A stretch of 64,000 bases of DNA from an uncultured Pseudomonadota bacterium. Lineage in GTDB: Bacteria > Myxococcota_A > UBA796 > GCA-2862545. The stretch spans positions 60,692-124,691 of the forward strand of contig CAIOSP010000009.1 in the NCBI GenBank assembly GCA_903861005.1. The letters are read 5' to 3'. The notes beneath the pieces were generated by a model that ran no database searches, was not told the DNA's origin, and saw only the letters and a list, made by a program, of their open reading frames with translations. The position numbers were made by a program, and so were the translations under genes. Below are positions 1 to 64,000 of the stretch, piece by piece; position 1 is the first letter of the stretch, and every line of letters starts with the position of its first letter.

Positions 1-409
1 TGATCTTGACCTTGTTGCCCTCTTCCAGGAACTCCCGGGCGTGGGCGACCTTGACCTCGATGTCGTGCTCGTCGGTCTTGGGGCGGAGCTTGAGCTCCTT
101 GAGGAGCACGAGCACCTGGTTCTTCCGGGCGACGGCTTCCTTCTTCTTCTTCTCGTACTTCAGCTTGCCGTAGTCCGTGATGCGGCAGACCGGCGGGCGC
201 GCGTTCGGCGACACCTCCACCAAGTCTAGACCGCGCTCCTCGGCGATGCGGAGCGCGTCTTCGATCATAAACTCGCCGAGCTTTCCACCCTCTTCGTCGA
301 TGACAAGCACCCGAGGGACCCGGATGCGGTCGCCTACGCGCGGCTCATTGGCGTCAGTGGTGGACCGAGCGGTAGCATCAGGACGGCGGGCAGAGGGTCT
401 ACGGCGCAA
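1..409 (-). CDS. infC: Translation initiation factor IF-3 (3' end cut by window)
   Basis: IF-3 binds the 30S subunit and checks start-codon and initiator-tRNA pairing. The minus strand reads through the IF-3 N-domain pattern, including GDRIRVPRVLVIDEEGGKLG, LDLVEVSPNARPPVCRITDY and GKLKYEKKKKEAVARKNQ, then LKELKLRPKTDEHDIEVKV and FLEEGNKVKI of the linker and early C-domain. The frame runs off the window at base 1, so most of the C-domain is missing. Homology is clear from about base 345 leftward. There is no ATG in frame near the expected N-terminus. I chose a TTG at 409-407, which gives a leader of usual length and has GGAG about ten bases upstream. IF-3 genes often use rare start codons, so this fits the family, but the exact start is uncertain. 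Confidence 0.93.
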   Translation of the reverse strand, partial: MRRRPSARRPDATARSTTDANEPRVGDRIRVPRVLVIDEEGGKLGEFMIEDALRIAEERGLDLVEVSPNARPPVCRITDYGKLKYEKKKKEAVARKNQVLVLLKELKLRPKTDEHDIEVKVAHAREFLEEGNKVKI

Positions 410-504
410 GTGGTGTCGACTCCGGACTTGGGGAACGGGCGGCGCCAGCAGACGCCAAACCCATGATAGCGCGGTGGAATGCGCGACTCCAGCAAGGAGG
501 CCCG

Positions 505-541
505 AAAACGAGAACGGCAGGCTCTGGTGAGCCTGCCGTTC
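505..541 (-). terminator. Rho-independent terminator after tRNA-Val
   Basis: A perfect 13-bp inverted repeat (512-524 with 529-541, 4-nt loop) lies just downstream of the tRNA-Val 3' end on the minus strand. It is followed by a short T-rich stretch (GTTTTC). It probably ends the tRNA transcript before infC begins. Confidence 0.8.
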
Positions 542-552
542 TGCCGAAGGAA

Positions 553-624
553 TAGGCGCGAGAGGGTTTGAACCTCCGACCCCTGCCGTGTCAAGGCAGT
601 GCTCTTCCACTGAGCTACGCGCCT
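553..624 (-). tRNA. tRNA-Val (anticodon GAC)
   Basis: The minus strand folds into a full cloverleaf. The acceptor is AGGCGCG with CGCGCCT (7 of 7 pairs), followed by U8 and A9. The D-arm is GCTC/GAGC, and the anticodon stem CTGCC/GGCAG encloses loop TTGACAC, so the anticodon is GAC (valine). The variable loop is 5 nt. The T-arm is GGAGG/CCTCT with loop TTCAAAC. The discriminator base is A and the CCA end is not encoded. A strong terminator follows. Confidence 0.96.
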
Positions 625-661
625 TCAGCGGGGCCGCTTTTATGGCATCGAGGCCTTGGTG

Positions 662-1300
662 TCAACCATCCGGGACGGCATTGGCACGCGCAATCGCGTC
701 GAGCACCGTTGAACCGACCACGTCGGCGACCTCGTCCGCGCGAATCACTCTGCCTGTCAGCCGGGCGAGGCTCGTCACGCCGCCGTCCTCGACGCCACAC
801 GGGACGATCCCGGTGAACGCGGCGGGGCCTGGGTCCAGGTTGAGGGCGAACCCGTGCATGGTCACGCCGCGGCGTACGTGCAGGCCGATCGCACCGACCT
901 TGTCTTGCCCGACCCAAACGCCGTGCAAGCCGTCGCGCCGCCCCGCGCTCACGCCCTGGGTGGCCAGCCAGTCGATCAAGCCTGCCTCGATGCCCTCGAC
1001 CACCTTGCGGATCGCCCACCCGCGGCGGCCGATGTCCACGAGCAGGTAGCCCGTGAGCTGTCCAGGGCCGTGCCAGGTGGCCAGCCCTCCCCTCTCCGTC
1101 TGCACCACCGGCACCCCGCGCAGCCCCAAGCCCGTCGCGTCCACCGGCGCCGCGCGCCGCCCAAGCGTCACCACCGGGTCGTGCTCCAGCGTCCACAGCA
1201 CCTCGGGCGCTGTCCCCCTCTCCACGGCCTCTCGCCGCAGGTGCTGCAGTCGCCAGGCCCACCGGTACTCCAGTCGGCCGAGCCACTGCGTGTGGATCAA
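662..1300 (-). CDS. lipB: Octanoyltransferase LipB
   Basis: LipB moves the octanoyl group from octanoyl-ACP to lipoyl domains, the first step of lipoate synthesis. The 212-residue length is typical. Family motifs are present: EHDPVVTLGRR near residue 40, RGGLATWHGPGQLTGYLLVD (substrate pocket), the catalytic lysine in DKVGAIGLHVRRGVTMHG, and the catalytic cysteine in GIVPCGVEDGGVTSL. The start is a TTG whose last two bases lie in the TGA stop of the upstream exported-protein gene (TTGA overlap), so translation is probably coupled. The lipoyl synthase gene lipA is not in this window. Confidence 0.95.
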   Translation of the reverse strand: MIHTQWLGRLEYRWAWRLQHLRREAVERGTAPEVLWTLEHDPVVTLGRRAAPVDATGLGLRGVPVVQTERGGLATWHGPGQLTGYLLVDIGRRGWAIRKVVEGIEAGLIDWLATQGVSAGRRDGLHGVWVGQDKVGAIGLHVRRGVTMHGFALNLDPGPAAFTGIVPCGVEDGGVTSLARLTGRVIRADEVADVVGSTVLDAIARANAVPDG

Positions 1301-2067
1301 GGGTCCACCACGATCACCACGCCTCCGCCGCCGACGGCGCGCAACGACGCCACCCGCTCCTTCCAGCGCGGCCCGTCTTCATCGGCCACGCCGATCGTGC
1401 AGGTGTCCGCGCCAGTGGCGAGGAACATCTCGGGCTTCAGCCCGGCCGCCCGCGCCTCGCTGTGCATCGGGTCGGCCACCCACACGACGGGCGTGGTCTC
1501 CCAGGCGACGTCCTTCCAGACGATCGAGTCGAACAGGACCTCACCCGACACCGTCTGCACCACGGGCGCGTAGCAAGGGTCGACCGCGATGCCGCGGGCG
1601 TCGATCAGCACCCCGGTGGCGTCCGACGTGGACGGGCCAGGCGGCGGCACCGCGCGGGACGTGCTCCACGGCGCCAGCACCTCACGCAGATCGACCGCGC
1701 CGATCACGTCCACCGATCCGCCCGTGTGGTAGCGCGTCTCGGCCACGCGCCAGGGGATGGACGGCAGCTCCTCACGGTCCGGCAGCGCCGCCCACGTGAT
1801 GCCAGGGCGCACGGGCAGCTTGGCGAGCGCGGTGTCGAAGCGCGTGTCGATCTGGGTCATCGCCGCCTGCTCAAGCGGGCGCAGATCACGTGCCGGGTTG
1901 TTGTCGTGCTCCGTGGCCAGGACCTCAAGGCGGTGCCGGGTCCAGTCGACCACGACGCCATTCCCAAGCGTGCGGCGCACGTTGCTCGGCGGCGCGGGCA
2001 CCGTCGACGCGGCAGGTTCGGGCGCCGCGAAGGCCGCGGCCAAGGTCAGCAGGAGGAGCCGGATCAT
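1297..2067 (-). CDS. Exported protein of unknown function, LPP20/FlgT-like motif
   Basis: A 256-residue protein with a clear N-terminal signal peptide (MIRLLLLTLAAAFAAPEPA, probable cleavage after an Ala near residue 15). It should be periplasmic or secreted. The middle carries TGVLIDARGIAVDPCYAPVV followed by GEVLFDS. This resembles the recurring 'VIDARGLGLRPALSPRI' motif in LPP20-like and FlgT-like exported proteins; I recognise the motif but could not test the match. No catalytic residues are evident. The chosen ATG sits one codon after an in-frame TTG. Its stop overlaps the lipB start, so the two are probably cotranscribed, though no functional link to lipoate is obvious. Confidence 0.75.
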   Translation of the reverse strand: MIRLLLLTLAAAFAAPEPAASTVPAPPSNVRRTLGNGVVVDWTRHRLEVLATEHDNNPARDLRPLEQAAMTQIDTRFDTALAKLPVRPGITWAALPDREELPSIPWRVAETRYHTGGSVDVIGAVDLREVLAPWSTSRAVPPPGPSTSDATGVLIDARGIAVDPCYAPVVQTVSGEVLFDSIVWKDVAWETTPVVWVADPMHSEARAAGLKPEMFLATGADTCTIGVADEDGPRWKERVASLRAVGGGGVVIVVDP

Positions 2068-2136
2068 CAACGCAGCAACCCTTCGATGGAACAGCGCATA
2101 GCGAGGTCGCGAGCCGGGGGAAACCCCGCGCAGGCT

Positions 2137-5727
<3,591 letters not shown>

Positions 5728-5816
5728 CGGATCCGGGGGTAATCGGGGCGGCCCCGGGAGGCATGGTCCAGACGGTCAGGATCGGACCGCGTGCGTCGCA
5801 GCCGCGCTCCCCCAAC

Positions 5817-6185
5817 CTACCCGACGCAGTCCGTCCCGTCGGTGAAGCTGTCGATCAGGCGCTCGTCAAACGCGATCCAGCGCGCGGCGACATCAGGCGG
5901 CACCGCGAAGCGCTCCAGCGTCAGCTTCAACAGCGCGATCCGCCTGCGGAACTGGCCTCGGTTGATCTTGAGGCCCCGATGCAGCGACACCAGCGGGCGG
6001 CCCTCGTAGGCGAGCGGGCCGTCCATGTGGCTGCTGACCAGCGCCACCTCGTGGCGCTTGATGCCGTCGCGATCCTTGCCCTGAAACAGGAAGCCCACGA
6101 TCATGTCGTCGAACATGCGGTCGACGAACGCGTCCATGATCGCGCTCACCGCGGGCTCGCCGCCGATCGCCTCCCAGTCGGTCAC
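5817..6185 (-). CDS. Truncated hemoglobin-like globin
   Basis: A 122-residue protein of truncated-globin size. It opens with DWEAIGGEPAVSAIMDAF and FVDRMFDDMIVGFLF, the A/B-helix pattern of this family, followed by RHEVALVSSHM and LVSLHRGLKINRGQFRRR. The His in SLHRGLKI sits where the proximal heme ligand is expected. Such proteins bind O2 or NO in the cytoplasm; the exact role here is unknown. The start is a GTG that overlaps the stop of the lytic transglycosylase gene (GTGA), implying translational coupling. An in-frame reading extends further upstream through the transglycosylase gene but shows only shadow sequence. It is followed at 90 nt by dnaE on the same strand. Confidence 0.85.
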   Translation of the reverse strand: MTDWEAIGGEPAVSAIMDAFVDRMFDDMIVGFLFQGKDRDGIKRHEVALVSSHMDGPLAYEGRPLVSLHRGLKINRGQFRRRIALLKLTLERFAVPPDVAARWIAFDERLIDSFTDGTDCVG

Positions 6186-8521
6186 TGGGTCCCGCCGCCG
6201 GGCGCCGGCGCCGCCACGGGCCGCACGATGTGGTTGAACGCCGACAGGTCCACGAACGGGGTGCTGTTGAGGTCCTGGGCGTAGCGGTAGGTCTGCCAGG
6301 TGGACGACACGCGCTTCACGTAGCCGCGGGTCTCGCGGAAAGGGATGCGCTCCACGAACTCGTCGAGCGGTAGGTTCCCGCGCTTGGCGATCCACTCGTC
6401 CACGCGCTGGGGCCCGGCGTTGTAGCTGGCGAACGCCAGACACGGGTCGTTCCCCTGCTGACGCAGGACGGTGTCGAGGTACTTGGCGCCGATCTTGAGG
6501 TTCTTCTCGGGCACCAGCAGGTCGGTCGTCGAGAACGACACGCCCAGCCAGCCCGCGACGGTGCGCCCGGTCGCGGGCATGACCTGGGACAGGCCCAGCG
6601 CGCCCGCAGGGCTCTTCACGTCCTTGTTGAACAGCGACTCCTCGCGCACGAGCGCGTGGAACATGCGCGGCTCCCACGGGTAGGGCGCGGTCGCGGTCTT
6701 GATCTCCGCCCAGTACCGAGGCGGGTACGAGACCTGCACGATCTGCGCCTCGTGCTCACCCAGCGTGCCGAGCGGGTGCGTACGCAGCCAGCGGACCATC
6801 GCGTCGTGCGCGAACAGCCAGTCGTCGAGCGCGACCCGCATCTCCGTCCACCACGCCATCTCGTCGGGGAGCAGGTCGTCGTCGACGTCACCCCACACCG
6901 CCTGCGCGTCCTTGAGCAAGCCCAGGCGCGCGAGCGCGAGCGCGTCGCCGCCGCCACCCTGCAGGAAGGTCTCGCGCACCGTCCAAGGCACCATGCCCGC
7001 GTCCTGAGCCGGGCGCTTTACCGACGCCGCCACGTCCGGCGCGAGCTCCTTGAGGCGCGAGTAGGCGAGCGCGGCGTACCAGCCGTAGGGCGCGGAGCGC
7101 ATCAGCGCCTCCCACTCCTTCACGGCCTGGGCGACCGCGTCGGGCGGACCGAGCACGTCGGGGTGCTTCACGTCCGGGTAAGCCAGCAAGCGCGCGGCCC
7201 AGTAGCGGCCACCCAGAACGCTGACCTCGTCCACCCCCTGCGGGAGCGCGCCAAGCTGGAGCGCGACGGCGCGGGCCTCGTCGGTCTGGCCCGCGTCGTA
7301 CAGGCTGAACGCCAGCTTGAAGGTGGCCTCGGGGACCGTGTCGCCTTCGGCGTGCTCGTCGAGCGCCTTGCGCCACAGCGTCCGCGCGCCCTCGACCTGG
7401 CCGAGCTGCTCGAGCGCGATGCCGCCGCGGGTCAGCGCGTCGTCGGCCATCGAAGAGCCCGGGTAGAGCGTGAGGATCGCCGCGTAGGAGTCGGCCGCCA
7501 GGCTGTACTGTCCCTTGCGGAACAGCGCCTCGCCGCCCAGGTACAGGATCTTGTCGCCGTAGTCGCCGGGCACCTTAGCGCAGGCGCGGCCCGCGTCGCC
7601 AAACGCCGTCAGCGCGTTGGTGAGGCTGTTCTGCTTGTAGTAGCTGCGACCCCGGACGTACGCGAGGCGGCAGGCGTCCTCGCTCCCCGGCGTCACCTTG
7701 TCGGTCAGGCCTTCGGTCAGCGACAGCGCGTCCGACCAGGAGCTGGCCGCCTGACGGCGCTCGGCGCGGCGGATCGACTCGGTCGGCGTGGGCAGACGGC
7801 TCGCGTAGCTCGACGCCAGCAGGCGCTCCGCCTCGCGCGACTCCGCGAGGTTCGGGTACCAGGTCCAGAGGCGGCGCAGCAACGCGTACGACGCGTCCGA
7901 CCCGACGCCCTTGCGCTTGGCCATGGCCAGCAGCGCGAACGAGGTGCCCTCGGACGGGTCGGGCTTGTCGATCAAGGACTGGTAGATCACCACGCCCTCA
8001 GAAGAGCGACCCAGCGCGATGAGCAGCTCGGCCCGCTGCGCCAGCGCGCGCGTCGCGAGCGCTGAGCCCTCGGGCACCGACTCCAACGCGGTCAGCGCGC
8101 CCAGGTTGTCGCCCTGCGCGCGTAGCACCTCGGCGCGGATCAGCGCGCGCCACGCCGCGGGCGCAGAGCCCTCGTCGATCAGCGCCAGGTAGGGCGCCGC
8201 CTCGGCCGCCTTGCCCGTTCGAACCGCCGTCCACACCACGAGGAACGCGTGATCGGCGCGCTGAGGTCCGATCAGCCCGGACACGTCCATGGCCTTGAGG
8301 CCCGCGTACGCCGTGCTCCAGTCGGAGGTGCGCAGCGCCACAAGCAAGGCAGGCGGCAACGGCAGCGCGAGCTTGCGAAGCTCAGGCGCCACATCGACCA
8401 TCCCCTCGGCGCGCGCGACGGGCGCGGCCTGGGTCGGCACGGGATCGGACGCGTTCGCGTAGACCGGGGGGCGCAGCAGGGTCAGCGCGAAGGCCCCGGC
8501 GAGGGCACGGCGGGTGGACAT
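6182..8521 (-). CDS. slt: Soluble lytic murein transglycosylase (Slt70-like)
   Basis: Cleaves the MurNAc-GlcNAc bond in peptidoglycan, releasing 1,6-anhydro-muropeptides, in the periplasm. The 779 residues start with a signal peptide (MSTRRALAGAFALTLL), followed by a long alpha-helical superhelix of TPR-like units from about 60 to 590. The C-terminal SLT domain shows catalytic Glu in FHALVREESLFNKDVKS, then PAGALGLSQVMPATG, KNLKIGAKYLD and LAFASYNAGPQRVDEW. I chose the second Met (8521) because it begins directly at the signal peptide. The stop overlaps the globin GTG. Length and architecture match E. coli Slt70 closely, with a longer helical part. Confidence 0.94.
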   Translation of the reverse strand: MSTRRALAGAFALTLLRPPVYANASDPVPTQAAPVARAEGMVDVAPELRKLALPLPPALLVALRTSDWSTAYAGLKAMDVSGLIGPQRADHAFLVVWTAVRTGKAAEAAPYLALIDEGSAPAAWRALIRAEVLRAQGDNLGALTALESVPEGSALATRALAQRAELLIALGRSSEGVVIYQSLIDKPDPSEGTSFALLAMAKRKGVGSDASYALLRRLWTWYPNLAESREAERLLASSYASRLPTPTESIRRAERRQAASSWSDALSLTEGLTDKVTPGSEDACRLAYVRGRSYYKQNSLTNALTAFGDAGRACAKVPGDYGDKILYLGGEALFRKGQYSLAADSYAAILTLYPGSSMADDALTRGGIALEQLGQVEGARTLWRKALDEHAEGDTVPEATFKLAFSLYDAGQTDEARAVALQLGALPQGVDEVSVLGGRYWAARLLAYPDVKHPDVLGPPDAVAQAVKEWEALMRSAPYGWYAALAYSRLKELAPDVAASVKRPAQDAGMVPWTVRETFLQGGGGDALALARLGLLKDAQAVWGDVDDDLLPDEMAWWTEMRVALDDWLFAHDAMVRWLRTHPLGTLGEHEAQIVQVSYPPRYWAEIKTATAPYPWEPRMFHALVREESLFNKDVKSPAGALGLSQVMPATGRTVAGWLGVSFSTTDLLVPEKNLKIGAKYLDTVLRQQGNDPCLAFASYNAGPQRVDEWIAKRGNLPLDEFVERIPFRETRGYVKRVSSTWQTYRYAQDLNSTPFVDLSAFNHIVRPVAAPAPGGGTQ

Positions 8522-8637
8522 GGCGGAGATCCGGAGCGGGGCGCACACCGTCTATCCGACACGCGACGCGCACGGCCCCTTCCGCGGCCAAGGTTCGCGA
8601 CTTTCGCCGGGGACCCGCGCCGCGCCACGTCCAGGGG

Positions 8638-8721
8638 TCATCCCCAGACGATCCAGGCCGCCCCGCCCAGCACGACGACCACGACGACGGCCAGCACTGA
8701 AGGCTGGCGCGCCAGACGTAG
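8638..8721 (-). other. In-frame transmembrane segment directly after the grpE stop
   Basis: Directly after the TGA of grpE the same frame continues for 27 sense codons to a second TGA at 8638-8640. The extension reads LRLARQPSV, then LAVVVVVVLGGAA, then WIVWG: a basic start, a 19-residue hydrophobic helix and a short tail. The GrpE stop context is TGA CTA. As an independent ORF it has only a GTG (8697-8695) with no clear ribosome site, giving 19 residues. It could be a readthrough anchor for GrpE, a tiny membrane peptide, or chance in GC-rich DNA. Confidence 0.35.
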
Positions 8722-9291
8722 TCAAGCCTCAGGGATCGGAGAGCGCGTGAACTTGCCGACGATCACCTTGGCCGGCTGCAGGACCACGTTGCCGACGGTG
8801 TAGCCCGCGAGGTGCACGGTCACGACGGTGTCGTCCTCAGCCTCGTCCGAGACCTGCTCGATGCCGATCGCCTCGTGCAGGTTCGGATCGAAGTTGGAGC
8901 CGACGCCGGGCACCTCGCGCAGGCCCAAGCGGTGCAGGCCGTCGAGGCACTGCGTCAGCACCATGCGCACGCCGGTGAGCAGCGACACGGTGTCGGTGGT
9001 GTGGGCTTCCAGGCTGCGCTGCAGGTTCTGCACCGGCTCGAAGAAGATGCGCGCGACCTCGCCTTCCTTGCGCGCAATCATGTTCTTGAGGTGCGCCTCC
9101 GCACGCTCGCGCGAGGCGGTGATCTCGTTGCGCTGGTCGGCGTAGGCCTTGGAGACGGCGCGCAGGCGAGACTCGGTCTCGGCGAGCTTGATCTCCATCT
9201 CGGCCAGGCGCAGGTCGCGCGGGTCCGGGAGCGACTCCACCTCCGCCGCGGGGGTGTTGTCCACTTCTTCGTTGTCGTCAGGGAGAGCCAT
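8722..9291 (-). CDS. grpE: Nucleotide exchange factor GrpE
   Basis: GrpE releases ADP from DnaK during the chaperone cycle. The 189 residues have the family layout: an acidic disordered N-terminus (MALPDDNEEVDNTPAAE), a long dimerising coiled coil with YADQRNEITASRERAEAHLK, FFEPVQNLQRSLEA, and the beta-rich head with GSNFDPNLHEAIGIEQVSD (compare 'FDPNxHEAV') and GYTVGNVVLQPAKVIV (compare 'GYxLxxRVLRPAxVxV'). dnaK and dnaJ are not adjacent. The ATG start gives a standard N-terminus. An in-frame hydrophobic segment follows the stop and is described separately. Confidence 0.94.
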   Translation of the reverse strand: MALPDDNEEVDNTPAAEVESLPDPRDLRLAEMEIKLAETESRLRAVSKAYADQRNEITASRERAEAHLKNMIARKEGEVARIFFEPVQNLQRSLEAHTTDTVSLLTGVRMVLTQCLDGLHRLGLREVPGVGSNFDPNLHEAIGIEQVSDEAEDDTVVTVHLAGYTVGNVVLQPAKVIVGKFTRSPIPEA

Positions 9292-9347
9292 TGAGTCGTC
9301 CGAGTCTGGGCCGTCGACCTAATCCCCAGACACGCACCGGCAAGACG

Positions 9348-10676
9348 TCAGCCGCGCGTACGCCGCACGCGCTCGAGGGCCCGCTCCGGATCTTCAAACA
9401 GATGCCGACCGCGCAGCTCATCCAAGCGCGCACGGAACCAGAGCGCACCAACGACGGCCATCACCACCGCCGCCACCAACGGGAACACCGCGACCCGCCC
9501 AACCAGCGCCATGCCCACGGCGTTGCCTACCAGGGTGACGCCGGTGAACAGCGCGAACAGCGCGGCCAGCGTCATCAGCTTGACCAGCCGCCGGTGCGAG
9601 GTCTCGTCCGCGCCGATCGCCAGGCCGCGCGGCATGCGGAGCGCCTTGAACGCCTGCCCGAACCGGTAGCGCTCCAAGAGCGCCAGCACGAGCAGCGAGC
9701 GGGCCGCGGTCAGCCCGGGCGCCTTGGTCACCGCGTCCTCAAGCGCCTCGATCGCGTCCAGCGAGCGCCCCTGATGCATGCGAGAGAGGCCCAGCGCCTG
9801 CTGAAGCAGCGGATCAGCCGGGTAGTAGCGGGTGCCGACGAAGGACAGATCCTCGGCGTCGCCGGGGCGACGGAGGAGCACCGCCAACGACGCGCCCAGC
9901 GCGTAAGCGTCACGGTGCCATGGCTGCGTCTCGACGATGGTGCGGCAGCGCAGGAAGGCCGACGGCAGATCCCCGCGGCGGACCAGATCGACGGCCTCCT
10001 CCCACGGCGAGGGCTCGACGTCGGCGCCGTCGTCCTCAGGGGCAGCGGCCGCGAGCCCGCCCACGTCCTGCGCGCGGCCCGTGAGCACGAACGCGCAGTC
10101 GTCGCAGCGGTGGTAGCCGACCAGACGCTCGGCATCGCCAGGCGAAGACTCGGATCCACGCAGGTCGCGCAGGATGTCGGCGAACGCCGCCTGTCCGAGC
10201 TCGCTCGACGGGCCTTCGAAGGTCCAGGTGTAGAGCAGCAGGCCACCCGAGCCGCCCTGCCGATCGACGAACCACAGCTCGCCCGGGCCGTCCTTGGCCA
10301 CGGCGGTGAACCACACGGCCAGCCGACCGGACTCACGGAACACGCGGAGCAGGAACCCGGCGATCTCCCCCGCCAGATCCAGGCGAGCGGCCTCAGGGCC
10401 GTCCCGCCCGACCGCGGGCGCCCACCCGTGCAGGTGGAAGTAGGACCGGCGAAGCTGCTCTACCCGCGACCGGCAATGGCCCTGCTCGGCGGAGATCAGC
10501 TCCTCGTCACGAAAGCGGACGGCGGCGAAGCCCATGCGGCGCTGGTACAGGCGGACCGACTCTTCGAAGTCGTAGCGGCGGACGCTCCCGTCCCGGCCGA
10601 CGATCTCCACGGGGAAGTCAACGACCTCGGTGTAGTCCTTGCGCTGGTACCGCCTGAGGCGGCCTTCCTTGTCCAT
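9348..10676 (-). CDS. TPR-containing membrane protein of unknown function
   Basis: A 442-residue protein without a signal peptide. The N-terminal half (about 1-160) is a mixed alpha/beta region I do not recognise. A Cys pair (YHRCDDCAF, near 190-200) could be a small zinc site. From about 225 to 345 it has TPR-like helical repeats (AVDLVRRGDLPSAFLRCRTI, ALGLSRMHQGRSLDAIEALE). The C-terminal part has two membrane spans (LVKLMTLAALFALFTGVTLV and VAVFPLVAAVVMAVVGALW), then a basic cytoplasmic tail. The start codon is an ATG with GAGGA upstream. It is divergent from the ECF sigma operon, and the shared 91-bp region could control both. The function is unknown. Confidence 0.7.
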   Translation of the reverse strand: MDKEGRLRRYQRKDYTEVVDFPVEIVGRDGSVRRYDFEESVRLYQRRMGFAAVRFRDEELISAEQGHCRSRVEQLRRSYFHLHGWAPAVGRDGPEAARLDLAGEIAGFLLRVFRESGRLAVWFTAVAKDGPGELWFVDRQGGSGGLLLYTWTFEGPSSELGQAAFADILRDLRGSESSPGDAERLVGYHRCDDCAFVLTGRAQDVGGLAAAAPEDDGADVEPSPWEEAVDLVRRGDLPSAFLRCRTIVETQPWHRDAYALGASLAVLLRRPGDAEDLSFVGTRYYPADPLLQQALGLSRMHQGRSLDAIEALEDAVTKAPGLTAARSLLVLALLERYRFGQAFKALRMPRGLAIGADETSHRRLVKLMTLAALFALFTGVTLVGNAVGMALVGRVAVFPLVAAVVMAVVGALWFRARLDELRGRHLFEDPERALERVRRTRG

Positions 10677-10703
10677 CCCGCGCGTCCTCGATGGTCACGA
10701 CCA

Positions 10704-10713
10704 ATTGCGCAAT
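10704..10713. promoter_or_regulatory. Palindrome ATTGCGCAAT between divergent genes
   Basis: A perfect 10-bp palindrome in the 91-bp gap between the divergent TPR gene and the ECF sigma gene. It lies about 55 bp upstream of the sigma start. Its placement suits an operator, but no regulator was identified. Confidence 0.3.
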
Positions 10714-10767
10714 AACGCGCGTGGTGCGATCGTAACCCAGGTCGAGTCCGAACCGAAAGGAGTCGCT

Positions 10768-11334
10768 GTGCACGCACTACGCTTGGTGGAGTCCCCTGAA
10801 CGGGAAGCCGAACGCGTCGCGCGCGCGGCGGACGGGGACGAGGCCTCGCGCAACTGGCTGGTCCAGAAGTGGACCCCGACCATGTACCGCTACGCGCTGC
10901 GCATGCTCGGAGAGAGCGAGGACGCCGCCGACGCCGCCCAGGACATCTTGATCAAGGTCCTGCGCGCGCTCCCGACCTACGACCAGGAGCGGTCGTTCTC
11001 CACCTGGATCTTCGGGATCGCCCGCAACACCTGCATCGACGCCCAGCGCCGCCGTCGTCACCGCACCCACGACGAGTTGGGTGAGGTCGCGGACTCCACG
11101 TTGAGCGCGCTCGGGAGCGCCATCCAGGCGGAGCGCGCGAGCCAGGTGCACGAGGCGCTGGCCAAGCTGCCCGAGGCCTACCGGGAGGTGCTGGTGCTGT
11201 ACCACTTTGAGCACCTCAAGTACGTCGAGATCGCCGAGATCCTGGGCGAGCCGATCGGCACCACGATGAACCGCATCTTCCGCGCCCGTCAGCGGATGCG
11301 CGGCCTGCTGGAGCTCGACGGAGGCGCCCCATGA
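10768..11334 (+). CDS. RNA polymerase ECF sigma factor
   Basis: A 188-residue extracytoplasmic-function sigma factor. Region 2 shows the core-binding and -10-recognition pattern: YALRMLGESEDAADAAQDIL, IKVLRALPTYDQERSFSTWI and FGIARNTCIDAQRRRRHR. Region 4 shows LAKLPEAYREVLVLYHFEHL, KYVEIAEILGEPIGTTMNRI and FRARQRMRGLL, the -35-binding helix-turn-helix. I chose the GTG at 10768 because AAAGGAG lies at 10756-10762. The frame is open further upstream, but into non-homologous sequence. The stop overlaps the anti-sigma start by 4 nt (ATGA), so the two are probably made in a fixed ratio. The target promoters are unknown; autoregulation is common in this family but not shown here. Confidence 0.93.
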   Translation: MHALRLVESPEREAERVARAADGDEASRNWLVQKWTPTMYRYALRMLGESEDAADAAQDILIKVLRALPTYDQERSFSTWIFGIARNTCIDAQRRRRHRTHDELGEVADSTLSALGSAIQAERASQVHEALAKLPEAYREVLVLYHFEHLKYVEIAEILGEPIGTTMNRIFRARQRMRGLLELDGGAP

Positions 11335-11798
11335 GCGATCACGTCGCGCCCGACCTGCTGGCCTCGTTCGTGGCGGGCGAGCTCGGTGATCACGCGGCAG
11401 CCTTGGTCGCGCGGCACCTGGACGACTGCCCCACGTGCACCGCCCGCGTGCTGGCGGCGGACTCGCTGACCGCGGCCCTGCGCATCCCCGAGCCTGTCGT
11501 GCCCGAGGACTTGGTCGGGCGCGTGCTCGAAGCCGCGGTCCCTCCCCCGCCCGGCCTGGCCCGCGGCGAACTGCTCGTCGGTCTGGCCCTGATCGCCGCC
11601 GCCGTGGTCGCCTCTATGCTCGGCTCGGATCTGTCCGCGATCGGTGGGCGCCTCGACGTGCTCGGGTCCGCCCTCGCCACCGCCACTGGTCAGCTACGAG
11701 CCCAGCCCGCGCTGCTCGCGTCGCTGGCAGCGTCCGGCACCGCCACGGCCTTCGCCGCGGTGACGCTCGCGTCGTGGACGCAGGGGCGTGCCCGGTGA
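11331..11798 (+). CDS. Zinc-finger anti-sigma factor (zf-HC2 type)
   Basis: A 155-residue membrane protein. The N-terminal anti-sigma domain carries the HxxxCxxC motif (HLDDCPTC, His29, Cys33, Cys36) that binds zinc and holds the partner ECF sigma factor at the membrane. A proline-rich linker (about 70-77) leads into the first membrane span (LLVGLALIAAAVVASMLG, about 81-98). A second hydrophobic segment lies near the C-terminus (LLASLAASGTATAFAAVTL). It overlaps both neighbours by 4 nt. The inducing signal is unknown; the downstream protein is the obvious candidate partner. Confidence 0.9.
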   Translation: MSDHVAPDLLASFVAGELGDHAAALVARHLDDCPTCTARVLAADSLTAALRIPEPVVPEDLVGRVLEAAVPPPPGLARGELLVGLALIAAAVVASMLGSDLSAIGGRLDVLGSALATATGQLRAQPALLASLAASGTATAFAAVTLASWTQGRAR

Positions 11799-12961
11799 GC
11801 GCCCTCGTCATGGCCCTCGCGATCAGCCGCGCGCTGGCCGCAGATCCGACGCCGCCCGATCCGGCCTGGGTGGCGCCCACGGCCCAGAGCGCGCTTAACG
11901 GCGAGTTCGGCGTCGCCTTCGTGCCTCGCTATCCCGACCTGGTGACCGGCCAAACGGTGCGCCAGAACGACCTTCGCACCTTCGCCAGCCAGCTGCCGTC
12001 GATGAATCAGCAGTCCGCGGCCCTGGCGCTGCGCGAGCGACTGGCCGCGGTGCAGCACTGGCAGGACTCGCTGCTCACCCAGTCGGCCGATCCCAGCCTT
12101 CCGCCCAGGGCGCGCGCGTCCATCCTCCAGCAGGTCGACGAGCTGGCGATGGAGGCGGTGACGCTGCGCCACCAGCTGTCGATGCTCGGCCAGCTCAACG
12201 TCACCACCGATGGGTCAAACAGCCCCACGCTGCGCCGCGCCGCGCGCGCGATGCAGGATGTCGTCGCGTTCGGGCAGGACATCGAGGTCGCCCCACAGGA
12301 CGAGGTTCACGACGTCGTCGCGTTCGGGGGCGACGTCCTGGTGCTCGGCCGCGTGTTGGGCGACGCCGTGTCGTTCGGCGGCGACGTCGCCGTACGCGAC
12401 GCAGGCACGGTCGGGGGCGACGTGGAGGCGTTCGGCGGTCGCGTCGCGCGGATGCCGCTGATCGCCCGCCCCGGCTCCTCGCTCACGTCAGTGCCGCGCA
12501 CCCGCGCCGATGGCCCGCTGCGCACCGCGCTCGACCGCGCGGCCGAGGCGCTCGGCCTGACCGGCGCGGCGTTGCTGCTGTCCGCCCTGTTCCCGCAGCG
12601 GCTGTCGGTGATCTCCGACATGACGCGCGCCCGCGGGCTCGCGTCGCTGGCGGTGGGCGCCCTGGTCGGCGTGGCCACGGTCAGCGCGTCGGTGCTGCTC
12701 GCGCTCACGTTGCTCGGCATCCCCCTCGCCCTGGGCCTGATCGCGGCCCTCGGCGCCACCGCCGCGGTGGGCGCGACCGCTGCCGCCACCACGCTCGGCG
12801 GCCGACTGCGCAGAGCCGAGGGTTCGCGCGCCGCCACCGTCGCGGTCGGCGCGCTCGTGTTGGTCGCCCTGTCGTGGGTCCCGTGGGTCGGCGCCCCGCT
12901 CGCGGGTCTCGCCGCCGTCACCGGCCTCGGCGCGACGGTCCTCACCAAGTTCGGGCGCTAA
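11795..12961 (+). CDS. Exported bactofilin-like membrane protein of the ECF operon
   Basis: A 388-residue protein starting at a GTG inside the anti-sigma stop (GTGA). It has a short signal peptide (VSALVMALAISRALAADP). Residues about 55-135 are helical. Residues 150-215 contain a short beta-repeat series: DVVAFGQDIEV, DVVAFGGDVLVLGRV, DAVSFGGDVAV and GDVEAFGGRV. Such repeats are typical of polymer-forming bactofilin-like beta-helices. The C-terminal third is strongly hydrophobic, with about four spans (LGLTGAALLLSALF, SLAVGALVGVATVSASVLL, ALTLLGIPLALGLIAALGA, LVLVALSWVPWVGAPLAGLA). It is probably regulated with the sigma factor. It may be sensor or output; neither is shown. Confidence 0.75.
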   Translation: MSALVMALAISRALAADPTPPDPAWVAPTAQSALNGEFGVAFVPRYPDLVTGQTVRQNDLRTFASQLPSMNQQSAALALRERLAAVQHWQDSLLTQSADPSLPPRARASILQQVDELAMEAVTLRHQLSMLGQLNVTTDGSNSPTLRRAARAMQDVVAFGQDIEVAPQDEVHDVVAFGGDVLVLGRVLGDAVSFGGDVAVRDAGTVGGDVEAFGGRVARMPLIARPGSSLTSVPRTRADGPLRTALDRAAEALGLTGAALLLSALFPQRLSVISDMTRARGLASLAVGALVGVATVSASVLLALTLLGIPLALGLIAALGATAAVGATAAATTLGGRLRRAEGSRAATVAVGALVLVALSWVPWVGAPLAGLAAVTGLGATVLTKFGR

Positions 12962-12997
12962 CGCTCAGACCTGCGCGGTCGCGCGGTCCAGAAAGGC

Positions 12998-13034
12998 GAA
13001 GAGCCCGGCTGCCTTCACGACAGCCGGGCTCTTC
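12998..13034. terminator. Bidirectional terminator between convergent genes
   Basis: A perfect 14-bp inverted repeat (12998-13011 with 13021-13034, 9-nt loop) between the plus-strand ECF operon and the minus-strand TPR gene. The arms begin GAA and end TTC, giving only a short U tract on either strand. Position and strength suggest it ends both transcripts. Confidence 0.75.
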
Positions 13035-13049
13035 TGACGCTTCCGCCGA

Positions 13050-16000
13050 CTACTTCGGCAGGCGAGCGCGCAGCGTCGAACCGATGGCCGCCGGGTCGGC
13101 CAGCGGCGCGGCGCCCAGCACGGCGACGAGCTCGGGAGAAAGCGACTGGGCCTTGGAGAGAGCGTCGGCGGCGCCAACGGCGTCATCCACCATCAGGCGC
13201 GCCATGCACAGCGCGAGCTTGAGATCGACGTGCGTGTTCACGTCATCACCCACGAAGCCCAGACCGCGCGACGCGATCTCGGCAGCCTCTTCCCAGGCCT
13301 GGCGACGCAGCGCCAGCTCGGACAGGCGCAGGTAGGCGACAGGCTGAGCCGCGTCGAACGCCAAGCAGCGCTCGTAGTGCTGCGCGGCCTTGTCGGGGCG
13401 ACCCAGCTCGTCGTCGAGCACGCGGCCCTTGGTCATGTACGCGTCGATCACGTCCTTCTGGACGCTCGCGTTGTAGATGACCCCGTTGTACGCCGTGAGC
13501 AGGTTCTGCCAGTCGTGGCGATCCTCGTGGACGCCGGCCAGGCCCTTGAGCGCCGGCACGAAGTTCGGGAACGCCTCCAGCGCCTTGGTGAAGCGCTTGA
13601 GCGCCTTGTCCGGCTTGCCGTGGTGGCGATCGACGCGGCCGAGCATCGTGTAGATGTTCGCCACCTGCTCGGGGTCGCCCTGACCGCCGGTCAGGTTGAG
13701 CAGGCGCTGGTAAACGTCGCCAGCAACGGTCCAGTTCTCCACCGCCACGTACAGCGGGCCGACGGCCTCGAGCGTGGGGAGGTGCGACGGGTTGAGCTGC
13801 AGGGCGCGCTCGTAGCGGGCGACCGCCTCGGCGGCGCGGCCCTCGCCGCGGAGCATCTCGGCGAACCGGTAGAAGAACGCGGTCGCCTCCATGCGGACGT
13901 CGTCGTCGTCGTCGTCAGCCGCGGAGATCTGCAGCGGCTCAAGGCGCGCGTAGAGGTCCAGCGCCTCGGCGTGGCGGCCCGCGTCGTAAAGGTAGGTCGA
14001 CTCGAAGCGCAGCGCGTCCGGCTGCTCCGCGGACACGAGCAGCACGCGCTCGTAGGTGCGGTGTGCCGCCTCGCGATCGTGACGGGACTCCAGCTCCACC
14101 CGCGCCGCGGCGAGGAGCTTCGCCACCTTGGCGTCGACGTCGGAGGCGCACTCGGCCTGGACCGAGAGCGCGCGCACGACGCCCGCGTGGTCGCCGCTGT
14201 GCCGGTAGATCGCCTCGAGCTTCTGCGCGGCGCCCGCGTCGGGCACCTCCGCGCTGATGGCCTGCTCCAGGTAGTGAACCGCGTCGTCCGTGCGACCCGC
14301 CGCGTCGCAGCGAACGCCGATCACGGAGAGCAGCGCGCTGCGCTCGGCACCCGAGGAGGACTCCGCGAGCGCGGTGCCCGACTCGATGTAGAGGCCCAGA
14401 TCGTCGCCCTCGTCCGCGAGGGTGAACAGGCTGCGCAGCGATTCACGGTCACCCGGGACCTCGACGAGCACCTGACGCCAGGCGTCGATCGCGCGACCCG
14501 GATCGGCCAGCTTGTGCTGGGCGACGTCGGCGATCTGACGGAGCAGCACCACGCGACGCACCGCCGGCACCAGCACCACCTCGCGCTTGAGGACGGCGTG
14601 GAGCGTGTCGAAGTCGCCCGTGCGGTCGGCGAGATCGCGCAGGCCGGCCAGCGCCTCCAGGTCCTCCGGCGACACGTCGAGCGCGTCGAACAGGGCCTGA
14701 CGCGCTTCGGCGTCCTGACCGTTCGCCAGGCAGACCTCGGCGATGCGGCGGTGGTAGCGCGCGGCGTCCTTCGGCGTGGGGGCCGTGCGCGCCAAGTCGG
14801 TCAGGTACTGGATGGCCTGCGCCACCTCACCACGACGACCCGCGATGCGCGCGAGGCTCTCGAGCACGTCACGGTCACCTGGCGCGTCCTCATGCAGCTT
14901 CTGGTAGAGCTCCCAGGCCAGGTCGGCCTCGGCAAGCTTCTCAGCCAGCACCCAGCGGCGCTTGATCTCCAGGCGCGCGCGCTCGGACTCGGCGGTGGTC
15001 GTCGCCAGACGCGCGGTCCACGCGTCGAACACACCCTGCCAGTCGCCGGCCTCGACCAGCGCGCGCTCCAGACCGAACGCGTCGAGCAGCTGCCCAGACG
15101 CCGCGGCCTCACGCCACGCCTCGACAGGCGGAGAGCCGCCCGCGGCCTCCACGGCCTCGGCCACCGCGCGCGGCCCCTCCGCTCTCGCCAACTCGGTCGC
15201 CGACTCGACGTCCTTTGCGGCCGCGGCCGCGGCCTTGGCGCCGTCGAGCGCCGCGATGGAGCCAGGGCGACCGGCCAGCGCCAGACGCCAAGCCGACAGG
15301 GCGCCCACGGCGTCGCCTGCGGCATGACGCAGCGAGCCGAGCCACGACGCATGCAGCGCCTGCACCGAGCCCACCGACGTCCGCTCGACCACGAGTTCGT
15401 GCGAGCGAACCTGCACGTCCGCGTCGCCAGCCGCGCCCGCGATCTGGGCCAAGCGGGCGAGCGTCGCCACCGGCGCGTCCGCGCGATCCAGCGCGCCGCG
15501 CAGGCCCACCAGGGCCTCCGCCGCGCCCGACGACGACGCGAGCGTCAGGCGATCGATCTCTGAGGCCGGCAGCCCCGCCTCGACGGCAAAGCGCAGCGCG
15601 AGGTCCGTGCGACCGAGCGACTCGGCCTGACGCACGAGCGTGGGTGTGCCGACGCCCTGAGGCGCCGCCTCCAGCGCCGCGACCACGCGACCGGCGTCCG
15701 CCATGCCCGCGAGCACCACGAAGGCCTCCAGGCTGACCGCGTCCCCGAGGCCGTCTGCGGCGACGCGATCGCCCCAGGCCAGGGTGTCCACCGACGACGC
15801 GACCGCGAGGGCGCGCAGCGTGGAAAGGCCCTCGAAGGACTCTTCGGGGAGCGGCCCCCCCGCCAGCATGGCGAGCGTGGCATCGGCGAGGCGCGCCTCG
15901 ACGCTGCCCGGCGACTTGAGCGCCGCGCGGATCACGTCCGGGCGACGGGCGCCCGCGACCTGCGCCAGACGACGGGTCGCCTCGGCGTGGTCCGGCGTGA

Positions 16001-18269
16001 TCGCCAGCAGGCGATCGAGCGTGGCGATCGCGCTGTCGGCGCTGACGCCTTCGCGGAGGCGCGCGGCCTCCAGCAGCAACGACTCCGCCCGCTCGCCCTC
16101 AGACGTCGCGGCGCGGGACTCAAGGCGATCCGCCGCCTCAGACGCGCGACCGGCGCCGACCAGCGACGCGATCAGCCCTTCGAACGCGAGCAGGTCACCC
16201 GTGGGGACGGCCAGCGCCTTCTCGAACCAGCTGGCGGCCGTGGCGGGGTCGCCCTCGACCAGGTGCAGGGACGCCGCTTCGAACGCGCGCGCCGCCGCCA
16301 CGGTCGGGTCGGACTCAAGCGCCGCGAGCCGCTCGGCCGCGAAGACACGCTCCGCCACGCTGCCGGCCGCCGTCGCCGCGCGACGCAGGCCGCGCAGGCC
16401 CGCCAGGTCGCCGCGATCGGCCACCACGCGCCACGCCGCCACGGTCTCCGCATCGGCAGGGGCCGCCGCGTCGCGCGCGTCGGCCAACCCGACCAGGTCC
16501 ACCAGGCGAGGCACGTCCCAGGACTTCACGCGCTCCGTGTGGAACGCGATCAACGCCTCGTGGTCGCTGCCCGAGCGCAGCGCACGCTCGACCGCGTCCG
16601 TCGCCAGGCCAAAGCCCAAAGCGCTCGACTTGCGGTACGCCGCGAGGACCTGCTCCGAGGCGCCGCCCAGGCGCTCCAACGCGGCGCCGAGCCGGTAGAA
16701 CGCGGCCGCAGCCTCGATCCCCGTGCGCTCGCCCCAGATCTGCTCGATCGCCGCGACGAGATCGTCGGGCTGACCCGCGGTGAGCAGCCACGCCTCGCGC
16801 TCGATCGCCGCGAAGGTCGACACAGCCGACGCGGTCGCGAACGACGCCGCAGCGCCGTCATCACCGGCCGAGCGAAGGGCTCGCGCGGCGAGCCACAGCG
16901 CGGTCGGACCGCCACGGGCCAAGTAGCGCTCCGCGAGCGCCGCGTACTGGGCGCCCGCGCGCAGCGCGGCCTCCAGCGAGACATCGGCGTCGCCCTGCTC
17001 CGGATCCAGCGTGAGCGCGTCGGACCAGGCGGTGATCGCCTCGTCCATGCGCCCCAGGCGGGCCAGCGCGTTGCCGCGCTCAGTGTGCAGCGACGCGACC
17101 GCAGACGCGTCGTCGACCAGGGCACGGATCTCAAGCGCGCCGACAAGCGCTTCGTCGTCTCCGAGGCGGTGGAGCGCGTCGATCAGGCGATCCAAGCTGT
17201 CGAGATCCGAGGGATCCGCAGCGACCGCCTCATGCAGCGCGGCGCGCACGGTGGCGGGGTCGGTCGAAGCCGCCGCGGCGCGACGCCACGCATCAGCCGC
17301 CGCGGCGCCCGTCAGCGCGCCAGCGCGGGTGGCCCAGGCTTCGTAGCCATTGCTGGCGTCCGACAGATCGGTGGAGAGGACGAGGACCTCGTCGCCGGAG
17401 GCGCCCTCGGCCAGCGCCGCGGCGAGACGCTCGCGCGCGCCGGAGGCGTCGCCCAAAGCGCGCAGGCGCAGGTGCGCGGCCTGAACGAGCAGGTCCGCAC
17501 GCGCGGCGCCCTCTTCGTTCGCCGCGGCTTCGATGGCGGCCAGGGCCTCGCGCCAAGCGTCCAGGCCGACGGGGAGCAGGAACTCGGAGCGCGGGACGGC
17601 AGAGTCCCCATCGACGGAGTCGACGTGCTCAGGCGCGCCGGTCAGCTGGGGCGAGGCGCTCGCGGGGCGAGGACCGTCCAGCGTCTGGGGCAGGATGCTG
17701 TCGAGGTAGCCGCCGGCCGGACGGCCAGGCGCCACGTAGCGGGGCGGAGGCGGCGGGAGGCGCGGCGCGGGCGCGTTCGGGGCGGCAGCGACCGGCACCG
17801 CGACCACGGCCTCGGCTACGGCCTCGACGACCGGGGCGGCCTCGACCGCGGGCTCGGGCGCAGCTTCCGCCGCGGGCTCGGGCGCAGCTTCCACCGCGGG
17901 CTCGGGCGCAGCTTCCGCCGCAGGCTCGGGCGCAGCTTCTGCCGCAGGCTCGGGCGCAGCTTCCGCCGCAGGCTCGGGCGCAGCTTCGACCACGGGCTCG
18001 GGCGCGGGTTCCACCACAGGCTCGGGCGCGGCTTCCACTACGGGCTCAGGCGCGACCACGACCGGCGTCTCCACTACGGGCTCGGTCACCTGGGGGGCCG
18101 CGACGGGCTCCTCCTCGGCGATCAGGGCCGGCGGCGCAGGCTCCGACGACTCGTCGACGGAGTCGGCGTCGTCGTTGAAGAAGTCGTCGTCATCACCAAA
18201 GAAATTGGCGACCGCATCACGCTCGTTGGGCTTTCGCGGACCTGCCAAGGTTCCCTCCTGATCGGGCAT
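13050..18269 (-). CDS. Giant TPR-repeat protein with Pro/Ala/Glu-rich N-terminal stalk
   Basis: A 1,739-residue protein with no signal peptide. Residues 1-60 are acidic (FFGDDDDFFNDDADSVDESS). About residues 70-140 are an eight-residue repeat of type EPAAEAAP, followed by a proline-rich hinge (RLPPPPPRY). The rest is nearly all helical repeats. Clear TPRs include LARLGRMDEAITAWSDALTL, AVARYERALQLNPSHLPTLE and GKPDKALKRFTKALEAFPNF. It probably acts as a large cytoplasmic scaffold. I chose the second Met (MPDQEGTLAG) as start; a Met ten codons upstream is possible. It lies 129 bp downstream of mlaD on the same strand, so cotranscription with mlaEFD is plausible. No enzyme motif was seen. Confidence 0.88.
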   Translation of the reverse strand: MPDQEGTLAGPRKPNERDAVANFFGDDDDFFNDDADSVDESSEPAPPALIAEEEPVAAPQVTEPVVETPVVVAPEPVVEAAPEPVVEPAPEPVVEAAPEPAAEAAPEPAAEAAPEPAAEAAPEPAVEAAPEPAAEAAPEPAVEAAPVVEAVAEAVVAVPVAAAPNAPAPRLPPPPPRYVAPGRPAGGYLDSILPQTLDGPRPASASPQLTGAPEHVDSVDGDSAVPRSEFLLPVGLDAWREALAAIEAAANEEGAARADLLVQAAHLRLRALGDASGARERLAAALAEGASGDEVLVLSTDLSDASNGYEAWATRAGALTGAAAADAWRRAAAASTDPATVRAALHEAVAADPSDLDSLDRLIDALHRLGDDEALVGALEIRALVDDASAVASLHTERGNALARLGRMDEAITAWSDALTLDPEQGDADVSLEAALRAGAQYAALAERYLARGGPTALWLAARALRSAGDDGAAASFATASAVSTFAAIEREAWLLTAGQPDDLVAAIEQIWGERTGIEAAAAFYRLGAALERLGGASEQVLAAYRKSSALGFGLATDAVERALRSGSDHEALIAFHTERVKSWDVPRLVDLVGLADARDAAAPADAETVAAWRVVADRGDLAGLRGLRRAATAAGSVAERVFAAERLAALESDPTVAAARAFEAASLHLVEGDPATAASWFEKALAVPTGDLLAFEGLIASLVGAGRASEAADRLESRAATSEGERAESLLLEAARLREGVSADSAIATLDRLLAITPDHAEATRRLAQVAGARRPDVIRAALKSPGSVEARLADATLAMLAGGPLPEESFEGLSTLRALAVASSVDTLAWGDRVAADGLGDAVSLEAFVVLAGMADAGRVVAALEAAPQGVGTPTLVRQAESLGRTDLALRFAVEAGLPASEIDRLTLASSSGAAEALVGLRGALDRADAPVATLARLAQIAGAAGDADVQVRSHELVVERTSVGSVQALHASWLGSLRHAAGDAVGALSAWRLALAGRPGSIAALDGAKAAAAAAKDVESATELARAEGPRAVAEAVEAAGGSPPVEAWREAAASGQLLDAFGLERALVEAGDWQGVFDAWTARLATTTAESERARLEIKRRWVLAEKLAEADLAWELYQKLHEDAPGDRDVLESLARIAGRRGEVAQAIQYLTDLARTAPTPKDAARYHRRIAEVCLANGQDAEARQALFDALDVSPEDLEALAGLRDLADRTGDFDTLHAVLKREVVLVPAVRRVVLLRQIADVAQHKLADPGRAIDAWRQVLVEVPGDRESLRSLFTLADEGDDLGLYIESGTALAESSSGAERSALLSVIGVRCDAAGRTDDAVHYLEQAISAEVPDAGAAQKLEAIYRHSGDHAGVVRALSVQAECASDVDAKVAKLLAAARVELESRHDREAAHRTYERVLLVSAEQPDALRFESTYLYDAGRHAEALDLYARLEPLQISAADDDDDDVRMEATAFFYRFAEMLRGEGRAAEAVARYERALQLNPSHLPTLEAVGPLYVAVENWTVAGDVYQRLLNLTGGQGDPEQVANIYTMLGRVDRHHGKPDKALKRFTKALEAFPNFVPALKGLAGVHEDRHDWQNLLTAYNGVIYNASVQKDVIDAYMTKGRVLDDELGRPDKAAQHYERCLAFDAAQPVAYLRLSELALRRQAWEEAAEIASRGLGFVGDDVNTHVDLKLALCMARLMVDDAVGAADALSKAQSLSPELVAVLGAAPLADPAAIGSTLRARLPK
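17848..18060. repeat. Coding tandem repeat, 24-nt period
   Basis: About nine imperfect copies of a 24-nt unit inside the TPR gene. On the plus strand each copy begins near GCGGGCTCGGGCGCAGC. On the coding strand they encode EP(A/V)(A/V)EAAP. The period and third-base drift show selection on protein, not a CRISPR or satellite array. Copy number is likely to vary between strains. Confidence 0.85.
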
Positions 18270-18397
18270 CGTAGGACCCTGTGACCCTAGCCCCAACAAG
18301 GGGCTTCCACAACCGCCCGAAGATCGGATCCGGCGACAGATCGCGCCCCGTCGGGCATCGGCTGTGTGTCAGCGTCTCGTGTGAGCCCGCTCGACCG

Positions 18398-19852
18398 CTA
18401 GAAATTCAGCGGGAGGCTACCCAGAAGCCACTTGATGTCGTCGTCGGTGAAGCGAAAGCCAAGACCGACATAGCCCGTGAAGAAGCCGTACTTGGCGCCC
18501 AAGATGATCTGCTCGGCGCCCCCCTCGACGTACATGTTCTTCCAGGGCTCGCCGCGGACCCCAACACGCACATTCGGGATGCCCCGGGACTCGATCGCCG
18601 GGTAGCTGCCGAAGAAGAAGTCGAACACGTCGATGTTGGTCTGGAGGCGGTCCTTGAGCGCGTAGAACGTGGCGCCCACGCCGCCGCCGCCCTCCTTGAT
18701 GCCGAGGCGCACGCTGACCGGGCCCCAGCGCTTCTCCATCTGGAACGTGAAGCGGTACTTCTGGTCGCGGGTCCACTTGGACGTGACGAGGCCAGTGTTC
18801 TCGTGGAGGACCTCCTTCTGGCTGATCACGCCCTGCGGGTAGTCGTTGATCTCGAAGTCGTACCAGAAGTCCTCGTGCGTGCGCAGACGCAGGCCGATGT
18901 TGTTCGCGCCGGAGAACGCGAGCGGGTTCCCGTAGTAGAATATCTGCGTGTCCTTGGGCTCGGTACCAAAGTAGAAACGACCGGTGTAATACACCTCTGG
19001 CCGGATTCCGGTGAAGGACTTCACCGCGCGCTTCACGTCGTGGATCGTGTCGTTGAGCGCGTCGATCGTCTGATCGTCATTGACCAGCGCGCCGATGGTG
19101 CCCTCGCCGCGGTCGATCTTGCCGGTGATCGACGTCATGTCCGACGCCGCGGCGTTGAGCTGATCGGTGAGGTCCTGGAGCTTGTCGACCTCCTCGTTGA
19201 CGTTGCCGCCGATGGTGTCGACGTGCCCCTCAAGCGCCTCCGACAGGCGGCGGACGGACTGCACGATCGCGGTGATGTCAGCCTTGTTCCCCGCCGCGAT
19301 CTCGCGCAGCAGCTCGGTGAGCTGGTCGGCGTTGGCGAGCGTGGACTCGACGTGCTGACGGTTGGCGTCGTTCTCCGCCATCTTCTTGAGCACGCCGGTG
19401 ACCGCGGAGATGTCGTCGCTGATCTTCTCCAGGTTGCGCGTGATCTTGTCGATGTCTCCAGGGTTGCTGCGAGTCTTGATCCGGTCCATGTCTTTGAGCA
19501 TGGTGTCGGACGTGCCGGGGTAGACGCGGACGAACAGATCGCCAAGCAGACCCGACGCCTTGAGCTCCGCGTCGGAGTCACCGGGCAGCTGGTAGGCGGT
19601 GCGGATCTTGAGCGTCAGCTCAGCGTGATCCCCCTCGATGGAGATGGCGTCGACCGCCCCGATCTCGACGCCGGCCAAGCGAACTTGGCTGCCCTCCCAC
19701 AGGCCGTCGGAGCTCGCGACCTCCATGAGCAGCCGGTAGCTGGTCTCGTCCGGGCGCACGCCGTCGACCGACCACGCCCAGCCAAACACCACGAGCACGA
19801 TCGCCACGAGGACGAACAGGCCGACCTTGAATTCGGTGGTCCACTTGGACAT
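18398..19852 (-). CDS. mlaD: MlaD-like MCE protein with C-terminal beta-barrel-like region
   Basis: The MCE substrate-binding component of an Mla-type phospholipid transporter, 484 residues. Residues 10-28 are a single N-terminal membrane span (VGLFVLVAIVLVVFGWAW). The MCE/MlaD domain covers about 38-115 (GLWEGSQVRLAGVEIGAVDA, LLGDLFVRVYPG). Residues 120-275 form a long helical coiled-coil region (NLEKISDDISAVTGVLKKMA). Residues about 285-484 are rich in alternating beta strands with aromatic girdles (VYYTGRFYFGTEPKDTQIFY, YRFTFQMEKRWGPVSVRLGI) and the protein ends in LLGSLPLNF, with the terminal Phe typical of outer-membrane barrels. This would let one chain span the periplasm. It starts 2 nt after the mlaF stop. 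Confidence 0.88.
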   Translation of the reverse strand: MSKWTTEFKVGLFVLVAIVLVVFGWAWSVDGVRPDETSYRLLMEVASSDGLWEGSQVRLAGVEIGAVDAISIEGDHAELTLKIRTAYQLPGDSDAELKASGLLGDLFVRVYPGTSDTMLKDMDRIKTRSNPGDIDKITRNLEKISDDISAVTGVLKKMAENDANRQHVESTLANADQLTELLREIAAGNKADITAIVQSVRRLSEALEGHVDTIGGNVNEEVDKLQDLTDQLNAAASDMTSITGKIDRGEGTIGALVNDDQTIDALNDTIHDVKRAVKSFTGIRPEVYYTGRFYFGTEPKDTQIFYYGNPLAFSGANNIGLRLRTHEDFWYDFEINDYPQGVISQKEVLHENTGLVTSKWTRDQKYRFTFQMEKRWGPVSVRLGIKEGGGGVGATFYALKDRLQTNIDVFDFFFGSYPAIESRGIPNVRVGVRGEPWKNMYVEGGAEQIILGAKYGFFTGYVGLGFRFTDDDIKWLLGSLPLNF

Positions 19853-19854
19853 GG

Positions 19855-20649
19855 TCAGACCTTCATGGGGCCATCGAGAGAACCGGCGAGGAACTGTCGA
19901 ATGAGGGGGTCTTGGCTGTGCTGGAAGTAGTCCGGCGTGCCTTCATGCGCGACCACGCCCTCGTTGAGCATCACGATCTTGTGGGCGATCGAGAGCACGG
20001 CGCGCATGTCGTGGCTGATCACCACGCTGGTCAGGTTCGGGTGGTGCCCGTCCGTCTCAGCGATCAGCTCGTCCATGGCCGCCGTGAGGATGGGGTCCAG
20101 GCCCGTGGTGGGCTCATCGTAGAGGAGGAATTCCGGGTCTCCCACGAGCGCCCGCGCGAGGCCCACGCGCTTGCGCATGCCGCCGGAAAGGTCGCCCGGC
20201 ATCTTGTCCTCGACGTCGTGCAAGCCGACCGACGCCAGCAGCTCACGGACCTTGGCCCGCACCGCCGGCTCCTTGAGCTTGCTGTGCTCGCGGATCGGGA
20301 AGGCCACGTTCTCGAACACGTTCATCGAGTCGAACAGCGCCGCGTTCTGGAAGACCACCCCAAATCGCAGCCGGATCGTGCGCAAGGCACGGTCGTGCAT
20401 GGTCGTCAGCTCGTCGTCGCCCACCCAGATGTGGCCCTGGTCTGGACGCAACAGCCCCATCAGCAGCTTGATCGTCACCGACTTGCCGGTACCTGACCGG
20501 CCGATGATCACCGTGATCCGCCCGCGCGGGATGATCAGATCCAGCCCGTTGAGCACGCGGTGGCGGCCGAACGCCTTGTGCACGCCCTGGTACACGATCG
20601 CCGCGGGCTGCCCGGTGACGGGGTCGATCTCAGGGCGCTGGGGCGTCAT
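19855..20649 (-). CDS. mlaF: ABC transporter ATPase, MlaF type
   Basis: The 264-residue cytoplasmic ATPase that drives the MlaE permease. Motifs are Walker A IGRSGTGKSVTIKLLMGLLR, Q-loop FGVVFQNAALFDSMNVFENV, ABC signature LSGGMRKRVGLARALVGDPE, Walker B FLLYDEPTTGLDP, and the switch His in SVVISHDMRAVL. The FENVAFPIREHSKL stretch is typical of MlaF-like ATPases. The start is the ATG that overlaps the mlaE stop by 4 nt (ATGA); a start 12 nt further upstream is less likely. It is the second gene of mlaE-mlaF-mlaD. The direction of lipid transport cannot be told from sequence. Confidence 0.95.
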   Translation of the reverse strand: MTPQRPEIDPVTGQPAAIVYQGVHKAFGRHRVLNGLDLIIPRGRITVIIGRSGTGKSVTIKLLMGLLRPDQGHIWVGDDELTTMHDRALRTIRLRFGVVFQNAALFDSMNVFENVAFPIREHSKLKEPAVRAKVRELLASVGLHDVEDKMPGDLSGGMRKRVGLARALVGDPEFLLYDEPTTGLDPILTAAMDELIAETDGHHPNLTSVVISHDMRAVLSIAHKIVMLNEGVVAHEGTPDYFQHSQDPLIRQFLAGSLDGPMKV

Positions 20650-21452
20650 GGCAGCGCCCACGCGATGAAGAAGTTGCTGACCAGGATCAGCACCGACGCC
20701 ACCACCACCGACGACGTCGTCGCGTTGCCGACACCCTTGGCGCCGCCCGTCGTGTAGTAGCCCTTGTAGCAGGCGACCACGCCGATGATCGCGCCGAACA
20801 CCAGCGCCTTGAACAGGCCGGTCCAGATGTCGTCCCAGTCCACCCAGTCCTTGAGCCGAACCATGAACTCCGGGTAGCTCAGGTGCATGACGTAGACGCC
20901 GACGATGTAGCTGCCCAGGATGCCCACAAAGTCGAACACGGCGGTCAGCATGGGCAGCGAGATGAGCGCCGCCAGCAGCCGCGGCTTGACCAGGTAGTTC
21001 ACCGGATCCACCGCCATCGCGTCCAGCGCGTCGATCTGCTCGGTCACGCGCATGGTCCCGATCTCCGCGGCGATCGCCGAGCCCGCGCGGCCCGCGACCA
21101 GCAGCCCCGTCAACGTCGGCCCCAGCTCGCGGGTCAGCGCCACGCCGACGGTGCCACCGACCATGCCCTGCGCGCCGAACATCTTGAACGCGCGGTAGGA
21201 CTGCAGCGCGAACACGGCGCCAGTGAACGCCGCCGTCAGGAAGATGATGGGCAGCGACTGCACGCCGATGAAGTCGATCTGCTGCAGCGTCAGCCGAAGA
21301 CGCAGCGGCCGAAAGAAGAAGTTCGCGAAGCCGAGCGCGCCGATCCGCGCGGCACGGCCCACCTCCTCCACGCTGCCGCGCACCCCGCGCACGGCGCCCA
21401 CGATGGGGCGCCCGAGGGCCTCGATCACGGCGATGATGGGCGACCCAGTCAC
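20646..21452 (-). CDS. mlaE: ABC transporter permease, MlaE type
   Basis: A 268-residue inner-membrane permease of the MlaE/DUF140 family. It shows about five to six hydrophobic segments and the family signature ELGPTLTGLLVAGRAGSAIA followed by AEIGTMRVTEQIDALDAMAV. The N-terminus has an amphipathic elbow-like stretch before GVQSLPIIFLTAAFTGAVFA. It begins with GTG; no strong ribosome site is visible. It is the first gene of the operon, divergent from the FG-GAP lipoprotein gene across a 231-bp gap. MlaC and MlaB homologues are absent here, which fits a system whose MlaD reaches the outer membrane by itself. Confidence 0.95.
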   Translation of the reverse strand: MTGSPIIAVIEALGRPIVGAVRGVRGSVEEVGRAARIGALGFANFFFRPLRLRLTLQQIDFIGVQSLPIIFLTAAFTGAVFALQSYRAFKMFGAQGMVGGTVGVALTRELGPTLTGLLVAGRAGSAIAAEIGTMRVTEQIDALDAMAVDPVNYLVKPRLLAALISLPMLTAVFDFVGILGSYIVGVYVMHLSYPEFMVRLKDWVDWDDIWTGLFKALVFGAIIGVVACYKGYYTTGGAKGVGNATTSSVVVASVLILVSNFFIAWALP

Positions 21453-21683
21453 GTGGAGAGTTCAGCGCTCGTGGCAGAGTGAGAGGGCCGGCGCGACGTC
21501 GTGAAGACGCTCGTTCGCACCACCAGCCCGGCCCCGGGCCGGTCCACGCCGCCCCTAACGCGCCCGACGTTCCCGGAGCGCCCCGCCCCGAACTTTGCGC
21601 CGGCCGCGCCCACGGCCCACGCGGACGGTGCGGATCAGCCGCGAGACAGGCTAATCAGGGCTTGTCCCCCACCCCGGATTCCC

Positions 21684-23369
21684 GTGCATCGGCTCCCCCT
21701 CCTGCTGCTCGCCTCGCTTGGCGCCTGTGACGCGGTCGATGCCCCTGGGGACACCGACTCGAACAGCGACGCCGCGGTCGCAGACTCAGACACAGACGAC
21801 ACGGACAGCGCGACCGCCGACTCCGACTCCCCGGACACCGACGGCGGCGTAGGCGCCCGCTGGATCGCCGGGCCCCCGGTCCTCTGCGCGGACCCGTCCC
21901 AACGCATCAACCGCCCCTATTCCCTGCTCGACGGCGGGACCGAGTGGGCCGCCCAGCCGTTCAACGACGCGTCCGACAGCGTGTTCGTCGGCGGCGGCGT
22001 GGCGGTCGCGGACTTCACCGGCGACGGCCTGCTCGACGTCATGACCACCGCCGAGGACGATCGGTTCGGCTACTGGATCCAGGGGCCGGGCCTGACGTTC
22101 ACCCGCGGTTTGCTGCCGGTCACGCTGGAGCGCACTGCCGGCGTCACCGCGGTCGACGTGAACGCCGACGGCGACCTGGACGCGTTCGTCGGCGTGTTCA
22201 AGGGCCCAGACTTCCTGCTGATCAACGACGGCCACGGCGCCTTCACCGACGGCACCGCCGCCGCCGGGGTGGCTGGGCCCGACAACCGCCGCAGCATGTC
22301 ATCGAGCTGGGCGGACGTCGACCACGACGGCGACGTGGACGGCTTCGTCGCCGGGTACGGCCGCATCAACTCGCCCGATGGCATCCCGCCGGGCGACGGC
22401 TCGTCCATCTTCCTCAACCAGGGAAACGGCACCTTCGTCGATCAGGTGCCCGGCATGCCCGCGCCCAGCGCGCTGCACGAGGCCCACACCTTCTCAGGCG
22501 CGTTCATCGACGCCGACCGGGACGGCTGGCTCGACCTGTACCTGCTCAACGACTTCGGCTGGACCTGGCCCGCCACGCTCCTGCACAACGATCACGGCGT
22601 GTTCACGCCCACGGCGGACCTGGGCCTCGACTTCACCCGCGAGAACATGGGGCTCGGCATCGGCGACGTAAACGGCGACCTGATCCCCGACTTCCTCGTG
22701 GCGTCGTGGGAGGACAACGCCCTGTTCGTCAGCCGCGGCGCCGCCTGGTTCGACGAGAGCCGGTCCCGTGGCCTGCGGATGGACGCCTCGCGCGGCCAGG
22801 TGACCGGCTGGGGCGCCGACCTGTCCGACCTGGACAACGACGGCGACCTCGACGCCACCATCCTGTGCGGCTTCATCGCCGTCACCAGCAGCCACGAGAA
22901 CCCCGAGTCCCAGCCCGACGGCGTGTGGACCCAGCAGCCCGACGGCCGCTTCGTCGACGTGGGCCAGGCGTGGGGCCTCGACGACGAAGGCCGCCAGCGC
23001 GGCGAGGTGGTGGTCGACCTGGACCGCAACGGCTTCCTGGACGTGGTGCGCGCCGACCTGCGCGGCCCCACCGAGATCTTCATGGGCGCCTGCGACGACA
23101 GCGCCTGGCTGGAGCTCACGCTGCGCGAGCAAGGCCCCAACCCCTTCGCGCTCGGCGCCGAGGTGATCGTCCACGACGGCGATCAGGCCTGGATCCGCGA
23201 CGTGCACGCCGGCGGCACCAGCTACGGCTCAGCGGGCCCGCCCGAGGTCCACTTCGGCCTGGGCGACCGGGACGCCGTCGACTCTGTCGAGGTCCGCTGG
23301 CCCGACGGCGTCGTCGAGACTTGGACCGACGTCCCCACCCGCCGCCGCGTCACCGTGGAGCGTCGATGA
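21684..23369 (+). CDS. FG-GAP/VCBS-repeat lipoprotein with UnbV-like C-terminus
   Basis: A 561-residue predicted lipoprotein. I chose a GTG that opens the signal peptide VHRLPLLLLASLGAC (lipobox LGAC, Cys15); the frame is open further upstream without a signal. An Asp/Thr/Ser-rich linker follows (about 20-55). The body holds about six FG-GAP/VCBS units with calcium-loop motifs such as DFTGDGLLDV, DVNADGDLDAFVG, DVDHDGDVDGF, DADRDGWLDLY and DLDNDGDLDA. These usually fold into a beta-propeller. The C-terminus matches the ASPIC/UnbV pattern (GAEVIVHDGDQAWIRDVHAG, YGSAGPPEVHFGLGD, VEVRWPDGVVETW). It is probably on the cell surface; ligand unknown. The stop overlaps the next start (ATGA). Confidence 0.85.
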   Translation: MHRLPLLLLASLGACDAVDAPGDTDSNSDAAVADSDTDDTDSATADSDSPDTDGGVGARWIAGPPVLCADPSQRINRPYSLLDGGTEWAAQPFNDASDSVFVGGGVAVADFTGDGLLDVMTTAEDDRFGYWIQGPGLTFTRGLLPVTLERTAGVTAVDVNADGDLDAFVGVFKGPDFLLINDGHGAFTDGTAAAGVAGPDNRRSMSSSWADVDHDGDVDGFVAGYGRINSPDGIPPGDGSSIFLNQGNGTFVDQVPGMPAPSALHEAHTFSGAFIDADRDGWLDLYLLNDFGWTWPATLLHNDHGVFTPTADLGLDFTRENMGLGIGDVNGDLIPDFLVASWEDNALFVSRGAAWFDESRSRGLRMDASRGQVTGWGADLSDLDNDGDLDATILCGFIAVTSSHENPESQPDGVWTQQPDGRFVDVGQAWGLDDEGRQRGEVVVDLDRNGFLDVVRADLRGPTEIFMGACDDSAWLELTLREQGPNPFALGAEVIVHDGDQAWIRDVHAGGTSYGSAGPPEVHFGLGDRDAVDSVEVRWPDGVVETWTDVPTRRRVTVERR

Positions 23370-24331
23370 GACTGCCCCTGCTCGTCCTGCCGCTCCTGTC
23401 GGGCTGCTTCCTGCTGCCGCTGCCGGGCAAGCTCCCTCCGCTCGACCGCGACACGGACCTCACCGCCGACACGGACGCGAACGTCCCCGACACCGACGCG
23501 CCGTCCGACGACGACGGCGGCCCCACCGGCGGCGGCGACACCGACGTGGCCATCGACACCGACCCCGCCCCCGACACCGTCTGCTACATCGGCCCGCTGC
23601 GCGACCGCGCGGCGTGCTTCCCGGTGGTGCCCAAGGGCGCGTGGGGCGCGGACTGGGACTGGCCCGCGTCGAGCGACGCCCAGTACCTCTCGCCCACCCA
23701 CTTCCTCGACCTGGACGCGATCGCCGCCGACGCCGACCTCGCGCCCAACTTCGTGCTCGCAGAATTCGCCGCCGCCTACAAGGGCCAATGGGCGGTGGTT
23801 GCGCCCAAGCTCGTCGAGCACCTGCAAGACGTCCGCGACGCGCTCGGCGGGCCGTTGACGGTGACGTCGGGCTTTCGAAACCCCGCCTACAACGCGGGCG
23901 TCGGCGGCGTGGAGTTCTCGCGCCACATCTACGGTGACGGCGTCGATCTGGACACCAACGCGACCGATCTGAACGGCCTGGCCGACGCCTGCACGGGCGA
24001 GTCCGCCGACTACATCGGCTACTACGCCGACCACATCCACTGCGACTGGCGAGACGACGCGCTGGAGCCCGCGTTCTTTGGCGCGGCGGGGCCGATCGTC
24101 GTCGCGCATCGCCCCGAGCCCCGCTTCGCCGCCGAGCTGATCACGGGCGACGTGTGGACCACCACCGCGTCTGGCTGGGACGAGGGCGAGCCGCTGCGCG
24201 AGTGGACCGCCGAGGACGCCGACGGCGTCGTGCTGCTCACCGCCCGCGGCGACACGTTCACTCCGCCGCCCGGCACGGCCCGCGTGACCGTCGTGGTGGG
24301 CCGCGAGATCCGCCTGAGCGACGCACCCTAG
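23366..24331 (+). CDS. M15-family peptidase-like lipoprotein
   Basis: A 321-residue predicted lipoprotein with signal [14 protein letters not shown] (lipobox, Cys14). A DTD-rich linker runs from about 28 to 72 ([20 protein letters not shown]). The C-terminal half has a D-Ala-D-Ala carboxypeptidase-like fold: [20 protein letters not shown], the zinc motif [12 protein letters not shown] (HxxxxxxD) and ADHIHCDW with the third His ligand. M15 enzymes cut peptidoglycan peptides. The conserved Zn ligands suggest it is active, but the tail of about 95 residues is unassigned. The 4-nt overlap with the FG-GAP lipoprotein implies joint function. Its stop TAG shares CTAG with the convergent xerD stop. 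Confidence 0.82.
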
Positions 24332-25221
24332 CGCTTGCCCCGCGGGTGGAACTCCGCGTGGATCGACTTGAGCCGCTCGCGCGCGACGTGCGTGTAGATC
24401 TGAGTCGTCGTGATGTCCGAGTGCCCGAGCATCGCCTGGAGCGCGCGCAAGTCGGCGCCGTTCGCCAGCAGGTGCGTCGCGAAGCTGTGGCGCAGCACAT
24501 GCGGTGAGACCTTGCCGTCGATCCCCGCCAGCCGCGCGTAGCGGACCAGCCGCTCCCACAGGTTCTGCCGGGTCATCGCCTTGCCGTGGCGCGTGAGGAA
24601 CATCGCCTCGGCGCGGCCGGTGGGGTCGAACGCGGTGCGGCCGTCGCGAAGCCAGCGCAGCACCCAGCTCGCCGCCACCTCGCCGATCGGGATCAGCCGC
24701 TCCTTGCTCCCCTTGCCGCGCACCAGCACCAGGCCCACGTCCGCGCGCACCTGATGGGCCGGCACGTTCACCAGCTCCGACACGCGCAGGCCCGCGCTGT
24801 AGGCGAGCTGGATCATCGCGCGGTCGCGCAGGCCGAGCACCGTGCCCGGGTCAGGCGCCGCCAGCAGCGCCTCGATCTGATCGGCGCGCAGCACCACCGG
24901 CAGAGGCGCTGGGAAGCGCGGCGCGTCCACGATCGTCGTCGGGTCGGCCTCGATGTGGTGCTCGGCGACCAGGAAGCGGAACAGCTGCCGCATCGACGAG
25001 CGCGCCCGCGCGATCGAGCGCAGCCCCAGACCCTCCGCCATCAGGTCGCCCATGTGCGCCGACAGGTGCGCCGCCGTCACGTCGCCGGGCGACGACACGC
25101 CCCGCTCCTTCAGCCACGCCGCGAAGCGCGAGGCGTCGTGCTGGTAGGCCGCGATGGTGTGCTCACTCCGCCCCTTCTCCACGCGCAGCCAATAGAGGAA
25201 GCCCTCGATGGCCGCGTCCAT
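24328..25221 (-). CDS. xerD: Tyrosine recombinase XerC/XerD
   Basis: Resolves chromosome dimers at dif. The 297-residue length is typical. The N-terminal SAM-like DNA-binding domain ([19 protein letters not shown]) is followed by the catalytic domain with all active residues: Arg146 ([14 protein letters not shown]), Lys in [14 protein letters not shown], His241 and Arg244 ([14 protein letters not shown]), His267 ([13 protein letters not shown]) and Tyr276 ([10 protein letters not shown]). It overlaps the mutS stop by one base (TGATG), making a mutS-xerD unit. Housekeeping context, not an integrase of a mobile element. XerC versus XerD cannot be settled by eye; XerD is preferred from length and the motif style. 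Confidence 0.93.
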
Positions 25222-27806
25222 CAGAGCAGGCCCTTCAGCCGGTAGAGCAGGTCGTGCGCCTCGCGCGGCGAGAGCGCGTCGGGGTTGAGGTCGTGCAGCG
25301 CGTCACGGAGCGCGTCGGGTGCGGCCTCCTCGACCACCACGGTCGCCCCGGCCACCGGCGCCATGCCAAACAGCGAGAGCTGCGCGTGCTCGTTGCGCGG
25401 CGCATGCTTCTCAAAGTGCGCGAGCAGCGACTGCGCGCGGCGGATCACCGGCCGAGGCACGCCCGCCAGGCGCGCGCACTGGATGCCGTAGGACCGGCTG
25501 GCCCCGCCCTCCACCAGCTGGCGGAGGAACAGGATCTTCTCACCCCACTCGCTCACCGCGATGCTCTGGTTCACCACGATCGGGCGCGTGTCCGCGAGCT
25601 CGCACAGCTCGTGGTAGTGCGTCGCGAACATGGCGCGGCAGCCGACGCGATCGACCAAATCTTCGGCCACCGCCCAGGCGATCGACAGGCCGTCGTAGGT
25701 GGACGTGCCGCGGCCGATCTCGTCGAGGATCACCACGCTGCGCGCGGTCGCGCCGTGCAGGATCGCCGCCGTCTCCGCCATCTCCACCATGAACGTGGAC
25801 TGGCCGCGCGACAGATCGTCCGACGCGCCCACGCGCGTGAAGATGCGATCCGCCACGCCCACCGTCGCCGAGTCGGCGGGCACGTAGCTGCCGATCTGCG
25901 CGAGCAGCGTGATGAGCGCCACCTGCCGCAGCACGGTCGACTTGCCCGCCATGTTCGGGCCCGTCAGCACGATCATGCGCCGGGTCGCGGCGTCGAGCGA
26001 CACGTCGTTGGGCACAAAGCGCTCCTCGTCGAGCGAGGCCTCCACCACCGGGTGACGGCTGCCGCGCAGCGTCAGCACCGGCTCGTCGACCACCGTCGGG
26101 CGGCACCAGCGGCTGGACTCAGCCACGTCGGCCAGCGCGACCAGCACGTCGACCGCGGCGAGCGCGCGCGCGATCCCCTGAAGCCTGCCGATCGCCAGCG
26201 CCACGCGCTCGCGCAGCTGGATGAACAGCGCCTGCTCCAGCTTCTTGCGGCGCTCGTCGGCGCCCAGGACCTTCTCCTCCAGCTCCTTGAGCTCCAGCGT
26301 GAAGTAGCGCTCGGCGTTGGCCAGCGTCTGCTTGCGGATGAAGCGGTCGGGCACGCGGTGCAGGTGCGAGCGCGTGATCTCGATGTAGTAGCCGAACACG
26401 CTGGTGTGGCGGATCTTGAGCGACGTGATGCCAGTCGCCTCGCGCTCGCGCTCCTCCACCTTGCGGATCACGCCCAGGCCCTCGGCGGCGAGCATCGACA
26501 GCTCGTCGAGCTCGGCGTGCGCGCCCGCGCGGATCAGGCCGCCCTCGGTCAGGGCGAGCGGCGGATCCTCGGCCAGCCAGGTCGTGAGGTCGTCGAGCAC
26601 GTCCTGCGCTCGGTCGCCGGGGATCAGCGCCCCCACCGACGGAACGTCCGCCAGCGCCGCCACGATCTCCGGTAGCGACTCCAGCGTGCGCTTGAGGCCG
26701 AGCAGGTCGCGCGCGTGCGCCGACTGCTGCGCGACGCGCGCCGTGATGCGCTCCACGTCCGACACCTTGGACAGCGCCCGCGCCACCGTCTCGCGCACGT
26801 CGGGACGTTCGAGGAGCGCTGCGATCGCCTCCTGACGCGCGCCGATCGCGCGCAGGTCGAGCAGCGGGAAGCTCAGCCACTCGCGCAGCAGCCTCGAGCC
26901 CATCGCCGAGCGCGCCTTGTCGAGCAGCCCGAGCAGGCTGCCAGACCGCCCGCCGTCGCGCATCGAGCGCACGATCTCCAGGTTGCGGCGCGTGGCGTCG
27001 TCGATCACCAGGAAGGATCCGGGCCGCCAGGTGCGGATGCGCTGCACGTTGCCCAGCCGGTCCACCAAGCGCTGCCGCGCGTAGCGCACCACCGCGCCCG
27101 CCGCGCGCACGCCCGCCTCGTCGCGCCGCACACCAAAGCCGGCCAAGTCAGCCACGCCGAGCAGCGTCTCCAGCTCGCGCCGCGCCTCGCTTGGCTCCCA
27201 CGCGCCCGCCTCGACCTCGCTCACCAGCGTGCGGTGGCGCTCCAGCGTCGCGCGGATCGCCGCGTCGTCGTCCGGCGCCAGCTTGGGACCGAGCAGCGCC
27301 TCCTTGGGCTCCAGCCGGTGTAGCTCGCCGAGCAGCGCCGCCAGATCGTCCACGCTCGTCAGGCGCAGGTCGCCGGTCGAGACCTCCAGCGCCGCCAGGC
27401 CAAAGCCCTTCGACGTGGCGACCACGCCGACCAGCCAGCTCGGCTCACGCGCGGCGAGCGAGGACGGGTCGAGCACGACGCCCGGCGTGACCACGCGCAC
27501 CACCTCGCGGCGCACCAGCCCCTTGGCCGTCGCCGGGTCCTCCACCTGATCGGCGATCGCGATGCGGTAGCCCGCGTCGACCATGCGCTGGATGTACCCG
27601 GCGGCCGCGTGGTGCGGGACGCCCGCCATCGGCACCGGGTCTGGGTCGTTCTTGTTGCGCGACGTGAGCGTGAGCTCGAGCACGCGCGCGGTGATCACGG
27701 CGTCCTCGAAGAAGGTCTCGTAGAAGTCGCCCATCCGGTAGAACAGGATGGCGTCGGGGTTCTGGCGCTTGAGCGCCATGAACTGGTCGAACATCGGCGT
27801 GCTCAC
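25221..27806 (-). CDS. mutS: DNA mismatch repair protein MutS
   Basis: Recognises base mismatches and recruits MutL. It has 861 residues. The N-terminal mismatch-reading motif is [17 protein letters not shown] (Phe-X-Glu). Connector and lever domains follow, then the ATPase with Walker [21 protein letters not shown] and Walker [21 protein letters not shown]. Further motifs are [12 protein letters not shown] and the C-terminal dimerisation helix region. The start is a GTG inside the rsmB stop (GTGA), with [16 protein letters not shown] matching the usual N-terminus. rsmB-mutS-xerD overlap one another, so they are surely cotranscribed. The partner mutL lies 20 kb away in a different operon. Confidence 0.97.
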
Positions 27807-29074
27807 CGACGCACCATCCGCGCGCCGTAGAACGCGTCTTCGCCGTTCTCCGGGGGCGCCGTGCCGCGCTCCAGCTCCAGGCTGAACTCCGGGTGCTTGG
27901 CCAGGAACTCCTTCACGATCGCGGGCCCCTCTTCCGGCTCAGCGCTGCACACGACGTAGACCAGGTGGCCGCCGATGTTCACGTGGTCCCACACGTTCTC
28001 GAGGATCGCGCCCTGGCGGACCGCCGCCTTGGACGGGTCCATCGGCGCGCGGCGCCAGCGGATCTCGGGCCGACGGCGGACGGTGCCCAGGCCGGTGCAC
28101 GGGGCGTCGACCAGCACGCAGTCGAAGTTGCCGAGCCCGCGGTGCGGCCCCTCCATCCAGTCGTGCGTGTAGATCTTGATCGCGACCTTGAGCCGCTCCG
28201 CCGAGTTCACGACGTGCTTGAGCCGCGACGCCGACTGATCACAGGCCGTCACGCTCGCGCCACGCGCCGCGAGCCGCATGGTCTTTCCGCCGGGTGCGGC
28301 GCACGCGTCGAGCACGGTCTTGGCGGACTCGGGGACCAGGTCGCACATCCACGCGCTGGCCGCGTCCTGGATCCACAGCTTGCCGTCCGTCCAGCCCGGC
28401 AACTCCTCCACCCGGCCGACGCGCCCCTCCATGCGGAGCACGTTGAACACGGGCTCGCCCTGAATCTCCACCGCCTCGTTGCCAAAGCCCGCCGCGGTCA
28501 GCTCGGCCGACAGCGCGTCCACGTCGTCGCGCGCCACCACGAACAGCGGCGGCGGCTGGCCGTTCGCGAGGCACCACGCCTCCGTCTTCTCCTTGCCGTA
28601 GCGGGCGTCCCAGCGCGCCACCAGCCAGGCCGGATGGTCGAGCGCGTCGGAGCGCGACAGGTCCTGCGCGGCCTCGGCGCGGCGCAGCACCGCGTTCACC
28701 AGCCCGGACGCCTTGCCCATGCCCAGCGCGCGCACGATCTCCACGCCCTGATCGACCGACGCGTGCACCGGCGTGCGCATGGCGATGCGCTCGTAGACGC
28801 CCGCGCGCAGCGTGGCCCGCACGGCCTCGTCCAGCGACTCGATCGGCTGCCGCAGCCAGGGCCGCAGCGCCGCGTCGATCTGCCCGCGGTGCCGCAGCAC
28901 GCCGAACGCGATGTTCCAGCCCAGCGCCCGGTCCTGGCCCTCTGGCGGCAGCATGTCTGCCAGCGCGTCCTCGACGTGGGCGCCCTGCTCCACCGCGATC
29001 AGCGCCTTCACCGCGCCGACCCGGCCCAAATTCGCTCGTCCACCACCCACAGCCGCTTCTTCGGTCACGGACAC
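27803..29074 (-). CDS. rsmB: 16S rRNA cytosine-C5 methyltransferase, RsmB/Sun family
   Basis: Methylates a cytosine (C967 in E. coli) of 16S rRNA using SAM. The 423 residues contain an N-terminal NusB-like helical domain (to about 135) and a Rossmann methyltransferase domain. Motif I is VLDACAAPGGKTMRLAA, the motif IV cysteine is in VLVDAPCTGLGTVRRRPEIR, and the catalytic cysteine of motif VI is in LVYVVCSAEPEEGPAIVKEF. Both cysteines needed by this family are present. Start is GTG (29074). The stop overlaps the mutS start. A strong stem-loop lies upstream, between this gene and the peroxiredoxin gene. Confidence 0.93.
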   Translation of the reverse strand: MSVTEEAAVGGGRANLGRVGAVKALIAVEQGAHVEDALADMLPPEGQDRALGWNIAFGVLRHRGQIDAALRPWLRQPIESLDEAVRATLRAGVYERIAMRTPVHASVDQGVEIVRALGMGKASGLVNAVLRRAEAAQDLSRSDALDHPAWLVARWDARYGKEKTEAWCLANGQPPPLFVVARDDVDALSAELTAAGFGNEAVEIQGEPVFNVLRMEGRVGRVEELPGWTDGKLWIQDAASAWMCDLVPESAKTVLDACAAPGGKTMRLAARGASVTACDQSASRLKHVVNSAERLKVAIKIYTHDWMEGPHRGLGNFDCVLVDAPCTGLGTVRRRPEIRWRRAPMDPSKAAVRQGAILENVWDHVNIGGHLVYVVCSAEPEEGPAIVKEFLAKHPEFSLELERGTAPPENGEDAFYGARMVRR

Positions 29075-29106
29075 GTTCGCTCTACGCCACGCGGCGATCC
29101 AAGGTT

Positions 29107-29142
29107 CGTGGACCCAGGCGCGAGGCCGCGCGGGGGTCCACG
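29107..29142. other. Strong stem-loop between peroxiredoxin gene and rsmB
   Basis: A two-part hairpin: an outer stem CGTGGACCC (29107-29115) with GGGTCCACG (29134-29142) and an inner stem GCGCG/CGCGC around a 4-nt AGGC loop. On the minus strand it follows the peroxiredoxin stop by about 47 nt and precedes rsmB by about 33 nt. There is no U tract, so it may be an mRNA-stability or attenuating element, not a standard terminator. Confidence 0.5.
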
Positions 29143-29188
29143 CGCCACGTAAGGATCGGCACGTCCCGAGGCAAGGCCGCCGAGCAGC

Positions 29189-29767
29189 CTACTTCTTGGA
29201 CGCGGCCAGGATGGTGGCCGCGTGCTCGCGCGGGTTCACGTCCAGCCACAGCGCCTTGATCTTGCCGTCCACGCCGATCAGGAAGGACTGACGGGCCGCG
29301 TAGGTGCCGTGCACGGGCACGTGGAAGGCCCCCGCCACCTTGCCCTTGGTGTCGACCACCAACGGGAATGGCAGCGACTGGCTCGCGATGAACGACTTGT
29401 GGCTCTCGGCGTCCTGGCCGGACACGCCGAACACCGTCAGGCCCGCCGCCTGGATGTCCGCCCAGCCGTCGCGCAGGCCCTGGGCCTCCATGGTGCAGCC
29501 CGGCGTGTTGTCCGCCGGGTAGAAGTAGACGAGGACCTGCTTGCCCAGGAGCGACTTGAGCTCGACCGTGGTGCCGTCCTGCAGCTCCAGCGCGACGTCG
29601 GGGGCGGCGTCGCCGACGTTGAGCGGCGCGGTCGGGTCCGGGGTCGCGGCGACGGCGGGGGCGGTCGCGGCGGTCGCGATCTCCGGCGGGGTCGACGCGG
29701 TGGCCGGGGCGGGCGTGCTGCAGGCGACGGTCAGGGCGAGGGTCAGGACGATCGGATCGAGACGCAT
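29189..29767 (-). CDS. Bcp/PrxQ-like peroxiredoxin lipoprotein, one-Cys type
   Basis: A thiol peroxidase of the AhpC/TSA superfamily, 192 residues. The N-terminus is a lipoprotein-like signal (MRLDPIVLTLALTVAC, Cys16) followed by an Ala/Pro/Thr linker to about 48. The thioredoxin-fold part has YFYPADNTPGCTMEAQGLRD with peroxidatic Cys91. In Bcp the resolving Cys usually comes five residues later; here that site is Gln96, so a one-Cys mechanism with an external reductant is expected. The ATG at 29767 is preferred over upstream in-frame starts because it begins the signal. It would act in the periplasm or at the outer membrane. Confidence 0.88.
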   Translation of the reverse strand: MRLDPIVLTLALTVACSTPAPATASTPPEIATAATAPAVAATPDPTAPLNVGDAAPDVALELQDGTTVELKSLLGKQVLVYFYPADNTPGCTMEAQGLRDGWADIQAAGLTVFGVSGQDAESHKSFIASQSLPFPLVVDTKGKVAGAFHVPVHGTYAARQSFLIGVDGKIKALWLDVNPREHAATILAASKK

Positions 29768-29904
29768 GGGAGGCTCCGGGAGAGGGCGGAGTATGCGCTG
29801 GTTGGGGCGGGAGTGCCGGTTTGTGCGGGGGAGTGCGACAGATCGGGACGGGTGGGACTGGAGGCGATTTCCAACCGAGCTCTTCGAACCCGGATCCACA
29901 TCGC

Positions 29905-30531
29905 TCAGAGCGGCGTGAAGGTGTCCTTGGCGACTTTGCCTACGGTCGTCGTCCCAACCGCGTCCACGGTGCCGCCAATTAGGCCGCCGGCGATCGGCAC
30001 CAATCGAACCAAGTTCACGGCCCCCTTCTCGCCGAACTTGGTCAGAAGCCTGAATCCGACCTTCTTGTTGATTGCCGCGATGGTCTTACCCGACAGGCCC
30101 TTCAGCGCGTTCATCGCAACCTTGTTGCCCACGGCGATGCCCACATCTTTCGCGATGTCCGTCGCGCTAGTCGCGACAAGGCAAGCGAAGACCAGCGTCT
30201 TCACCTTGTCGTTTCGCACGTCAAAACCGCCAATATGCGCGATCGCGGCGATCATCCGGATCTGAACGTACAGGACGCTCGCCAAATTCGCAGGCACGGC
30301 CACAGGCAGCGTGAGGAGGCCGCCAAGACCAGTGATGAAGCCCGACGTCGCAGCCTTGCTGGTTTGCCAACGAACCAGCGAGGTCGCCTGTTCGTAGGGC
30401 GTGCGGCCGTCATGCATGTAGCTCTCGGCGAGTTCGCTCGCCGAGTCCAGACCAGCCACTCCATTGACTGCCTTCTCGTAGGCCCAGTCGAGGACCTCCA
30501 TGATCTTGGTTTCAGTCCACGCTGCCGCCAT
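29905..30531 (-). CDS. EcsC-family protein
   Basis: A 208-residue protein resembling the EcsC family. The signature region is GFITGLGGLLTLPVAVPANL, ASVLYVQIRMIAAIAHIGGF and VKTLVFACLVATSATDIAKD. The C-terminal glycine-rich part (RLVPIAGGLIGGTVDAVGTT) is also typical. EcsC is linked to an ABC system in Bacillus, but the family's biochemical role is not established. It has no signal peptide and semi-hydrophobic helices that could sit at the membrane. Codon use is looser and less GC-rich than in neighbouring operons, hinting at later acquisition. It is 76 nt downstream of the DUF4190-like gene on the same strand. Confidence 0.72.
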   Translation of the reverse strand: MAAAWTETKIMEVLDWAYEKAVNGVAGLDSASELAESYMHDGRTPYEQATSLVRWQTSKAATSGFITGLGGLLTLPVAVPANLASVLYVQIRMIAAIAHIGGFDVRNDKVKTLVFACLVATSATDIAKDVGIAVGNKVAMNALKGLSGKTIAAINKKVGFRLLTKFGEKGAVNLVRLVPIAGGLIGGTVDAVGTTTVGKVAKDTFTPL

Positions 30532-30606
30532 GCCCGCTCCGGTGTCCCTCGTAGTTCAACATTTCGCGCCCGATCGATGGGACGCAGACGGTTCGTAGCT
30601 TTGACC

Positions 30607-31404
30607 TCAGTAGGCCTGAACGCTTCCAAAACGGAAGACGAAGTCCGGGTCGGTCATGCTGCCGACTTCCGTCAAGCTCTTCTCACCATAGCCGTCTGGC
30701 CCCGAACCCGAGATGAACATGCCGTCGAAGCGCACCTTCGACCCGGGCTTTCCCCACTCACCGACCTCAAGTTCCGAAAGCGTGGTGAACATAGCCGAGG
30801 ACTGCGAGATCAACGTGTTGCTGCCGATGTCAGACAGCGAGTTGTTCCAGGTTCCGACTGACGCACCGCACGGCAACTTTATGCCGAACACGGCCTTACC
30901 GTCGCCGTTCGTGGTCAGCGTGGCCACCGTGCCGACCCAATGCTCGGCGATACCGTTGCCCAACACCTGCGCCAAAGCCCGTGCGCGGTCACCGCGCACC
31001 TTGGACTTCTTCAAGTCATTGTCGCCGGCCTGATACGCTCGGCCACTTTCGGCAATGATCGAGCAGAACGCGGCCTCCTGCTCCGGCATGGGTACGCCCG
31101 CTGGCGCGGCCGCCTCGGGTGCATCGGGCGCGATGGCCGGTCCGCCTCGCGGTCCGCCGGCACGCTCGTTCGCCGCGTTGAAGGCCCCGACTCCCATCTG
31201 CGCGGCAACCAACAGCGTGGCCCCGCCGATACCAATCGCTGCGCGAGTCTTTCCAGAAGGGCTGGCTTTCGGGTAAGCAATAATGCCCAGAACAATCGCC
31301 GGCAGTCCGGTAAAGCACGAGCAACATAGCGACGACAATCCAAGAATCATCGCAATATTTGCCTGCCTGTCCGCGCCCTCGGTGCCAGTCGTCTCGCCAG
31401 TCAT
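30607..31404 (-). CDS. DUF4190-like membrane protein of unknown function
   Basis: A 265-residue protein. Start chosen at MTGETTGTEGA because GGGGG lies a few bases upstream; the frame is open further 5' but without family-like sequence. Residues about 17-70 hold two membrane spans with a conserved loop (MILGLSSLCCSCFTGLPAIV, LGIIAYPKASPSGKTRAAIG), as in DUF4190 proteins. A Gly/Pro/Ala linker follows. The C-terminal 140 residues form an exposed domain (CSIIAESGRAYQAGDNDLKK, FRFGSVQAY at the end) of no known family. Codon use is less GC-biased than the window average. Confidence 0.65.
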   Translation of the reverse strand: MTGETTGTEGADRQANIAMILGLSSLCCSCFTGLPAIVLGIIAYPKASPSGKTRAAIGIGGATLLVAAQMGVGAFNAANERAGGPRGGPAIAPDAPEAAAPAGVPMPEQEAAFCSIIAESGRAYQAGDNDLKKSKVRGDRARALAQVLGNGIAEHWVGTVATLTTNGDGKAVFGIKLPCGASVGTWNNSLSDIGSNTLISQSSAMFTTLSELEVGEWGKPGSKVRFDGMFISGSGPDGYGEKSLTEVGSMTDPDFVFRFGSVQAY

Positions 31405-31541
31405 TCTAACCCCCAATTCACTGTGAATGGATTCTTGGGGGCCCATACTGCATTCGGCCGTTCCCTGTCGATAGGCAAAGCCGAACCGTAGGGGAAAGCC
31501 ACTGACCCCGCCCGAGCCCTCAATTTCTCCCACAGCCCCGC

Positions 31542-31954
31542 CTACCCCAGCAGAATGTCCATGCTCCCGTCCATCGCCGACTTCGCGTTCAACGCCCGCG
31601 TGCTCATCAGCACGTGCGGGTCCAGCGCCTCGATGCTCTCGCTCTCCAGCGCCTAGTCGCGATCCGGCGAATCCGAGAACTCCTCGGCCGTGTTGCTCCC
31701 GGCCCGCTGAACCAGCGTCTTCGACTCCAGCACCTTCCCGCGCAGCACGTCCAACACGTACACCGGCGTGTCTTAGTCGCTGAGCTTCCGTCGAACACCG
31801 CGTTTACCTTCTCGATGATCTCGCGCAGCCGCGCCTTCTCCTTCTCTTGCACCTTCCCGCTACCCGCCTCTGTGATCGGCGCGGGCTTAGGCGCCTCGCC
31901 GTCGGCGATCATGAGCGGTCGTTCGTGCCCCGCCATCGGTTTGTGGTGGGTCAT
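31542..31954 (-). pseudogene. hsdR: Remnant of type I restriction enzyme R subunit (C-terminus)
   Basis: Reading the minus strand across frames reconstructs the C-terminal helical region of HsdR. It runs GEAPKPAPITEAGSGKVQEK and ARLREIIEKVNAVFDG in one frame. After a one-base slip come TPVYVLDVLRGKVLESKTLV, QRAGSNTAEEFSDSPDRD, an in-frame TAG, then ALESESIEALDPHVLMSTRA and LNAKSAMDGSMDILLG, ending at a normal TAG. A TAA also lies just before TPVYV. So there is one frameshift and two premature stops. No methylase or specificity subunit and no rest of HsdR is present. It is a dead remnant of a restriction system. Confidence 0.8.
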
Positions 31955-31990
31955 CCCTCGGCCCCAGCCGGACCGACTCGCTCAACGTGC

Positions 31991-32256
31991 CTAGAGCCGC
32001 AGAAGCGGTCGCGCCGACCTCACCTGGGACCTCCGCGGAGAGCCCGACAACGACGGTGACTCCGTCCGGAGCGCGCCCGTGGCGAGCTCGTCGAGCACCG
32101 GTCCCGCGTCTGCGACCACGACCGACAGACACGCCAGGGCCTCGGCGTGCTGGCCGACTCCAAAAGCTTCGCCGGCACCAAGAGCGCGACCGCATGCAGC
32201 GGCGCGACCCGCGCACACGCCAAGACTCCGCCGCCCAGGCGCACCCACGTTGTCAT
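31991..32256 (-). pseudogene. Probable frameshifted gene remnant of unknown family
   Basis: The stretch 31955-32471 is 517 nt without an intact gene. On the minus strand an ATG at 32256 begins MTTWVRLGGGVLACARVAPL followed by HAVALLVPAKLLE. The coding-like sequence then jumps frame to FGVGQHAEALACLSVVVADA (GPVLDELATG) and again to DGVTVVVGLSAEVPGEVGAT. Each piece has ordinary composition while the alternatives look like shadows. This suggests a small gene broken by two frameshifts. I do not recognise the family. The rest of the gap (32257-32471) shows no gene, only a somewhat AT-richer leader before the HNH gene. Confidence 0.3.
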
Positions 32257-32471
32257 TTCCGCAGTTCTTACCTTGACACTTTTCGCGTCACCTTCATGGC
32301 GTGACCGCCTCCCACCCTCGCCGACCGCGACTGACGCCCCTGACGCGCGCGTCGCGGGCCCGACTCGCGCTCCGCCACCTCGCGCGCCGTCCGAGCCCTC
32401 CAGACGCGCCGCCAGACCCCACCGGCGGCGTCAAAATTCACGATGATACCTCGTCTCATCCCGAGGCCACC

Positions 32472-33521
32472 ATGAACGCCGTCCCCGATCGCGCACACCA
32501 AATCCACGCCGAGCTCGTCGCCGCCCTCCGCCAGCGCCGCGCCGCCGAACACACCGCATCCCGGCTGCTCCGCCAGGTCGCCGACGAGTCGCTCCACCAC
32601 ACCCTCGGCTACGCGTCGATCTACGACTACGCCGAGCAGGCGCTCGACCTCTCAGTCCGCCAAGCGCGCGGGCTCTTGCAGATCGGCGGCATGCTCCCGA
32701 CCCTCCCCGCGCTCGATGCCGCCTTCGCCGCGGGCACGCTCTCCTGGACCAAGGCGCGCGAGCTGATCCGCGTCGTCACGCCCGACACCGACGCCGCCTG
32801 GGTCGCCGCGGCCACGACGAACACCAGCCGCGCGCTCGAAGCGATGGTGTCCAAGTCGCAGGTCGGCGAGGCGCCACGCGCGCTGAAGGATGACCCACGT
32901 GGGTCAGCGAGGACGCGGTTCGTCGTCGAGATGGAGGCTTCGGACGCGGCGATGCTGCGTGACGCGCTCGTGCTGCTGCGAACCCAGGCGGGCATGCGCG
33001 GCGTTGAGATGGACGAGGGCACAGCGCTCGCGGCGATGGCGCAGCGCGTGATCTTCGACGCCGAGGGTGACGCCGCGCCGATCGCCGAGCGCTACCGCGT
33101 GATCGTGACCCACTGCCCCAGCTGCGGCGAGGAACACGCGGCCGAGGCCGAGGTGAGCGAGACCGTCGCGGCGCAGGCGGTGTGTGACGCCGAGATCGTC
33201 GATCTCCGATCGGGTCCGAGCCGCGGTCACCTCACGCGCACCATCCCGCCTGCGACGCGGCGCGCGGTGCTCCACCACGGCGGAGCGCGCTGCGCGGTCG
33301 AAGGCTGTCGCTGTCGCCTGTGGCTGGACGTGCACCACCTGCGGTCGCGCGCGACGGGCGGGACCCACGACGAGGACAACCTGGTGACGCTGTGTCCGCT
33401 GCACCATCGGCTGGTTCACGACGGGCAGCTGGCCTTGGAGACCGTGCGCGACCCACGTGGGAGAGTCGGGCTCCGCGCGACGCACGCGGACGGGCGGGTC
33501 GCCGTGCGCTGGAGGGGGTGA
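32472..33521 (+). CDS. DUF222-like/HNH endonuclease domain protein
   Basis: A 349-residue protein. The N-terminal 200 residues are helical and resemble the DUF222-type region often joined to HNH domains (LGYASIYDYAEQALDLSVRQ, GTLSWTKARELIRVV). A Cys pair (THCPSCGEEH) may bind zinc. The C-terminal HNH nuclease shows GARCAVEGCRCRLWLDVHHL, RATGGTHDEDNLVTLCPLHH and RLVHDGQL. Start ATG at 32472 with GAGG upstream; earlier in-frame starts give unrelated sequence. Such proteins are numerous in actinobacteria and myxobacteria, and their role is not settled. It is next to a dead restriction gene, so it may be part of the same decayed island. Confidence 0.82.
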   Translation: MNAVPDRAHQIHAELVAALRQRRAAEHTASRLLRQVADESLHHTLGYASIYDYAEQALDLSVRQARGLLQIGGMLPTLPALDAAFAAGTLSWTKARELIRVVTPDTDAAWVAAATTNTSRALEAMVSKSQVGEAPRALKDDPRGSARTRFVVEMEASDAAMLRDALVLLRTQAGMRGVEMDEGTALAAMAQRVIFDAEGDAAPIAERYRVIVTHCPSCGEEHAAEAEVSETVAAQAVCDAEIVDLRSGPSRGHLTRTIPPATRRAVLHHGGARCAVEGCRCRLWLDVHHLRSRATGGTHDEDNLVTLCPLHHRLVHDGQLALETVRDPRGRVGLRATHADGRVAVRWRG

Positions 33522-33707
33522 CCCGCGCCGAGCTCGTGTCTGCGCTTCCCGGCGCGGCGGCGCGCGCCCCCGGGGCGCCTTCGGCCCGCATCAGGTCGGG
33601 TTCCGTGTTGAACGCCCCGCGATCCGGCCGTCCCGCGGAGCACCGGCGAAGCGCGTCCGCCGTGGCCCCGCGGCGTCGTGCCCGGGACGCGTCTCCCCGC
33701 CTCCGCC

Positions 33708-33724
33708 GATAGCCCAGCCCTATC
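33708..33724. promoter_or_regulatory. Short dyad in the katG upstream region
   Basis: GATAG-(7 nt)-CTATC lies 86 nt before the katG start, in a locally AT-rich patch (33705-33765) within the 288-nt gap after the HNH gene. It could be an operator for peroxide control. No sigma-70-like promoter was convincing, and no OxyR, PerR or Fur gene is adjacent. Confidence 0.22.
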
Positions 33725-33773
33725 ACACCCATAGAAACAATAACTTGGAGCCTATCCACTGAACGGCGCATGA

Positions 33774-36026
<2,253 letters not shown>

Positions 36027-36034
36027 GCGACCGC

Positions 36035-36067
36035 GCTCGGGCGGGCGCCCCACGCTCCCGCCCGAGC
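36035..36067 (+). terminator. Terminator-like hairpin after katG
   Basis: GCTCGGGCGGG (36035-36045) pairs with CCCGCCCGAGC (36057-36067), a perfect 11-bp stem with an 11-nt loop, starting 9 nt after the katG stop. There is no U tract, as is common for hairpins in very GC-rich genomes. Confidence 0.6.
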
Positions 36068-36149
36068 AGGCTCGGCAGAGACAAGACGACAGGGTTCGAC
36101 AGGCGCGCGCCGAGGCCCCCGCGATAGTCGCGCTCCCAAAGGGGCACAC

Positions 36150-37052
36150 ATGGCCGGTTCCGGTCTCCTCGCGCTGCTCGACGACATCACCTCCATCCTC
36201 GACGACGTCGCCGCGATGACCAAGGTCGCCGCGCAAAAGACCGCCGGGATCGTAGGCGATGATCTCGCCGTGAACGCGCAGGGGCTCGTGGGCCTGCAGC
36301 CCGATCGCGAGCTGCCGATCGTAGGCAAGGTCGCGCTGGGATCCGCGCTCAACAAGGTGATCCTCGTCCCGCTGGCGCTGGCGCTGCCGCGATCGGTGAT
36401 CACGCCGCTGCTGATGCTGGGCGGCGCGTTCCTCTGCTACGAGGGCGTGCACAAGATCGCGCACAAGCACACCGAAGAGGACGACAAGCACGAGGACGCC
36501 CTGCTCAGCGCGCTCCAGACGGGGCCCGAGGCGCTCGCCGCGTTCGAGTCGCAGAAGGTGAAGCAGGCGATCTTCACCGACGTGATCCTGTCGGCCGAGA
36601 TCGTCGCCGTGGCGCTGGGCTCGGTGGCCGACGAGCCGCTGCAGATCAAGGCGATGGTGCTCTCGCTCGTCAGCCTGGGCATGACGGTCGGCGTCTACGG
36701 GCTTGTCGCGTTGATCGTGAAGCTCGACGACATCGGCCTGCACCTGCAGAAGAAGGGCGGCTCAAGCGCCACGGTAGGGTCCGCGCTGGTGAACTACACG
36801 CCGGTGTTCATGCGCGGTCTGTCCGTCGTCGGCACCATCGCCATGTTCATGGTCGGCGGCGGGATCATCCTGCACGGCCTGCACAGCGTGGAGGAGGCGG
36901 TGCACCACGGGCTCGAGGCCGCCCTGCACACGCCCGCGCTGGTCAGCGTCGCGTCGCTGGCGGTGACGGTGCTGGTGGGCATGGTGGTGGGCGCCCTGTG
37001 CGTCGGCATCACCGAGGGCGGCAAGCGCGTGCTGGGCCGCGGCGGACACTAG
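36150..37052 (+). CDS. DUF808 family inner-membrane protein
   Basis: A 300-residue polytopic membrane protein of the DUF808 (YedI-like) family. The N-terminal signature is AGSGLLALLDDITSILDDVA followed by AMTKVAAQKTAGIVGDDLAV and NAQGLVGLQPDRELPIVGKV. A further family motif is GGAFLCYEGVHKIAHK. About six hydrophobic segments follow (SVITPLLMLGGAFLCYEG, VVGTIAMFMVGGGIILHGL, VTVLVGMVVGALCVGI). Function is not established for the family. Start ATG has AAGGGG upstream. The stop shares CTAG with the convergent gene. Confidence 0.88.
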   Translation: MAGSGLLALLDDITSILDDVAAMTKVAAQKTAGIVGDDLAVNAQGLVGLQPDRELPIVGKVALGSALNKVILVPLALALPRSVITPLLMLGGAFLCYEGVHKIAHKHTEEDDKHEDALLSALQTGPEALAAFESQKVKQAIFTDVILSAEIVAVALGSVADEPLQIKAMVLSLVSLGMTVGVYGLVALIVKLDDIGLHLQKKGGSSATVGSALVNYTPVFMRGLSVVGTIAMFMVGGGIILHGLHSVEEAVHHGLEAALHTPALVSVASLAVTVLVGMVVGALCVGITEGGKRVLGRGGH

Positions 37053-37690
37053 AGCGGGGGCGGCCCGTGCCCCGGTCCCATCCGTCCGGCCGGGAAGATC
37101 GCCTCGCGCAGCGCCTCGCCCTTCTCGGGCCCGAGCAGGTCGTCGATCGCCTTGTCGGACGCCTCGCGCACCGACTCCATCTGGGTGTGCGCAGCAGCCG
37201 GGTCGAGCGTGCCGTCGCGCATGTCGTCGCGCAGCGACATCATCGCGTCGTCGGTCGCGAGCACGCGCGCGAGCACGGCCTCCATGGTCTTGGCGTCCAG
37301 GCCCTCGTCGACGGCGAAGGTTCGCACGTTGGAGGTGAGCATGTCGACGAAGCGCTGGTGGCGCTGGTCTTCGCGCTCGGCCTCCTTGGCCTCGATCACG
37401 TCGCCGATCTGATCGCGCACGGCGGGGTCGGTGAGGTCGAGGGGGCCTGAGGACGGGGCGGCGTCGGCGGTCACGCCTCCGGCCTGGGCGTCGCCGCCGC
37501 GGGCAGAGGCCACCCAGCGCTGCAAGCGGGACTCGGGCTCAGCGTCCGCGACGCGCTCCGGATCCGAGACCTTGGCGGGCGCGCGCGCCTCCAACGCCGC
37601 GACGCGGGCGGAGAGGTCCCACAGGAACCACGCGTTGCCCAAGCCTAGGCCTAGCGCGGCCAGGATGAGGACGAGGCGACGACGACGCAA
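37049..37690 (-). CDS. Membrane-anchored protein of unknown function
   Basis: A 213-residue protein. I chose the TTG at 37690 because a strong GGAGG sits 5 nt upstream; the frame stays open further 5' without such a site. The product begins RRRRLVLILAALGLGLGNAW, a single N-terminal span with a basic front, followed by a short coiled coil (LSARVAALEAR). A low-complexity linker leads to a helical C-terminal domain (ALDLTDPAVRDQIGDVIE region, FVDMLTSNVRTFAVDEGLDA, LRDDMRDGTLDPAAAH) that vaguely recalls Spy/CpxP-like periplasmic helices. That likeness is weak. It probably faces the periplasm. Confidence 0.65.
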   Translation of the reverse strand: MRRRRLVLILAALGLGLGNAWFLWDLSARVAALEARAPAKVSDPERVADAEPESRLQRWVASARGGDAQAGGVTADAAPSSGPLDLTDPAVRDQIGDVIEAKEAEREDQRHQRFVDMLTSNVRTFAVDEGLDAKTMEAVLARVLATDDAMMSLRDDMRDGTLDPAAAHTQMESVREASDKAIDDLLGPEKGEALREAIFPAGRMGPGHGPPPL

Positions 37691-37861
37691 GGGGCCTCCA
37701 TGCTCGCCCACAGGGCGGCGCGTGCGAGCCGATCTAGCCCGCGCCGGGCTGGGCCTCACCTCGGCCCGACGTCACGAAGCGACACGTCGGGATGCCACGC
37801 AACGGCACGCGCAGACGACGGCGCCCGAGCGGTGATAGACAACCCGCTTCCCCGGCCGCAC

Positions 37862-39124
37862 ATGCACCCCGCCGACCTGCTCGCGCGACCCGACCTGTGG
37901 CTGCTGCTCTCCGCCATCCCCTCGGCGTTGGCGGCCCGGAACGCGGTGCGCTCGTTCAAGCTCAACCTGGTCGCGGGCGCCAGCTTCTTCTTCGCCGGCT
38001 GGATCACGACGGAGCTCGCGCTGCAGCACGTGGCGCTCCAGGCGGCCTGGGTGGCGCTGTGGATCGCGCTCGGCGCGCTGCGCGTGTGGACGGGCTGGGT
38101 CGGTCTGGCCGTGTTCGCGGTGGGCTGGGTGTCGCTGTTCCGGCTGCACCAGCGCGGTCACCTAGCCGTGTTCGCCACCAAGAGCGCCTTCCACACGGTC
38201 GGGCTGCCGCACGAGACTCTGGTGCGTGGTCGCCTGCCGCTGCTGCACGCGGCCAACCCGTTCTGGCACCGCCACAGCAAGGTGCGGCGGCTGCGCCACC
38301 GGGTCCTCTTCCAGGGCGACGGGTACACGCTCCGCGCCGACGTGTTCCACCGTCGAGACCTGCCTCAGGGCGCGCCGGTCCTGGTCTACGCGCACGGCGG
38401 CGGCTGGGTCCTCGGGTACAAGAAGCACCAGGGATTGCCGCTGCTCACGCGCATGGCGGCCGCGGGCTGGGTGTGCGTCAGCGTCGACTACCGGCTGAGC
38501 CCGCTCGCCACCTTCCCCGACCACCTCATCGACGTGAAGCGCGGCGTGGCATGGGCGCGCGAGCACGCGCACGAGTGGGGCGGCGACCCGCGCTTCCTGG
38601 CGATCTGCGGGAACTCGGCGGGGGCCCACCTGGCGTCGCTGACGGCGCTGACGCCCGGGCAGAAGGTCTACCAGCCGGGCTTCGAGGCCGCCGACACCCA
38701 CGTCGACGCGCTCGTCGGGCTGTACGGCGTGTACGACCTCACCAACCGCTTCGGGCATTGGCCGGGCGACGGCATCAAGCCGCTGTGGGAGAAGCTGGTC
38801 GCCAAGAAGACGCGCGAGGAGGCGCCCGCGCTGTACCGGGCGGCGTCGCCGGTCGATCAGGTGAGCCGCCATGCCCCGCCCACGCTGCTGATCCACGGCA
38901 CGAACGACACGCTGGCTCCCACCGAGGAGAGCCGCCGCTTCGCGCATGCGCTGCGCGCCGTGTCCGACCAGCCCGTGCTCCTCGCCGAGATCGACGGCGC
39001 GCAGCACGCGTTCGACATCTTCCACTCCGTTCGAGGACGTTACGCGGTAGACGCGATCGCCCACTTCCTCACGCTCATGCGCGACCGCGCCGAGCGGGCC
39101 CGCGACGTCGGAGGCGCGACATGA
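37862..39124 (+). CDS. Alpha/beta hydrolase (HSL-type esterase/lipase) with membrane domain
   Basis: A 420-residue protein. Residues 1-95 form about three membrane spans (LWLLLSAIPSALAAR, LVAGASFFFAGWITTELAL, WVALWIALGALRVWTGWVGL). The rest is an alpha/beta hydrolase of the hormone-sensitive-lipase type with oxyanion motif HGGGW (178-182), nucleophile Ser252 in ICGNSAGAHLAS, the Asp in HGTNDTLAPTEESR and the His in AQHAFDIF. It likely cleaves lipid esters at the membrane. Its stop overlaps the WS/DGAT start (ATGA), linking the two in neutral-lipid metabolism. It could also be a carboxylesterase of another substrate; membrane anchoring and context favour lipids. Confidence 0.85.
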   Translation: MHPADLLARPDLWLLLSAIPSALAARNAVRSFKLNLVAGASFFFAGWITTELALQHVALQAAWVALWIALGALRVWTGWVGLAVFAVGWVSLFRLHQRGHLAVFATKSAFHTVGLPHETLVRGRLPLLHAANPFWHRHSKVRRLRHRVLFQGDGYTLRADVFHRRDLPQGAPVLVYAHGGGWVLGYKKHQGLPLLTRMAAAGWVCVSVDYRLSPLATFPDHLIDVKRGVAWAREHAHEWGGDPRFLAICGNSAGAHLASLTALTPGQKVYQPGFEAADTHVDALVGLYGVYDLTNRFGHWPGDGIKPLWEKLVAKKTREEAPALYRAASPVDQVSRHAPPTLLIHGTNDTLAPTEESRRFAHALRAVSDQPVLLAEIDGAQHAFDIFHSVRGRYAVDAIAHFLTLMRDRAERARDVGGAT

Positions 39125-40514
39125 AATTCTTGAGTCCCGTCGACGCCACCTTCATGCGCATGGAGACCGCGCGAACCCCGATGAACATCGGGATCCTCGC
39201 GATCTTCCGGCTGCCCCCGGACGCGCCGCGAACCTGGCTGCAGGACCTGTTCGCGCACATGCGCAGCCTACCAGCGACCACGCCCCCGTTCTGCTACCGG
39301 CTCGCGCACAGCCCCCGCACCCGGCTGGCGCCCGCGTGGGAGATCGCGCCGTCGATCGACATCGACTACCACCTCCGCCACTCCTGCCTGCCGTACCCGG
39401 GCGGCGAGCGAGAGCTGGGCGTGCTCGTCGCGCGCCTGCACTCCAACGCGATGGACACCACCCGGCCGCTCTGGGAGTGCCACCTGATCGAGGGCATGGA
39501 GCGCGGCCGCTTTGGCGTGTACCTCAAGGCGCACCACGCCTTGCTCGACGGCATGGGCATCCTGTCCGCGATCATGGGCTGGCTGAGCGCCGACCCGACC
39601 GTCGCCAACGCGCCGGGCCCTTGGGCCATCGTCCCCAACGCCGACCCCGCCGACATGATCGAGCCGCCGCGCCTCACCATGCGCACCGCGGTGGCACAGG
39701 CCGGACACGCCCTGCGCGCGGCCAACGAGCTGCAGCATACGCTCACACGCATGACCCGCCGCAAGGACAACCCCTACGGTGGTATGTACTCGGTGCTGTC
39801 CACGCCCAAGACGCTGTTCAACCGGCAGATCACGCACCAGCGCCGACTCGCGACGCAGCGCTTCAAGTTGAGCCGCCTCAAGGCGCTCAGCCGCGCGACG
39901 AACAGCACCGTGAACGACCTGTGCCTAGCGATCGCCGGCGGCGCAATCCGCCGATACCTGATGGAGCTGGGCGCGCTGCCCACCGCGTCGGTGATCGCGT
40001 CCGTTCCTGTCGGGCTCGCCCGCCAAGACGGCAAGCCGGGCAACAGCGTGGCCGGCTTTGTCCTGCCGCTGTCGACGCAGATCGACGACTCGCTCGCCCG
40101 GCTGCGCTCGATCACGGCCATCACCGGCCGCACCAAGGAGCAGATGCGCTCGATGTCGCCGTCCGCGCTGGAGCAGCTCACGCTGCTCGGCCTGACGCCG
40201 ATCATCCTGGGCCAGTGGACGGGCCTGAGCCAGAAGATCCCGTCGCTGTTCAACGTGATCGTGTCCAATGTCGTCGCCTCGCGCGTGAAGCTCTACCTGC
40301 AGGGCGCTGAGCTCGAGGCCGCCTACCCGGCCTCGGTCCTGTTCGACTCGTACGCGCTGAACATCACGATCGTCGGCTACGCCGACCACGTATGCGTGGG
40401 CATCACCGGATGCCGTGACGCCGTCCCGCACGTGCAGCGCCTCGCCGTGTACTGCGGCGAGATGCTCGACGAGATGGAGCGCGCCGCAGGCCTGCCCCCA
40501 CCACCCGCCGAGCC

Positions 40515-40518
<4 letters not shown>
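39121..40518 (+). CDS. Wax ester synthase / diacylglycerol acyltransferase
   Basis: Joins acyl-CoA to fatty alcohols or diacylglycerol to make storage lipids. It has 465 residues. The opening (FLSPVDATFMRMETARTPMN) is typical of WS/DGAT. The active-site motif HHxxxDG is present as AHHALLDGMG (His138, His139, Asp143). Later family blocks are TVNDLCLAIAGGAIRRYL, SVPVGLARQDGKPGNSVAGF and LFNVIVSNV, plus DSYALNITIVGYADHVCVGI near the end. It is coupled to the hydrolase upstream and converges with the acyl-CoA ligase, sharing the stop tetranucleotide CTAG. Confidence 0.92.
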
Positions 40519-42131
<1,613 letters not shown>

Positions 42132-42279
42132 CAGGATCCTCGCGACTGGGAGGGAGAGATCGGGCCGCAGCATCGGCCGTCCCCTTCGCTTCAACCCACC
42201 CAAGGCCCCGCGTCACGCGATCCCACGAATTCAACCGCGCAGCCGCCCGCTGCGATCGGGGGCCGACCCCGCCCACCCC

Positions 42280-42316
42280 AAAACGAAGAAGGCACCCCCG
42301 GTCGCCCGGAGATGCC
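42280..42316 (-). terminator. Terminator downstream of rpsA
   Basis: On the minus strand GGGCATC and CCGG pair with CCGG and GGTGCC(T) around a GCGA tetraloop (GNRA type), followed by TTCTTCGTTTT. This is a good Rho-independent terminator about 57 nt after the rpsA stop. It closes the der-to-rpsA run. A second small hairpin (GTGAGC/GCTCAC, 42333-42349) precedes it. Confidence 0.82.
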
Positions 42317-42372
42317 CTCGTTGGGTTCACTCGTGAGCACAAGGCTCACGGCGACCCTCGGTCAGCGGAGGC

Positions 42373-44112
<1,740 letters not shown>

Positions 44113-44382
44113 CCAAATCCTGGTCCGGCCGATTGGCCGTTGCGTCGAATCGAAGCGGGGGTTTCGGGGAAGGTCGAGGGACGAGGGTGCTTCGGAACCC
44201 ACGGCTTAGCCGTGTCCTTCGACTGCGGACGCGCGCCGGAGGATCCCGGACGCCGCCCTGGGGCGCGGTGACGCGCTCGCGAAGAGTCGAACTGGAGTGC
44301 AACGCACTCGAACGAGCGACTCAATGCCGCGCCGGTTTAACGTGCCGGGAAAGGGCGAGCAATCGGAAACGTCGGCCTGTTC
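44113..44382 (-). promoter_or_regulatory. rpsA leader region with small hairpins
   Basis: A 270-nt gap between cmk and rpsA with no ORF of its own. It holds two small inverted repeats, GAGTGC-(3)-GCACTC (44295-44309) and ACGGC-(3)-GCCGT near 44200, and a locally AT-richer patch (GGTTTAA, about 44334-44340) where a promoter could lie. No clear -10/-35 pair was found. Such a long leader suits translational control of S1, which is known for E. coli rpsA. Confidence 0.35.
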
Positions 44383-45051
44383 TCAGGCGCCGCGCTCGGC
44401 TGCAAGGTCGCGGATCCGACGAACCACGGCGGGTACCGCCAGGTCGGACGTGTCGACCACCACGGCGTCGTCGGCGACGCGCAGCGGGGCGACGTCGCGG
44501 GTGGCGTCCTGCCGGTCGCGGATCTCCATGGCGGCGCGCACGTCGTCGTAGTGCACGACCTCGCCGCGGCGCACCATCTCCTCGTGGCGGCGCCGGGCCC
44601 GCTCGTCGAGCGAGGCGTCCAGGTAGACCTTGAGCTGGGCGTGGGGCAGCACGACCGTGCCGATGTCGCGCCCGTCCATCACGACCCCACCCTGCGCACC
44701 CAAGCCCTGCTGAAGCCCCAGCAGCGCGGTGCGGACCTCGGGGTGGCGCGACACGGACGACGCGCCCATCGACATGCCGTCCTGGCGGATGTCGCGGGTG
44801 AGGTCACGGCCATCGACCCAGACGCGGAGCACGTCCTCGTCCCAGGCAAAGTCAAAGCGCAGGCCGGCCGCCAGCTTCCCGAGCGTGGGGCCGTCGTCCC
44901 AGGAGACCTCGTGCTGACGCGCGACCAAGGCGACCGCCCGGTACATCGCGCCGGTGTCCACGTAGCGGTACCCGAGGAGGTGGGCGACCGCGCGCGCGAC
45001 CGTGCCCTTTCCGCTGCTCGCCGGTCCGTCGATGGCGATGGCGATGGGCAC
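44383..45051 (-). CDS. cmk: Cytidylate kinase
   Basis: Phosphorylates CMP and dCMP. 222 residues. P-loop AIDGPASSGKGTVARAVAHL, then YRYVDTGAMYRAVAL, the substrate region MDGRDIGTVVLPHAQLKVYL, lid ARRRHEEMVRRGE and RDRQDATRDVAPLRVADDAV. This is a full-length bacterial CMP kinase. The start is a GTG with GGAG upstream. It follows aroA by 23 nt, the common aroA-cmk-rpsA order of many proteobacteria. Confidence 0.96.
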   Translation of the reverse strand: MPIAIAIDGPASSGKGTVARAVAHLLGYRYVDTGAMYRAVALVARQHEVSWDDGPTLGKLAAGLRFDFAWDEDVLRVWVDGRDLTRDIRQDGMSMGASSVSRHPEVRTALLGLQQGLGAQGGVVMDGRDIGTVVLPHAQLKVYLDASLDERARRRHEEMVRRGEVVHYDDVRAAMEIRDRQDATRDVAPLRVADDAVVVDTSDLAVPAVVRRIRDLAAERGA

Positions 45052-45074
45052 GAGGACTCCGTGGGGCCCTGGCG

Positions 45075-46349
45075 CTATCGCAGGCGCTCCAGATCCGCCA
45101 AGAACGTGGGGTAGCTGGTCTTGATGCTCTCGGCGTGCGCGATGGACACGCCGCCCGGCGCCACGCAGCCCGCGATCGCGAACGCCATGGCGATGCGGTG
45201 ATCGCCGGTCGCGTCGATGGACGCGGGCCCGTGGGCGCCGCCGCCCTGGATGACCATGCCGTCCGGACGCTCCTCGGCGTTCACACCGAGGGCCCGCAGG
45301 CCGACGACCATGCGCGCGATGCGATCGGACTCCTTGACCCGCAGCTCCTTGGCGTCGGCGATCACTGTCTCGCCCTCGGCGAAGGCGGCGGCGATGGCGA
45401 GCACGGGCAGCTCGTCGAGCGCGCGCAGGGCCAACTCGCCGTCCAGGCGGGCGCCGCGCAGCGTGCTGTGGCGGATCACCAGATCGGCGATGGGCTCAGC
45501 GCCCGCCGCGTCCACCGGCGTCACGGTCAGGTCCGCGCCCATCAGGCGGAGCGCGTCGATCACGCCCGACCGGGTGGGGTTGATGCCCACCGATGGGATG
45601 CGGATCTCAGAGCCGGGCACAATGGCGCCGGCGACCAGCCAGAAGGCGGCCGAGGACAGGTCGCGGGGCACGTCCACGTCGAGCGCGTCCAGGCGCGGCG
45701 TAGGCGCCAGGCGCCACCAGCCTTCCCCGTCGAGCTTGAGGTCCGCGCCCATCCGCACGAGCATGCGCTCCGTGTGGTCGCGGCTGCGCTCGGGCTCGCG
45801 CACGGCGATGCCCTGACTGCGACCCGCAAGCAGCAGCGCGGTCTTCACCTGGGCCGAAGCGACCGCGAGATCGAAGGGCTTGGTGGCCAGGTCACCGCCG
45901 CGGATGGCGATCGGCGCGCGATCGCCGCCGTCGCGCCCGTCGATGCGGGCGCCCATCTCGCGCAGGGGGCCCGCGACGCGCTTCATCGGGCGGGAGCGCA
46001 GCGACGCGTCGCCCGTGAGCACCGTGAAGAACGGCTCGGCCGCCAGGATGCCCGCCAGCAGGCGAATGGTGGTGCCAGAGTTGCCGCAGTCGATCACGTT
46101 GGCGGGCTCGCGCAGGGCGCCCTTGCCGCGCACGATCACCTCGACGCCGTCGTCCTCGACCGTGACGCCGAGCGCCTGGACGGCGTGCATGGACGACATC
46201 ACGTCCTCGCCGCGCAGCAGGCCGCGCACGCGCGCGTCGCCGTGCGCCAGCGCGTTCATCAGCAGCGAGCGGTGCGAGACCGACTTGTCACCAGGCACCT
46301 CGACCTCACCGCGCAGCGGACCGCGCGGGGAGACTTCCAGATCGCTCAC
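45075..46349 (-). CDS. aroA: 3-phosphoshikimate 1-carboxyvinyltransferase (EPSP synthase)
   Basis: Sixth step of the shikimate pathway: adds the enolpyruvyl group of PEP to shikimate-3-phosphate. 424 residues. Motifs are VEVPGDKSVSHRSLLMNALA (PEP/S3P-binding Lys), IDCGNSGTTIRLLAGILAAE and SLRSRPMKRVAGPLREMGAR. Later ones are ASAQVKTALLLAGRSQG, DLSSAAFWLVAGAIVPGSEI and the C-terminal ELRVKESDRIARMVVGLRAL and GDHRIAMAFAIAG. Full length, with all conserved basic residues apparent. The GTG start overlaps the accA stop (GTGA) and has GGAGG 4 nt upstream. Confidence 0.96.
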   Translation of the reverse strand: MSDLEVSPRGPLRGEVEVPGDKSVSHRSLLMNALAHGDARVRGLLRGEDVMSSMHAVQALGVTVEDDGVEVIVRGKGALREPANVIDCGNSGTTIRLLAGILAAEPFFTVLTGDASLRSRPMKRVAGPLREMGARIDGRDGGDRAPIAIRGGDLATKPFDLAVASAQVKTALLLAGRSQGIAVREPERSRDHTERMLVRMGADLKLDGEGWWRLAPTPRLDALDVDVPRDLSSAAFWLVAGAIVPGSEIRIPSVGINPTRSGVIDALRLMGADLTVTPVDAAGAEPIADLVIRHSTLRGARLDGELALRALDELPVLAIAAAFAEGETVIADAKELRVKESDRIARMVVGLRALGVNAEERPDGMVIQGGGAHGPASIDATGDHRIAMAFAIAGCVAPGGVSIAHAESIKTSYPTFLADLERLR

Positions 46350-47308
46350 GCGCCCTCCATGAAGCGCCCGAGCTTGCGGAAGCGCTGCTCTCGATCGGCG
46401 CGGATCTGCTCTGGCGAAAGGTCCTTCAGCGCGTTCAGGTGCGACGCGATCGCGTCCCCCACCCGCTGGATGGTGGCCGCGCGGTGGCGATGCGCGCCAC
46501 CGATCGGCTCCTCGATCAGCTCGTCGATCACGCCCAGCTTGAGGCAGTCGCGGGCGGTGATGCCCAAGGCCTCGGCCGCTCTCGGGGCCTCGGCGCGGTC
46601 GCGCCAGAGGATCGCCGCGCAGCCCTCCGGCGAGATCACCGAGTACACGCCGTTCTCCAGCATCAGCACCCGGTTGGCGACCGCGATGGCCAGCGCGCCG
46701 CCGCTGCCGCCCTCGCCCGCGATGACGGTGACGACGGGGACGTTCAGGCGCGCCATCTCCATGATGTTGCGGGCGATCGCCTCGGCCTGGCCGTTCGCTT
46801 CGGCCTCGACGCCGGGGTACGCGCCCGGCGTGTCCACAAAGGTGAGGATCGGCAGGCCAAAGTCGTTGGCGAGCTTCATCACGCGCAGCGCCTTGCGGTA
46901 GCCCTCAGGGCGCGCCATGCCGAAGTTGCGGACCAGGTTCTCACGGGTCTTTCGGCCCTTCTGGTTGCCGATCACGACCACCGACTGCCCTCGGAAGCGC
47001 GCCAGACCGCAGACGATCGCATGGTCGTCAAAGCCGCCGCGGTCGCCGTGGAGCTCGGTCCACTCGGTGCACAGGCCCTCGATGTAGTCGAGCGTGAACG
47101 GACGTCCGGTGTGGCGCGCGAGCTGGGTGCGCTGCCAGGGCGTGAGGCGCGAGAAGATGCGCGTCTGGAGCTCGGCCAGCTCACCCTCCAGGTGGGTGAT
47201 CGAGGCCTGGATGTCGACCTCGTGGCCGCCAGCGTGCACGTCGCGCAGCGCGTCGATCTGGTGCCGCAGCTCGGCGATCGGTCGCTCGAAGTCGAGGACG
47301 AGATCCAT
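46346..47308 (-). CDS. accA: Acetyl-CoA carboxylase carboxyltransferase subunit alpha
   Basis: Works with AccD to move the carboxyl group from biotin to acetyl-CoA, the first step of fatty acid synthesis. 320 residues. The N-terminal helical region begins DLVLDFERPIAELRHQIDAL, followed by TLDYIEGLCTEWTELHGDRG and NQKGRKTRENLVRNFGMARP. Next come PEGYRKALRVMKLANDFGLP, FVDTPGAYPGVEAEANGQAE, and GEGGSGGALAIAVANRVLML with the oxyanion glycines. The start is the ATG at 47308 with GGAG upstream. accD is not nearby. Its stop overlaps the aroA start. Confidence 0.96.
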   Translation of the reverse strand: MDLVLDFERPIAELRHQIDALRDVHAGGHEVDIQASITHLEGELAELQTRIFSRLTPWQRTQLARHTGRPFTLDYIEGLCTEWTELHGDRGGFDDHAIVCGLARFRGQSVVVIGNQKGRKTRENLVRNFGMARPEGYRKALRVMKLANDFGLPILTFVDTPGAYPGVEAEANGQAEAIARNIMEMARLNVPVVTVIAGEGGSGGALAIAVANRVLMLENGVYSVISPEGCAAILWRDRAEAPRAAEALGITARDCLKLGVIDELIEEPIGGAHRHRAATIQRVGDAIASHLNALKDLSPEQIRADREQRFRKLGRFMEGA

Positions 47309-47383
47309 GAGGGCTCTCCGGGTGTGCCGCCCTATCGCACCGGTGGATCGGCCGTCCATGCGCCGCCGCCCGACGACCGGCCC

Positions 47384-48271
47384 TCACCCGCCGAACACGG
47401 CCTCCGCGGCGCGCATCGCCACGTCCAGGTGGTGCTGGGTCACCTGGGGGAACAGGATGTGGTTGGCCCAGGTGCGCTGCTTGCGGGCGAAGCTGCGCGT
47501 GTCGCGCTGGGTTCGGCGGATGGCCTCTTCGAGCGGCAGGCCGTGCAGCAGGTGGTCCGACAGGTGGCGGTAGCCCAGCGAACGCATCGGCTTGAGGTCG
47601 GGCGTGTAGCCGCGGTCGAGCAGGCGCCGGACCTCGTCCACGTAGCCCTCGTCGACCATCTGGAGGACGCGCGCGTCGATGCGCGGATCCAGGTCATCCC
47701 GGTCCAAGCGCAGGCCCACCAACCTCACCCGGTCCGGCTCCTTGGCGTGCGCCTCTTGAAGCTCAGACAGGCGCTGGCCGGTCTGGCGAAAGACCTCCAG
47801 GCCGCGCAGCAGGCGTACTCGGTCGTTAGGGTGCAGGCGGGCGGCCAGCACCGGGTCCACCTGGGCGAGCGGCCCATGCATGTCGGGCATCGCCTCGATC
47901 TCGGCGCGCAGCGCGGGATCGACCGGAGGCGTGCTCACCAGCCCGCGCTGCAGCGATCGCAGGTAGAGCGACGTGCCCCCGCACACGATCAGCGGCCTGC
48001 GCGTGGCGATCAGCCGGTCGGCCAGGGCCATGAAGTCGAGCGCGTCGAAGCCCTCGTCCGGGTCGACCAGATCTAGACCCTCGTGCGGGACCCGCGCGCG
48101 CTGCTCGGGCGTCACCTTGCCCGTGCCAATGTCCATCCCGCGGTAGACCTGCATGGCGTCCGCGGACAGGATGGTCGCGCCAAAGCGCTCGGCGACCGCG
48201 ATCGACGCGTCCGTCTTGCCCGACGCGGTCGGGCCCGTCAGGGCGAACACCACCGGCCGATCGTCCACCAC
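47384..48271 (-). CDS. miaA: tRNA dimethylallyltransferase
   Basis: Adds an isopentenyl group to A37 of tRNAs that read UNN codons. 295 residues. P-loop FALTGPTASGKTDASIAVAE, then LSADAMQVYRGMDIGTGKVT, the catalytic Asp/Thr region PLIVCGGTSLYLRSLQRGL, NDRVRLLRGLEVFRQTGQRL and the C-terminal SLGYRHLSDHLLHGLPLEEA, TQRDTRSFARKQRTW. The start is GTG, three bases after the mutL stop, so mutL-miaA are coupled, as in many proteobacteria. Confidence 0.96.
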   Translation of the reverse strand: MVDDRPVVFALTGPTASGKTDASIAVAERFGATILSADAMQVYRGMDIGTGKVTPEQRARVPHEGLDLVDPDEGFDALDFMALADRLIATRRPLIVCGGTSLYLRSLQRGLVSTPPVDPALRAEIEAMPDMHGPLAQVDPVLAARLHPNDRVRLLRGLEVFRQTGQRLSELQEAHAKEPDRVRLVGLRLDRDDLDPRIDARVLQMVDEGYVDEVRRLLDRGYTPDLKPMRSLGYRHLSDHLLHGLPLEEAIRRTQRDTRSFARKQRTWANHILFPQVTQHHLDVAMRAAEAVFGG

Positions 48272-48274
48272 GCT

Positions 48275-50104
48275 CTAGCCCTCCAGAAGCCGACGCAGGT
48301 CGGCCTCGTTCAAGGGGCGGGCGTGCGCCTCAAAGGCCGGATCCGCGAGCAGCGACGCCACGCCGGCGTCGGACGCGGGCGCGCGGACCGCCGCGGCCAG
48401 GGCCTGGAGCAGCGGACGCCCCGAGGCCAACGCCGACGCGGCCGCTGCCAGCGCCGCGCCCGACGACAGGTTGGGCAGGTTGGTGGGCATGGCCAGTACG
48501 GCGAGCGACCCAGGTCCCAGCGCCCCGACGTCGACCCCCAGCGCGGACAGCGACTCGGCGGCCGCGATCACCCGAGACACGTCGGCCCGACCCAGCTCGA
48601 CCGTGTGGGGCAAGAGCAGCGGCACCGAGTCGACCGGCTCAACCGCGAGCAGCGCCGATGCCGATGCCGACGCCAGCGCCGCGAGATCGACCAGCCAGGA
48701 GCTGTCTCCGCGCTGCACGAGCGCGACGTCTCCCAGCCGGAGCAGCAGCTCGACGCGCGGCGCGGCCGTCAAGGGGGGCGCCGCTTTGGTCGCGGAGCGA
48801 GCGGCGGTGCCGTACGGCGACTGGTTCGTTGGGGCGCGTGGAGCTGGTGGCGCTTCCTGTCCCGTCTCCGACCATCCGAGCGGCACCTCGGAGAGCACCG
48901 GCTGCTGCCCCAGCGCGGCGCGCGCAGGCGTCAGCAACACCTGATCCACGCCGGACGTCGGATCGGGCACGATCGACACCTGATCCAGCTCGGGCGGCAG
49001 CGCGCTCGGGCGGGTGTAGGCGCGCGTCAGCGACGGCGACGGATCCGGCGATCCGCCCCGCCAGGTGGGCGACACGAGCAGCGGCTGCTCGGGCTCGTCG
49101 GCGGGGCGTGACCGCGTGTGGCGCGTGTGTAGCGCCTCATGCAGCGCGGCGCCGACGACGCGCACCACCTCCGACGGGTTGCGAAAGCGCACCTCGGTCT
49201 TGGCCGGGTGGACGTTCACGTCGAGCGTGTCGCCGGGGACCTCGATCGACAGCACGACGATCGGGTGGCGGCCCTGCGGCAGCGCGCCGCGGTAGGCCTC
49301 GGTGATCGCGCGGCGCACCACCGCGTCCCGCACGAAGCGCCCATTGACGTAGGTGTAGACCGCGCCGGTGGACGAAGGCCGGTGCAGGCCGACGGGCGCC
49401 ACGTGGCCGTTCACGGAGATCCCCGCCGCCGTGTGCGAGACCGGCACCAGCAGCGCCGCGTCCTTGCCGAGCAGGTCGGCGATGCGACGCAGCGGATCGG
49501 GGGTGACGGGCGCACGCAGCAGGTCACGCCCGTCATGGAGCACGACCAAATCGACGTCGGGCCGCAGCAACGCCTGACGCACCAGCGCCTCGACGCAGTG
49601 CTCGACCTCGGTCTGCGCGCTGCGCAGGAACTTGCGGCGCGCGGGCACGTGCTGGAAGAGCGAGCGGACCGTGATCTCGGTGCCGACGGGCGCGGCCACG
49701 GGGCCCACGTGCTCGAGCGTGCCGCCGTCCACGCGGACCTCGGTGCCCACCTCGTCCTCGGCGCGGCGCGTGCGGATCTGGAAGCGCGACACCGACGCGA
49801 TCGACGGGACCGCCTCGCCGCGAAACCCGAGCGTGCGCACGCCCACCAGGTCGGCCTCGCTGCGGATCTTGGACGTGGCGTGGCGCTCCAGGCAGAGCAT
49901 CGCGTCCTCGCGATCCATGCCCGAGCCATCATCCCGCACTTGGATGAGCGACGCGCCCCCCTGCCCGAGCCGAACCTCGACGCGGGTGGCGCCCGCGTCC
50001 AGCGCGTTCTCCACCAGCTCCTTCACCACCGAGGCCGGGCGCTCGACCACCTCACCCGCGGCGATGCGATCGATGACCGCGTCTTCGAGGATGCGGATGC
50101 GCAC
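48275..50104 (-). CDS. mutL: DNA mismatch repair protein MutL (endonuclease motif absent)
   Basis: Links MutS mismatch recognition to strand incision. 609 residues. The N-terminal GHKL ATPase is intact: IAAGEVVERPASVVKELVEN, LDAGATRVEV, DDGSGMDREDAMLCLERHAT, SKI, RTLGFRGEAVPSIASVSRFQ and YTYVNGRFVRD, VNVHPAKTEVRF. A proline-rich linker (about 330-440) joins the C-terminal dimer domain. There the usual DQHAxxE metal motif is replaced by LVDLAALASASAS, and the CPHGRP ending is missing. Start GTG. It follows der by 13 nt. Confidence 0.95.
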   Translation of the reverse strand: MRIRILEDAVIDRIAAGEVVERPASVVKELVENALDAGATRVEVRLGQGGASLIQVRDDGSGMDREDAMLCLERHATSKIRSEADLVGVRTLGFRGEAVPSIASVSRFQIRTRRAEDEVGTEVRVDGGTLEHVGPVAAPVGTEITVRSLFQHVPARRKFLRSAQTEVEHCVEALVRQALLRPDVDLVVLHDGRDLLRAPVTPDPLRRIADLLGKDAALLVPVSHTAAGISVNGHVAPVGLHRPSSTGAVYTYVNGRFVRDAVVRRAITEAYRGALPQGRHPIVVLSIEVPGDTLDVNVHPAKTEVRFRNPSEVVRVVGAALHEALHTRHTRSRPADEPEQPLLVSPTWRGGSPDPSPSLTRAYTRPSALPPELDQVSIVPDPTSGVDQVLLTPARAALGQQPVLSEVPLGWSETGQEAPPAPRAPTNQSPYGTAARSATKAAPPLTAAPRVELLLRLGDVALVQRGDSSWLVDLAALASASASALLAVEPVDSVPLLLPHTVELGRADVSRVIAAAESLSALGVDVGALGPGSLAVLAMPTNLPNLSSGAALAAAASALASGRPLLQALAAAVRAPASDAGVASLLADPAFEAHARPLNEADLRRLLEG

Positions 50105-50117
50105 GGCGACCCCGGCC

Positions 50118-51542
50118 TTACGGCTCGTCCGCGTCGGACAGCTTGCGGCGACGGCGGATGTGCAGCTTGAGCGGCGCGCCGTGGAACCCGAAGGCCTCGC
50201 GGAGCTGGTTGTTCAGGTAGCGCTGGTAGGCGGCCGACACGCCCTCCGGGGTGTTCGCGAACACCACGAAGGTCGGCGGACGGATGCGCGTCTGCGCCAT
50301 GTAGTAGATGCGCACCGGGTGGTGATGCACCTGCGGAGGCGTGTAGGCCGCCAAGGCCGCTTCCAGGAAGCGGTTGAGCTTGGACGTGGTGATGCGGCGG
50401 TTGAAGCCCTCGTACACGTTCTGGATCAGCGGGAAGATGCGCGACAGGCCCTTGCCTGTCTTGGCGCTGATGAACAGGTACGGCGCCCAGGTGGCGTGCG
50501 GGAGGTGCTGCTCGATCGCCTCGCCGATGCGGCGGCTGTCAATGTCCTCGATATTCTTGGCCAGATCCCACTTGTTGAACAGCAGGATGAGCGCGCGGCC
50601 GCGCTGGATCACGAGCTGCGCCAGCTTGGCGTCCTGGTCCGTGATGCCTTCGGTCGCGTCGATCATCAACAGCGAGACGTGGCACTTCTCGATGGCCTGG
50701 ATGGAGCGCAGGCTGACGAAGCGCTCGAGGGCGTCGTCGATGCGGGCGCGCTTGCGCACGCCGGCGGTGTCCACCAGCACGTAGTCCTGGTCACCCACCC
50801 GAATGGGCGAGTCGACCGGATCCATGGTGGTGCCGGGCTGGTCCATGACCAGGTGGCGCTCTTCACCCAGCAGGTGGTTGATGAGCGTGGACTTGCCGAT
50901 GTTCGGGCGGCCGATCACCGCGATCCGGATGGGGCCGGGCACGACGACGAGCGCCGGGTTGATCGGCTCGCCGTCTTCGTCGAGGAGAACCTCAGGCGGC
51001 TCCGCGAACGGATCCTCCTCCTCATCGACCTCCTCGGGACCCGCCGGGGGCAGGCGCTCGCAGATGGCCTCGACCAGGTCGTAGATGCCGCCCGCGTGCT
51101 CGGCGGAGATCGCGAACATGGGCTGGATGCCGACCGACCAGAAGTCGTGGACCAGGTCGTCGTGACGGGCGCCGTCGATCTTGTTGACCGCGAGCACCAC
51201 GGGCCGGTTGGTGTGGCGCAGCAGCGCCGCCACCTCGCCGTCGGCGTGGGTCCAGCCGGCGCGGCCGTCGACCACAAACACCAGCACGTCCGCCTCTTCC
51301 ACCGCGACGAGGGTCTGAGCGCGCATGGCGATCAGCATCTCGGTGTCTGGACGGGCCTCAAGGCCGCCGGTGTCGATCAGCATCACGCGGCGAGAGAGCA
51401 GATCCGCCTGTTCATACAGGCGGTCGCGGGTGACACCGGGGCGATCGTGAACGACCGCCTTCTTAAAGCCGACGAGACGGTTGAAGAGCGTCGACTTGCC
51501 AACGTTCGGGCGTCCGACGATGGCGACGAGGGGCAGAGACAC
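50118..51542 (-). CDS. der: Ribosome-assembly GTPase Der (EngA)
   Basis: A tandem GTPase acting in 50S maturation. 474 residues. G-domain 1 has GRPNVGKSTLFNRLVGFKKA, DRPGVTRDR, DTGGLE and NKIDG. An acidic linker (EEVDEEEDPFAEPPEVLLDE) leads to G-domain 2 with GRPNIGKSTLINHLLGEERH, DQPGTTMDPVDSPI, DTAGVRKRARID and NKWDLAK. The KH-like domain is C-terminal (VYYMAQ region, RYLNNQLREAFGFHGAPLKL). G-domain 2 has PGTTMDPVD where PGTTRDSID is usual. Start GTG at 51542 gives VSLPLVAIVGRPNVGKS; the frame is open far upstream but only as antisense shadow of mnmA. Confidence 0.96.
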   Translation of the reverse strand: MSLPLVAIVGRPNVGKSTLFNRLVGFKKAVVHDRPGVTRDRLYEQADLLSRRVMLIDTGGLEARPDTEMLIAMRAQTLVAVEEADVLVFVVDGRAGWTHADGEVAALLRHTNRPVVLAVNKIDGARHDDLVHDFWSVGIQPMFAISAEHAGGIYDLVEAICERLPPAGPEEVDEEEDPFAEPPEVLLDEDGEPINPALVVVPGPIRIAVIGRPNIGKSTLINHLLGEERHLVMDQPGTTMDPVDSPIRVGDQDYVLVDTAGVRKRARIDDALERFVSLRSIQAIEKCHVSLLMIDATEGITDQDAKLAQLVIQRGRALILLFNKWDLAKNIEDIDSRRIGEAIEQHLPHATWAPYLFISAKTGKGLSRIFPLIQNVYEGFNRRITTSKLNRFLEAALAAYTPPQVHHHPVRIYYMAQTRIRPPTFVVFANTPEGVSAAYQRYLNNQLREAFGFHGAPLKLHIRRRRKLSDADEP

Positions 51543-51564
51543 GGGGCGCTCACCTGGAGAGGCC

Positions 51565-51592
51565 AGTGTAGCGGCCCGTTTCCGCGGCCCAA
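51565..51592 (-). promoter_or_regulatory. Possible sigma-70-type promoter for the der operon
   Basis: On the minus strand TTGGGC (51592-51587) and TACACT (51570-51565) are 16 bp apart, 22 nt upstream of the der GTG. They match 3 of 6 and 4 of 6 consensus bases. The site lies in the 127-bp gap between der and the divergent mnmA. Plausible but weak. Confidence 0.3.
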
Positions 51593-51669
51593 GTATCCGA
51601 TTGAGGTCCTCACCGCCACGCCGTGCCTGAAGGGCCGCGCCGCGGTACCCCAGCGCGCGGAGGGTGCCG

Positions 51670-52731
51670 TTGACGCGGATCGTGGTCGCCATGAGCGGTG
51701 GAGTGGACAGCTCGGTCGCCGCGGGTCTGCTCGTGGAGCAGGGCCACGACGTGATCGGCGTGCACATGAAGTTGCACGACGCGCCGACGGTCCAGGGGTC
51801 CGGCACCTGCTGCGGACTGGACGACGCGCTCGACGCCCGGGCCGTGGCGGACCGGCTGGGCATCCCCTTCTACGTGGTGAACCTGCGCGAAGAGTTCCAG
51901 CGCGCCGTGATCGACACCTTCACGTCCGAGTGGATCGCCGGGCGCACGCCGAACCCCTGCGTGCACTGCAACGGCGTGCTCAAGTTCCGGGTCCTGCTGC
52001 AGCGCGCGCTGGCGCTGGGCGCGTCGCACCTGGCGACCGGCCACTACGCGCAGGTGGACCACACGCCGATCGGGCTGCGCATGGCCACCGATCGCGACAA
52101 GGACCAGAGCTACTTCCTGTTCCCCGTCACGCCCAAGGCCCTGGAGCACACGCTGTTCCCGCTTGGCGGCATGACCAAGCCCGAGGTGCGCGGCCACGCG
52201 GAGCGCCTGGGCCTGCCGACTGCGTCGAAGAGCGAGAGCCAGGACGTGTGCTTCTTGCCCGAGCGCGACCACGCGCGCCTGATCCGCGAGGCGCAGCCCG
52301 AGCGCGACGGCGCGGGCGACATCGTCGACGAGTCCGGCCAGGTGCTGGGCCAGCACGACGACTATGCGCGCTTCACGGTGGGCCAGCGGCGCGGCGTCGG
52401 CGTGGCGTTCGGGGAGCCGCGCTTTGTGCTCCGCGTCGAGCCCGACACGCGCCGCGTCGTCGTGGGCCCCGCGGACCGGCTGAGCGTGCCGACCATGCTC
52501 GTCGGCGGCTGCAACTGGTTCGAGCAGCCCGACCCCGACCGCGTGGTCACCGTGCGCATCCGTCATCGAGGCGCCCTGGCTGCGGCCACCCTACACCCCG
52601 CGGCCAACGGTCAGGTGGAGGTGCGGGCGCTGGAGTCGCTGCGCGCGGTCACGCCAGGTCAGGCGGCCGTGTTCTACGACGGCGACCGCGTGCTGGGAGG
52701 CGGCTGGATCCGCAAGTCGGTGGCGGCGTGA
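51670..52731 (+). CDS. mnmA: tRNA-specific 2-thiouridylase MnmA
   Basis: Thiolates U34 of tRNA-Lys, -Glu and -Gln. 353 residues. The PP-loop is VVAMSGGVDSSVAAGLL, followed by VIGVHMKLHDAPTVQGSGTC, the first catalytic Cys in TPNPCVHCNGVLKFRVLLQR, GHYAQVDH, DKDQSYFLFPVT and the second Cys in SESQDVCFLPERDH. Both active cysteines are present. I chose TTG at 51670, six bases after a perfect GGAGG (51659-51663). The GTG two codons upstream lies against that site and is less likely. The stop overlaps the rnc start. Confidence 0.95.
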   Translation: MTRIVVAMSGGVDSSVAAGLLVEQGHDVIGVHMKLHDAPTVQGSGTCCGLDDALDARAVADRLGIPFYVVNLREEFQRAVIDTFTSEWIAGRTPNPCVHCNGVLKFRVLLQRALALGASHLATGHYAQVDHTPIGLRMATDRDKDQSYFLFPVTPKALEHTLFPLGGMTKPEVRGHAERLGLPTASKSESQDVCFLPERDHARLIREAQPERDGAGDIVDESGQVLGQHDDYARFTVGQRRGVGVAFGEPRFVLRVEPDTRRVVVGPADRLSVPTMLVGGCNWFEQPDPDRVVTVRIRHRGALAAATLHPAANGQVEVRALESLRAVTPGQAAVFYDGDRVLGGGWIRKSVAA

Positions 52732-53534
52732 CACGGCCCGTGGAGGAGGAGGTCGCGCGCGTCGCCCGCGTGGAGGCGATGACCGGCCACACCTTCCGCG
52801 ACCCGTCGGCGGTGCTCGACGCGCTCACACACGCCTCGTACTCCAACGAGCACGGCGTCCGCGACTACGAGCGGCTGGAGTTCCTCGGCGACGCGCTGGT
52901 GAACATGCACGCCGCCGTCCGCCTGTTCGAAGCACACCCGGGCGCGCAGGAGGGCATGCTCACAGACCTGCGCCAGCGTGTGATCGACACCACGCGCCTG
53001 GGCATGCGGGGCCGCGAGCTGGGCTTGGGCGATCTGGTGTGGCGCGGTCGCGGCCACCTGCGCGAGGGTCCCGCGTCCGACGCGCTGCTGGAGGACATCG
53101 TCGAGTCGCTGTTCGGCGCGCTGTTCGTGGACGGCGGGTTCGACGCCACCCGCGCCTTCGCCGAGACCGTGCTGGCGCCGCTCGTCGCCGTCGCCGCGGA
53201 CGGCCCGGTCAAGAACCCGGTGAACCGGCTGCAGGAGCTGACCCGCGTGTGGTTCGGCGTCGACGCGGACTACCAGTTTGAGGAGAGCGGCCCGGACCAC
53301 GCGCGGCGGCACATCGCCCACGTCATGGTCGCCAAGCGCAAGATCACGACAGGTGACGGCCGCAGCAAGTCCGACGCCCGCAAGAACGCCGCGCAGCTCG
53401 CGATCGTCATCCTGGAGCGCGAGGCCTCCGAAGCGGCCTCCGAGGCCGAGGCGACCGCCGCTGCCGAGGCTTCCGAGGCGATCGCCGCTGCGGCCGAGGC
53501 CCCCGCCGCCGAGCCAAGCCCCGACGCGCCGTAG
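52728..53534 (+). CDS. rnc: Ribonuclease III
   Basis: Cuts double-stranded RNA, processing rRNA and regulating mRNAs. 268 residues. The catalytic signature is DYERLEFLGDALVNMHAAVR, with the second acidic pair in LLEDIVESLFGALFVDGGFD. The dsRNA-binding domain runs from about 160 to 228 (NPVNRLQELTRVWFGVDADY, SGPDHARRHIAHVMV, SKSDARKNAAQLAIVILERE). A low-complexity Ala/Glu tail of about 35 residues is unusual. The GTG start lies inside the mnmA stop (GTGA). The 152-nt gap to era shows nothing recognisable. Confidence 0.95.
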   Translation: MTRPVEEEVARVARVEAMTGHTFRDPSAVLDALTHASYSNEHGVRDYERLEFLGDALVNMHAAVRLFEAHPGAQEGMLTDLRQRVIDTTRLGMRGRELGLGDLVWRGRGHLREGPASDALLEDIVESLFGALFVDGGFDATRAFAETVLAPLVAVAADGPVKNPVNRLQELTRVWFGVDADYQFEESGPDHARRHIAHVMVAKRKITTGDGRSKSDARKNAAQLAIVILEREASEAASEAEATAAAEASEAIAAAAEAPAAEPSPDAP

Positions 53535-53686
53535 AGCCCCCTGCCCCACGTCGGGCGTGGACCGGTTAGAGGGCGCGCCTCGGGCTTCACGCACGCCGTA
53601 CGCGGCGAGACCAAACAGGTCCCGCGCGACGCAGGCACACCGCCAGCCGCGGTCCCCCGTGCGAGCCCCACCCTTCAGGAGGTCGG

Positions 53687-54628
53687 TTGACCGACGAAAA
53701 TCCGACGTTCCGATGTGGCACTGTGGCGTTGATCGGCCGTCCGAACGCCGGCAAGTCCACGCTGCTCAACCGCATCCTGGGCGCCAAGCTGGCGATCACC
53801 TCGCCCAAGCCGCAGACCACCCGCAACCGCATCGTCGGGGTGCACACGACCGACCACAGCCAGCTCGTGCTCGTCGACACGCCCGGCCTGCACAAGGCCT
53901 GGACCGAGCTGAACAAGGCGATGGTCAAGCAGACCGAGTCCGCCATCTCCGACGTGGACGTCGTGTGCTGGGTTGAGGACATGACGGTGCTCGTGCCCCG
54001 GGCCGAGCGCTCGCAGGAGCCGTCTGACGCTGCCGTGGACGCCATCGTGGAGATGCTGACCCGCGCTGGCCGCCCGGTGATCCTGGTCGCGAACAAGATC
54101 GACGCCGTCTCCAAGCCCCTGCTGCTCCCGGTGATCGACGCGCTGTCCAAGCGCCTGAACCTGCTGGCGGTCGTCCCGATGTCCGCGCTCAAGGGCGACG
54201 GGCTGCCCGCGCTGATCGGCGAGATCGAGGCCAAGCTGCCCGTGAGCCCCGCGCTCTACCCGCTCGACCACTGGACCGAGCAGAGCGAGCGCTTCATGGT
54301 CGCCGAGATCATCCGCGAGAAGATCTTCCACCTCACCGAGCAGGAGATCCCCTATGCCTGCGCCGTGGAGATCGAGGTGTTCAACGAGGAGGAGCGCGAG
54401 ACCAACGATCTGGTCAAGATCCACGCCGCCATCATCGTGGAGCGCGACGCGCAAAAGCCCATCCTGATCGGCAAGGGCGGCGACATGATCAAGCGCATCG
54501 GCACCCTGGCCCGGAAGGACATCACGGAGCTGCTGGAGTGCCGGGTCTACCTTGAGTTGTTTGTGAAGGTCGTGCCCGAGTGGACCCGCACTGAGAAGGG
54601 TCTCCGCAAGGTCGGGTACGGTCGGTAG
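53687..54628 (+). CDS. era: Ribosome-associated GTPase Era
   Basis: Helps mature 16S rRNA and the 30S subunit. 313 residues. G motifs are GRPNAGKSTLLNRILGAKLA (G1), SPKPQTTRNRIVGVHT (G2), VDTPGLHKAW (G3), VANKIDAV (G4) and VPMSALKGDG (G5). The C-terminal KH domain is SERFMVAEIIREKIFHLTEQ, IHAAIIVERDAQKPILIGKG, DMIKRIGTLARKDITELLEC and VKVVPEWTRTEKGLRKVGY. The start is a TTG four bases after AGGAGG (53677-53682). Typical rnc-era order. Confidence 0.97.
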   Translation: MTDENPTFRCGTVALIGRPNAGKSTLLNRILGAKLAITSPKPQTTRNRIVGVHTTDHSQLVLVDTPGLHKAWTELNKAMVKQTESAISDVDVVCWVEDMTVLVPRAERSQEPSDAAVDAIVEMLTRAGRPVILVANKIDAVSKPLLLPVIDALSKRLNLLAVVPMSALKGDGLPALIGEIEAKLPVSPALYPLDHWTEQSERFMVAEIIREKIFHLTEQEIPYACAVEIEVFNEEERETNDLVKIHAAIIVERDAQKPILIGKGGDMIKRIGTLARKDITELLECRVYLELFVKVVPEWTRTEKGLRKVGYGR

Positions 54629-54710
54629 ATCTGACCCGCGAACCGGCCCCAGCAACGTGCTAGCATCCTCCCCGGGGGCCCAGGGACGAACCTGGCCGAC
54701 CGGAGAGGCC

Positions 54711-56510
54711 ATGATCAACTCGATCCCTGCGCAGCTGTTCGCCAACGCCCAAAGACAACCCAGCGCGCCAGCCTACCGTCACTTCGACGGCAAGACCTGG
54801 GCGAGCACGGATTGGAGCACCTACGGACAAGAGGTTCGGCGGACGGCTCGAGCGCTGATCGCGCTGGGTGTGAAGGCGGGCGACACGATCTGCATCCTGG
54901 GCAACAACCGCCCGGAGTGGGTGATCGCGGACGTGGCGGCGATGGCCGTCGGCGCCGTCCCGGCTGGGATCTACGCCACCTGCTCTTCGGAGGAGGTCGC
55001 GTTTGTGGTCGCGCACGCTGAGGCGGGCGTGGTCGTCGTCGAGAACCTCACGCAGCTCCAGAAGGTGGAGTCGCGCGTGGCGCACACCCCCAACCTTCGC
55101 CACGTGATCGTGATGCGCGGCCCAGGGCCCATCTCGCGCGTGATCGACGCGCCCACGCCGGTGCGCGTGCTCGACTGGGACACCTTCCTCACGAAGGAAG
55201 AGACGGTGTCGGACTCCGAAGTGGAGCGCCGCCTGAATGCCCTGAACGAGGACGACACCGCGACACTGATCTACACGTCGGGCACCACGGGCAACCCCAA
55301 GGGCGTGATGCTCACGCACCGCAACCTGACGCACACGGCCAAGATCGCGGCGCAGATCTGCAGCGTGCCGCCTGAGACCCGCATGGTCTCCTACCTGCCG
55401 CTCAGCCACATCGCGGAGCAGATGTTCTCGATCCACGCGGCCGTCACCATCGGCTACGAGATCTGGTACGCGCGCTCCATGGAGACGCTGCTCGAGGACA
55501 TGCAGGCCGCGCGGCCGACCATCCTGTTCGGCGTTCCCCGCGTGTGGGAGAAGATGCACGCCAAGCTGTCGGCGCGTCTGGCTGAGGCCACCGGCGTCAA
55601 GGGCGCGATCGCCCGCTGGGCCACCGACGTGGGCCGTCGGGTCAACGCCGAGCGCAACGCAGGGCGCTCGCCGGGCGCGTGGCTTGGTGTTCAGTACAAG
55701 CTGGCGGACAGGCTCCTCTACTCCAAGGTGAAGGGCCTGCTTGGCCTGGACAAGACCCGCTTTGGGATCAGCGGCGCGGCGCCCATCTCGGCCGCGGTGC
55801 TGGAGTTCTTCTCCGGTCTGGACATCGTGATCCACGAGGTCTACGGCCAGTCCGAGGACTGCGGCCCGACGTCGTTCAACGTCCCCGGGCGCACGCGCTA
55901 CGGCACCGTCGGTCCGGCGATCCCCGGCTGCGACTTGCGCATAGCCGACGATGGCGAGGTCCTGGTGCGCGGCCCGAACGTCTTCAAGGGCTACTTCAAG
56001 GACGAGGCAGCCACCGCCGAGACGCTGTTGGACGGCTGGCTGCACTCCGGCGACCTGGGCAAGATCGACGCGGACGGCTTCCTGTCTATCGTCGGCCGCA
56101 AGAAGGACATCCTGATCACCTCGGGCGGCAAGAACATCACGCCGGTGAACATCGAGGCGAAGCTCAAGGACCTGGCGCTGGTCAGCCAGGCGGTGGTGAT
56201 CGGCGACAACCGCAACTACATCACCGCGCTGGTCACCCTGGACGCCGAGGCCGCCGCCGCGTTCGCCACGGCCCGCGGCCTGCCGACCGACAGCCTGCAC
56301 ACGCTCGCGGAGATCCGCACGGAGATCCAGCGAGGCGTGGACGAGGCGGTGAACCCCGCGTTCGCCCGCGTGGAGCACGTCCGAAAGTTCGCGATCCTGG
56401 CCCGCGACTTCAGCGCCGAGACCGACGAACTCACGCCCACCCAGAAGATCAAGCGCCGGGTGGTCAACGCGAAGTACAAGGACATCATCGAGGGCCTCTA
56501 CGCGGACTGA
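54711..56510 (+). CDS. Long-chain acyl-CoA synthetase (FAA1/FadD15 type)
   Basis: Activates long-chain fatty acids. 599 residues. Motifs are TATLIYTSGTTGNPKGVMLT (A3), YLPLSHIAEQMFSIHAAV, FGVPRVWEKMHAKLSARL, ISGAAPISAAVLEFFSGLDI, VIHEVYGQSEDCGPTSFNVP (A5), DGWLHSGDLGKIDADGFLSI (A7), GRKKDILITSGGKNITPVNI (A8) and ELTPTQKIKRRVVNAKY with the terminal Lys. The start MINSIPAQLFANA has GGAGAGG upstream. It is a different subfamily from the ligase at 40.5-42.1 kb. It precedes the OmpA gene by 33 nt. Confidence 0.93.
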   Translation: MINSIPAQLFANAQRQPSAPAYRHFDGKTWASTDWSTYGQEVRRTARALIALGVKAGDTICILGNNRPEWVIADVAAMAVGAVPAGIYATCSSEEVAFVVAHAEAGVVVVENLTQLQKVESRVAHTPNLRHVIVMRGPGPISRVIDAPTPVRVLDWDTFLTKEETVSDSEVERRLNALNEDDTATLIYTSGTTGNPKGVMLTHRNLTHTAKIAAQICSVPPETRMVSYLPLSHIAEQMFSIHAAVTIGYEIWYARSMETLLEDMQAARPTILFGVPRVWEKMHAKLSARLAEATGVKGAIARWATDVGRRVNAERNAGRSPGAWLGVQYKLADRLLYSKVKGLLGLDKTRFGISGAAPISAAVLEFFSGLDIVIHEVYGQSEDCGPTSFNVPGRTRYGTVGPAIPGCDLRIADDGEVLVRGPNVFKGYFKDEAATAETLLDGWLHSGDLGKIDADGFLSIVGRKKDILITSGGKNITPVNIEAKLKDLALVSQAVVIGDNRNYITALVTLDAEAAAAFATARGLPTDSLHTLAEIRTEIQRGVDEAVNPAFARVEHVRKFAILARDFSAETDELTPTQKIKRRVVNAKYKDIIEGLYAD

Positions 56511-56543
56511 CCGCGGCCCCTCCACCCCCTCCGAGGAATCTTC

Positions 56544-58847
56544 ATGCGTCCGGTCCTTCTCCTGTGCACCGCGTGGCTGGCCACAGCACCCGCCGCGCTC
56601 GCCGCTGGCGACCAAGACACTGACTCCAGCCAAGACACGGCCGCGTTCATGCCCTCTGGCGGGCGCACCGTGCAGTGCGGCACCAGCCCCGTGCCCGCCG
56701 CCCTCGGCTTGGGCGCGCTGCTCGCCCTGGGTCTGTTGTCGCGTCGGAGGCGTCATCAACCTCTGATCGTGTCGCTGCTCGCGGGCGCGATGCTCGTGGG
56801 CCCCGTGGCCAAGGCCGCGCCCCTGGTCCCCGCCGAGAACGTGCAGCGCTTCGCCCCGAGCGGCCTGTCGTCGGGCTTCGTGACGATCTACTCCGGCCGT
56901 CAGCTCGACAGCGTTCGCTTCTCATTCGACGCGATCGCCGACTACGGGTGGCGCCCGCTCCAGCGCAGCTTCCAGGTGCGTGACACGCTCATCCGCGACT
57001 CCGCGGCCATTGAGCACCTCACGGCCCTCCACCTGCGCGCGGCCGTGGGCGTGAAGCCGTGGTTCCAGATCGCGCTGTCGGCGCCCGCGCTCCAGTTCGC
57101 CGCCACCGGCGTAGGCCTGGACACCTGGGCTGGCCCGCGGGACACGTCGCTCGCATACGGCGACCTGGCGTTGGAGCTCGGCTTCCGGCCGCTTTCAGAG
57201 GACGATGACGGCGTCGGCATGACGATCACCCCGTTCGTCACCGCCCCCACGGGCCTCAAGCGCTACCTGCTGACCGACGGCGTGCCGACGTTCGGCGCGC
57301 GCGTGGCGATGTCGGGCGTGATCGGCCCCGCGCACCTGGCCGCGTTCGCCGGGTACAAGGTCAAGGTCGGCAGCGCGCGGCTCGGCCCGTACGTCGCCAT
57401 CGATGACGAGGTCGTCTACGGCGCAGGCGCCGGCTTCACGCTGGTGCCGGACTGGCTTCGCCTCAACGCCGAGCTCAACGGCAATTCGATCGTGGGCCCG
57501 GGTCGCAAGAAGATCACGCGCACGCTCGTGACCGAGTCGCTGCTGACCGGGCTCGAAGCGAACGCCAACCTGCTGCTCACCACGCCGACCGGCTTTGCGA
57601 TGGTGCTGGGCGGCGGCGCAGGCCTCACCGCCACGCCAGGCGTCCCCGCGGCGCGCGGCTTTCTGGGCCTGTCCTACCTGCCGATCACCCGGTCTGACCC
57701 GGACAGCGACGGCATCCGCGGCGCGGCCGACGCCTGCCCCCAGGATCCCGAGGACATGGACGGCTTCGAAGATCTCGACGGCTGCCCCGACCTGGACAAC
57801 GACGGCGACGGCGTGCCTGACCTGGCCGACCACTGCCCCTCCAAGGCCGAAGACGCGGACGGCGACGAGGATGAGGACGGCTGCCCGGACGACGACGGCG
57901 ACCGCGACGGCGTGGACGACGCCCACGACGACTGCCCCAAGCAGCCCGAGGACGTCGACCAGTACAAGGACGAGGACGGCTGCCCCGACCCCGACAACGA
58001 CGGCGACCACGTGCCCGACACGGTCGACGAGTGCCCGAACGACGCGGAAGACCGTGACGGCAACGTCGACGACGACGGCTGCCCGGACAACGACGACGAC
58101 GGCGACGGCATCCCCGACACGCGCGACAACTGCCCGCTCGACGCCGAGGACTTTGACGGCGACGCCGACGAGGACGGCTGCCCCGAGGACGCCGCGGACT
58201 CGGACTCCGACGGCCTCCTGGACGTGGCGGACAAGTGCCCCAAGCTGGCCGAAGACCGCGACGGCTTTGAAGACGAGGACGGCTGCCCCGACGCGGACAA
58301 CGACGGCGACGGCATCCTGGACGTGGCGGACCTGTGCCCGCGCGCCCCTGAGACCCTCAACGGCTTCAAGGACGACGACGGCTGCCCCGACGAGACCAAG
58401 GCCACGCTAGAGGGGAACAAGATCGTCATCACCGACACCATCCTGTTCTACTTCAACGAGGCGCGGATCAAGGAGGAGTCGTTCCCCGTGCTCGACGCGG
58501 TCAAGGGTGTCGTGCTCGCGCACCCGGAGATCGTGCGCCTGCGCGTCGAAGGCCACACCGACAGCCAGGGATCCGACGCGTACAACCAGGACCTGTCCGA
58601 GCGTCGCGCGCTCGCGGTTCGGCAGTATCTGATCGACCACGGCATCGAGTCCACACGCCTGCTCGCGCGCGGCTACGGCGAGCGCTACCCGATCGCGCCG
58701 AACGGCGACGAGACGGGCCGCGCCAAGAACCGCCGCGTCGAGTTCATCGTGCTCAAGCCTGAGGACGACGGCGGCGCCGACGCGAGCGACGTGCTCGACG
58801 CAGGGTCGGCGGCGCCCGAAGCGACGACGGTGCGGCCGCACGCATGA
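56544..58847 (+). CDS. OmpA-family protein with TSP3 repeats and MYXO-CTERM-like N-terminal segment
   Basis: A 767-residue outer-membrane protein. It starts with a signal peptide (MRPVLLLCTAWLATAPAALA), then a DTD stretch. Next comes a segment resembling a MYXO-CTERM tail: CGTSPVPAALGLGALLALGL then LSRRRRH (45-71). A second signal-like helix follows at once (PLIVSLLAGAMLVGPVAKAA, 73-92). Residues about 95-390 look like a beta-barrel or porin-like region (SGFVTIYSGRQLDSVRFSFD). About seven calcium-binding TSP3 units (390-625) share DxDGCPDxDNDGDGxPD. The OmpA/MotB peptidoglycan-binding domain is C-terminal (RLRVEGHTDSQGSDAYNQDL, SERRALAVRQYLIDHGI, NRRVEFIV). GAGGAA precedes the ATG. Confidence 0.88.
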   Translation: MRPVLLLCTAWLATAPAALAAGDQDTDSSQDTAAFMPSGGRTVQCGTSPVPAALGLGALLALGLLSRRRRHQPLIVSLLAGAMLVGPVAKAAPLVPAENVQRFAPSGLSSGFVTIYSGRQLDSVRFSFDAIADYGWRPLQRSFQVRDTLIRDSAAIEHLTALHLRAAVGVKPWFQIALSAPALQFAATGVGLDTWAGPRDTSLAYGDLALELGFRPLSEDDDGVGMTITPFVTAPTGLKRYLLTDGVPTFGARVAMSGVIGPAHLAAFAGYKVKVGSARLGPYVAIDDEVVYGAGAGFTLVPDWLRLNAELNGNSIVGPGRKKITRTLVTESLLTGLEANANLLLTTPTGFAMVLGGGAGLTATPGVPAARGFLGLSYLPITRSDPDSDGIRGAADACPQDPEDMDGFEDLDGCPDLDNDGDGVPDLADHCPSKAEDADGDEDEDGCPDDDGDRDGVDDAHDDCPKQPEDVDQYKDEDGCPDPDNDGDHVPDTVDECPNDAEDRDGNVDDDGCPDNDDDGDGIPDTRDNCPLDAEDFDGDADEDGCPEDAADSDSDGLLDVADKCPKLAEDRDGFEDEDGCPDADNDGDGILDVADLCPRAPETLNGFKDDDGCPDETKATLEGNKIVITDTILFYFNEARIKEESFPVLDAVKGVVLAHPEIVRLRVEGHTDSQGSDAYNQDLSERRALAVRQYLIDHGIESTRLLARGYGERYPIAPNGDETGRAKNRRVEFIVLKPEDDGGADASDVLDAGSAAPEATTVRPHA

Positions 58848-60922
58848 GCTGGTCGTCAGCGTCCGCACCTACGGCTCGAGCGTTCCTCGAGCTCTACGGC
58901 CTGCTGACGCTGGCGCCGCTCCTGGCGCTGATCTCGTGGAAGGATCTGCGCCGCGTGCTCCGCCCCACGCTGTACGGCGTGGCGGGGCTAGCCTTGGTGC
59001 TCGGGTTGGTGTCGTCGGTGATCGGCGCCCACTCGGTGCCCGGTCCGTGGTCGACCAACAACCATGACTTCGGCACGATCGCCGCGATCGACCACGGCGC
59101 GTGGGATCTGCCCGCGGGCCTGGGCGAGGTGCATGGGTTCGCCCCGGTGGCGCTGCTTCGCACGCTCCGCTTCCTCACCGGCGGCCACGTGGACACCGAG
59201 GTGCTCTCGACCTGGGTCGCGCTGGGCGCGGTGGCGCTGGTCGGCCTGGTCGCGGCGGCGGGGAGCGGTCGACCGGAGCTGGGGATCGCGGCGGCGCTAC
59301 TCTTCGGCCTGCACCCGGCGCTGCTGCGCCTGGCGCCCACGCCCAGCCCGTTCGTCTCCTTCGTCGCGTCACTCTCCGCCGCGCTGATCGCGCTGGAGGC
59401 ATGGCTTGTCGGCGCTCGAACGCGAACGCTGGTGCTCACGCTGGTCTGCGGGATGATCGCGCTGCAGTGCCGCGGCGAGGCGTTTGGGATCGTGCCTGCG
59501 ACGATGATCGCGTGGGTCGTCGCGCGGCGCACGCGCCCGTGGCGCGAGACGATACCGCTGGTCCGTCTGGCGGTGCTTCTGTCGGTTTGCGCGGTGCTCT
59601 TGGTGCCGCGCGTGCAGCTGTTCCGCTCGATCACGGCGGTCACCGGCGTGCCGATGTTCACGCAGGCGTCGGGGCAGGCGCTGGTGCAGAACGCGCAGCG
59701 CGTGGAGCCGCTCGGGCTGGTGTTCAAGGCCGCCAGCGTGGTGCTGCTGTTCGCCGCCGTGGGCTGGGCGCTCCGCGTCGACACGCGCCACCGCCGGTGG
59801 CGTTGGATCGCGGCACCCTTGATCGGTGCGATGGTGTACGGGGTGTACCGGCAGCTCCCCATCCTTGGTCATGATCCGGGCTTCTTGGCCGGCGCCTTCA
59901 CCGGCCCGGCGTACGGATGGGAGCGTCTTGTCGCGATCCACGGGATGACGGACCCGCGCCTGACCGATCCGCTGGTGATCGCGCTCACGCTCGTCGGCGC
60001 CGCCGTCGCCGCGTTCGCGTCCACCGCGGAGGGCCTGCTGCTCGCGGTCTGTCTGGTGGCCTCGCTCGTCCCCTACGTCGGCGCGTTCGACACGTTCGCC
60101 ACGGTCACGCGCACGTCGCTCGCGAGCTCGGCGACCTTCTCGATCGCGGCCGCGGTGGCGCTGGTGGCATCGACCGGTCGCGCGTCCAAGCTGGTCGCCC
60201 CGGCGCTCGCCTACGCGGTCGCGTGGTACGCGTTGGAGCCGCGCTTGGCGTGGGTGTCCTACGTGTGGCCGATGCAGCAGGAGTACGCGGTGCTCAAGGC
60301 CGCGACCGACCCCACCGACCCCAGCGCGCGCGTGATGTTGTCGGAGCGCGACGTGCCGCCTGGCGTCGACGTCGCCACCTGGGACTGGACCTACCGTGTC
60401 TACGGCCCGCAGTACGTGTCGCTGAGCGGCGCGCGGACGATCTCGGTGACCGACGCCCTCGCCGCCCCCGACGAGGCCGTCGGCGCGCTCTGGATCCGCT
60501 CGCTGGCGTGCGTGCGCGGCGTGTTCATGGACCCGGTGAAGACGCCTGGGATCGCGATCGACCGGTGGCTGATCGACGGGCGCTCGCTGGAATTCAGCCC
60601 GTTCTGGCTGCGGCCTGGCAACGCCGACGACATGTCGCTCGACCTGGCGCTGCCCTGCTGGCGCGAGCCGTGGAAGCAGGTGTGCGCCGACGACGCGGAG
60701 CCATGCGCCCGCTGGACCTGCTCCGTATATGACCTGACAGACGCGCTGGATCACCCTGGGTACCTGGATCCCATGTGCCGGGCGATGGACGAGCGCTTCG
60801 AGATGACGCCGGTCGACGTCCACGTCGTCGCCGACGGGAATTTGTCTGGGCCGTTTGGCGTCGAGGTGGACCCGAACGCGCTCGTGGGGACGTGGCGGAT
60901 CACAGGCGTGCGAAAACCCTGA
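58844..60922 (+). CDS. Large polytopic membrane protein of unknown function
   Basis: A 692-residue protein overlapping the OmpA stop by 4 nt (ATGA). Residues 1-460 hold about ten to twelve membrane spans (LELYGLLTLAPLLALISW, LVLGLVSSVIGAH, VALGAVALVGLVAAAG, LVIALTLVGAAVAAFAST). An acidic periplasmic loop (TNNHDFGTIAAIDHGAWDLP) lies after the second span. This layout recalls GT-C-type membrane glycosyltransferases, but I see no firm motif. The C-terminal 230 residues are soluble and Cys-rich (LACVRGVFMDP, ALPCWREPWKQVCADDAEPC), probably periplasmic with disulfides. Coupling to the OmpA protein suggests a joint envelope role. Confidence 0.75.
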   Translation: MSWSSASAPTARAFLELYGLLTLAPLLALISWKDLRRVLRPTLYGVAGLALVLGLVSSVIGAHSVPGPWSTNNHDFGTIAAIDHGAWDLPAGLGEVHGFAPVALLRTLRFLTGGHVDTEVLSTWVALGAVALVGLVAAAGSGRPELGIAAALLFGLHPALLRLAPTPSPFVSFVASLSAALIALEAWLVGARTRTLVLTLVCGMIALQCRGEAFGIVPATMIAWVVARRTRPWRETIPLVRLAVLLSVCAVLLVPRVQLFRSITAVTGVPMFTQASGQALVQNAQRVEPLGLVFKAASVVLLFAAVGWALRVDTRHRRWRWIAAPLIGAMVYGVYRQLPILGHDPGFLAGAFTGPAYGWERLVAIHGMTDPRLTDPLVIALTLVGAAVAAFASTAEGLLLAVCLVASLVPYVGAFDTFATVTRTSLASSATFSIAAAVALVASTGRASKLVAPALAYAVAWYALEPRLAWVSYVWPMQQEYAVLKAATDPTDPSARVMLSERDVPPGVDVATWDWTYRVYGPQYVSLSGARTISVTDALAAPDEAVGALWIRSLACVRGVFMDPVKTPGIAIDRWLIDGRSLEFSPFWLRPGNADDMSLDLALPCWREPWKQVCADDAEPCARWTCSVYDLTDALDHPGYLDPMCRAMDERFEMTPVDVHVVADGNLSGPFGVEVDPNALVGTWRITGVRKP

Positions 60923-60935
60923 TCAGGAGGTCGCG

Positions 60936-62915
60936 ATGCGTGGACTGGTGGTGGACCCGGAGCCGCTTTCTCGGAACATGATGCGCGTCGCGCTGGAACG
61001 AATCGGGATCGTGTGCGAGGGCTTCGCGGACCTGGCGCACGCCGAGGCCGCGCTCAAGACCCGCGAGTTCGACGTGGTCGTGGTGGACGGCGCGCTGCCG
61101 AGCGAGGGCGGCCTGAACCTGCTCCGTCGGCTGCGCCGCGGCCGGTGGCGCGGCTCGTGCGTCTACACCGCCGAGCTTGTCACCGACGCGCAGATGCAGG
61201 AGCTGTCCCGCGAGATCGCGCCGCGCGCCATCTTCATGAAGCCGCTGAACTTCGCTGAGGTCGAGACCCGGCTGGCGCGCGCGATCCCCGGCGCCCAACC
61301 CGGCCTGGTGCACGATGAGGCGCACGTGCCGGCGTCGTGGAGCGGCGCGCTGCGCAAGTCGCGCAACGAGTTCGCGCAGCGGCTGGCGCGGTGGGTGGAG
61401 GAGCTCGCGGTCGCCGCCGAGACAGCCCAGTCGCAGCGCAGCGGCAAGCACGCCGCCGAGGCGCGCAGGCTGGCCGCATCGCTAGCGGAAGAGTGCCGTA
61501 AGCAGGCGTTCCCAATCGTCGCCGAGACCGCAGAGGCGGTGGCCGTGTCGCTCGACGAGGTGCTCGCCGGGCGCCGCGACATTGGCAGCAAGTCCCTGTG
61601 GGACAGGGTCGAGACGCTGCTCAAGGTCATGGACGCGTCTCTGCCCGAGACGGCGACCGCCATCTCCACCGTCGCCACCGATCAGTTCGAGAAAGCCTCG
61701 ACGCGCGTGCTCGCCGTGGCCTCCGACCTGGACCTGCTCCGCAAGCTCGCCGACTTCAGCGAGCGCCACGACATCGGCCTGCTCACGGCGCGCTCGATCA
61801 AGGAGGCGGTCCGCATCTCGATCCGCCGCAAGTTCGACGCGGCGCTGCTCACCGAAGGCCTGCCCGATGGTGGCACGTCGCTGCTGACCGAGTGGCTGCG
61901 TCGCCAGCCCGGCCTCTCCGAGATGCCGATCGCGCTGATGGTCCCGTCCGGAAACGACGCCGCGCAGTCCGCCAACGCGGCGCGCGCACAAGGGGCGCGG
62001 TTCGCCGTGCCGCTCCCGATCGACGAGAACGCGTTCGTCGCGGCCATCGCACGCCTGACGAAGCAGCGGGCGCGGCGTCCCGCGCGCGTTGTGCTCATCG
62101 ACGATGATCCCGAGTTTGGGGAGGGCTCGCGCCTGCTCTTCGCGAAGCACGGTCTGACCCTGATCTACCTGCCCAGCGCGGCCGGCCTGGTGCAGCGGCT
62201 CGACGAGATCCGCCCTGATTTGATCGTCGCCGACGTGGTGCTGCCGATCATCTCCGGGATCGAGATCTGCCGTCAGGTGCGCGCCGCGCCTGACTGGTCG
62301 ACCGTGCCGGTGCTGCTCACGACCACGCAGGACACGCCGTCGCTGCGCGTGGCCGCGTACCGTGCTGGCGCCGACGGCGTGCTCAACCGTCCGCTCCAGG
62401 ACGACGAGTTCGTCACCCGCGTGCTCACCACCATCGAGCGCATGCGCGCCCTGCGTGAGACCGACCCAACCGGCGCGCTCACCCGCGCGGCCTTCCTCTC
62501 CGCCACGCGCGACGCCTTCGGCGACGGGCAGAAGGCGCTCGCCGGCGCCTTGTTCGACGTGGACTTCTTCCACGAGATCAACAGCGCCTATGGCATCGCC
62601 GCGGGCGACCGAGTGCTGTCCGGCGTGGTCGCGTCGATCGTCGACGTGCTCGCCGACGACGCGATCGTCGGGCGCTGGGGCTCCGACCAGATCGCCGTGT
62701 CGATCCCGGGCGAGTCCCGCAGCGGCGCCATCACCCGCCTGACGCGCGTGGCGCAGAAGATCCGCGCGATGACCTTCCAGTCTGGGTCGGGCAAGCGCTT
62801 TCAGGTGTCGGTACAGTTGGGCGTGAGCGCGACCGATCGCACCGGCGCCAACCTGGAGACGCTGCTGCGCGAGGTCGAGACCAACCTGCGCACCGCCAAG
62901 AAGGCCCGCGGCTGA
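60936..62915 (+). CDS. Multi-receiver response regulator with degenerate GGDEF domain
   Basis: A 659-residue cytoplasmic regulator. Receiver 1 (1-117) has phospho-acceptor Asp51 (VVVVDGALPSEGG) and Lys102 (FMKPLN). A helical Hpt-like segment spans 135-235 but has no HxxKG histidine. Receiver 2 (255-375) has Glu307 in place of the acceptor Asp (AALLTEGLPDGG). Receiver 3 (384-500) has acidic VVLIDDDPEF and acceptor Asp433 (LIVADVVLP) but lacks the usual Lys (NRPLQ). The GGDEF-fold domain (510-659, FDVDFFHEINSAYG) has RWGSDQ where GGDEF is expected, so cyclase activity is unlikely. AGGAGG lies 5 nt before the ATG. Confidence 0.88.
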   Translation: MRGLVVDPEPLSRNMMRVALERIGIVCEGFADLAHAEAALKTREFDVVVVDGALPSEGGLNLLRRLRRGRWRGSCVYTAELVTDAQMQELSREIAPRAIFMKPLNFAEVETRLARAIPGAQPGLVHDEAHVPASWSGALRKSRNEFAQRLARWVEELAVAAETAQSQRSGKHAAEARRLAASLAEECRKQAFPIVAETAEAVAVSLDEVLAGRRDIGSKSLWDRVETLLKVMDASLPETATAISTVATDQFEKASTRVLAVASDLDLLRKLADFSERHDIGLLTARSIKEAVRISIRRKFDAALLTEGLPDGGTSLLTEWLRRQPGLSEMPIALMVPSGNDAAQSANAARAQGARFAVPLPIDENAFVAAIARLTKQRARRPARVVLIDDDPEFGEGSRLLFAKHGLTLIYLPSAAGLVQRLDEIRPDLIVADVVLPIISGIEICRQVRAAPDWSTVPVLLTTTQDTPSLRVAAYRAGADGVLNRPLQDDEFVTRVLTTIERMRALRETDPTGALTRAAFLSATRDAFGDGQKALAGALFDVDFFHEINSAYGIAAGDRVLSGVVASIVDVLADDAIVGRWGSDQIAVSIPGESRSGAITRLTRVAQKIRAMTFQSGSGKRFQVSVQLGVSATDRTGANLETLLREVETNLRTAKKARG

Positions 62916-62922
62916 CCAGCTG

Positions 62923-62940
62923 GCCTCCACGGAGAGGCCG
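62923..62940 (+). terminator. Weak terminator-like hairpin after the regulator gene
   Basis: GGCCTC (62923-62928) pairs with GAGGCC (62935-62940); CTTTT follows 9 nt later. It is a short stem eight bases after the stop and may slow or end transcription before the vWA gene. Confidence 0.35.
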
Positions 62941-63052
62941 GGACCCGCTTTTCCAACAGCTTACACAAGGGTTGGCGCGCGCGTGGACAGTGGGCGTCGG
63001 CCTGGTGCAACGCACACTCTCCGGGAATTCACGTCCCGGGTCGGAGCTGTCC

Positions 63053-63978
63053 GTGCGCCCTCACCTCGCCCTGCTGATCGCCCTGACCGCCGGGGCTCGG
63101 ACTACGACCTCTTCGACCCGTCTGGCCTGGTGAGCTGGGGCGACACACCCTCGCTGGAGACGCCACGCCGCACCGACGTCGTCGTCCAGCAGATGCCCGA
63201 CAAGGTCGACGTGCTGTGGATCATCGACAACTCCGGCTCCATGTCGCAGGAGCAGGAGAAGATCGCGACCCAGTTCGACGCCTTCGCCCAGTTCTTCATC
63301 GGCTCGGGCCGGGACTGGCACTTGGGCGTGATCACGACCGACGCGGATGATGGACTTCAGATCGGCCTTCTTCGTCAGGTCGCGGGCATGCACTACCTGA
63401 CCGCCGACACGCCCCACCCGCAGGAGATCTTCGCCCAGATGGCGCGGATCGGCACCTGGGGCTCGTCCGACGAGAAGGGCCTGCAGACCATGTGGAACGC
63501 GGTGACGTTGGCGTCTCCGCAGCACCAGACCTGGAACGCCAGCTTCCTGCGGGATGACGCGTCGCTGCACATCGTCATCGTGGGCGACGAGGACGACCAG
63601 AGCGACCGCGCCACCGTCGGGTATGGCAGCATGCTGCACGCGCTCAAGCCCAACGCGGACACGCCCGTCACGTTCAACGCGATCGTCGGCCCCCAGCCCA
63701 ACGGCTGCCGCGGCGCCACCGGCGACGCCGCGCCCGGCGACCGCTTCATCGAGGTGGCGCAGGACGTGGGCGGCCAGATCTACTCGATCTGCCAGGACGG
63801 CTGGGTCCCCGTGCTGCAGGCGCTGGGCCTCGCCGCCACCGGCATGCGTGAGGAGTACTTCCTCTCCGAGCTGCCGGTGCCGGGCACCATCGACATCCTC
63901 GTGCAGGACCGCCAGCGCGCGTCGCACGGCGGGGACGTCGACAGCGTAGATGCGGGCACGCCCATCGCGGACGCGTGA
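63053..63978 (+). pseudogene. vWA-domain lipoprotein with an apparent one-base deletion in the signal peptide
   Basis: Two frames together make one sensible protein. From GTG 63053 (GGAG 6 nt upstream) the first frame gives VRPHLALLIALTAG, a lipoprotein signal lacking its Cys. The second frame continues SDYDLFDPSGLVSWGDTPSL to the stop at 63978. Adding one base at about 63094-63095 would restore a lipobox (LTAGC) and join them into about 308 residues. The body is a von Willebrand A domain: MIDAS motif VLWIIDNSGSMSQEQEKI, later GVITTDADDG and IVIVGDEDDQSD. It is probably a surface adhesion or binding lipoprotein. The slip could be a real inactivating mutation or a sequence error in a GGGG run. 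Bases 63979-64000 hold no further gene. Confidence 0.75.
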
Positions 63979-64000
63979 GCGGAGCGTGCCTTCGACCACT

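Follow-up and report, generated by a model that had tools for sequence, protein, structure and literature searches.

A MlaD protein with a predicted C-terminal outer-membrane barrel in an mlaEFD operon, and its relation to MlaA across the phylum

Known MCE Systems

A one-protein bridge, in which MlaD itself carries a barrel, has already been described for Veillonella parvula (Grasekamp et al., 2023, PMC10665443). This protein has the same architecture as the one described here, its barrel has ten strands, and localisation data are available for it. In that study barrel-type MlaD was reported for Terrabacteria, a clade of Proteobacteria and closely related phyla; the main text never names the myxobacteria. 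The authors judged a ten-stranded barrel too narrow for the passage of a phospholipid, and most long MlaD proteins were found to be barrel-less (PMC10665443).

Here, a window of 64,000 nucleotides, meaning the whole stretch of DNA that was analyzed, from an uncultured bacterium was found to encode a similar system. As in V. parvula, an EFD set is present without mlaA and mlaC, and its MlaD displays a transmembrane segment, a single MCE domain, a helical region of about 150 residues and a C-terminal ten-stranded barrel, which is predicted here, the likeness being one of architecture. The two systems differ in the length of MlaD (484 aa compared to 419 aa in V. parvula) and in the downstream genes, which is a gene for a 1749-aa TPR protein here, whereas tolC and tamB are found there.

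With the E. coli-type MlaABCDEF system the locus shares MlaE, MlaF and the MCE domain of MlaD. In contrast, no MlaA, MlaB or MlaC is present with the operon, and MlaD comprises 484 instead of 183 aa. This length, together with the lack of mlaA and mlaC, rules out a short MlaD of the E. coli type, which is accompanied by MlaC and MlaA. The classical E. coli-type operon is present in relatives of the same phylum. The mycobacterial Mce1 heterohexamer (8fed) resembles the protein in its MCE ring and long helices, and the profile could be aligned over residues 6–268. However, one MCE gene is present here and six are present there, and a full barrel per chain is predicted here compared to one strand per chain in Mce1; a heterohexamer of the Mce1/Mce4 type is ruled out by the single MCE gene of the operon. 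PqiB and LetB (YebT) are likewise MCE proteins that span the periplasm. These are ruled out as well, since each of their chains has multiple MCE domains and lacks a barrel at the C-terminus, whereas a single MCE domain is present here.

The mlaEFD Operon and its Genome

The operon consists of three genes:

20646..21452, minus strand: mlaE, permease, 268 aa, first gene of the operon (PF02405, E=9.7e-85; TIGR00056 above cut-off)
19855..20661, minus strand: mlaF, ATPase, 268 aa (PF00005, E=5.7e-33; best NCBIfam match MlaF, PRK11831, below cut-off)
18398..19852, minus strand: mlaD with C-terminal strand domain, 484 aa, ATG at 19852, stop at 18398

The order mlaE-mlaF-mlaD is contiguous. The start of mlaF and the end of mlaE share 16 bases, and mlaD, the third gene and the only MCE gene of the operon, starts 2 bases past mlaF. 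An earlier sequence-only reading had pointed out the open reading frame at 18398–19852 without stating its strand; the frame is real and lies on the minus strand. The plus strand is also open over this interval, which was rejected as a shadow frame of mlaD.

Downstream of mlaD, the adjacent gene on the minus strand (13050–18299) encodes the 1749-aa TPR protein, which displays an N-terminal run of repeats of the type EPVVEAAPEPAAEA. A TPR homolog likewise follows mlaD in a genome of the same family (G049, L039). The divergent neighbor on the other side (21501–23369, plus strand) encodes a 622-aa FG-GAP / ASPIC-UnbV protein with a stretch rich in Ser, Asp and Thr near its N-terminus.

The sequence-only reading had noted that neither mlaC nor mlaA is found in the operon. 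This was borne out, and the search of the whole genome revealed neither gene. Furthermore, both are missing from all 56 listed genomes of the same class, which indicates that their absence from the source genome is not an assembly gap. Genes for BamA-like and TamA-like proteins and for TamB are present, the latter on another contig. No match to the Pfam LptD model was found in the genome, which says little since this model also misses several control diderms.

Three MCE loci are present in the source genome. Besides the operon, these encode two long MCE proteins without a barrel:

L002:1387-2346: barrel-less MCE protein, 319 aa, and L003:859-2636: barrel-less MCE protein, 328 aa; one lies beside mlaE, the other with mlaF and mlaE

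With these two proteins present, the cell's main phospholipid importer is not necessarily the mlaEFD operon.

The N-Terminal Half of MlaD

19769..19831, minus strand: N-terminal transmembrane segment, residues 8–28, hydropathy maximum 2.5
19514..19741, minus strand: MCE domain, residues 38–113 (Pfam MlaD PF02470, E=1.2e-14; aligned to the solved MlaD structures 7ch8, 6zy2 and 6xbd)
19010..19471, minus strand: helical arm, residues 128–281, about 154 residues, periodicity of 100–105 degrees
19076..19114, minus strand: near-invariant break in the helical arm, residues 247–259 (DRGEGTIGALVND); G249, G251, G254, L256 and D259 invariant or at least 90% conserved

The N-terminal span, the MCE domain and the helical stretch of about 150 residues, which had been proposed from the sequence alone, are confirmed by hydropathy (peak at residues 5–30), by a single PF02470 stretch and by the helical periodicity. 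The NCBIfam model TIGR00996 covers residues 14–262 (E=1.5e-26, below the curated cut-off). The arm contains a single proline and would be about 23 nm long if it forms one continuous helix. The profile alignment of MlaD to the M. smegmatis Mce1 structure 8fed_B and to 13hr_I runs through to residues 268–270. The motif GEGTxGxLxND that breaks the arm (residues 247–259) resembles a stretch of the barrel-less paralog at L003 (GEGTVGKLLTDD).

The C-Terminal Strand Domain

18449..19006, minus strand: predicted ten-stranded outer-membrane beta-barrel, residues 283–468 (strand pattern, topology, conservation, covariation)
18449..18472, minus strand: last strand, beta-signal-like, residues 461–468 (YVGLGFRF), fits the published motif
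18410..18445, minus strand: conserved acidic-amphipathic C-terminal tail beyond the barrel, residues 470–481; D470 and D472 invariant

Residues 283–468 alternate between hydrophobic and polar, and the approximately 200 residues of alternating strands suggested earlier are thereby narrowed to about 185. Twelve strongly alternating 9-mers are present, compared to 7.3 +/- 1.9 in shuffled sequences, and 21 of 2000 shuffles score as high. It is the conservation of the domain, not this alternation, that is the real evidence against a chance pattern. Homologs of residues 280–484 were detected in 175 of the 284 genomes of the phylum using the single sequence and in 177 using a profile. Within a diverse set of 43 relatives, 21–60% identical to the 484-aa MlaD, the residues R382, G384, G393, D408, G445, F468, D470 and D472 are invariant. 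The closely related L034 is 99% identical over the C-terminal part (residues 271–484). In the fetched neighborhoods of the homologs, mlaF and/or mlaE are usually found directly upstream wherever this region is visible.

No family of Pfam or PHROGs covers the barrel region, and solved structures match the MCE and helical parts with none in the barrel. No relatives were found in viral contigs, and plasmids gave matches to the MCE and helical parts only. In two genomes the match is unusual: in G171:C117 it is split into two pieces, possibly by a frameshift or an assembly error, and in L200 (G271) it lies inside an unusually long open frame of 811 aa.

The terminal Phe to which the sequence-only reading had drawn attention is not conserved, as the C-terminal residue varies (P, L, K, F, R). 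The conserved aromatic residue is F468, which closes the last strand and is followed by a conserved tail, D-x-D-[LI]-[KR]-x-[LI]-[LF].

Within residues 283–468 ten strands can be drawn. The connectors comprise 22, 28, 3, 15 and 13 residues after the odd strands and 4, 3, 1 and 4 residues after the even ones, and with the exception of the 3-residue connector, those after odd strands are the most variable in length among 129 homologs. This asymmetry of loops and turns, together with the even strand number and the position of both ends on the side of the short turns, is expected of an outer-membrane barrel. The predicted barrel would have a hydrophobic outer face and conserved charged or glycine positions inside (R382, G384, G393, D408); averaged over each face, conservation is not higher inside than outside (p=0.66).

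The last strand resembles a beta-signal as defined previously (PMC10945584). The core of this motif, GxxPhi-x-aromatic, is present within the last 40 aa in 143 of 149 homologs compared to 14% of shuffled sequences. In its strict form, with a polar first position, it is found in the 484-aa MlaD, but in only 27 of the 149 homologs.

Covariation was analyzed by pseudolikelihood DCA using 149 sequences (about 108 effective); mean-field DCA was noisier. The top coupling connects residues 284 and 469, hence strands 1 and 10, and the second connects 409 and 428 of strands 7 and 8. The next-ranked couplings of neighbors include 373–380, 330–373, 380–397 and 446–462, interspersed with non-neighbor pairs such as 324–373 and 375–401. 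Antiparallel ladder scores are higher for the ten neighbor pairs of a closed barrel than for the other 35 pairs (p=6e-5), and the parallel control shows no such excess (p=0.07); counted by individual top pairs, the enrichment of neighbors is marginal (p 0.03–0.19). Covariation supports a closed ten-stranded barrel, short of proof. AlphaFold2, run on the single sequence of residues 271–484, reached a pLDDT of 37, too low for a confident model. Taken together, the C-terminal domain is probably a ten-stranded outer-membrane barrel: the Veillonella-type reading proposed earlier is well supported at the sequence level by ten predicted strands, loop asymmetry, a beta-signal-like strand, covariation and the lack of mlaA and mlaC in the genome, and the closure of the barrel is deduced from the sequences.

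Distribution of Barrel MlaD, MlaA and MlaC

Within the sample of 284 genomes of the phylum, 177 contain a barrel MlaD according to the profile and 107 do not. MlaA is present in 58 genomes and MlaC-family genes are present in 217. None of the 177 barrel genomes contains MlaA, compared to 58 of the 107 barrel-less ones, and no taxonomic family in the tables has both. Genomes with MlaA harbor a short MlaD within an operon of the order F-E-D-A-C. In the tree, the five tested MlaE sequences from classical operons form one separate clade, and the p-value of the exclusion (2.5e-30) is therefore inflated by shared ancestry; the swap between MlaA and the barrel may have occurred in one or a few events.

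For MlaC the picture is different. A lack of MlaC fails as a phylum-wide rule: MlaC-family genes are present in 135 of the 177 genomes with a barrel and in 82 of the 107 barrel-less ones, independent of the barrel, and only MlaA is strictly excluded. Wherever compared in barrel genomes, the MlaC gene lies outside the mla operon, either on another contig or far from the barrel gene (single-contig genomes such as G008, G151 and G178). The MlaC-family genes examined score higher for HpnM than for MlaC, both below the cut-off. In several barrel genomes, such an HpnM-like gene adjoins a gene for a TolC-family outer-membrane efflux protein (L079:2876-5305, L086:1561-3674, L087:4555-6857), and these two genes possibly represent a separate lipid or efflux module.

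That MlaA is never found with a barrel MlaD points to the barrel as its substitute. A narrower version, which we put forward tentatively and regard as somewhat doubtful, is that the barrel replaces MlaA specifically and not MlaC. Here, phospholipid would be picked up at the outer membrane by the barrel itself. In lineages that retain an MlaC-family protein elsewhere in the genome, shuttle and bridge would be separate routes.

Proposed Mechanism and Alternatives

The 484-aa protein is probably a Veillonella-type MlaD that spans the envelope, with the barrel in the role of MlaA and the arm in that of MlaC. By analogy to the family and to Veillonella, six copies of MlaD would be anchored by their N-terminal helices on a MlaE2F2 ABC core within the inner membrane. 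Their MCE domains would form a ring, and the helical arms of about 150 residues would continue this ring as a tunnel across the periplasm. The small ten-stranded barrel of each chain would be placed into the outer membrane by BAM, again as supposed for Veillonella and the family. Transport of lipid between the two membranes would then be driven by ATP hydrolysis at MlaF; its cargo would most likely be phospholipid retrieved from the outer membrane, direction and substrate being assumed. Within this scheme, the barrel end would dock the tunnel at the outer membrane, corresponding to the role of MlaA, and the arm would correspond to the MlaC shuttle.

A strong competitor, to which we assign somewhat less than an even chance, is that the barrel is an anchor only. 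In this case, it would tether the end of the MCE tunnel to the outer membrane at its inner face. Lipid would come in laterally from the inner leaflet, and the outer leaflet would be cleared by an outer-membrane phospholipase or by another protein that is not MlaA. This would fit to the narrow width of a ten-stranded barrel and to the fact that most long MlaD proteins manage without one (PMC10665443), as do two proteins of the source genome. Nevertheless, the strict exclusion of MlaA (0 of 177) suggests that the barrel takes over the role of MlaA and does more than hold the tip.

It is unlikely that another lipid is carried or that movement is directed outward, for example of hydrophobic natural products or of phospholipid in the anterograde direction. 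The three MCE loci of the genome leave room for such a function, and the sequence does not reveal the substrate, but the homologous MlaEFD of Veillonella behaves as a retrograde phospholipid transporter according to suppressor and vesicle lipid data. It is very unlikely that the C-terminal domain forms a soluble beta-sandwich or lid in the periplasm: the pLDDT of 37, the equal average conservation of the hydrophobic and polar faces, and amphipathic strands taken alone would fit this as well, but the long and variable loops on one side with short and fixed ones on the other, the even strand number, the beta-signal-like last strand and the coupling of strands 1 and 10 argue against it, and the same architecture fractionates with the outer membrane in Veillonella (PMC10665443).

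Significance

The design of a barrel MlaD is known since 2023, and the present result is therefore supporting and refining evidence and not a discovery. The extension of its range to a genome taken to be myxobacteria-like, which the sequence-only reading had suggested, adds little, since a clade of Proteobacteria and related phyla are already covered (PMC10665443). The refinement is that the barrel excludes MlaA, and not MlaC, in this phylum.

For most diderms it is still an open question how phospholipids cross the periplasm without MlaA and MlaC. In this phylum, the bridge is present in 177 of 284 sampled genomes and the classical outer-membrane partner in 58, never both together, which allows comparisons between relatives. 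In addition, the 149 aligned barrels are diverse enough for structure prediction of the part that is understood least. If the barrel indeed replaces MlaA specifically and not MlaC, the phylum would amount to a natural experiment on the replacement of one outer-membrane gate by another.
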